From: Lishizhenia sp.
GTDB lineage: Bacteria > Bacteroidota > Bacteroidia > Flavobacteriales_D > Crocinitomicaceae
DNA: 32,028 nucleotides
Assembly: GCA_007117355.1 (NCBI GenBank)
Contig: SKGS01000251.1
Coordinates: 1-32,028 of the forward strand
Direction of reading: 5' to 3'
Shown here: one piece after another, positions 1 through 32,028 of the stretch
Position numbering within the stretch: the stretch's first letter is position 1
Layout: every line of letters begins with the position of its first letter
The notes under the pieces: model-generated
Told to the model about the DNA's origin: nothing
Database searches by the model: none
What the model saw: only the letters and a program-made list of their open reading frames with translations
Position numbers and translations under genes: made by a program

Positions 1-1
1 G

Positions 2-169
2 AGTAGGGAAGAGGTAGATGAAAAACTACAAGGTATAATGTCTGATATTCATCAACAATGTGTGAAATTCGGGAAAACTGAAAATGGTAAAATTGACTAC
101 GTAAAAGGAGCAAACATTGCTGGTTTTGTTAAGGTAGCAGACGCAATGCTTGATTTAGGTGTGGTGTAA
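2..169 (+). CDS. gdhA: NADP-type glutamate dehydrogenase, C-terminal fragment
   Basis: This is the 3' end of a gene that begins upstream of the window; about 55 codons remain, open from position 2 to the TAA stop at 167-169. The final residues include GANIAGFVKVADAML, which I recognise as nearly the same as the C-terminus of the hexameric NADP-specific glutamate dehydrogenases (E. coli GdhA type). That enzyme reductively aminates 2-oxoglutarate to glutamate in the cytoplasm and assimilates ammonium. Only the tail is visible, so cofactor preference and the catalytic lysines cannot be checked here. A second, different glutamate dehydrogenase is complete at 15106-16383. Identification is firm because the tail is distinctive. 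Confidence 0.9.
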   Translation, partial: SREEVDEKLQGIMSDIHQQCVKFGKTENGKIDYVKGANIAGFVKVADAMLDLGVV

Positions 170-416
170 TATGAAAGACCAACTTTTTTAAAGAAACAAA
201 AAAATAATAATTCGAGATTTTTTTTGAACGCAGACTTTAATCTGTGGTTGTTTAAGATTGATTTCAGCGCCTAAAAATAGATGGTAAATTGCGATTCTAT
301 GATAAATAGCAGTTTTCATTTATCCAATGGGCGAAAAAATGTAGTGGTGAAAATTTCATCCTTTGAAAAAAATTGTAGATTTGTGAACAATTAGTACAAA
401 AATCAAATTTAGAAAA
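170..416. other. Intergenic region upstream of the DUF3822/rsmD operon
   Basis: These 247 bases carry no credible gene. There is a 7-bp inverted repeat, GATAAAT (301-307) with ATTTATC (318-324), around a 10-nt loop but with no T-tract, so it is not a convincing terminator. A candidate promoter box lies near the right end and is listed separately. Confidence 0.5.
376..383 (+). promoter_or_regulatory. Candidate -7 promoter element (TAGATTTG)
   Basis: This is a perfect match to the Bacteroidota -7 consensus TAnnTTTG, 33 nt before the ATG at 417. No TTG lies 17-23 bp upstream; the nearest TTTG is at 362-365, only 10 bp away. Transcription would serve the 417-2614 operon. Confidence 0.4.
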
Positions 417-1310
417 ATGAATAGTCAAATTTCAGTATTGGTCAATAAGTATTTAATAGCAGGAGTTATAGCCGTTTTTGGTTTGGTAATGCTTATTATT
501 GGTTTACAAAGTGACCAAGACAGTTTATTCATGATTGCCGCAATTAACCTTTTTATAGGAGGTGTTCTAGCTGTGTTGTTTAGTGCTGGAATTCTTAAGC
601 GAAATGTGGTAATGGCCATTGGTAGTGTTTGTATATTAATTACAGTTTATATTGGCTACAGTACATACGTATCGGTTAAAAAAACCATAGCTCATATCGA
701 AGCTAGAGAAAAATCAGAAACCCTTGTTCGTTTTAACTTAACACAAATTCGAGATATTCAGAGAGCACATAAAAGTACGCATGGAAGATATGCTAAAGAT
801 TGGGAAGAATTGATTGAATTTTTTAATACTGGTAAAGTTCGTGTGATTGAAGCAGAAAAATCTGTCCCAACCATTCGTTTAACTCGCGAAGAGGTGAAGA
901 TTATCTATAAAGATAACAGACCTATGGACAGAAACATGACTGAGCAAGAAGCAGCAATCTTAGCAAGTTTAGGAAATCCAACGAACAACCCTGAATTAGA
1001 CGGATTTAAGCGTGATACGTTAATCAAGCCTTTCAAAGCTGAGTACCTAGGGAATATTAATCGTATAAAAGAACGTCAGCGATTAGGTTTGGGCGAATTT
1101 CAAATTGAAAAGTTGCGTTATATTCCTATGACAGATCCAAAAGAAGAGTGGACAATCGATACGCGTGATAGTCTGATTTATGCGGGAGATACTATTCCAT
1201 CAATAAGAGTAGAAGGTTTAGAGCCAGTGCCATTGTTTGAAAATAGTAAAAGACAAATTGTTGGATTTGGAAATGTTCAATCCAACTCGGATAAAGCTAC
1301 TTGGGAATAA
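417..1310 (+). CDS. Membrane-anchored protein of unknown function with a pseudopilin-like helix
   Basis: A 297-residue protein I cannot name. The first 90 residues hold three hydrophobic segments (about 12-31, 36-60 and 64-86), consistent with three membrane spans. A charged helix follows with the motif LTQIRDIQRAHKSTHGRYA (about 107-125), then a polar region rich in Lys and Glu and a C-terminal domain of about 150 residues. The helix and the 'H/YGRYA' turn resemble pseudopilin-like proteins and a recurring Bacteroidota family of unknown role; this is inference. It is followed 9 bp later by DUF3822 and then rsmD, so all three are probably cotranscribed from a promoter near 376-383. Confidence 0.75.
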   Translation: MNSQISVLVNKYLIAGVIAVFGLVMLIIGLQSDQDSLFMIAAINLFIGGVLAVLFSAGILKRNVVMAIGSVCILITVYIGYSTYVSVKKTIAHIEAREKSETLVRFNLTQIRDIQRAHKSTHGRYAKDWEELIEFFNTGKVRVIEAEKSVPTIRLTREEVKIIYKDNRPMDRNMTEQEAAILASLGNPTNNPELDGFKRDTLIKPFKAEYLGNINRIKERQRLGLGEFQIEKLRYIPMTDPKEEWTIDTRDSLIYAGDTIPSIRVEGLEPVPLFENSKRQIVGFGNVQSNSDKATWE

Positions 1311-1319
1311 AAAGTTGCA

Positions 1320-2087
1320 GTGGAAGATATAATAATCACATTTTTAATTTCGGAAACCTCAGTGCATGTAGCTGAGGTTTCTCGTTCTACAAAGGTTATT
1401 CAACGACAACATTTTCATCGTTTTACAGCTTTTAGGGAGCACGACTACAAATCGGAATTATCTTCCGTTATTGAGCAATTGAAATGGAATTGGCAAAATG
1501 ATAATATTGTTCTTGCATGGTGCACCAACAAAGCTACTTTGGTTCCTGCGAAGGTAATGGGGCAAGTAAGTATAGAGGAACTTTCTAGTTTTCTTTTTGG
1601 TGATACAATTGAAAAAAAGAACCTAGATTACAATCGTTTACCGGAATTAGATGTGGTAAATATTTTTGAAATTCCGTTGTGGGTAAAATCTTTTTTTGTT
1701 ATCAAATTCCCTCTAATCACGATAGTTCACGAACAAACTGCAGCTTTAAGAGCTCATTTCGAAACATCAAATTTTAAGTTTAAGCTTGAAGTTTCTATTA
1801 ATGAAGACTATCTTTCACTTTATTGCATAGAAAATAATGAGTTGAAATTCTCGAATAATTTTGAGTTTCAGACGGCTGAGGACATTGTTTATTACATAGT
1901 TTATGTGCTAAAACAAAAGTCTTTTGAAGAAAAAACAGTCACTTTGACTTTTAGTTCTTATATAGAAGAATCGAGTGATGTAATAAAGAAAGCTATTCAT
2001 TTGCTAGAATCCAATAAATTAGTTCCAAATTTGAAGATTCAATCTACTACTAAATCATCCTTTCTAAATTTACTGACATGCGTATAA
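1320..2087 (+). CDS. DUF3822 family protein
   Basis: A 255-residue soluble protein starting at GTG (1320), 9 bp after the preceding stop; no suitable ATG lies nearby. No signal peptide or membrane span is evident. Its length, its composition and its position directly before rsmD match the DUF3822 family of Bacteroidota, which has no established function. The coding sequence overlaps rsmD by 10 bp (2078-2087), which points to translational coupling and suggests a role linked to ribosome maturation or simple co-regulation. Assignment rests mainly on synteny and general sequence character. Confidence 0.75.
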   Translation: MEDIIITFLISETSVHVAEVSRSTKVIQRQHFHRFTAFREHDYKSELSSVIEQLKWNWQNDNIVLAWCTNKATLVPAKVMGQVSIEELSSFLFGDTIEKKNLDYNRLPELDVVNIFEIPLWVKSFFVIKFPLITIVHEQTAALRAHFETSNFKFKLEVSINEDYLSLYCIENNELKFSNNFEFQTAEDIVYYIVYVLKQKSFEEKTVTLTFSSYIEESSDVIKKAIHLLESNKLVPNLKIQSTTKSSFLNLLTCV

Positions 2088-2614
2088 TTAGTGGAAAATT
2101 AAAGAGTTTTAGATTTTCACCACCAAAAGGATTTCCATCTCGTCCAACAACAGATTTTGCAAAGGAAGCTTTATTTAACGTATTGGAACATCGTTTTTCG
2201 CTTTATGATTTGGAAATACTTGATTTGTTTGCTGGAACGGGAAGCATTTCATTAGAGTTTGCCTCTAGAGAAGCAGGAAATATTACAGCTATTGAAAAAG
2301 ATTTTCGATGCGTTAAATTCATACAAGGATTGACTAAAAAGTATGAAGTAGATGAAGCGGTTTCTGTTTTAAAGTCTGATGCTATTTCTTTTTTACAAAA
2401 AACAACTGTTCAATACGATATTATTTTTGCTGATCCACCTTTCGCTGATAAAATTCATGAAACAATAGTGAGTATCGTGAAAGAACGAGCATTATTAACA
2501 GAAATTGGTTTGTTGATTATCGAGCATGGGCAAGAGACCAAATTAGAGAAATTAGAAGGTTTTCAAGAAGCAAAACGCTACGGGGGAGTGTATTTCAGCT
2601 TTTTTAAATTTTAA
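2078..2614 (+). CDS. rsmD: 16S rRNA (guanine(966)-N(2))-methyltransferase RsmD
   Basis: RsmD uses S-adenosylmethionine to methylate N2 of G966 in 16S rRNA during assembly of the small ribosomal subunit, in the cytoplasm. The 178-residue protein has the family's N-terminal MRIISGKLKS and RPTTDFAKEALFN segments, the SAM-binding loop DLFAGTGS (49-56), the acidic residue E73 that ends strand 2, and the catalytic DPPF motif (119-122) typical of N2-guanine and N6-adenine methyltransferases. Length is normal for the family. Its ATG lies inside the end of the DUF3822 gene. An 8-bp inverted repeat (TTTTAACG at 2637-2644, CGTTAAAA at 2655-2662) follows the stop but lacks a T-tract. Confidence 0.95.
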   Translation: MRIISGKLKSFRFSPPKGFPSRPTTDFAKEALFNVLEHRFSLYDLEILDLFAGTGSISLEFASREAGNITAIEKDFRCVKFIQGLTKKYEVDEAVSVLKSDAISFLQKTTVQYDIIFADPPFADKIHETIVSIVKERALLTEIGLLIIEHGQETKLEKLEGFQEAKRYGGVYFSFFKF

Positions 2615-2674
2615 GTCAAGGAAAAATCTAAGCGGTTTTTAACGATGATAATTGCGTTAAAATTAGTCTAAACA

Positions 2675-2706
2675 CTTGTTTTTATCGAATTTATATTGTA
2701 TCATTG
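2675..2706 (+). promoter_or_regulatory. Candidate promoter of the universal stress protein gene
   Basis: CTTG at 2675-2678 and TATCATTG at 2699-2706 match the Bacteroidota -33 (TTTG) and -7 (TAnnTTTG) elements with one mismatch each and a 20-bp spacer. Transcription would start near 2712, which leaves a short leader before the ATG at 2727. It also argues against the TTG codon at 2676 as the start. Confidence 0.55.
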
Positions 2707-2726
2707 TCTTAATCAAGACGTTTAAC

Positions 2727-3536
2727 ATGGCTCATTTATATTTAGTACCTCACGATTTTTCAACTGTAGCAGATGCTGCATTTGAGCATGCTTTTTTCTT
2801 AGCTAACCCTAGAAAAGCAGCTATAAAATTGTTACATATTGTTAGTGACAAATCTAAAATTGTAGCAGCAGAAGAGAAGCTGAAAGCTGTTGTAGAAAGA
2901 TTTGCTGATAAAAACGTAGAAGGCTTAGAGGTTTCTGTTTTAGCTCGGGCAGGAAGCATTTTTGATGATATCGGCGGAATTGCAGAGGAGTTAAAAGCCC
3001 AGTTAATTGTTATGGGAACGCACGGAGCGAAAGGAATGCAAAAACTTTTTGGTTCTCATGCCATAAAAGTAGTGACTTCTACTTCTGTTCCTTTTTTAGT
3101 TGTTCAAGAAACTACTCCGCCGAGCAAAATCAATACAGTAATTGTTCCTATTGATACATCGAAAGAAAGTTTACAGATTATAAACGTCGCTTCGTACATA
3201 TCTGCTTTATTCGACTCTAAAATTTATATTCTTGCTGAAAAGCAATCTGACCCAAGACTAGCGCAACAATTAAAAGTCCGTATTTCATTGGTTAATAAAG
3301 ACTTTAACGAGAAGAAAATAGATTCAGAAGTTGTAATGTTGGAATCTTCTAGTCCTTTTCAAAAGAAAATCAGGAATTTTGCTAAAGAAAATGGTGCTGA
3401 ACTTATTGCTTTTGCTTATCATTCTGATAGCTTATTCCCGCAATTTGATGGTTATGCACAATCATTAATTACTAACAAAGAAGAAATTCCATGTTTGGTG
3501 ATTAATTCGAAGCTTTTATCGAAGTTGTATTATTGA
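2727..3536 (+). CDS. Tandem-domain universal stress protein (UspA family)
   Basis: A 269-residue cytoplasmic protein with two Usp domains, roughly 1-135 and 140-269. The first begins YLVPHDFS, the usual strand plus Asp/Ser of Usp proteins, and carries the nucleotide-binding signature GTHGAKG followed by GSHA and the strand VPFLVV. The second domain starts TVIVPIDTS but has lost the glycine loop (AFAYHSDSLFPQF in its place), so probably only the first half binds ATP or AMP. Usp proteins respond to stress and starvation; the exact role here is unknown. I chose the ATG at 2727 because an upstream TTG (2676) lies inside the predicted promoter. It converges with lemA, 9 bp away. Confidence 0.88.
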   Translation: MAHLYLVPHDFSTVADAAFEHAFFLANPRKAAIKLLHIVSDKSKIVAAEEKLKAVVERFADKNVEGLEVSVLARAGSIFDDIGGIAEELKAQLIVMGTHGAKGMQKLFGSHAIKVVTSTSVPFLVVQETTPPSKINTVIVPIDTSKESLQIINVASYISALFDSKIYILAEKQSDPRLAQQLKVRISLVNKDFNEKKIDSEVVMLESSSPFQKKIRNFAKENGAELIAFAYHSDSLFPQFDGYAQSLITNKEEIPCLVINSKLLSKLYY

Positions 3537-3545
3537 TGAGGGGGG

Positions 3546-4094
3546 CTACCCCAACTTCTCCGAAATATCCACCATTTGCTTTTCTTCCACTGTCGCTTGG
3601 AATAAGTGTTTGCGTGGGAAAGAAAATAGTTTGCCAACAATGTTCGGTGGAAATTTTTCTAGAAGTGTATTGTAGAGCGTAACGGACATGTTGTAACTTC
3701 TTCTTGATGCAGAAAGTTGTTCTTCTATTTCAGAAATTGAACGTTGTAAATGCAATACATTTTTGCTTGTTTTGAGGTCAGGGTAGGCTTCCACAGCAAT
3801 CATAACCTGATTGATTTCCTGAGATAGTTCATTATTCAATCTGACTTTTTCATCTTCAGCATTACAAATAACCGCTTGGTTTCTGAGTAGTGTAATACGT
3901 TCTAATACATCTTTTTCATGCTTCATTGCACCTTGCACAGCACCAACAAGCGAAGGAATCAAATCGTAGCGCTTTTTTAACATTACATCAATATTGGCAA
4001 AAGCATTTTTCGCTTTATTCTTTAAGGAAACAAATTTATTATAGGTTGATAAAACATATAAAGCAATGATTCCCAATATAATTAATCCTGTCAT
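3546..4094 (-). CDS. LemA family protein
   Basis: A 182-residue protein with one N-terminal membrane helix (about 2-17, LIILGIIALYVLSTY) followed by a long helical domain. The segment KNAFANIDVMLKKRYDLIPSL (about 27-47) is the hallmark of the LemA family, together with a later RxxYN element (SRRSYNMSV) and the FPPN/F region near the C-terminus. The extracytoplasmic domain is a helical bundle; its function is not established, although relatives often sit beside TPM-domain or M48 peptidase genes. No such partner is seen here; the nearest gene upstream on this strand is the M1 peptidase, 87 bp away. Confidence 0.92.
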   Translation of the reverse strand: MTGLIILGIIALYVLSTYNKFVSLKNKAKNAFANIDVMLKKRYDLIPSLVGAVQGAMKHEKDVLERITLLRNQAVICNAEDEKVRLNNELSQEINQVMIAVEAYPDLKTSKNVLHLQRSISEIEEQLSASRRSYNMSVTLYNTLLEKFPPNIVGKLFSFPRKHLFQATVEEKQMVDISEKLG

Positions 4095-4181
4095 TTGCGT
4101 AGTTTAAGCGTTTTTGTATTTATGCTATTTTTCTATAAATCTAATAACTTTTGAGTCAATAACAAATTTGAAAGCAATAAC

Positions 4182-6503
4182 TTAGTTCCCTCCTTGTTCC
4201 ATTCTTCGTTGACGCTGCATTGGATTTTCTCTTGTTTTTTGCTCTTTAAATATGTTAAACCTAGTTGGCTCAGTTTTCCGTGGCCAGTGGTTATTACTCA
4301 AGTCTGTATCTGCTGTTTCTAAAAAAGGGTCTAATTCGAATGAAACAACTTCTTGTTCAAACCAGAAAACTTTGGATATAGCGTAGTTGTCCATTTTCCA
4401 AACTTCCGCAGGAATACGAATTATGTCAGAACTACCATCAATAAAATTAACTTTGATTATAAGTGGCATTACGAGGCCTCCAATGTTGTCAAAACTTAAC
4501 TCATAAAAATGAAGTCCTTTGTTTAATAAATCTAATTGTTCAGGAGTAAGTTTTCGTTTAAAGTTTTGGTAATCTTTCAAATCTAGTTCATCTACCTTAT
4601 AGATGTCGCGCAGATTGTAAAAATCCAGAAGACTTGGGTCTAATTCTGTTTGAGTTTGTTCGATTTCCGTTTTATTTCTGGTAAATCCAATGTGCTCTGG
4701 TGAAGCTTCGCTTTGTTCTTTTTTCCAAGCTTTTTCAATTTCTGGATTATTGGTGTTTAACTGAAACCAGCGTACATTTGAAATAGCAATATCGACATGG
4801 TCAGTAGTGTAAAACCAACCTCTCCAAAACCAGTCCAAATCCACCGCTGATGCATCTTCCATTGTGCGAAATAAATCCGCTGGGGTAGGGTGTTTAAATG
4901 CCCATCTTTCGCAATAGGTTTTAAACGCATAATCAAACAATTCACGACCCATTATCGTTTCTCTTAGGATATTTAGTGCTGTAGCAGGCTTGCCGTACGC
5001 GTTATTTCCGAACTGCCAAATAGATTCAGAGTTCGTCATAATTGGTGAAATAAATTGTTTGTCACCACCCATGTAATCAGTAATTAAATGAGCTGGTCCA
5101 CGACGAGAAGGGTAGCCACGCTCCCATTCTTGTTCAGTAAGGTATTGCACAAAAGTATTTAAACCTTCGTCCATCCAAGACCATTGACGCTCATCTGAGT
5201 TAATAATCATGGGGAAAAAATTATGACCCACTTCGTGAATGATTACACCAATCATACCATATTTTACGCGTTCAGAATACGTTCCATCGGCTTCTGGTCT
5301 TCCTCCGTTAAAAGAAATCATAGGATACTCCATACCGATTAATTTTGTGTGAACAGAAATGGCAACAGGGTAGGGGTAGTCTATGGTGTATTTAGAATAT
5401 GTTTTTAAGGTATGGGCAACAACTTTTGTAGAATATTTTTCCCAAAGCGGATTTCCTTCTTTTGGATAAAGGGACATAGCCATGACTGTTTTGTCTCCAA
5501 TTTTTACAGCTTGCGCATCCCAAATAAATTTTCGGGAAGAAGCAAAGGCAAAATCCCTTACATTTTCAGCCTTAAACTTCCATGTTTTTGTGCCGGTCTT
5601 TTTGTTTTTTTCGTTTTCCTCGGCTTCTTCTTGATTGATAATAAATACTGGATTATCGAAACTAGTTCGTGCTGCTCTTAATCTATTTCGTTGTTCAGTC
5701 GTAAGCACTTGTGACTCGTTTTGAATAGTACCTGTTGCGGTTACAACATGGTCTTCAGGAACAGTAATTGATACATCATAATCGCCAAAAGGCAACGTAA
5801 ACTCTCCACGCCCTAAAAATTGTTTGTTTTGCCAACCTTCCACGTCATTATATACGCACATTCTAGGGAAAAACTGAGCGATGGTATAAAGGTAATTATC
5901 TTCTTCTTCAAAATATTCAAAGCCAGAGCGACCACCAACTTTCATTCTATCATTGATGTTATACCACCAGTCAATAGAAAAAGTAATTCTGCTTCCAGGC
6001 TTAAGAGGTTGGTCTAAATCAATGCGCAACATAGTTTTGTTAATAGCGTATTTCATTGGTTTGCCGTTCGTCGCTTTAACATCCTGAATTTTAAATCCTC
6101 CATCAAAATCAAACATTCTTCTTTGAATAGATTCTATGGTTTTAAAGTCCTCCATTTTCTCAACGGTAATTAACTTACTGTCAGATTCTCTTGCGCGCAT
6201 ATTTTGGTCGAGTTGCACCCATAAATACTCCAATTGGTCAGGCGAATTATTGATGTATGTAATGCGTTCTTTTCCTGTAATACGTTGTTTTTCATCGTCT
6301 AAAACAAGGTCGATAACATAATTTGCTTGTTGCTGATAGTATTCATGACCTGGTGCTCCTGACGCTGTTCGAAAAGAATTTGGCGTTGGTAGCTCCTGGT
6401 ACATTTGTCGAAATTTATTTTTATTGCCATTCTCCTCTTGTGCATAAATCAGTGAGAAAAATAAAATTACAAACGCTAATGCGACAATTTTTTTCATAAT
6501 CAA
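4182..6503 (-). CDS. Secreted M1-family zinc aminopeptidase-like protein
   Basis: A 773-residue exported metallopeptidase of the M1 (gluzincin) family. The N-terminus is a signal peptide (KKIVALAFVILFFSLIYAQ). The region 50-280 is the M1 N-terminal beta domain. The substrate-binding GxMEN motif appears as GMEYPM, and the zinc site is HEVGH (423-427) with the third ligand E446 in DEGLN, giving the exact HExxH-18-E spacing. A C-terminal region of about 270 residues includes a distinctive tail found in Bacteroidota members. It likely trims peptides in the periplasm or at the outer surface. The ATG two codons downstream (MKKIV) is an equally good start. It follows the DUF6702 gene by 3 bp and is probably cotranscribed with it. 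Confidence 0.92.
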   Translation of the reverse strand: MIMKKIVALAFVILFFSLIYAQEENGNKNKFRQMYQELPTPNSFRTASGAPGHEYYQQQANYVIDLVLDDEKQRITGKERITYINNSPDQLEYLWVQLDQNMRARESDSKLITVEKMEDFKTIESIQRRMFDFDGGFKIQDVKATNGKPMKYAINKTMLRIDLDQPLKPGSRITFSIDWWYNINDRMKVGGRSGFEYFEEEDNYLYTIAQFFPRMCVYNDVEGWQNKQFLGRGEFTLPFGDYDVSITVPEDHVVTATGTIQNESQVLTTEQRNRLRAARTSFDNPVFIINQEEAEENEKNKKTGTKTWKFKAENVRDFAFASSRKFIWDAQAVKIGDKTVMAMSLYPKEGNPLWEKYSTKVVAHTLKTYSKYTIDYPYPVAISVHTKLIGMEYPMISFNGGRPEADGTYSERVKYGMIGVIIHEVGHNFFPMIINSDERQWSWMDEGLNTFVQYLTEQEWERGYPSRRGPAHLITDYMGGDKQFISPIMTNSESIWQFGNNAYGKPATALNILRETIMGRELFDYAFKTYCERWAFKHPTPADLFRTMEDASAVDLDWFWRGWFYTTDHVDIAISNVRWFQLNTNNPEIEKAWKKEQSEASPEHIGFTRNKTEIEQTQTELDPSLLDFYNLRDIYKVDELDLKDYQNFKRKLTPEQLDLLNKGLHFYELSFDNIGGLVMPLIIKVNFIDGSSDIIRIPAEVWKMDNYAISKVFWFEQEVVSFELDPFLETADTDLSNNHWPRKTEPTRFNIFKEQKTRENPMQRQRRMEQGGN

Positions 6504-6506
6504 TCT

Positions 6507-7010
6507 TTAGTTATAAGCTAATATTCGTTTGGTTTGATGCGGAAGAAAAGATAAATACACCTTACCTTTTTCAGTAAACACAGTTAATTTATTTTGTTGG
6601 TCTTCAAAATAGTTCATGAGAAGGTCAAAGGTGATATCCACTTTTTCAGGTTGCTCCATTTTTCTTGAAACGAGGTAAAAAATGACTTCGTCTTTAGTAT
6701 TGACTTCCATACCAACTAATTCTAATATTATGGAATTTCCTTCTTTTTCTATGATAAAATGAGTGGTGATTAATTTCTCTAGTTTTTGCATCTCAGCCGG
6801 TTTGTTGATACAATCCTCAAGTTTTGGTATGGTATGACCGATTTTTTCCATGTATTCTTCTACATCATGACCAGTAGCACGAATAGAAATTTCAAACCGA
6901 CTTTTTTCCTTGTTGAACTGCATTTCTGCAAAAGCGAAGTAATATTCATGGGCATTACCCAAAAAAGAAAAGGCAAAAATTACAACGATGCATATAGATT
7001 TTATAAACAT
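6507..7010 (-). CDS. DUF6702-like exported protein
   Basis: A 167-residue protein with a cleavable signal peptide (about 1-20, ending LGNAHEYY) and a mature domain predicted to be mainly beta-strand. The opening of the mature part, HEYYFAFAEMQFNKEKSRFEI, resembles the Bacteroidota DUF6702 family ('HPxYxSxxEIxYN'), whose role is unknown. It sits 3 bp before the M1 peptidase, an arrangement I associate with this family; a joint function at the envelope is plausible but unproven. No convincing TAnnTTTG box was found in the 70 bp upstream. Confidence 0.72.
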   Translation of the reverse strand: MFIKSICIVVIFAFSFLGNAHEYYFAFAEMQFNKEKSRFEISIRATGHDVEEYMEKIGHTIPKLEDCINKPAEMQKLEKLITTHFIIEKEGNSIILELVGMEVNTKDEVIFYLVSRKMEQPEKVDITFDLLMNYFEDQQNKLTVFTEKGKVYLSFLPHQTKRILAYN

Positions 7011-7081
7011 GGGGGTGAAATTAATTAAAATATAAAGAATAATGGAAACCGTTGAAACGCTTTTCGGTTGGTTTTGTCAAA

Positions 7082-7792
7082 TTAACTTTCAAAAACCTTA
7101 CCAATTAATTCATTCTCATTTTGAATATTGGTAAATGGAAGAAGCTTTTTATTTCTTTTTTGAATTCCCAAGATAACATCGCTGTATTTTATGGAAAGCG
7201 ATAATTCATGAGATGTAAGCAAAATTATTTTATTTTCTTCGTGCGCAATATTATATAACAACTGCATGATTTTTAGTCGATTTGGGTAGTCTAAGAATGC
7301 AGTGGGTTCGTCCAGTAAAATCATTTTAGTTTCTTGACATAAGGCTTTAGCAATTGATGCCATTTGACGTTCTCCATCACTTAATTCGCTAGTACTTCTA
7401 TTTTCAAGATGTTGAATCCCAACCTTTTTAAGGGTTGAAGTTATTATTTGTTCATCTTTATTTGTTATCCGGTGGATTAAATTGGTGTATGGCGTTCTAC
7501 CTAAACCAACATATTCTTTTACCGATAAATAGGAGAGGCCATCAAATTTAGATGCTACATGACTAAACAGTCTTAGTTTTTCTTTTGCCGAATAATCTGA
7601 AATACTTTTATTGTCGAAAGTTAGTTGTCCTTTTAGTGGTTTATGAATTCCTAAAACGGTATTAATAAACGATGTTTTTCCAGCGCCATTTGCACCAACT
7701 AAAACTACAAGCTGCCCAGGTTCAATAGAGAGTTTCTCTACTTCAAAAAGTTTTTGCTGAAAGCCTATATGTAAAGAGTTGGCCTGTAACAT
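7082..7792 (-). CDS. ABC transporter ATP-binding protein, FecE/BtuD type
   Basis: This 236-residue ATPase powers the import complex formed with the permease just upstream. It shows Walker A GANGAGKT (33-40), the signature LSDGERQ, Walker B MILLDEPTAFLD and the switch histidine in LTSHE. Size and motifs fit the subfamily serving iron-siderophore, haem or vitamin B12 uptake. Its ATG overlaps the last base of the permease gene at 7792, so the two are translationally coupled. The substrate cannot be read from the ATPase. A matching binding protein is not adjacent but may be the lipoprotein at 19024-20130. Confidence 0.93.
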   Translation of the reverse strand: MLQANSLHIGFQQKLFEVEKLSIEPGQLVVLVGANGAGKTSFINTVLGIHKPLKGQLTFDNKSISDYSAKEKLRLFSHVASKFDGLSYLSVKEYVGLGRTPYTNLIHRITNKDEQIITSTLKKVGIQHLENRSTSELSDGERQMASIAKALCQETKMILLDEPTAFLDYPNRLKIMQLLYNIAHEENKIILLTSHELSLSIKYSDVILGIQKRNKKLLPFTNIQNENELIGKVFES

Positions 7793-8790
7793 TAAAATCG
7801 TTTAATAATTATCCAAATGATTATTGGCGCCCCGATGAGCGCTGTAATTGCATTTAAAGGTAAAATGAAATAGGGCAGGGACAGCTGCATCAAAATATCA
7901 CAAAGCACCAATAGAATACCACCACCAAGGGCTGAGCCAATTAGAAGTTGTCCATGATTGGCTGATTTGTAAATAAACTTTATGATGTTGGGAACAATTA
8001 ACCCAATAAAAGCAATAGGGCCACAATAGGCTGTAACTACACCAGTTAATATTGCAGTGATTAAAATTAATAAAAGTCGCACTTGTTTTAAATTCACCCC
8101 AAGAAGTTTGGCGTCTTGGTCACCTAATACAAGGATATTTAGCGGTTTTATTAAAAATATGGTTAATATCAGTCCGGTAGTGATAAATAAAATCAAGTAT
8201 TTCAACTGCTCTGGACTGCTATTTTGTAATGAACCAAAACTCCAAAGTAAAAATACTTTGATGTCTTCAGGATTGCTGTAGGATTGAATAACATTTACTA
8301 GCGCTCCTGCAAAGCTTCCAAGCATTATTCCCACTAGCAACAACGATACTTTGGACCGAACATACAACGAACATAAAACAATTATTGCTCCTGCTATCAA
8401 TGCTCCTATAATAGCTGAACCAAAAATGCCAGCGTAAGAGGAAAAGAACTGCAGACCTGTCATTGTTGTTATGGCTACAGCCAAACTTGCACCAGAATTA
8501 ATTCCTAAAACATAAGGTCCAGCTAGAGGATTTTGGAAAAGTGTTTGCATTAAAAGACCTGAAACAGCTAGTGCCATTCCGGCAAAAACTGCTGTTAACA
8601 CACGAGGAATTCTAAAAATACGCACTGTAAGTTCTTCAGAATCGTTTGGGTTATAGTCAAACAGACTTTTCCAAATGGACGACCACGAAACATCTAAACT
8701 TCCCAAGCTTATGTCGTAAATAACTAAAAATAAAAGGACAACCAATAACACATAGCTTTTATGAACATTGAAATAGCTTTTTACAACCAT
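7792..8790 (-). CDS. FecCD/BtuC-family ABC transporter permease
   Basis: A 332-residue inner-membrane protein with about ten hydrophobic segments. Diagnostic stretches of the FecCD family are RIPRVLTAVFAGMALAVSG, followed by QTLFQNPLAGPYVLGINSG, and later CGPIAFIGLIVPNI. Two copies would form the channel that moves an iron chelate, haem or cobalamin from periplasm to cytoplasm, driven by the ATPase encoded next. Length is typical. A perfect -7 box lies 25 nt before the ATG on this strand. No outer-membrane TonB-dependent receptor is found in this window. Confidence 0.93.
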   Translation of the reverse strand: MVVKSYFNVHKSYVLLVVLLFLVIYDISLGSLDVSWSSIWKSLFDYNPNDSEELTVRIFRIPRVLTAVFAGMALAVSGLLMQTLFQNPLAGPYVLGINSGASLAVAITTMTGLQFFSSYAGIFGSAIIGALIAGAIIVLCSLYVRSKVSLLLVGIMLGSFAGALVNVIQSYSNPEDIKVFLLWSFGSLQNSSPEQLKYLILFITTGLILTIFLIKPLNILVLGDQDAKLLGVNLKQVRLLLILITAILTGVVTAYCGPIAFIGLIVPNIIKFIYKSANHGQLLIGSALGGGILLVLCDILMQLSLPYFILPLNAITALIGAPIIIWIIIKRF

Positions 8791-8815
8791 GTTATTGGAA
8801 AATAATTTTTGGTTT

Positions 8816-8823
8816 CAAAACTA
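8816..8823 (-). promoter_or_regulatory. Candidate -7 element (TAGTTTTG) of the importer operon
   Basis: The plus-strand CAAAACTA reads TAGTTTTG on the minus strand, a perfect TAnnTTTG box 25 nt before the permease start codon. No TTG was found at the expected -33 position. Confidence 0.45.
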
Positions 8824-8868
8824 AGAAAAAATACTGGAAGTGGTTTTTGGGCGGGAGCCGCTTCGCTG

Positions 8869-8975
8869 AAAGATGTTAGACATTAGACTAAAGATGTTGG
8901 ATTAAAGATGTTAGTCTAATAGACTAAAGATGTTAGATTGATGTTTGACGATTTATCTAACCTCTAATGTCTAAC
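8869..8975. repeat. AAAGATGTTRG repeat cluster with flanking inverted repeat
   Basis: Four copies of AAAGATGTT(A/G)G occur at 8869-8879, 8890-8900, 8904-8914 and 8926-8936. In addition, GTTAGACATTAGA (8875-8887) is exactly complementary to TCTAATGTCTAAC (8963-8975), so the segment could fold into a long imperfect hairpin. It lies just 3' of serS and 5' of the importer operon on the minus strand. It might act as a terminator or RNA-stability element, or be slippage-derived filler. The same AAGATGTT word recurs inverted at 11195-11226. Confidence 0.7.
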
Positions 8976-8984
8976 CTCTTCCCC

Positions 8985-10253
8985 CTAAATCCTATCAAAC
9001 CCCACATACGGAACCAAAGCTTCAGGTATTTTAATTCCTTCTGGCGTTTGGTGGTTTTCCAATAAGGCAGCAACAATTCTAGGAAGTGCTAGTGCGCTAC
9101 CGTTCAACGTGTGACATAAGTGCGATTTTTTATCTGACGACTTAAATCTTAACTTTAATCGATTAGCTTGAAATGTTTCAAAAAGAGAGACTGAGCTAAC
9201 TTCTAGCCATCTTTCTTGAGCTGCTGAATAAACTTCAAAGTCATAAGTAATAGTGGAAGTAAAACCTAAATCACCACCACAAAGTCTAAGGATTCTATAG
9301 TGAAGCCCGAGTTTTGTTAAAAGTGTTTTAACGTAATTCACCATTTCTTCAAGTGCCTTATTTGAGCGCTCAGGATGTTCAATTCTAACAATCTCTACTT
9401 TGTCGAATTGATGTAGTCTATTTAGACCGCGAACATCTTTTCCATATGAACCAGCCTCACGACGGAAACAAGGAGTGTAGCCACAAATCTTGATAGAAAA
9501 ATCCTCGTTTGGAATTAATACATCACGATACATGTTTGTCAAAGGAACTTCAGCTGTAGGAATTAAATAAAAATCATCTTCTGTAACATGATACATTTGA
9601 CCTTCCTTATCAGGTAATTGTCCTGTACCAATTCCACTAGCTTCGTTGACTACCAAAGGTGGAATAAATTCTTCATACCCTTGTTTATCAGCTTCATCTA
9701 AAAAGAAGTTAATCAATCCCCTTTGTAGTTTAGCTCCTTTACCTTTATAAATTGGAAAACCAGCACCAGTAACTTTAACACCTAATTCAAAGTCAATTAA
9801 TCCGTATTTTTCTGTAAGTTCCCAATGAGGTAAGGCATCTTCTGATAAATTAGGTTTCGTTCCATGTTCTTCAACAACCTCATTGTCTGCTTCACTTGTA
9901 CCAGATGGAACAATATCTTGAGGAATATTTGGTAATTCGTAAAGTAATTCTTGAATATGCTTTTCAAAGTTACTAGCCTCTTTTCTTAATACTTGTTCTT
10001 GTTCTTTGAGCTCAACGGTTTTAGATTTAGCCGCATTCGCCAAATCCTGTTTTCCTTCTTTGAATAAAATCCCAATTTCTTTAGAGATTTTGTTACTTTC
10101 AGCCTGTATATCTTGAAGTTTTTGGATTGAAGAACGCCATTGCTTGTCTGTTTTTAAAATATTGCTAACAATTTCAGTTACATCTAATCCTCTTTTTTTT
10201 AGACCATCAATGATGACTTCACTATTCTCTCTAATTCTGGTAATTTCTAACAT
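8985..10253 (-). CDS. serS: Seryl-tRNA synthetase
   Basis: SerS charges tRNA-Ser (and tRNA-Sec where present) with serine in the cytoplasm. The 422-residue protein begins with the antiparallel coiled-coil arm that binds the tRNA long arm (roughly residues 30-105, rich in Lys, Glu and Gln). The class II catalytic core follows, with the serine/ATP site around TAEVPLTNMYRD, motif 2 FRREAGSYGKDVRGL and motif 3 GSALALPRIVAALLENHQ. Length and motif order are normal. The gene is single, with a perfect -7 box 19 nt before its ATG. Confidence 0.97.
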   Translation of the reverse strand: MLEITRIRENSEVIIDGLKKRGLDVTEIVSNILKTDKQWRSSIQKLQDIQAESNKISKEIGILFKEGKQDLANAAKSKTVELKEQEQVLRKEASNFEKHIQELLYELPNIPQDIVPSGTSEADNEVVEEHGTKPNLSEDALPHWELTEKYGLIDFELGVKVTGAGFPIYKGKGAKLQRGLINFFLDEADKQGYEEFIPPLVVNEASGIGTGQLPDKEGQMYHVTEDDFYLIPTAEVPLTNMYRDVLIPNEDFSIKICGYTPCFRREAGSYGKDVRGLNRLHQFDKVEIVRIEHPERSNKALEEMVNYVKTLLTKLGLHYRILRLCGGDLGFTSTITYDFEVYSAAQERWLEVSSVSLFETFQANRLKLRFKSSDKKSHLCHTLNGSALALPRIVAALLENHQTPEGIKIPEALVPYVGFDRI

Positions 10254-10272
10254 ATCAAATTGGCTTATTTTG

Positions 10273-10280
10273 CAAAGCTA
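10273..10280 (-). promoter_or_regulatory. Candidate -7 element (TAGCTTTG) of serS
   Basis: CAAAGCTA on the plus strand gives a perfect TAnnTTTG box on the minus strand, 19 nt upstream of the serS ATG. This is the same spacing seen for the fba and accD boxes. No TTG lies at the expected -33 distance. Confidence 0.5.
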
Positions 10281-10406
10281 GGAATTTTTTCTCTTAAATG
10301 TTTAATGAGTTTGTTTGTAATAAAATAAAGACTGCAAAATATTTAAAAGGAATGAAGTATCTGTAAGTTCAAATACTTCATTTCTATTAACATCTGTTTA
10401 AATTAT

Positions 10407-10982
10407 TTAATACAAACTTTTATAGTTTGCTATCCAGCTTGTATCGGTTACATCACGCAAAAGTTTGAAGAAACTAGTGTCTTCAAAATAATCTTGGTCG
10501 TAACCACGAACAGCATAAGTATTGACAATGTAGGTCTGTTGAGCTAAACTTGGTCTTGCTTCGCCATTGCTCCAACCAAAACCTTTACTGCCGTCGAAGG
10601 GATGTTCGACAAAGCGGATCTTCCATAGTGAATCAATAGCTGCTTTTATTCTTGAGAGAGGCATTTCAGACTCTTCATCACTTTCTACGAGCAAACCATT
10701 TTCTTCAAAAAAATTGCGAAATGTTCGAGTTCTTGGAATTGGCCATTTCCCAGTTCCAATGTTAAATAGTTCATGAATGCTTAGTGGTTGCTTGCTTGAA
10801 AAACGACCATTTCTATAATGAAAAATGGCAAATTGCATTAAGCCTCCGGTTGGAAGAATTCCAATTTTTACACCAAAGCTTACATGAGATGCCTCTGAAT
10901 TTTTGGTACTTGGAAGCATACTTAGACAGCCTAAGGAAAAAATAACTAATAAATAGCGTTTTATGTAGGAACCTATTAGCAT
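10407..10982 (-). CDS. Exported protein of unknown function
   Basis: A 191-residue protein I do not recognise. Residues 1-25 form a basic then hydrophobic leader (KRYLLVIFSLGCLSML), which suggests export; SLGC is a poor lipobox, so lipidation is doubtful. The mature part has no transmembrane segment and contains many aromatic residues, for example FRNFFEENG and DQDYFEDTSFFKLL. It lies 153 bp upstream of serS on the same strand. The closest -7-like sequence (TA replaced by AA) is about 47 nt upstream and unconvincing. It is probably a lineage-restricted gene. Confidence 0.65.
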   Translation of the reverse strand: MLIGSYIKRYLLVIFSLGCLSMLPSTKNSEASHVSFGVKIGILPTGGLMQFAIFHYRNGRFSSKQPLSIHELFNIGTGKWPIPRTRTFRNFFEENGLLVESDEESEMPLSRIKAAIDSLWKIRFVEHPFDGSKGFGWSNGEARPSLAQQTYIVNTYAVRGYDQDYFEDTSFFKLLRDVTDTSWIANYKSLY

Positions 10983-11194
10983 GTCTTTTAGTTCGTTTGC
11001 TCGAAGTTAAGTGCTTAAAATGAAATTGCCAAATATTCTATTTTGAAAATTTATTTAACCTAAACTTATTGGGTTAAAAAAACTATTTTATAGAAGTACA
11101 AACCTCTAACAACTAATGTTTGTTATAAAGTTCAGTAAATCCTAAGTGAACAAGTAGGGCGTGGTATAAAATTGCTGAGGATTTCAAACGTCTT

Positions 11195-11226
11195 AACATC
11201 TTAAAGTCCTAACATCTCAACATCTT
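11195..11226. repeat. Inverted copies of the AAGATGTT repeat word
   Basis: AACATCTT (11195-11202), AACATCTC (11211-11218) and AACATCTT (11219-11226) are the reverse complement of the word repeated at 8869-8936. They lie just before the EamA promoter box. The rest of the 10983-11251 gap holds only weak inverted repeats (TTTAACC/GGTTAAA at 11054-11078, TAACAA/TTGTTA at 11107-11125). Confidence 0.55.
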
Positions 11227-11239
11227 TTCATCTATTTCC

Positions 11240-11247
11240 TACCTTTG
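11240..11247 (+). promoter_or_regulatory. Perfect -7 element (TACCTTTG) 4 nt from the EamA start
   Basis: TACCTTTG matches TAnnTTTG exactly and ends 4 nt before the GTG start codon at 11252. Transcription from it would begin at or next to the start codon, implying a leaderless mRNA. No TTG is present at the expected -33 spacing. Confidence 0.5.
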
Positions 11248-11251
11248 CATC

Positions 11252-12175
11252 GTGAATAAAGGAATTCTATATATTTTGCTTTCGGGACTTTGTTTTATGG
11301 TCGTCAATGTTTTTGTGAAAATACTTGGATTAGGCCCAAATCAATCGTTGATTCCTGATATTCAGAAGTACCCTGTACCAGAGATAATTTTATTTCGCTC
11401 TTTTATCACCTTTGTGATGTGTTATGCCATAATTAGGTCTAAAAGACTTCCCTTTTTTGGTGTGAATAAAAAGTGGTTAGTGATTCGTGGTGTTTTTGGT
11501 ACAGCTGCATTGACGTTATTTTTTTACACGTTGGACAACCTTCCGCTTGCGATTGCAACTACAGTTCAATACTTAAGTCCTGTTTTTACAGTAATCATAG
11601 CTGTATTTTTACTAAAAGAGAAAGTAAATAGAATTCAATGGCTATTTTTCTTTATTGCTTTCTCTGGAGTTGCAGCAATAAGTGCTTCCAAATACCTGAG
11701 TGATGATTTTTCTGTTACTGAAATAGCTCCAATTTGGGTACTAGCTGGATTTATATCTGCCATGCTTTCAGGTGTTTCTTACAATGCCATTGTAAAATGT
11801 AGAGATACGGATGCTCCAGTTACTATTGTTATGTATTTCCCTTTGATTGCAACCCCTATTATGCTGGTCATTTGTTTATTTGACCATGTTATCCCTCAAG
11901 GGATTGAATGGTTATTACTCATTATCATTGGTGTCTTTACACAATTTGCTCAAATTTTTATGACCAAAGCGTTACATGCCGAAAATACGGCTACTGTTAC
12001 ACCATTTAAATATTTTGGTTCAATTTACGCCTTTTTATTAGGACTGTTTTTATTTGGCGAAGTTATATCTTTATATGCTATCCTTGGTATTGCTTTAATT
12101 TTAATTGGCGTATTAGGAAATACGTATTTCAGAAAGAAAAGAGAAAAGAACAAGGCAATACCAAAAACAATGTGA
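11252..12175 (+). CDS. EamA (DMT superfamily) transporter
   Basis: A 307-residue integral membrane protein with about ten hydrophobic helices in two EamA halves (roughly 5-140 and 155-295). Typical features are the opening helix followed by MVVNVFVKILG, the segment EIILFRSFITF, and the end of the first half with TTVQYLSPVFTVIIAVFLLKE, echoed in the second half by TATVTPFKYFGSIYAFLLG. Family members export metabolites such as amino acids, but the substrate cannot be predicted. Translation starts at GTG because the motif-bearing N-terminus begins there and no ATG fits. A strong bidirectional terminator follows. Confidence 0.9.
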   Translation: MNKGILYILLSGLCFMVVNVFVKILGLGPNQSLIPDIQKYPVPEIILFRSFITFVMCYAIIRSKRLPFFGVNKKWLVIRGVFGTAALTLFFYTLDNLPLAIATTVQYLSPVFTVIIAVFLLKEKVNRIQWLFFFIAFSGVAAISASKYLSDDFSVTEIAPIWVLAGFISAMLSGVSYNAIVKCRDTDAPVTIVMYFPLIATPIMLVICLFDHVIPQGIEWLLLIIIGVFTQFAQIFMTKALHAENTATVTPFKYFGSIYAFLLGLFLFGEVISLYAILGIALILIGVLGNTYFRKKREKNKAIPKTM

Positions 12176-12187
12176 AATTAGGAAACA

Positions 12188-12219
12188 AAAAAACGACGAG
12201 CATCAACTCGTCGTTTTTT
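12188..12219. terminator. Bidirectional intrinsic terminator between EamA and acyl-CoA dehydrogenase genes
   Basis: A perfect 13-bp stem (12188-12200 with 12207-12219) encloses the loop CATCAA. The GC-rich core CGACGAG/CTCGTCG is flanked by A-runs on the left and T-runs on the right, so it can end transcription from both converging genes. Confidence 0.92.
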
Positions 12220-12242
12220 AATAGAAGTATGTGATAAATTAA

Positions 12243-13385
12243 TTATTCACTCAAAACATTTCTTGAAATAACAATCTTTTGCACCTCCGATGTACCTTCA
12301 TAAATTTGGGTAATTTTTGCATCACGCATTAAACGCTCAACGTGGTATTCTTTAACAAAACCGTAACCTCCATGAATTTGTACTGCCTCTACAGTTTGTT
12401 CCATAGCCACAGTTGAAGCATAAAGTTTCGCCATAGCGCTAGCTTGATCGTAATTTTTACCATTGTCTTTTAACCAAGCTGATTTATGAACAAGCAAACG
12501 AGCAGTTTCAACCGCTGTAGCCATATCAGCAATTTTAAATGCAATCGCTTGGTGTTTATATATTTCTTTTCCAAAAGCCTTACGCTCTTTAGAATAAGCC
12601 ACCGCTAAATCTAGCGCTCCAGAGGCGATTCCTAATGCCTGAGCAGCAATCCCAATCCTACCACCTGAAAGTGTTTTCATTGCGAATTTAAAACCAAATC
12701 CATCTTCTCCAATTCTATTTTCTTTTGGTACTTTCACATCGTTGAATAAAAGTGTATGTGTATCACTACCTCTGATACCCATTTTATCTTCTTTTGCTCC
12801 AACAATAAATCCTTCCATTCCTCTTTCAACTATGAAAGCGTTGATTCCTTTGTGACCTTTCTCTGGATCAGTTTGAGCGATTACAATATAAGTGGAAGCA
12901 GAACTACCATTCGTAATCCAGTTTTTCGTTCCATTTAATAAATAGTAATCTCCCATATCTTTAGCTGTTGTTCTTTGCGAAGTTGCATCCGAACCAGCCT
13001 CAGGCTCTGATAAACAAAAAGCCCCGATTTTTTCACCTTTCGCTAACGGAACAAGGTATTTTTGCTTTTGTTCTTCCGTTCCAAAAGTCTCTAAACCCCA
13101 ACAAACAAGAGAGTTATTTACACTCATACAAACAGAAATTGAAGCATCTACTTTAGAGATTTCTTCCATTGCAATAACGTACGAAAGCGTATCCATACCG
13201 CCTCCACCATACTTTGGGTCAACCATCATTCCCATAAAACCAAGCTCACCTAATTGCTTGATTTGTTCTGCTGGAAAAGTTTGTGCGTTATCGCGTTCAA
13301 TTACTCCTGGTTTTGCAACATTCTGTGCAAAATCTCTTGCAGCATCTCTTACTGCTAAATGCTCTTCTGAAAGTTCAAAATTCAT
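12243..13385 (-). CDS. Acyl-CoA dehydrogenase
   Basis: A 380-residue FAD-dependent enzyme that introduces the alpha-beta double bond into an acyl-CoA, passing electrons to electron-transfer flavoprotein. Visible family motifs are CLSEPEAGSDA (FAD/substrate site), WITNGSSA, the FAD-binding QIHGGYGFVKEYHVERLMRD, and the catalytic glutamate in IYEGTSE (E363). Length and the position of the glutamate fit short- and branched-chain acyl-CoA dehydrogenases, but chain-length preference cannot be fixed. The gene is monocistronic, divergent from anmK, and ends at the shared bidirectional terminator. Confidence 0.95.
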   Translation of the reverse strand: MNFELSEEHLAVRDAARDFAQNVAKPGVIERDNAQTFPAEQIKQLGELGFMGMMVDPKYGGGGMDTLSYVIAMEEISKVDASISVCMSVNNSLVCWGLETFGTEEQKQKYLVPLAKGEKIGAFCLSEPEAGSDATSQRTTAKDMGDYYLLNGTKNWITNGSSASTYIVIAQTDPEKGHKGINAFIVERGMEGFIVGAKEDKMGIRGSDTHTLLFNDVKVPKENRIGEDGFGFKFAMKTLSGGRIGIAAQALGIASGALDLAVAYSKERKAFGKEIYKHQAIAFKIADMATAVETARLLVHKSAWLKDNGKNYDQASAMAKLYASTVAMEQTVEAVQIHGGYGFVKEYHVERLMRDAKITQIYEGTSEVQKIVISRNVLSE

Positions 13386-13483
13386 ATTAAGTGTGTTTAA
13401 TTACTTTTAAGATGGCGTAAAATTAATGTTTAAATTTAAATTTCACTTCATTATTTATGTCATCTCTTAAAACTTCTATTTAT

Positions 13484-13514
13484 TTTGAGAACAAAAATGA
13501 AAGAACTATACTTG
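13484..13514 (+). promoter_or_regulatory. Candidate promoter of anmK
   Basis: TTTG at 13484-13487 and TATACTTG at 13507-13514 (7 of 8 consensus bases) are separated by 19 bp, the normal Bacteroidota spacing. The -7 box ends 8 nt before the ATG at 13523, which supports that start over the in-frame ATG at 13457. Confidence 0.55.
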
Positions 13515-13522
13515 CGATAATT

Positions 13523-14599
13523 ATGGAGAAAAAACAAACGATGATTGGGTTGATGTCTGGAACCTCATTAGATGGACTAGATATTGTTTGTGTATCATTC
13601 TTAGAAAGTTCTAATGGTGATTATGATTTTGAAGTTCATTGTTCAGAAACTATTCCATATACCAATGATTTTGCACTTCGATTAGCTAATTGCTCTCATT
13701 TAAATGCAGAAGCTTTTTGTTTAATAGATCGTGAACTAAGTTTATATTTTGCTGAAAGTGTCAATGAGTTTATTATTCGTAATAATATAAATCGTTCTTC
13801 CATCACAGCGGTTGCAAGTCATGGACAAACAATTTTTCATCAACCAGAGAAAGGATTAACTGTTCAAATAGGAAATCATTGCTCGGCGGCTTTTCGTTCT
13901 GAATTGACTTGGGTTTGTGATTTTCGAGTGCAAGATGTGGTTTTAGGCGGAAACGGTGCTCCTTTGGTTCCTATTGGCGATGCTTTATTGTTTAAAGATA
14001 AAGCGGCAGCATTTCTAAATTTGGGTGGATTTTCAAATATTTCATTTCAATATAACAATAACTGGATAGCCTTTGATATTAGCCCAATGAATTTAGTATT
14101 TAACTATTTTGCTAGAAAGAACGGAAAAACATATGATAGAGGAGGGGAATTAGGTAGAAAAGGAAGACTCAATAATTCACTTTTTGAAGCACTAAATGAT
14201 TTAGAATATTACAAACAAATTTTTCCAAAATCATTGGGGATAGAATGGCTGGAAAAACATTTTTTTTCGTGTTTAACTAATTTTGAGAATGAAAATGATA
14301 TAATTACCTCATGCTACCATCATGTTGCATTTCAAATTTCAAAAACGCTCAATGAATATGAATTAAATTCTGTTTTTGTAACTGGTGGAGGGGCGAAGAA
14401 TAGTTATTTTATCGAGTTACTAGAAAGTTATTATGATGGGCAAATTATCATACCTGAAAATCAAATAATCGAATTTAAAGAAGCTATAATTTTTGCATTT
14501 TTGGGATTACTGAAACTACAAGGTAAACCTAATGTTTTAGCTTCTGTAACTGGAGCTTTGAATGATCATAGTACAGGTATTGTTTATAATCAATTTTAA
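13523..14599 (+). CDS. anmK: Anhydro-N-acetylmuramic acid kinase
   Basis: AnmK hydrolyses and phosphorylates 1,6-anhydro-N-acetylmuramate to N-acetylmuramate 6-phosphate, a step in recycling of cell-wall peptidoglycan in the cytoplasm. The 358-residue protein carries the ATP-binding loop IGLMSGTSLDG (8-18), the segment ASHGQTIFH, the catalytic region VCDFRVQDVVLGGNGAPLVP and the C-terminal glycine loop VFVTGGGAKN. An in-frame ATG at 13457 would add 22 residues unlike the family, upstream of a good promoter, so I start at 13523. The anmK-dehydrogenase neighbourhood with an acyl-CoA dehydrogenase nearby is familiar from Flavobacteriia. Confidence 0.95.
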   Translation: MEKKQTMIGLMSGTSLDGLDIVCVSFLESSNGDYDFEVHCSETIPYTNDFALRLANCSHLNAEAFCLIDRELSLYFAESVNEFIIRNNINRSSITAVASHGQTIFHQPEKGLTVQIGNHCSAAFRSELTWVCDFRVQDVVLGGNGAPLVPIGDALLFKDKAAAFLNLGGFSNISFQYNNNWIAFDISPMNLVFNYFARKNGKTYDRGGELGRKGRLNNSLFEALNDLEYYKQIFPKSLGIEWLEKHFFSCLTNFENENDIITSCYHHVAFQISKTLNEYELNSVFVTGGGAKNSYFIELLESYYDGQIIIPENQIIEFKEAIIFAFLGLLKLQGKPNVLASVTGALNDHSTGIVYNQF

Positions 14600-14643
14600 G
14601 AAGTTCAAAAATGCTTTTATAGCGAGTAAAAATGAATCACAAC

Positions 14644-14658
14644 GGGTAAAAATTACCC
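14644..14658. repeat. Small perfect inverted repeat GGGTAA-AAA-TTACCC
   Basis: A 6-bp perfect stem with a 3-nt loop lies in the gap between anmK and the cysteine-module gene. It has no downstream T-tract, so an operator or mRNA-stability role is as plausible as termination. The remaining bases of the 14600-14824 gap show no clear promoter. Confidence 0.4.
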
Positions 14659-14824
14659 ATTAAATAAGTACGTAAATCTGACTGTTATCATAAATGCAAA
14701 ATAAAAGTATTTAAGTTTTGTATTGAATTCCAAACTATTATTTAAATTCGCTCCGTTTTTATCCATGAATAATTAATTTTTGGCACTGAGCTTGACAGTG
14801 ATCGGTGAAAGAAAATTGATTAAA

Positions 14825-15088
14825 ATGGATGGAGTACAAATCGATCTTTGCAGTAATTGTGTTCATGAAAAACAATGTTCCTACAGATTTAATTCACTAT
14901 TAAAAATGAATAATTGTGAAGAACATAGCATTTTAATACAAGAAAAAAGAGATTTTGAAGAGGAAGTTCTTGTTTCAAATTTCCGGAATCCAGAACTTGC
15001 TGGCTTGTGTGTAAATTGTGATTTTTCAGACACCTGTACAATTCGAGAAAAAAATAGCATAATTGTAAATTGTGAGCAATATAAATAG
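14825..15088 (+). CDS. Small protein with two tandem four-cysteine modules
   Basis: An 87-residue soluble protein with eight cysteines in two copies of one pattern: C9-x2-C12-x5-C18-x12-C31-E and C62-x2-C65-x5-C71-x11-C83-E. Each copy opens with LCxNC. The spacing could hold a zinc ion or an iron-sulfur cluster; which one cannot be told from sequence. A short charged linker (about 35-60) joins the modules. The gene ends 17 bp before the glutamate dehydrogenase start, with no promoter or terminator visible between, so the two are probably cotranscribed. I start at ATG 14825; a TTG at 14780 would add 15 residues. A regulatory or redox-sensing role beside the dehydrogenase is only an inference. 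Confidence 0.75.
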   Translation: MDGVQIDLCSNCVHEKQCSYRFNSLLKMNNCEEHSILIQEKRDFEEEVLVSNFRNPELAGLCVNCDFSDTCTIREKNSIIVNCEQYK

Positions 15089-15105
15089 TATATAAGTGTA
15101 AATAC

Positions 15106-16383
15106 ATGGAGACAGAAACAAAAAAAAGAACTGGCATGTACGAAAACGTAATGAGACAGTTTAATCGTGCGGCTGATGTTTTAGGTTTAGACGAAGGAAT
15201 TCGTAAGATTTTAGGTTCTACGAATAGCGAAATCGTCGTCCACTTTCCAGTAAAACTAGACAATGGTAAAATTGAAGTTTTCAACGGATATAGAGTACAA
15301 CATAATAATGCGCTTGGTCCTTACAAAGGAGGATTGCGTTTTCATCCAACAGTGGATATTGACGCAGCAAGAGCTTTAGCAATTTGGATGACTTGGAAAA
15401 CAGCTTTAGCTGGCCTTCCATATGGTGGAGGAAAAGGTGGGGTAACGATTGACCCATCAAAATACTCAGCAGCAGAACTCGAAAGAATAACAAGACGTTT
15501 TACTTATGCGCTTGGTGATAATATCGGGCCTGATGTTGATATTCCTGCACCTGATGTGAACACAAACCCTCAAATAATGGCTTGGATTGCAGATACTTTC
15601 GCTTCAACAAAGTCTCCTGCAACTAGAATGTTAAACTTGCATGTAGTAACTGGAAAGCCTCTTGGTTCAGGAGGATTAGAAGGTAGAGACCGTGCAACAG
15701 GCTTTGGAGTAGTTGTTACAATCAAAGAATGGGCTAAATTAAACAATATTGATTTAGCAGGAAAAACATACATCGTTCAAGGTTTTGGTAACGTTGGTTA
15801 TTGGGCTTCTCATTTTATGGAAGAATTAGGCGCAAAATTAATTGCTGTGCAAGATGCTAGTGGTGCAATCTATAATAAGGATGGTATAAACCCAGAAGAG
15901 CTTGATGCATACGCAAAGCAATATAAAGGTGCGGTAGCTGGATTCCCTTCTGCGTCTAGAATGGAGGCAGAAGATTTCTTTGGAGTTGATTGTGACATAA
16001 TTATTCCAGCAGCGCTTGGAAACCAAATTACAATGGATAATGCTCATGTCATCAAAGCAAGTTTGATAGCAGAAGGGGCAAATGGCCCAACGGACACAGT
16101 AGCTGAGGATTTCTTATTGGAAAAAGGAGTGAAAATAATTCCAGATATTCTTTGTAATTCTGGTGGTGTAATTGGTTCATACTACGAATGGCTTCAAAAT
16201 AAGAGAAGTGAAAATTGGAAAATTGCAGATGTATTACATTTATTAGAAGATAAAATAAGCATAGCATTTAATAAAGTAGTTGAAACTTCAGACTCTTTTA
16301 ACACAGATTGGAGAACAGGTGCTTATATGGTTGCCTTAAGTCGAATCGAACAAACCTACAAAGAAAGAGGTGTATTCCCTTAA
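15106..16383 (+). CDS. Glutamate dehydrogenase (Glu/Leu/Phe/Val dehydrogenase family)
   Basis: A 425-residue cytoplasmic enzyme that interconverts glutamate and 2-oxoglutarate plus ammonia using NAD(P). Substrate-site elements are GPYKGGLRFHP, the lysine in WMTWKTALAGLPYGGGKGG, and PAPDVNT. The cofactor Rossmann loop is VQGFGNVG, followed by AEGANGPT and ILCNSGGVIGSYYEW. The length fits glutamate dehydrogenase better than leucine dehydrogenase (about 365 residues). It is a different lineage from the GdhA-type tail at 2-169, so the organism probably separates anabolic and catabolic activities. It follows the cysteine-module gene and ends before an intrinsic terminator. Confidence 0.94.
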   Translation: METETKKRTGMYENVMRQFNRAADVLGLDEGIRKILGSTNSEIVVHFPVKLDNGKIEVFNGYRVQHNNALGPYKGGLRFHPTVDIDAARALAIWMTWKTALAGLPYGGGKGGVTIDPSKYSAAELERITRRFTYALGDNIGPDVDIPAPDVNTNPQIMAWIADTFASTKSPATRMLNLHVVTGKPLGSGGLEGRDRATGFGVVVTIKEWAKLNNIDLAGKTYIVQGFGNVGYWASHFMEELGAKLIAVQDASGAIYNKDGINPEELDAYAKQYKGAVAGFPSASRMEAEDFFGVDCDIIIPAALGNQITMDNAHVIKASLIAEGANGPTDTVAEDFLLEKGVKIIPDILCNSGGVIGSYYEWLQNKRSENWKIADVLHLLEDKISIAFNKVVETSDSFNTDWRTGAYMVALSRIEQTYKERGVFP

Positions 16384-16422
16384 TCTGTAGTTTTTTTCGA
16401 ATAATAAAACAAAACAAACAAG

Positions 16423-16452
16423 AAAATGTCGGAATAATTTCCGGCATTTTTT
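16423..16452 (+). terminator. Intrinsic terminator after glutamate dehydrogenase
   Basis: AAAATGTCGGAA (16423-16434) pairs with TTCCGGCATTTT (16439-16450) with one G-U pair and a TAAT loop; the T-run continues to 16452. It ends the dehydrogenase transcript and shows that the upstream in-frame start at 16451 of the next gene is unlikely. Confidence 0.88.
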
Positions 16453-16463
16453 GTTTCTGTTAC

Positions 16464-16471
16464 TATCTTTA
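16464..16471 (+). promoter_or_regulatory. Candidate -7 element (TATCTTTA) of the SLC13 gene
   Basis: TATCTTTA matches TAnnTTTG at 7 of 8 bases and ends 27 nt before the ATG at 16499. A correctly spaced -33 element is not evident, because the upstream bases belong to the terminator stem. Confidence 0.35.
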
Positions 16472-16498
16472 GGATTTAAAGAAGAGAAGAGAGAATTT

Positions 16499-17929
16499 AT
16501 GTTTGATAATGATTCGCGTTTAGCAGCTTTAAGAAGATATAGTAAAAAAGGTTTAGGTTGGGTGTTCAACACATCAACATTCACAGGAAACGTAGCTATT
16601 GCCTTAATAGCCACCTACTTTTTCAGAGAATTAGGTTATGAAGATGATGTAAACTATGTTTTTCTAGTTGGTATTTTAGCCATTGGCCTTTGGATAACCG
16701 AAGCAATCCCACCTTTTGCGGTTGGAATTTTTATCATAGCCATGCTCATGTTTGGCTTTGGTACTAGTTATATCTTAGATGAAGCACAACCAGTTGAAAT
16801 TTATTTGGAAACTTGGACAAGTAATGTTATTTGGTTATTACTCGGCGGTTTTTTCTTGGCTGAAGGTATGAAAATTGCCAAAATCGATAAGTCACTTTTT
16901 GACTTTTCGCTTAAACGATTTGGAAAAACTCCTAAAAAACTATTATTTGGCTTGATGATTACAACGGCGTTTGGTAGTATGGTAATGTCCAACACCGCAA
17001 CAACTGCCATGATGATTTCATCCGTTTTACCTTTAGTGCATATATTGGGTAAAGACCATTCCTTTTCAAAGGCTTTATTAATTGGTATTCCAGCTTCTGC
17101 CGCCGTTGGTGGAGTAGGAACGATTATTGGAAGCACGCCAAATGCAATTGCAGTTGGAGCTTTACAAGAAGTTGGTTTTTCTATAAGCTTCGTAGATTGG
17201 ATGGTTTTTGGTTTACCCATAGCACTTATTTTTGTCTATTCTTTTTTTACTTATCTAAAACGAAGTATTCCTAAAAATTTAACTATCGATGACCTAAAGT
17301 TAGATCAAATAACTTCTAAAGGAAAAGCAGATAAGAAAGATAAAAATGCGGTTTTGATTACCTTATTTATTACTGTTTCTTTATGGCTAACTGAGCCAAT
17401 ACACGGAGTTCCTGTTGCTGCAACCTCTGCTGTGCCAATAGTTCTTTTGACCTTGACTCAAGTGATTACAGCAAAACAAGTGAGAGCACTACCGTGGGAT
17501 ACATTGATGTTAGTTGCAGGAGGTCTAGCACTTGGACTTGCAATTGTTGAAGTCGGCTTGTCAACTATTATCATGGAACAGTTATCTAAATTGCCTATTG
17601 CTACTATTTGGCTTGTCATGATTTTTGCTTTTGTCGGAATTCTTCTTTCCAATGTGATGAGTAATACTGCAGCCTCGGCAATTCTTGTACCATTAGGATT
17701 GACATTATCAGGTATGCTCGGAGTTGCAGCACCTCTTATTACCGCTATCAGTTGTTCTTGTGCTCTACTTCTTCCAGTTTCCACACCTGCAAATGCCATT
17801 TCTTATGCAACAGGAATGATTGAACAAAAAGAGTTTCGAAAAAGCGGGTTGTTTTTCATCGTTATTGGGCCTGTAATTTCTTTTGGTGTTGTTCTGTTGT
17901 GGGCTTGGATTTTTATTGGAAGTAATTAA
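16499..17929 (+). CDS. SLC13/DASS-family sodium-coupled anion transporter
   Basis: A 476-residue inner-membrane protein with about 11-12 hydrophobic segments. It carries the two SNT motifs that form the sodium and substrate sites of the DASS fold, S164-N165-T166 in SNTATTAMM and S388-N389-T390 in SNTAASA, each at a re-entrant hairpin. The segment ITEAIPPFAVGI is also typical. Members import dicarboxylates (succinate, malate, citrate) or sulfate with sodium; the substrate is uncertain, though a carboxylate would fit the neighbouring 2-oxoglutarate-producing enzyme. I start at ATG 16499, since the longer reading begins inside a terminator hairpin. Confidence 0.9.
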   Translation: MFDNDSRLAALRRYSKKGLGWVFNTSTFTGNVAIALIATYFFRELGYEDDVNYVFLVGILAIGLWITEAIPPFAVGIFIIAMLMFGFGTSYILDEAQPVEIYLETWTSNVIWLLLGGFFLAEGMKIAKIDKSLFDFSLKRFGKTPKKLLFGLMITTAFGSMVMSNTATTAMMISSVLPLVHILGKDHSFSKALLIGIPASAAVGGVGTIIGSTPNAIAVGALQEVGFSISFVDWMVFGLPIALIFVYSFFTYLKRSIPKNLTIDDLKLDQITSKGKADKKDKNAVLITLFITVSLWLTEPIHGVPVAATSAVPIVLLTLTQVITAKQVRALPWDTLMLVAGGLALGLAIVEVGLSTIIMEQLSKLPIATIWLVMIFAFVGILLSNVMSNTAASAILVPLGLTLSGMLGVAAPLITAISCSCALLLPVSTPANAISYATGMIEQKEFRKSGLFFIVIGPVISFGVVLLWAWIFIGSN

Positions 17930-18058
17930 GAATTTGCTGAACGTTCTTTAGAAAACATAATTATTATAGATGCTTTCAGCTCAATGAATAAAATCAAGTG
18001 TAACATTTATCACTTTTTAAATGATGTAAATATGCCTATTTTAGTACAAATTTTAAAT

Positions 18059-19015
18059 ATGTTAAAATTAATTTCATTTTTCGGATTGTCTATATTGTTT
18101 TTATTTTCCTGCGAAAGTACATCTAATGATACCCAGATTGCAAAACATTTTAGTAATGAAGAATTAGCTTACCCTGTTAACCTTGAGCAAGGGAAAAGGT
18201 TGATGGAATCAAAATGTTATGTTTGTCATAATCCAAAACTAGCAGAAAGTCAGTTGATTGCTCCACCAATGATTGCTGTAAAAGACGCTTATATGTCAGA
18301 GGATTTCGCAACGTTTTTAGCGAATATGAAAAACTGGTTAAATAATCCTGACATAGCACACTCAAAAATGCCTGATGCAATTGATAAATATGGAATAATG
18401 CCAAAGCAGCACTACCCGGAAGAAAGCATCGAGTTGATAGCAAACTTTATGTTTCGAGCGCCAATTGAGGAACCGACTTGGTGGAATGGAAATACTGAAA
18501 GTAATTCGCAAAACAAAAAGCAGTCTTTTGATTCTTACGAAGAAAAAGGACTTCATTTTGCTACTACTACCAAACAAGTTTTGGGTAAAAACCTCATGGG
18601 TACTATTCAGCGTGAAGGAACACTTGCAGCATTAACCTTTTGCAATACTGCTGCTATACCACTAACGGACAGTATGGCGCAAGTACACAATGCGAAAATT
18701 AAACGTGTTTCAGATAAACCAAGAAATCCAAATAATCAGGCTAATGAAAACGAACTTAAACACATCGAGTATTTTAAAAATCAATTGAACTCAGGTAAAG
18801 AAGTTAAACCAATTTTAGAAGAAGATGCAGATGTTGTACAATTTTATTATCCTATTGAAACAAATTCGATGTGTTTGCAATGTCATGGTAATACCAACAA
18901 AGAGATTAATTCAGATGTCGTTGCTCAATTGCGTCAACTTTACCCATTGGATATGGCTGTTGGCTATAGTGAAAATCAGGTAAGAGGAATTTGGAGTATA
19001 TCTTTCAAGAAATAG
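18059..19015 (+). CDS. Di-haem c-type cytochrome lipoprotein with DUF3365 (Tll0287-like) domain
   Basis: A 318-residue exported protein. Residues 1-18 form a lipoprotein signal ending in LFSC (lipidated C18). A small cytochrome c domain follows, with the haem motif C53-Y-V-C56-H57 and methionines in HSKMPD and GIMP as possible axial ligands. From about residue 160 the sequence fits DUF3365 (TIQREGTLAALTFCNTAA), which ends with a second haem motif C272-L-Q-C275-H276. It probably transfers electrons or senses redox state or ligand at the periplasmic membrane face. An upstream in-frame ATG at 17984 would bury the signal peptide, so I start at 18059. It converges with the binding-protein gene 8 bp away. 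Confidence 0.85.
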   Translation: MLKLISFFGLSILFLFSCESTSNDTQIAKHFSNEELAYPVNLEQGKRLMESKCYVCHNPKLAESQLIAPPMIAVKDAYMSEDFATFLANMKNWLNNPDIAHSKMPDAIDKYGIMPKQHYPEESIELIANFMFRAPIEEPTWWNGNTESNSQNKKQSFDSYEEKGLHFATTTKQVLGKNLMGTIQREGTLAALTFCNTAAIPLTDSMAQVHNAKIKRVSDKPRNPNNQANENELKHIEYFKNQLNSGKEVKPILEEDADVVQFYYPIETNSMCLQCHGNTNKEINSDVVAQLRQLYPLDMAVGYSENQVRGIWSISFKK

Positions 19016-19023
19016 TATTTGAA

Positions 19024-20130
19024 TTATTTTAAAAGTCTGTAATAATGTAATTTTACTTTTGACTTTGAACTGCTTGAATGAAAAATAGAAATTAAATCAG
19101 ACAAAAGTCTATCTGGTTCAATAGCTGAATTTTCCCAAAAACAATTCACATTATGAAAGTAGCTGTACATACTCTCAGAAAATGCATTTAGTTTATCAAA
19201 GGAGCTATGTAAATTTAGAACACCTAATTTATCTTTTGCCGCTGGATTTAACCAGAATTGTGTAGATTTATTTTCAGAGATTATTTGTTCATAAGTCTTA
19301 GAAATACTCGCTGTTCCTTCTGTTGATTTGTAAACATAATCTCCACCTGCATCATTAATTAATTGTGCTAAGTAACTATTTCCAGCTGGAGCGTGAAAAA
19401 TATCTCCATAAGGTGTACCTGCCACAACAGATGGCTTTTCATTGATTTCTTTTGAAAATGCTAAAAGTGCTTCATAATTTGATTTAACTTTTTGAAATTG
19501 TTCGAGTGCAATTTGTTCTTTTCCAATTAATAAACCTAATACCTTTATCCATTCTGCTCGACCCAAAGGATGTCTTTCCTGCCATTCATAATTCATAAAG
19601 GTTTTAATGTTACTATCTCTTAACTTTTTTAAAATCGGCATATCTCGATTAAAACCAGAGTATATAATTACATCAGGACGCAATGAAACCAACAATTCTA
19701 AGTCTGAATTACCTAGTTCTCCAACTTCAGCAACGGAATTAGGTAAAGGTGAACATAACAAGTTTTTTGCAGAAACCCCAATAATTAGATCCTTTGCCTC
19801 TAATTTATTCAACATTCCAATATGTGTGGAGGACAAAGGAATAATACTAGATATTTTATTCGGTTGAAATGAATTGTAGCTGCTATTTTCTTTTTTTGAA
19901 ATGATGTAACTTTCCAGAACTTCAAAATCATTGTTTGGAGAAAGAACTTCAATTACATGTTTGGAAGAGTATTCAATTATTCTAAAAGCTTTAGCATATT
20001 CGTTAATTAATGTATCTCCTTTTTCGGTTTCATCGTGTTCAGCAACGATTATTTCTTCTGACTCTTGACAAGAATATACAAGCAAGAATGTTAGACCTAT
20101 TATAATTGTAATAATTCTAGAAATTTTCAT
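19024..20130 (-). CDS. ABC transporter substrate-binding lipoprotein (BtuF/FepB/FecB type)
   Basis: A 368-residue lipoprotein with signal peptide and lipidated cysteine C21 (LLVYSC). The mature part has the two-lobe, helical-backbone binding fold: strand SSIIPLSSTHIGMLNKL, IIGVSAK, then SLRPDVIIYSG in lobe one, a long connecting helix, and lobe two with STQFWLNPAAKD. This class delivers iron-siderophores, haem or cobalamin to FecCD permeases. No such permease is adjacent; the one in this window is 10 kb away at 7792-8790, so the pairing is inferred. A perfect -7 box ends exactly 4 nt before the ATG. Confidence 0.88.
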   Translation of the reverse strand: MKISRIITIIIGLTFLLVYSCQESEEIIVAEHDETEKGDTLINEYAKAFRIIEYSSKHVIEVLSPNNDFEVLESYIISKKENSSYNSFQPNKISSIIPLSSTHIGMLNKLEAKDLIIGVSAKNLLCSPLPNSVAEVGELGNSDLELLVSLRPDVIIYSGFNRDMPILKKLRDSNIKTFMNYEWQERHPLGRAEWIKVLGLLIGKEQIALEQFQKVKSNYEALLAFSKEINEKPSVVAGTPYGDIFHAPAGNSYLAQLINDAGGDYVYKSTEGTASISKTYEQIISENKSTQFWLNPAAKDKLGVLNLHSSFDKLNAFSESMYSYFHNVNCFWENSAIEPDRLLSDLISIFHSSSSKSKVKLHYYRLLK

Positions 20131-20134
20131 AGAA

Positions 20135-20142
20135 CAAAATTA
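20135..20142 (-). promoter_or_regulatory. Perfect -7 element (TAATTTTG) 4 nt from the binding-protein start
   Basis: CAAAATTA on the plus strand reads TAATTTTG on the minus strand and ends 4 nt before the ATG of the binding-protein gene, implying a leaderless or nearly leaderless mRNA. No TTG is found at the -33 distance. Confidence 0.45.
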
Positions 20143-20243
20143 ACTAGATTTATTGAGGCATTTAATTTTGAAGTTATTTTTAGGTGAAACATACGAGAAC
20201 TTAAATAAGACAAAAAATCATTTAGAGTAACCAATAAAAAGGA

Positions 20244-20273
20244 TTACCAATGATTTGCGACTTAAATTGGTAA
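20244..20273. repeat. Inverted repeat TTACCAAT-N14-ATTGGTAA
   Basis: An 8-bp perfect inverted repeat (20244-20251 and 20266-20273) lies between two divergent genes, with a third related word, TAACCAAT, at about 20228-20235. It could be an operator acting on either gene. Confidence 0.4.
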
Positions 20274-20348
20274 CCTAATATTATAATTTATCGACAAATA
20301 AAGAGACTTGAATAGTTTCGCATTATTCTTGGCAAAGTAAAAAAACAC

Positions 20349-20356
20349 TATTTTTG
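20349..20356 (+). promoter_or_regulatory. Perfect -7 element (TATTTTTG) 4 nt from the zinc-ribbon gene start
   Basis: TATTTTTG matches TAnnTTTG exactly and ends 4 nt before the ATG at 20361. A TTG at 20329-20331 lies 17 bp upstream, at the short end of the permitted spacing. This is the best-formed of the three leaderless candidates. Confidence 0.55.
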
Positions 20357-20360
20357 ACTT

Positions 20361-20801
20361 ATGTTTTGTTACAATTGTGGAAATAAACTTAAAGGAAAGG
20401 AGAAGTTCTGTCCAAATTGTGGGACAGATGTTAGTGCTTTCACAAATGCAGATACTGCTCAAGACTCATTTTCACCAAAAGATACTACTGGCGATGAAGT
20501 AGCACCACCAATTGGAAGTGAAGTTTTTACTTCCAATGTGTTATTGGGTGGAAACTTAGTTCGTCCAGACCGTATTATTATAGATGAACGAAATGTAGTT
20601 TATGAAAAACGTAATAAAAATTTAATTGGTGTTGATCGAATTATTATTCCAATTGCTCGTATATCCTCTGTTGAAATTGACCGTAAACTAATTAGCAGTA
20701 AAATTATTATTTACAGTAAAGGAAAACAAGATATCATTGTCGAAAACTTCTCTGTAAGTGATGGGCGAAGGATTAAAAAAGCAATAGACAAGAGGATGTA
20801 A
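20361..20801 (+). CDS. Zinc-ribbon protein with PH-like C-terminal domain
   Basis: A 146-residue protein opening with a four-cysteine zinc ribbon (C3-x2-C6-x10-C17-x2-C20), followed by a flexible acidic linker (about 25-50). The C-terminal domain of about 90 residues is rich in strands and ends in a helix (RRIKKAIDKR). That part (RPDRIIIDERNVVYEKRN, then IPIARISSVEIDRKL) resembles bacterial PH-like domains. Neither a signal peptide nor a membrane segment is present, so it is probably cytoplasmic. The function is unknown; proteins of this form may sense or scaffold membrane components. It stands alone, with a promoter box immediately before its start. Confidence 0.75.
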   Translation: MFCYNCGNKLKGKEKFCPNCGTDVSAFTNADTAQDSFSPKDTTGDEVAPPIGSEVFTSNVLLGGNLVRPDRIIIDERNVVYEKRNKNLIGVDRIIIPIARISSVEIDRKLISSKIIIYSKGKQDIIVENFSVSDGRRIKKAIDKRM

Positions 20802-21008
20802 TGGAGAATGTTGATTTATTCTTGAAACATAGAACTAAAGATTCTTTCTTCTAATTTTTTTCTCTTAATTGAAGCTGCTTTTAATCATTTCTAAAGCTAA
20901 ATTCAATAACCTTTAACCTGTTTTTATAAATTTTTTAGTTCTATTAACATGAATCAATAATAAAATTGGATTTCTTAATGACTTAGCAATTTCTTTTTTG
21001 TTTCTTCT

Positions 21009-21016
21009 TACCTTTA
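21009..21016 (+). promoter_or_regulatory. Candidate -7 element (TACCTTTA) of the O-methyltransferase operon
   Basis: TACCTTTA matches 7 of 8 consensus bases and ends 17 nt before the ATG at 21034, close to the 19-nt distance of other boxes here. No -33 TTG fits. It supports ATG 21034 over the upstream in-frame start at 20998. The rest of 20802-21008 shows nothing recognisable. Confidence 0.4.
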
Positions 21017-21033
21017 CCATCAAAACAACAAAA

Positions 21034-21675
21034 ATGGACTTTATCGATAAAACAATTGAAGAATACTCACTAAATCATACCGAGAAAGAAAGTGAGTTAT
21101 TGTACGAATTAAATCGTCAAACACATATTCAAATTTTACAACCTCGCATGCTAAGCGGTCATTTGCAAGGTCGTTTTCTCAGTATGATAAGTAAAATGAT
21201 TCGACCAACGTCCATATTAGAAATTGGTACATATACTGGTTATTCCACACTTTGTTTAGCGGAAGGATTAGCAGAGAACGGAAAAATCACCACAATTGAT
21301 ATTAACTATGAATTAGAGCCATTTACGCGCTCTTTTTTTGACCGCTCTGAATTCGCAAAAATTATTGATTTTCAAATTGGAAATGCTATGGAAATAATTC
21401 CTGCTTTAGATGAGCATTTTGATTTGGTATTTATCGATGCAGATAAATCAAATTATGTCAATTATTACCATTTAGTTTTTGATAAAGTAAAACCAGGCGG
21501 ATTCATCCTTGCCGACAATGTGTTGTGGTCTGGAAAGGTATTAGAAGATTATGAAAAATTAGACCAAGACACACAAGTACTCGTCGATTACAATAAATTG
21601 ATACAGGATGATATTCGAGTAGAAAACATCTTACTTCCTATCCGCGATGGAATTATGATTACACGCAAAAAATAA
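21034..21675 (+). CDS. SAM-dependent O-methyltransferase (COMT-like)
   Basis: A 213-residue class I methyltransferase related to catechol and caffeoyl-CoA O-methyltransferases. It has the SAM loop ILEIGTYTGYSTLCLAEGL, the strand-2 acidic residue in TTIDIN, the metal-site motif DLVFIDADKSNY and the later metal ligands in ADNVLWSG. The substrate is unknown; in bacteria these enzymes act on small hydroxylated or catechol-like molecules or on modified nucleosides. The first of an apparent operon, it ends 4 bp before the threonine aldolase gene. The longer reading from 20998 overlaps the promoter box. Confidence 0.88.
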   Translation: MDFIDKTIEEYSLNHTEKESELLYELNRQTHIQILQPRMLSGHLQGRFLSMISKMIRPTSILEIGTYTGYSTLCLAEGLAENGKITTIDINYELEPFTRSFFDRSEFAKIIDFQIGNAMEIIPALDEHFDLVFIDADKSNYVNYYHLVFDKVKPGGFILADNVLWSGKVLEDYEKLDQDTQVLVDYNKLIQDDIRVENILLPIRDGIMITRKK

Positions 21676-21679
21676 TAGT

Positions 21680-22702
21680 ATGTGGATAGATTTTAAATCA
21701 GACACTGTTACAAAACCTTCAAAAGCTATGAAAGAGTTTATGATTGAAGCGGAGGTAGGAGATGATGTTTTTGGTGAAGACCCTACAATCAATGAATTAG
21801 AAGATTATTCTGCAAAATTATTTGGAAAAGAAGCTGGTTTATTTTGCTGTTCTGGTACGCAGACCAATCAAATTGCTATTCAAGTGTATTGTAAGCCAGG
21901 AGATGAAGTCATTTGCGCTGCCGATGCACACATTTATAAGTACGAAGGAGGCGGAATAGCCAGAAATGCCGGAGCTTCTGTAAAACTTATCCAAGGTGAT
22001 CGAGGCAGAATTAATGCTTATGATGTTATAACAGCAATAAATGATCCTGAAAATGTTCATTATCCTATTTCAGCACTTGTTGCTTTAGAAGACACCATGA
22101 ATAGGGGAGGAGGCGCAATTTACGACTTTCAAGAAGTGCTAAAAATTAAAGAGGTGTGTAGAAAAAATAACTTGCCTTTGCATTTAGATGGAGCTCGAGT
22201 TTTTAACCGTTTAGTAGCTTCTCCAATCGACTACATCAAATATGGCAATGCTTTTGATTCTATTTCTATTTGCCTTTCCAAGGGACTTGGAGCACCAGTT
22301 GGCTCTGTGCTTATTGGCTCTAAGGAGTTTATTCGTCAAGCGCGAAGAGTTCGTAAAGTGATGGGAGGAGGTATGCGACAAGCAGGAATTATTGCCGCTG
22401 GAGGACTTTTTGCTCTTCAAAATAATATTGCCCCTCTTACGAAAGACCACCAAAAAGCGCAGGAATTGGGAAAAACATTATTAGAAAATCCATGGATTGA
22501 ATCGGTTAGCCCAGTTGAGACAAATATTGTGGTTGGACATTTTCATACATCAGAAAAATTACATTCGTTTCTTTCCAAGTTAAATGAAAATCAAATAATA
22601 GCGATGCCATTTGGTGATAAACAAATTCGATTTGTTACGCATTTGGATATTTCCGAAGACCAACTGCAAAAGACAATAGAAGTTATTCGAAAAATCTCTT
22701 AA
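21680..22702 (+). CDS. ltaE: Low-specificity L-threonine aldolase
   Basis: A 340-residue PLP enzyme of the beta-eliminating lyase/threonine aldolase family that splits L-threonine or L-allo-threonine into glycine and acetaldehyde. Family signatures are the N-terminal DFKSDTVTKPS, the GDDVFGEDPT loop, SGTQTNQIA, HLDGARVFN (where the Asp contacts the PLP ring), and the Schiff-base lysine K201 in CLSKGLGAPVGS. Length is normal. It lies 4 bp after the O-methyltransferase and 5 bp before the lipoprotein gene, so it is probably cotranscribed. Stereospecificity cannot be read from the sequence; the symbol is by family only. Confidence 0.9.
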   Translation: MWIDFKSDTVTKPSKAMKEFMIEAEVGDDVFGEDPTINELEDYSAKLFGKEAGLFCCSGTQTNQIAIQVYCKPGDEVICAADAHIYKYEGGGIARNAGASVKLIQGDRGRINAYDVITAINDPENVHYPISALVALEDTMNRGGGAIYDFQEVLKIKEVCRKNNLPLHLDGARVFNRLVASPIDYIKYGNAFDSISICLSKGLGAPVGSVLIGSKEFIRQARRVRKVMGGGMRQAGIIAAGGLFALQNNIAPLTKDHQKAQELGKTLLENPWIESVSPVETNIVVGHFHTSEKLHSFLSKLNENQIIAMPFGDKQIRFVTHLDISEDQLQKTIEVIRKIS

Positions 22703-22707
22703 AAAAT

Positions 22708-23316
22708 ATGAAAGCTATTCATTTTTTATTTTTCGTAATTACAACAGTTTATCTTGTTTCATGTGGCGAGAAAAAGGTCCCTGAAACCATTGATCTGGAA
22801 GAATTTTTACCTCAGTCAAACTACAAACCGAAAGAAATTTCAGAGCAGAAGAAAGAGGATACCTTATTATTTTTAGATGGTTTGGCAAACTACCTACCAG
22901 AAGATTTTAAATTGGATAAATCTCAAAGTTCAACTAGCCTTATGATAGAAAGGTTTAACTTTTTGTCACGAGAGAATTTATCTGTTAGCAATGAGGAAGA
23001 TAAATGGGAAGTATTTTATTGGTCCTTTGTCGATAGTTTAACAACATGGAATGCATTTTTCAATTGGTTAGATTGTTTTGGACCAAATTGCAATAGCTTA
23101 ATAGTTGGAGAAGAAAATAGTGTGAAAGGCTTAAAAAATTTCTATCTTTCCGTGAGTGATACAATGGTTTTATTTTGGCAAGGAGATTACTCGCGACTTT
23201 TTGAAAAAGCTTGGGACGACTTTTTAGAAAACAACTTACCAGAAAAGGAATGGAAATACAAGCTTCAACAACGAAGAGGAAAAATGGAATGGCTTGAGAA
23301 GTCCATGAATGATTAA
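22708..23316 (+). CDS. Lipoprotein of unknown function
   Basis: A 202-residue protein with a lipoprotein signal peptide (FFVITTVYLVSC, lipidated at about C19). The mature part is hydrophilic and mostly helical, with many Trp residues, for example WEVFYWSFVDSLTTWNAFFNW and the C-terminal WKYKLQQRRGKMEWL. I do not recognise a family. It sits 5 bp after the threonine aldolase gene and 22 bp before pfkA, probably in the same transcript; its location suggests no specific metabolic role. Confidence 0.72.
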   Translation: MKAIHFLFFVITTVYLVSCGEKKVPETIDLEEFLPQSNYKPKEISEQKKEDTLLFLDGLANYLPEDFKLDKSQSSTSLMIERFNFLSRENLSVSNEEDKWEVFYWSFVDSLTTWNAFFNWLDCFGPNCNSLIVGEENSVKGLKNFYLSVSDTMVLFWQGDYSRLFEKAWDDFLENNLPEKEWKYKLQQRRGKMEWLEKSMND

Positions 23317-23338
23317 TAAAATACGAAAAAAATAACTT

Positions 23339-24322
23339 ATGAAGAAAATAGCACTTTTAACCAGCGGTGGAGATGCTCCCGGAATGAATGCTGCAATTCG
23401 CGCAATAGTAAAAACATGTTTACATTATAGCATTGTTCCAGTTGGAGTGAGAAATGGTTTCGATGGTTTAATCAACGGAGACTTTATAGAAATGAATTAT
23501 GAAGATGTCAACAATATAATTCATCTTGGTGGTACTATTTTAGGTTCGGCGCGAAGTGATGAGTTTAGAACACAGCAAGGGAGGAGTAAAGTTGTTCATC
23601 ACTTCAAAACCGCAGAAATTGATGGATTGATTGTTATCGGAGGTGACGGTTCGTTCAAAGGGGCGCATGTATTGTCGCAAGAAATGCCTTTGAAAATAAT
23701 TGGATTACCAGGGACAATTGATAACGACTTATATGGTACAGAAGTTTCTATTGGTTACGATACCGCTTTAAACACGGTGGTTCAAGCCGTAGATAAAATT
23801 AGAGATACAGCTTCTTCCCACAAACGAATATTTTTTGTGGAAGTTATGGGGCGCGATGCAGGTTTTATAGCACTAAATTCAGCAATTGCAAGTGGAGCTG
23901 AGTCCGTTTTGATTCCAGAGACCGTTACAGACTTAGATCAATTAATAAGTCAAATAAAAACACAAAATAAGGGAAAGCGAAGCAGTATTATTATTGTCGC
24001 GGAAGGAGACGACGAAGGAGGTGCAATGGATATTATGCGAAAGGTAAAACCATTTTTTGAAGGTTATGATTTAAGAACTACCATTCTAGGTCACATTCAA
24101 CGAGGTGGCTCACCCACTTATGCCGATAGGGCGTTTGCCACAAGAGCAGGTATTCATGCAGTTGAAATTTTAAGAATGGGCAAAACTAATTTGATGGTTG
24201 GCATTAAGTCAGATGAAATTATCGAAGTTCCTCTTTCTGATGCAATTACAAAAAAATCTATTCCCGATGTACAAAAAGAAAGAATAATGGAAGTGCTTCT
24301 CACAGGTTCATCAATTAATTAA
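23339..24322 (+). CDS. pfkA: ATP-dependent 6-phosphofructokinase
   Basis: PfkA phosphorylates fructose 6-phosphate to fructose 1,6-bisphosphate, the committed step of glycolysis. The 327-residue protein has the ATP loop TSGGDAPGMNAAIRA, GGDGS (101-105) with Gly104, the position that marks ATP rather than pyrophosphate use, the catalytic loop PGTIDND, and the substrate segment VEVMGRDAGFIAL. Length and numbering agree with the E. coli PfkA type. Upstream genes are tightly spaced; downstream lie a predicted small transcription unit and then fba, which encodes the next enzyme of the pathway. Confidence 0.97.
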   Translation: MKKIALLTSGGDAPGMNAAIRAIVKTCLHYSIVPVGVRNGFDGLINGDFIEMNYEDVNNIIHLGGTILGSARSDEFRTQQGRSKVVHHFKTAEIDGLIVIGGDGSFKGAHVLSQEMPLKIIGLPGTIDNDLYGTEVSIGYDTALNTVVQAVDKIRDTASSHKRIFFVEVMGRDAGFIALNSAIASGAESVLIPETVTDLDQLISQIKTQNKGKRSSIIIVAEGDDEGGAMDIMRKVKPFFEGYDLRTTILGHIQRGGSPTYADRAFATRAGIHAVEILRMGKTNLMVGIKSDEIIEVPLSDAITKKSIPDVQKERIMEVLLTGSSIN

Positions 24323-24348
24323 ATTAACATATTTTAACAGTTAAATAT

Positions 24349-24378
24349 TTTGAGATAGAGATAAAGCCATTATCTTTG
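24349..24378 (+). promoter_or_regulatory. Promoter-like sequence inside the pfkA-fba gap
   Basis: TTTG (24349-24352) and a perfect TATCTTTG (24371-24378) are separated by 18 bp. Both boxes match the Bacteroidota consensus exactly. Initiation would fall near 24384, only about 65 nt before a strong terminator, so this promoter appears to drive a short RNA. Confidence 0.65.
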
Positions 24379-24383
24379 AATCA

Positions 24384-24448
24384 AGATTTAGGTGATTAGG
24401 TTAGGTTAATGTGTTAAAGAGAGACAACGCCCGTTGTTCTCTCTTTTT
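24384..24448 (+). ncRNA. Candidate small RNA between pfkA and fba
   Basis: A consensus promoter at 24349-24378 and an intrinsic terminator at 24416-24448 enclose about 65 nt without a plausible reading frame. The 5' part, before the hairpin, is a single-stranded-looking G/U/A-rich stretch with three TTAGG words (TTTAGG, ATTAGG, TTAGG at about 24388-24406), which could pair with target mRNAs. The ends are estimates. The alternatives are that the hairpin is just the pfkA terminator, or that the unit is a leader that attenuates fba, whose own promoter is downstream. Confidence 0.45.
24416..24448 (+). terminator. Intrinsic terminator in the pfkA-fba gap
   Basis: AAAGAGAGACAACG (24416-24429) pairs with CGTTGTTCTCTCTTT (24432-24446), with one bulged T on the right arm and a small GCCC loop, followed by a T-tract. 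It can end both pfkA readthrough and the short RNA started at about 24384. Confidence 0.88.
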
Positions 24449-24585
24449 CCTTTTATGTATTTTCTTTTTCTGCATTGATATTGAAATGCTATATAAATTC
24501 TACCTTGTTATTCTGTTTTATTGCTCTAACCCAAAATTAAATAACGGAATATATCAGTGTAAAACAGCTCAAAAAATTATCACAT

Positions 24586-24601
24586 AATTACCTTGGTAAT
24601 T
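24586..24601. promoter_or_regulatory. Operator-like palindrome AATTACC-TT-GGTAATT at the fba promoter
   Basis: A 7-bp inverted repeat with a 2-nt centre overlaps the likely -33 element (24599-24602) of the fba promoter. That placement is where a dimeric regulator would block or help RNA polymerase. The regulator is unknown. The rest of 24450-24585 is AT-rich with nothing recognisable. Confidence 0.4.
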
Positions 24602-24631
24602 GTATTACTAGAAACAATTTTACTACTTTTG
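24599..24631 (+). promoter_or_regulatory. Candidate promoter of fba
   Basis: ATTG (24599-24602) and a perfect TACTTTTG (24624-24631) are separated by 21 bp. The -7 box ends 19 nt before the fba ATG, the same distance as for serS and accD. Confidence 0.6.
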
Positions 24632-24650
24632 ACCTTAAAAACTATATATT

Positions 24651-25718
24651 ATGTCACATGGAATAAAGCCTGGGGTTGCAACAGGTGATGAAGTACAAAA
24701 AATATTCAAACTGGCTAAGGAAAAAGGCTTTGCAATGCCAGCAGTTAATGTTGTCGGTAACAATTCTATAAATGCTTGTTTAGAAACTGCGGCAAAACTA
24801 AACGCACCAATAATTATTCAATTTTCGAATGGAGGCGGATTGTTTAACGCTGGTAAATCATTATCCAATGAAGCAGAAAAAGCGGCAATAGCAGGAACAA
24901 TTGCTGGTGCTCGTCATATTCAAGTGATGGCAGAACTTTATGGAGCAACCGTAATTCTTCATACCGATCATTGTGCGAAGAAATTGTTGCCTTGGATAGA
25001 TGGTTTATTGGATGAAAGTGAAAAAGAATTTCAACGAACAGGAAAACCATTATTTAGTTCTCACATGATTGATCTTTCGGAAGAGCCTTTGGAGGAGAAT
25101 ATCGAAATTTGCAAACGATATTTAGAGAGAATGTCTAAAATGGGTATGACCTTAGAAATCGAATTAGGCATCACAGGCGGAGAAGAAGACGGAGTGGACA
25201 ATACAGACGTTGATAGTTCTAAACTATACACTCAACCAGAAGAAGTCGCTTATGCTTATGAAGAATTAAACAAAATAAGTAACCGATTCACCGTGGCTGC
25301 TGCTTTTGGAAATGTACACGGCGTTTACAAACCGGGAAATGTAAAATTAACTCCAGTTATCCTGAAAAATTCTCAGACGTATATTCAAGAGAAGTTCAAT
25401 ACAGGTCATAATCCAGTTGACTTTGTATTCCACGGAGGTTCAGGCTCTACTTTTGAAGAAATTCGTGAGTCTATCGGTTATGGTGTAGTAAAAATGAACT
25501 TAGATACGGATATGCAGTTTGCTTTCTCATCTGGTGTTAGAGATTATATCACTGAAAACATTGATTTCTTAAAAACGCAAATAGGAAATCCAAATGGAGA
25601 AGATGAGCCAAACAAAAAATATTACGATCCAAGAAAATGGCTTAGAAAAGGAGAGGAAGCATTTGTAAATCGTCTCACAAAGTCATTTGAAGATTTAAAT
25701 AATGTAAATACTTTGTAA
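24651..25718 (+). CDS. fbaA: Class II fructose-bisphosphate aldolase
   Basis: This zinc-dependent aldolase interconverts fructose 1,6-bisphosphate with dihydroxyacetone phosphate and glyceraldehyde 3-phosphate. The 355-residue protein has the catalytic aspartate and zinc ligand in HTDHC (D106, H107), and zinc ligands H223 (VHGVYKPG) and H261 (FHGGSGS); each is offset by three from the E. coli FbaA positions, so the type IIA fold is conserved throughout. It is preceded by its own promoter and a possible operator, and lies after pfkA, which makes its substrate. accD follows after 54 bp, with a separate -7 box. Confidence 0.97.
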   Translation: MSHGIKPGVATGDEVQKIFKLAKEKGFAMPAVNVVGNNSINACLETAAKLNAPIIIQFSNGGGLFNAGKSLSNEAEKAAIAGTIAGARHIQVMAELYGATVILHTDHCAKKLLPWIDGLLDESEKEFQRTGKPLFSSHMIDLSEEPLEENIEICKRYLERMSKMGMTLEIELGITGGEEDGVDNTDVDSSKLYTQPEEVAYAYEELNKISNRFTVAAAFGNVHGVYKPGNVKLTPVILKNSQTYIQEKFNTGHNPVDFVFHGGSGSTFEEIRESIGYGVVKMNLDTDMQFAFSSGVRDYITENIDFLKTQIGNPNGEDEPNKKYYDPRKWLRKGEEAFVNRLTKSFEDLNNVNTL

Positions 25719-25745
25719 GCTGGAATTAGTTTTAGTATTTTTAAA

Positions 25746-25753
25746 TAAATTTG
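25746..25753 (+). promoter_or_regulatory. Candidate -7 element (TAAATTTG) of accD
   Basis: A perfect TAnnTTTG box ends 19 nt before the accD ATG. The nearest upstream TTTG (25712-25715) is 30 bp away, too far for a normal -33 element, so the box may only boost readthrough from fba. Confidence 0.4.
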
Positions 25754-25772
25754 ACGAAACTAAATAAATTAT

Positions 25773-26618
25773 ATGGGTTGGTTTAAACGAAAGACAGAAG
25801 GAATCACCACCTCCACAAAGGATAAAAAAGAAACACCAGAAGGACTTTGGTATAAATGTCCCAAGTGTCAAACTGTGGTTACTACTGAAGATCACGCTAA
25901 GAACTCTTACGTTTGTGACCGATGTAGTTTTCATGAAAGAATCGGTTCAGAAGAATATTTTCAATTGCTTTTTGATGATGGAAAATACAGAGAGTTAGAC
26001 AAACGTTTATCTTCTGCTGATCCGTTAAAATTTGAAGACACGAAAAAATATACTGATCGTGTGAAGGAAACACAGAGCAAAACGGGTCTTGTAGATGCTA
26101 TTCGCACGGCATATGGAAAAATAGATGGTCAAGATATTGTTATTGCCGCTATGGACTTTAAGTTTATCGGTGGTTCGCTCGGTTCTGTTATGGGCGAAAA
26201 AATAGCAAGAGCAATTGATAAAGCCATTAAAATGAAAGCTCCTTTTATGATTATTTCTAAATCAGGGGGAGCTAGAATGATGGAAGCAGGACTTTCGTTG
26301 ATGCAAATGGCAAAAGTCAGCGCTAAGCTTAATTTATTGTCTGAGGCTAAACTGCCGTATATTTCGTTTCTCACCGACCCAACAACAGGGGGAGTTACGG
26401 CTTCTTTTGCAATGCTAGGTGATATTAATATTTCTGAACCAGATGCTTTAATTGCATTTGCTGGTCCACGCGTAGTAAAGGAAACAATTGGTAGAGATTT
26501 ACCCGCTGGATTTCAACGCTCAGAATTCGTTTTAGAACACGGTTTCTTGGATTATATCGTAGAACGAACAAGATTGAAAGAAGAATTATCGAAATCTATA
26601 AAATTGTTTATGAATTAA
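25773..26618 (+). CDS. accD: Acetyl-CoA carboxylase carboxyltransferase subunit beta
   Basis: AccD, with AccA, transfers the carboxyl group from carboxybiotin to acetyl-CoA to make malonyl-CoA, the first committed step of fatty acid synthesis. The 281-residue protein has the N-terminal four-cysteine zinc ribbon (C29, C32, C48, C51) and the crotonase-like core with [18 protein letters not shown], the oxyanion/acyl-CoA region [17 protein letters not shown], and [14 protein letters not shown]. Length is normal. accA is not in this window, so the subunits are encoded apart. A terminator follows 49 bp after the stop. Confidence 0.97.
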
Positions 26619-26667
26619 TCTTTAATATATCACAAAGCAACCAAGACTTTAAAGAGCTTTTGACATA

Positions 26668-26705
26668 TTAAAAAAGGGAATCGAGCTATCGAATCCCTTT
26701 TTTAA
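26668..26705 (+). terminator. Intrinsic terminator after accD
   Basis: TTAAAAAAGGGAATCGA pairs with TCGAATCCCTTTTTTAA around a GCTA loop, with one A-A mismatch in the stem. The A-run and T-run flanks suit termination in the plus direction and weakly in the reverse. Confidence 0.9.
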
Positions 26706-26751
26706 TTTTATGATTAATAAAAATTAGCACGATAATTGTTATATTAGTATC

Positions 26752-27834
26752 ATGAAAAAAATAACAAGCTTTTTAACTGTCTTTTTTGTTTCTTTTTTAA
26801 CCATCGCACAAGATGTATTTCCTTACATAGATAATATTGGCTACATGCGAAGTTTTCAGCATGGAAGAAATGTTCAAGTAGAGTATTTACGACCTAACCA
26901 TGTGGAATTCTCTGAGAAAATAATAGCTTTTATTGACAACAAAAATGATTTTTTCATCTTTGATGGACAAAAGAAAGAGCTTATTTCGAACATGGTTAAC
27001 GGTTATCAAATCGGTTACAATATTTGTGCATGGAACACTGGACCAATTGTTTCAGTTTGGGATTCAGGAAAAAAACAAACCTTAACTCATTTTGGCGGAA
27101 CGTATATGGTTTCGGACAGCCTTGTCGTATTTGAAGATTTGAGAGATAACGCTATTCGAGCATATTATAATGATAGTATTTATGATTTGTTTTATAGCGT
27201 GGAAAGACCAATGTTCCCGCAAGCTGTGGGGAGTAATTCCGTAGCATTTGTAGGGAACGGCAACGTGCATTTCACTTTTATTAGTGGACAAATTGTCGAA
27301 GTTGGTGTAATTAACGACCCTGTAAGATATGAGCCGGGTGCTAATAAAATAGCCTTTAATGACCCTTTTCATCAATCCTTTGCTGTTGCTCATAAAGACG
27401 AGGTAGTGGATGTTGAGTCAATTATGGTACATGATTATAAAGCAGGTTGGGATATTGTCGTTTACAGAGACTTGAATAAAAACCTTTTTTGTTATAAAGA
27501 TGGTGAAATCAAAGAGTTAAGTAACTTCTCTGCTCGATGGTTTGAAGTTTTTAGAGACATGGTAGTTTGGAACGAGGCAGGTGTGTTTTTCTGCTATAAT
27601 GGTGTTCAGGTGTATGAAATAGCCAATTATATTCCAGAAGAATACTATATTCGAGATGGCATAGTGGCCTTTCGAAATCTAAATGGAGGAGTTTCTGTTT
27701 TTGATAGAGGAGAAGTGAAAATTGTTTCCAATCTGCAAAATGCACCTTTCACTGTTAATGGTCGTTCAGTTCGAGTTCAGGTGAATCGCGGAAACTTTTT
27801 GTTCTACAAAGACGGAGAAACACATAGTTTGTAG
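26752..27834 (+). CDS. Secreted beta-propeller-like protein of unknown function
   Basis: A 360-residue protein with a signal peptide ending TIAQ (about residue 20). The mature part consists of repeated units of about 45 residues, each pairing a 'V/IxVW/FxD' strand with a 'xFxxxGxxxxL' strand (for example IIAFIDNKNDFFIFDGQKK, DMVVWNEAGVFFCYNGVQV, GIVAFRNLNGGVSVFDRGE). This suggests a beta-propeller of six or seven blades. No catalytic motif or sorting domain is visible. It could bind or scaffold a surface ligand; I do not recognise a named family. It is separated by 166 bp from the four-gene run that follows. Confidence 0.72.
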   Translation: MKKITSFLTVFFVSFLTIAQDVFPYIDNIGYMRSFQHGRNVQVEYLRPNHVEFSEKIIAFIDNKNDFFIFDGQKKELISNMVNGYQIGYNICAWNTGPIVSVWDSGKKQTLTHFGGTYMVSDSLVVFEDLRDNAIRAYYNDSIYDLFYSVERPMFPQAVGSNSVAFVGNGNVHFTFISGQIVEVGVINDPVRYEPGANKIAFNDPFHQSFAVAHKDEVVDVESIMVHDYKAGWDIVVYRDLNKNLFCYKDGEIKELSNFSARWFEVFRDMVVWNEAGVFFCYNGVQVYEIANYIPEEYYIRDGIVAFRNLNGGVSVFDRGEVKIVSNLQNAPFTVNGRSVRVQVNRGNFLFYKDGETHSL

Positions 27835-27942
27835 AAACTTTGTAACCATTTTTAAATAGACTTCAGTTTTCAAACATGCTCGAAATTTCTCTGCTTTACA
27901 TTTAATCAGCAATTAAGTTAAGTACATTTTAAAGAAAAAATA

Positions 27943-27969
27943 TTGAAACTCTTTTTTTTATTAATTTCG
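27943..27969 (+). promoter_or_regulatory. Candidate promoter of the four-gene envelope operon
   Basis: TTG (27943-27945) and TAATTTCG (27962-27969, 7 of 8 bases) have a 16-bp spacer, slightly short. The box ends 31 nt before the ATG at 28001. Confidence 0.35.
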
Positions 27970-28000
27970 TGCAAATTTTAACAAATATATACACTTTTTA

Positions 28001-28684
28001 ATGAAGCTCAAAGGCTTTCTACTAGCATCCATTTTATTTTGCATCCATGCTGCTTGGGCGCAAACAGAGCCTAAGGTCGTAGTATTTGACGATAATGAAG
28101 GTAGAAGTCAAGCTAAATCCATTTTTGATCACGCAGAAAATGTTTTTAAGTTTGGTTTTTCAGAAGTATCAAGAGGTGATTTCTCTTTTTATTATGAACG
28201 TCATTTGTTTCGACATGTATCTGTTGAATTAGGTTTGGGCAGAACATTTGTTGATTACATGGGGACAATTTATAATACGGCTCCTGTTCCATTTAACGAT
28301 AACAGAAGAAACAGTGATTTAGGTTTAAGTTATTCGTTGAGCACGCGTATTTACTTTTATGAACCAATGGAAGGTTGGTACGTTGATTTTTCTTTTAAAC
28401 AAAGAAAATACAATTGGGAATACTACCATAGCAATATTAATCAAACGGCTTTTGAAATGGACGAAGTTTATGCTAGCGAAAGTCATCGCTTGAGAATGCC
28501 TGGTATTTCTATAGGTTCTTTATTCTATTTATCTGATCATTTAGCTGGAGAGCTACATGCGGGAGTTCGACATAGAAGCGATGAATTGACCAGGTATTCA
28601 ATGACTCAAGGAGATTATAGAGTATTTGAAACAGAACCTCAATTCATAGCTTTTTTTGGATTTAAATTAGCATACATTTTTTAA
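28001..28684 (+). CDS. Outer-membrane beta-barrel-like protein, paralogue 1
   Basis: A 227-residue exported protein with a signal peptide ending AWAQ (about residue 20). The mature part alternates polar and aromatic residues in strands of barrel type (FSFYYERHLFRHVSVELGLG, WYVDFSFKQRKYNW, FIAFFGFKLAYIF) and ends in an aromatic residue, as outer-membrane barrels do. A 'GDFSFYYERHL' core is shared with the paralogues at 30288 and 30948. The function is unknown; an outer-membrane anchor or small pore is possible. It heads a run of four genes with gaps of 14, 8 and 3 bp. Confidence 0.75.
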   Translation: MKLKGFLLASILFCIHAAWAQTEPKVVVFDDNEGRSQAKSIFDHAENVFKFGFSEVSRGDFSFYYERHLFRHVSVELGLGRTFVDYMGTIYNTAPVPFNDNRRNSDLGLSYSLSTRIYFYEPMEGWYVDFSFKQRKYNWEYYHSNINQTAFEMDEVYASESHRLRMPGISIGSLFYLSDHLAGELHAGVRHRSDELTRYSMTQGDYRVFETEPQFIAFFGFKLAYIF

Positions 28685-28698
28685 TTATATACACAACC

Positions 28699-30279
28699 AT
28701 GAAAAACACTTTTTATTTTTTATTTTCCCTGTTAATCTTAGGATTTACAAATTTTTCTCTAAGCCAGAATATTGAAATTTACAAAGGGCAAGAACTTTCT
28801 GCTCGCCAATTTGGAAGCTCAACGTCCGTGCTTTATCATAACGATAATGAAACGGTAACTTTTGATGTTAAAACGAAAGCTATAGGAAGATCCTCCTTTC
28901 AGATATCTATTTTTGATAATAGGCTAAACTTAGTGCAATCAAATGAGCTTGAATTTCCTAATAAGGACATGAAGTATGAAAGAATTCTTGAAATAAAAGG
29001 GAAGATGTTTCTTTTCATGACAACATACGATAGAAATGAAAAAACAACAACACTATACGGCACAACTGTTAACAAACATGCTCAAATGGGAGGTAAAGTT
29101 TACGAATTAGGTGTTTTTGATGCCAAATCGAAGAGAAATAATGTTTCGTTCAACTTCAGCAATAATGAAGATTCAACAAAAATTTTGGTTTCTATTCTTC
29201 CATCCTATGAAAGAACGGAGAAACAATCAGTTCGCTTCCTAACGTATAATATGGATTTTATGGAGTTGGAAAATTTAGAATTTCAATTCCCTTATTTAGA
29301 TAGAGACTTTAAACTAGATAAAGTGTTAATGGATAGGTTTGAAAACATTCACATCCTAGGAATCACCACGAAAAGAGAAAAATCGTCTATTTTTAAACCA
29401 CAAGACCGAACGGCAAGCTTATACAGTTATTACAAGGGAGCGAGTGAATTAAAAGAGTATAAAATCGGTATCGATGAGGAAGAAGGAGAATACCTCAACC
29501 AAATTACATTAGGAACAGATAAAAATGGTCTTTTGCATTGTGCTGGTTTCTATTCTGATAATAGATTTCCTACTATGAAAGGAATTTTTGTATTTACTTT
29601 AGACTTGGAAACTCAAAGTATTAAAAATGTAAAGTCACAACAGTTTACTGAAGACTTTATTAATCAATTTCTAACGGAGAGACAACAGAAAAGAAAAGAA
29701 CGTGCAAAAGATAGAGGTAAAGATAAGTTTAGTGAATTAAACAACCTTGTGGTTCGCGATTTACTTTGGAAAGAAGGTGGAGGTTTTTATTTCATAGCGG
29801 AATACTATTATTATTATGTTACAACTAACCATAATGCACAAACAGGTGCTACAACATATACGCATCATTATAACTACAGAGATATAATGGTTGCTGATGT
29901 AAAAGAAGATAATTCAGTAAATTGGTTGGCCAGAATTCCTAAAATTCAGAATACGGTAAATGATGGAGGACGTTTTTCTGGAATTGCATACCTGCTTACA
30001 GGTGATAATACTTTGAATATTATTTTCAATGACCATGCGAATAATGCAAATGTGATTAACCCGCCGAAACGATTAAATTTCAATATTAGAAAAGGAGTAA
30101 CTGTTTTAGTACAAATTGATAAAGACGGAAACAATCCTATCAAAATGCCTTTAATTTCTAATAAAAAAGAAAGGTATATTTTAGCCCCAAAAAGATTTGC
30201 ATCGAAAACAAGTAATGAATTAGTAATGATTGCTACACGTGGAAAGAAATTTCGATTTATGCGAATTGCTTTTAAATAA
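28699..30279 (+). CDS. Large secreted protein of unknown function
   Basis: A 526-residue exported protein with a signal peptide ending LSLSQ (about residue 23). The mature part reads as repeated beta-strand units, some resembling propeller blades (MFLFMTTYDRNEKTTTLYG, HILGITTKREK, LLHCAGFYSDNRF). It is interrupted by a strongly basic, helical insert (ERQQKRKERAKDRGKDK) and a tyrosine run YYYYYV. No known catalytic motif or C-terminal type IX sorting domain was seen. Sitting between barrel-like paralogues, 14 bp after the first and 8 bp before the second, it may be a surface partner. I do not recognise the family. Confidence 0.7.
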   Translation: MKNTFYFLFSLLILGFTNFSLSQNIEIYKGQELSARQFGSSTSVLYHNDNETVTFDVKTKAIGRSSFQISIFDNRLNLVQSNELEFPNKDMKYERILEIKGKMFLFMTTYDRNEKTTTLYGTTVNKHAQMGGKVYELGVFDAKSKRNNVSFNFSNNEDSTKILVSILPSYERTEKQSVRFLTYNMDFMELENLEFQFPYLDRDFKLDKVLMDRFENIHILGITTKREKSSIFKPQDRTASLYSYYKGASELKEYKIGIDEEEGEYLNQITLGTDKNGLLHCAGFYSDNRFPTMKGIFVFTLDLETQSIKNVKSQQFTEDFINQFLTERQQKRKERAKDRGKDKFSELNNLVVRDLLWKEGGGFYFIAEYYYYYVTTNHNAQTGATTYTHHYNYRDIMVADVKEDNSVNWLARIPKIQNTVNDGGRFSGIAYLLTGDNTLNIIFNDHANNANVINPPKRLNFNIRKGVTVLVQIDKDGNNPIKMPLISNKKERYILAPKRFASKTSNELVMIATRGKKFRFMRIAFK

Positions 30280-30287
30280 TCCTGAAA

Positions 30288-30944
30288 ATGAAAGGCCTTA
30301 CATTTGCAATTTTAGTATGTTTTTTCTTCCAATTTGGAATTAGTCTTTCACAAACGATTGTAAAGACTGTTGATCCAAATGATGAATCTGTGATAGACCC
30401 TGTATTCAATTTGAAAGAAAAAGACGCCAATAAAGCAATAACTTTCAATATATTATCTGGCGTAAGAGGAGATTATAGTATTTATCTAGAGCATAGGATA
30501 AATAAATTAATTTCAGCCGACTTTAGCGTTGGTGTAACAACCCATGATTATTTATGGTCAGTATTTAACCAAGATTATACTGTATTTCAAGTTGATAGGA
30601 TTTCAGATTATAACCCCAATTTGTCTTTGTCAGCTGGGATTCGATTTTATGGCGATAAAGTTTTTCGCGGGTTTTATGTGGCTCCGCAAATTATTTATAG
30701 AAACTACACTATGCCAGGACCAAGCTCTGCAAACAACCCAATTATTAAACGAAAGAATACCGTAACGCGTGTAGCCTTTGGTTTATCCAGTCTTTCATCA
30801 GGTCGTTTTTATGTGGATGGAGGGCTGGCAATAGGATATGCTAATAACCTACACGAAAATTTACAAGCGTTTAAATGGGAGTCAAATAGACAAGTGACTA
30901 TTCATGCAGACTTTTATTTTAGACTTGGCGTTTTATTAAAGTAA
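30288..30944 (+). CDS. Outer-membrane beta-barrel-like protein, paralogue 2
   Basis: A 218-residue exported protein with a signal peptide ending SLSQ (about residue 22). The mature part begins with about 35 polar residues, then shows barrel-like strands, with the core GDYSIYLEHRINKLISADFS matching the equivalent 'GDFSFYYERHLFRHVSVELG' of the protein at 28001. Other likely strands are LSLSAGIRFYG, GFYVAPQIIYRNY and GRFYVDGGLAIGY. It ends in K rather than an aromatic residue, a mild departure from barrel rules. Probably outer membrane; function unknown. It is 3 bp from the next paralogue. Confidence 0.72.
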   Translation: MKGLTFAILVCFFFQFGISLSQTIVKTVDPNDESVIDPVFNLKEKDANKAITFNILSGVRGDYSIYLEHRINKLISADFSVGVTTHDYLWSVFNQDYTVFQVDRISDYNPNLSLSAGIRFYGDKVFRGFYVAPQIIYRNYTMPGPSSANNPIIKRKNTVTRVAFGLSSLSSGRFYVDGGLAIGYANNLHENLQAFKWESNRQVTIHADFYFRLGVLLK

Positions 30945-30947
30945 AAT

Positions 30948-31613
30948 ATGAAGAATATAATCTTTTGTTGGTTCGTAATTTATTTGTTTACAAGTAATAC
31001 ACTTGTTGGACAAAACGCTGATGATTATGAAGGTGAAAATATTTTTGAAAGTGAAAAGAAAATTAATACGATTAGAGCGATTGTAAGTTTTGATCTTACA
31101 AAGGCATTTATTGGGGATTATACCCCGAGTTTACTTCTTATTTTTAATCAAAAGTTTGGTGTTGAGTTAGGAGTAGGGATTACCGCTAGAAATAGGGTAG
31201 GAGATTTCTTTTTTGCTCAATCCATGGAGGTTCACGGAGTTAATAGCGATAGATACGAAAGAGATTTATCATACAGTTTTTTCGGAAATGTTCGTTACTT
31301 TATAAATGATGCAAATCGAGATGGTATTTATACAGGACTTGAAATGTTGCACAGACGCAGAACTATTTTTTACCTAGGAAGTAATAACTATCCTCCAGGA
31401 GATGTATCACGAACAGATATATTTGGTAGGATTTTGTTCGGTTATGTATTGGTAAACAAAAGGCTCTCATTCGACTTCAACGCAGGCACTGGCCTTGGAA
31501 TGCACAAAACCAAAACTTACTCTTTCGGCTCAAATAACAATATTGTTGAATCTGAATATTCACTCGCAACTCCCAGATTAACATTTAATGCTAAATTAGG
31601 ATTTGCTTTTTAG
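30948..31613 (+). CDS. Outer-membrane beta-barrel-like protein, paralogue 3
   Basis: A 221-residue exported protein with a signal peptide ending VGQ (about residue 22). An acidic stretch (DDYEGENIFESEKK) precedes the barrel-like part. The core GDYTPSLLLIFNQKFGVELG aligns with the same region of paralogues 1 and 2, and later strands are LSYSFFGNVRYF, LSFDFNAGTGLG and LTFNAKLGFAF, which ends with the C-terminal phenylalanine typical of barrels. The function is unknown. It is the last gene of the run; no clear terminator follows before the repeat region. Confidence 0.73.
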   Translation: MKNIIFCWFVIYLFTSNTLVGQNADDYEGENIFESEKKINTIRAIVSFDLTKAFIGDYTPSLLLIFNQKFGVELGVGITARNRVGDFFFAQSMEVHGVNSDRYERDLSYSFFGNVRYFINDANRDGIYTGLEMLHRRRTIFYLGSNNYPPGDVSRTDIFGRILFGYVLVNKRLSFDFNAGTGLGMHKTKTYSFGSNNNIVESEYSLATPRLTFNAKLGFAF

Positions 31614-31647
31614 AATCCTTCGATCTGCAAATTAAAATACCAATCGG

Positions 31648-32028
31648 CAAATCTAAAATCCCCCAATCCCCCAATCTACAATCCCCCAATCTACAATCCC
31701 TAAATCCACCAATCTAAAATCTTAAAATCACTCGGTCTCCATTGCTGCGTGTCCCTAATTTCTGAATCACATCAATCTCTTGACCTGTCCTAAAATCCTC
31801 CAATCTACAATCCCAAAATCTCCAATCCCAAAATCCACCAATCTACAATCCCAAAATCTCCAATCCCCAAATCTCCAATCCCAAAATCTCCAAATCTCCA
31901 ATCCCCAAATCTACAATCCCAAAATCCTCAAATCTACAATCCTAAAATCCTCCAATCTACAATCCCAAAATCCACCAATCTACAATCCCAAAATCTCCAA
32001 TCCCCAAATCTCCAAATCTCCAATCCCC
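31648..32028. repeat. Degenerate AATCYMCAATCCC-type repeat, almost G-free on the plus strand
   Basis: The region consists of short units of about 10-11 bases such as AATCTACAATCCC, AAAATCTCC and AATCCCCAAATC. G is absent from 31648-31733 and from 31788 to the window end (241 bases). An ordinary spacer sits at about 31734-31787. The units are not in exact register, which suggests slippage. It runs out of the window, so its full length is unknown. No gene is seen here. Confidence 0.8.

What the first reader, a model, noticed from the sequence alone, without database searches (positions are those of the whole stretch)
24349..24448. Self-contained promoter-terminator unit between pfkA and fba: candidate small RNA
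A TTTG-N18-TATCTTTG promoter lies downstream of the pfkA stop and only about 65 nt before a strong hairpin terminator; the fba gene has its own promoter further on. The short segment carries three TTAGG words and no reading frame. Its place between two glycolytic genes makes a metabolic regulator attractive, but that is inference.
Basis: partly seen in the sequence, partly recalled or inferred. Interest (0 to 1): 0.6.

Follow-up and report, generated by a model that had tools for sequence, protein, structure and literature searches.

The report
Multicopy UUAGG small RNA family
The short segment between pfkA and fba is one copy of a previously uncatalogued small-RNA family, scattered over the genomes of one family of aquatic bacteria, whose repeated UUAGG words recur at the start of the gene for a small RNA-binding protein, suggesting that RNA and protein work together in a control circuit.

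Summary
In detail: window 24349-24448 holds a Bacteroidota-type promoter, a short non-coding stretch with three TTAGG words and a terminator hairpin. It is one copy of a real, unlisted sRNA family. 84 distinct type-A copies share a -7 TAnnTT element four bases before a near-invariant 5' block (GATTTAGGTGGTTAGGTTAGGTTGATTA), then a strongly covarying terminator stem with a conserved apex. The genome carries seven related copies of four types; 140 of 200 genomes searched in the family (Crocinitomicaceae) have matches. Rfam has no match above threshold. Position near glycolytic genes is not conserved, so the metabolic idea is unsupported. No Hfq was found. The sRNA co-occurs with one small RRM protein ('RRM-S'; genera 13/14 with versus 1/10 without), and TTAGG is the most enriched of all 5-mers in the 25 nt before RRM-S start codons (19/54 versus 0.6%). 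Best explanation: the sRNA is a multicopy ligand of RRM-S, probably titrating it, as CsrB/RsmZ titrate CsrA but with an RRM protein and UUAGG sites. Binding and direction are inferred, not shown. Exceptions: genus g4 has the sRNA but no RRM gene, and the window's own RRM-S leader lacks UUAGG. Closest in kind: FopS/RbpB of Bacteroides.

The parts
24349..24352 (+). -33 element TTTG of a Bacteroidota-type promoter
   Evidence: same place TTTG-rich in the family profile
24371..24378 (+). -7 element TATCTTTG (18-nt spacer)
   Evidence: TAnnTT at a fixed distance in nearly all of 84 copies. In this copy the gap to the conserved block is 6 nt, against 4 in most.
24385..24455 (+). predicted small RNA, about 70 nt (+1 inferred near 24383-24386)
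   Evidence: covariance model R1, 69.8 bits, E 2.9e-15
24385..24412 (+). near-invariant, probably single-stranded 5' block GATTTAGGTGATTAGGTTAGGTTAATGT with three TTAGG words (proposed RRM-protein binding module)
   Evidence: binding is inferred
24416..24446 (+). terminator hairpin, stem covaries across the family
24427..24434 (+). conserved apex ACGCCCGT (GCCC tetraloop)
   Evidence: ACGCCCGT 47/84, ACGCCTGT 17, ACGCTCGT 12, ACTCCCGT 4
24442..24455 (+). T-rich terminator tail; probably also ends pfkA transcripts
   Evidence: sequence; dual role inferred
23339..24322 (+). pfkA (flank; stop codon 62 nt upstream of the RNA)
   Evidence: ORF, translation; no other copy lies next to it
24624..24631 (+). 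separate promoter -7 element TACTTTTG of fba (ORF 24651-25718)

Best explanation
The segment encodes one member of a multicopy, trans-acting small-RNA family of Crocinitomicaceae. A primary-sigma promoter starts an RNA of about 70 nt at the conserved G(A)UUUAGG. Its 5' half is an unpaired module of UUAGG/UAGG words and its 3' half is a stable intrinsic terminator. The module most likely binds a small, basic-tailed RRM protein ('RRM-S') that also recognises UUAGG at its own translation start. By offering several sites from several loci, the RNAs would titrate RRM-S and so relieve its action on its own and other mRNAs, as CsrB/RsmZ do for CsrA. Shown by sequence: the family, promoter, structure, distribution, the shared motif and the co-occurrence. 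Inferred: transcription, RNA-protein binding, direction (sponge rather than client) and physiological role.
For: Family: 84 distinct type-A copies with an almost invariant 28-nt 5' block; -7 T-A-N-N-T-T columns 96-99% at fixed spacing, other promoter positions variable; stem 89.7% paired cells against 69.8% shuffled and 119 double changes against 37.5. Distribution: 140/200 family genomes, 21/24 genera; in the order only four weak hits outside the family. All 84 copies intergenic, in either orientation to neighbours. Partner: no Hfq in 35 relatives while controls ring; RRM-S separates cleanly from other RRM proteins (149 bits or more against 104 or less); sRNA at E<=1e-6 in 13/14 RRM-S genera against 1/10 others, Fisher 7e-5. 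Motif: TTTAG first seen upstream of RRM-S starts, then confirmed on two further sets (TTTAGG 5/18, TTAGG 11/20, against 2/1034 and 6/1034); over all 5-mers TTAGG ranks first (19/54 against 0.6%); RRM genes of other families 0/8. Precedent: hnRNP A1 RRM1 binds UUAGGUC with Kd about 290 nM (PMC5503513). Type A shows no excess complementarity to start regions.
Against: No expression or binding data. The window's own RRM-S leader has no UUAGG, nor do the g3, g6 and g7 leaders. Genus g4 (two MAGs, 96-97% complete) has three strong copies each and no RRM gene. Co-occurrence is not corrected for phylogeny: one joint gain could explain it. Conservation of the whole 28-nt block, not only of UUAGG, suggests extra constraint such as base pairing. 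AGG before ATG could partly be a Shine-Dalgarno-like signal. The background genes come from fewer genera than the RRM-S genes.
Confidence: 0.55

Rival explanations
1. FopS-like base-pairing sRNA: the invariant 5' block is an antisense seed for several mRNAs, and RRM-S acts as chaperone or antagonist, as RbpB does for FopS.
For: FopS has the same plan: multicopy, primary-sigma promoter, single-stranded 5' seed, terminator, 65-70 nt, RRM partner (PMC11697453). The whole block is conserved, not just UUAGG. The type-D cousin carries TTTTCAT, complementary to AUGAAAA, and aligns full length to the FopS model at 26.5 bits.
Against: Type A shows no excess complementarity to 625 start regions of one genome (mean -12.6 against -13.0 +/- 0.25 for shuffles). 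It lacks the FopS R1 seed, and no genome of 200 reaches the FopS cut-off.
Confidence: 0.27
2. The RNA acts on ribosomes: AGGUGRU resembles the complement of the 16S 3' end and could occupy the anti-Shine-Dalgarno.
For: AGGUGAU/AGGUGGU can pair with AUCACCU (own knowledge of 16S ends); the only recurrent change there, G to A, keeps pairing with U.
Against: Types B, C and D lack AGGUGRU but keep UAGGUUAGG-like words. The match is short.
Confidence: 0.04
3. Only a conserved terminator or a dispersed repeat element, with no regulatory RNA function.
For: Copies often follow a same-strand gene (56 of 79, p 3e-4), so the hairpin may end that gene's transcript. Two copies lie on contigs from a virus collection.
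Against: A terminator needs no promoter at fixed spacing nor an invariant unpaired 28-mer. Stems differ and covary while flanks are unrelated, which a recently copied repeat would not show.
Confidence: 0.05
4. Cis-acting leader or attenuator of the downstream gene (here fba).
For: A promoter followed by a terminator ahead of a gene looks like an attenuator.
Against: The downstream gene is on the opposite strand in 44 of the 79 copies with a downstream gene called. fba has its own promoter.
Confidence: 0.02

Closest known systems
FopS (RF04319) with RbpB, Bacteroides thetaiotaomicron (PMC11697453)
   Same: Paralogous family with many copies per genome, primary-sigma promoter, unpaired conserved 5' end, intrinsic terminator, 65-70 nt, Hfq-less Bacteroidota with an RRM-1 protein, presence on a phage.
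   Different: Different 5' sequence (FopS GTGTTTTTCATAGTATTAGATTTAAGGTTAACAAA; here UUAGG repeats), no R1 seed in types A-C, below the FopS model cut-off everywhere searched, other bacterial family, conserved ACGCCCGU apex, and UUAGG at the RRM gene's own start.
CsrB/CsrC, RsmY/RsmZ sponge RNAs with CsrA/RsmA (own knowledge; principle also stated in PMC12119571)
   Same: Repeated short protein-binding words in an sRNA; the same word sits at translation starts of a proposed regulated gene, here that of the protein itself.
   Different: RRM fold instead of CsrA, UUAGG in an unpaired leader instead of GGA in hairpin loops, much shorter RNA, many more loci, no homology.
hnRNP A1 RRM1 with UUAGGUC (PMC5503513)
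   Same: An RRM that prefers UAGG; the bacterial RRM-S keeps canonical RNP1/RNP2 residues and matches hnRNP A1 chains at E about 1e-11.
   Different: Eukaryotic splicing factor with two RRMs; only the domain and the preferred word are alike.

Membership tests
FopS (RF04319) | Reaches the curated covariance-model score (56 bits) | tested here: not met
   0 of 200 family genomes over cut-off; the type-D copy L151 scores 26.5 bits
FopS (RF04319) | R1/R1' seed complementary to SusC start regions | tested here: not met
   Absent in types A, B, C; only type D has TTTTCAT/TTTCAT
FopS (RF04319) | Multicopy, own promoter, unpaired conserved 5' end plus terminator | tested here: met
FopS (RF04319) | Bound by an RRM-1 protein | tested here: inconclusive
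   Co-occurrence and shared motif only; no binding data
CsrB/RsmZ-type sponge RNAs | Multiple GGA (A(N)GGA) sites in hairpin loops | tested here: not met
   The sites here are UUAGG in an unpaired leader
CsrB/RsmZ-type sponge RNAs | Partner is CsrA/RsmA | not tested
   CsrA was not searched; the proposed partner is an RRM protein
CsrB/RsmZ-type sponge RNAs | Same protein-binding word at the translation start of regulated mRNAs | tested here: inconclusive
   TTAGG is the top 5-mer before RRM-S starts; binding and regulation themselves not tested
Any Rfam 15 family | Match at or above gathering score | tested here: not met
   Window 0 matches; sub-threshold scans of copies show chance-level hits plus the weak FopS hit of type D

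The most novel reading that the evidence does not exclude
A Csr-like global circuit built from an RRM protein: RRM-S represses its own and other mRNAs through UUAGG at the start codon, and a family of up to a dozen dispersed UUAGG sRNAs per genome, of at least four sequence types and also carried by phages, sponges it. This would be a bacterial RRM-protein/sponge-RNA system that arose independently of CsrA.
Probability: 0.4. Interest if true: 0.85.

Novelty: new variant of a known kind. Interest (0 to 1): 0.66.

Why it matters
How Hfq-less Bacteroidota organise sRNA regulation is an open question; RbpB/FopS is the main worked case. Here is a second, apparently separate multicopy sRNA family outside the gut Bacteroides, with a specific candidate partner protein and a specific candidate binding word found at that protein's own start codon. 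That turns a general question into a gel-shift and reporter experiment in aquatic bacteria. The family is also a ready covariance model that could annotate well over 140 genomes.

Tried and rejected
Promoter/terminator scanner with E. coli rules: missed both elements. Rfam: no match. FopS model in 200 genomes: 18 genomes with weak hits at E<=0.05 where about 10 are expected by chance; few overlap the family. A two-quartet G-quadruplex (GG-U-GG-UUA-GG-UUA-GG) in type A: rejected as the conserved principle, because the window copy reads GGUGA and type B lacks the tracts. Antisense targets at start codons: no excess for type A in 625 genes of one genome (a first attempt timed out). Metabolic role by position: rejected. 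Co-occurrence with any RRM_1 protein gave only a trend; splitting off RRM-S made it sharp. Phylum-wide hits beyond the family are mostly weak terminator look-alikes, except a canonical type-B copy in one genome.

Full report
WHAT IS THERE. Downstream of the pfkA stop (24322) lies TTTG (24349-24352), 18 nt, TATCTTTG (24371-24378), then GATTTAGGTGATTAGGTTAGGTTAATGT (24385-24412), a hairpin (24416-24446) with loop GCCC, and a T-run. No reading frame spans it. fba (24651) has a separate TACTTTTG at 24624-24631.

IT IS A FAMILY. A DNA search of 59 relatives returned not the orthologous gap but this element at unrelated places, several times per genome, including four copies within about 0.8 kb in one genome. 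The pattern TTTAGGTGRTTAGGTTAGGTTRAT hit 78 stretches in the genome collection, nearly all from Crocinitomicaceae (Fluviicola, Brumimicrobium, Lishizhenia and MAGs). In hand are 84 distinct copies: the 28-mer GATTTAGGTGGTTAGGTTAGGTTGATTA is identical in 68 of them, and the promoter -7 element sits four bases before it in nearly all (T 96%, A 98%, T 99%, T 99% at its fixed columns) while the rest of the promoter is freer. The window copy differs slightly, with 6 nt in that gap. The stem varies in sequence but stays paired: 89.7% of cells paired against 69.8% for shuffles, 119 double changes against 37.5, covariation score 0.658 against 0.276, and all slid versions are much worse. The apex is A-C-[GCCC, GCCU, GCUC, UCCC, GCCA or ACCU]-G-U. 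Promoter, invariant unpaired leader and covarying terminator together are the signature of a transcribed small RNA.

EXTENT. A covariance model (R1) finds matches in 140 of 200 genomes and 21 of 24 genera of the family. In the order only four weak matches lie outside the family. In a phylum sample there is one canonical copy of a sister type outside the order and otherwise mostly weak look-alikes. The window's genome has four type-A copies (C108, C176, C244 = window, C262), one type B (AGTAGTAGTAGGTTAGGTTGATTAGTGT...), one type C and one type D. All types share UAGG/UUAGG words and, mostly, the ACGCCCGU apex. Rfam 15 has no match above threshold.

GENOMIC SETTING. All 84 copies are intergenic and in every orientation to their neighbours; neighbours are unrelated genes by all-against-all comparison. 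One site, downstream of a gene that looks WbqC-like (my reading of its sequence, not tested), recurs in 21 loci of several genera and is therefore probably old. No other copy adjoins pfkA or fba. An upstream same-strand gene is preferred (56 of 79, p 3e-4), so the terminator may serve that gene too. Two virus-collection contigs carry type A: L107 between head genes and methyltransferase genes of a tailed phage, and L106 between chromosomal genes and a phage-type methyltransferase gene.

PARTNER. Hfq is absent in all 35 relatives searched while five control genomes ring. RRM_1 proteins are common. A profile of the small basic-tailed RRM proteins (A2) splits them cleanly from the acidic-tailed ones (149 bits or more against 104 or less). 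The sRNA is found at E<=1e-6 in 13 of 14 RRM-S genera and 1 of 10 others (p 7e-5), and at E<=1e-3 in 108 of 113 RRM-S genomes against 32 of 87 others. Most counter-examples with strong matches are incomplete or fragmented genomes of genera that do have RRM-S; genus g4 is a real exception. These p-values ignore shared ancestry.

SHARED WORD. I noticed UUUAG before RRM-S start codons in a first set and then tested fresh genes. Second set: TTTAGG 5/18; third set: TTAGG 11/20; background 2 and 6 of 1034. Ranking all 5-mers over all 54 RRM-S genes, TTAGG is first (19/54 against 0.6%) and TAGGT second. RRM genes of other families show 0/8 for TTAGG, and four acidic-tailed RRM genes show none within 60 nt. 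Fluviicola leaders carry up to three copies. The word is missing from the window's own RRM-S leader and from g3, g6 and g7, where UUUAG or nothing is found. hnRNP A1 RRM1 binds UUAGGUC at about 290 nM and both its RRMs prefer UAGG (PMC5503513), so this is a normal word for an RRM. Since sRNA and leader carry the word in the same sense, they cannot pair through it; a common protein is the simplest link.

MECHANISM. I therefore favour a titration circuit: RRM-S binds UUAGG at its own start (autocontrol) and at other mRNAs, and the sRNAs compete for it. The rival is FopS-like pairing with RRM-S as helper or antagonist. Type A shows no excess complementarity to 625 start regions, which weakens but does not exclude it, since one genome was sampled and a few specific targets would be missed. 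Type D keeps a TTTTCAT element and aligns full length, below threshold, with FopS (26.5 bits of 56), so the two systems may be distant relatives. That remains a lead.

STATUS. Shown by sequence: family, promoter, structure, distribution, co-occurrence, motif enrichment. Not shown: transcription, binding, direction, physiology.

Noticed in passing
L107:5936-6005 and L106:9323-9395: Type-A copies on two IMG/VR contigs: one in a tailed phage between head genes and DNA methyltransferase genes, one between chromosomal genes (dnaE-like) and a phage-type methyltransferase gene, which may be a prophage edge. FopS is also reported on a phage.
   Followed up: partly
L091:4688-5441 (Lishizhenia tianjinensis): Four type-A copies in tandem within about 750 bp, each with its own terminator.
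   Followed up: no
L151:1284-1355, L157:1219-1287, L163:1501-1546(-): Type-D cousins with TTTTCAT/TTTCAT (complementary to AUGAAA), AGTAGTAG and TTAGG-like words; L151 aligns full length with the FopS model below threshold, a possible evolutionary bridge.
   Followed up: partly
L239:1501-1574(-): Canonical type-B copy in a genome of another family outside the order (G669): transfer, contamination or older origin.
   Followed up: no
The name appears wrong.
   Followed up: partly
L028, L058, L068, L079, L080, L105: MAGs labelled Kuenenia, Actinomyces viscosus or Chryseobacterium gleum carry the family's copies; their labels look unreliable.
   Followed up: no
L258 about 720-777: In genus g3 the RRM-S leader holds TAACCACCTA, the reverse complement of TAGGTGGTTA of type A: a possible 10-bp pairing with the sRNA, or chance.
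   Followed up: no
G004 and G025 (genus g4): Three strong sRNA matches each but no RRM_1 gene found: the clearest exception to the co-occurrence.
   Followed up: no
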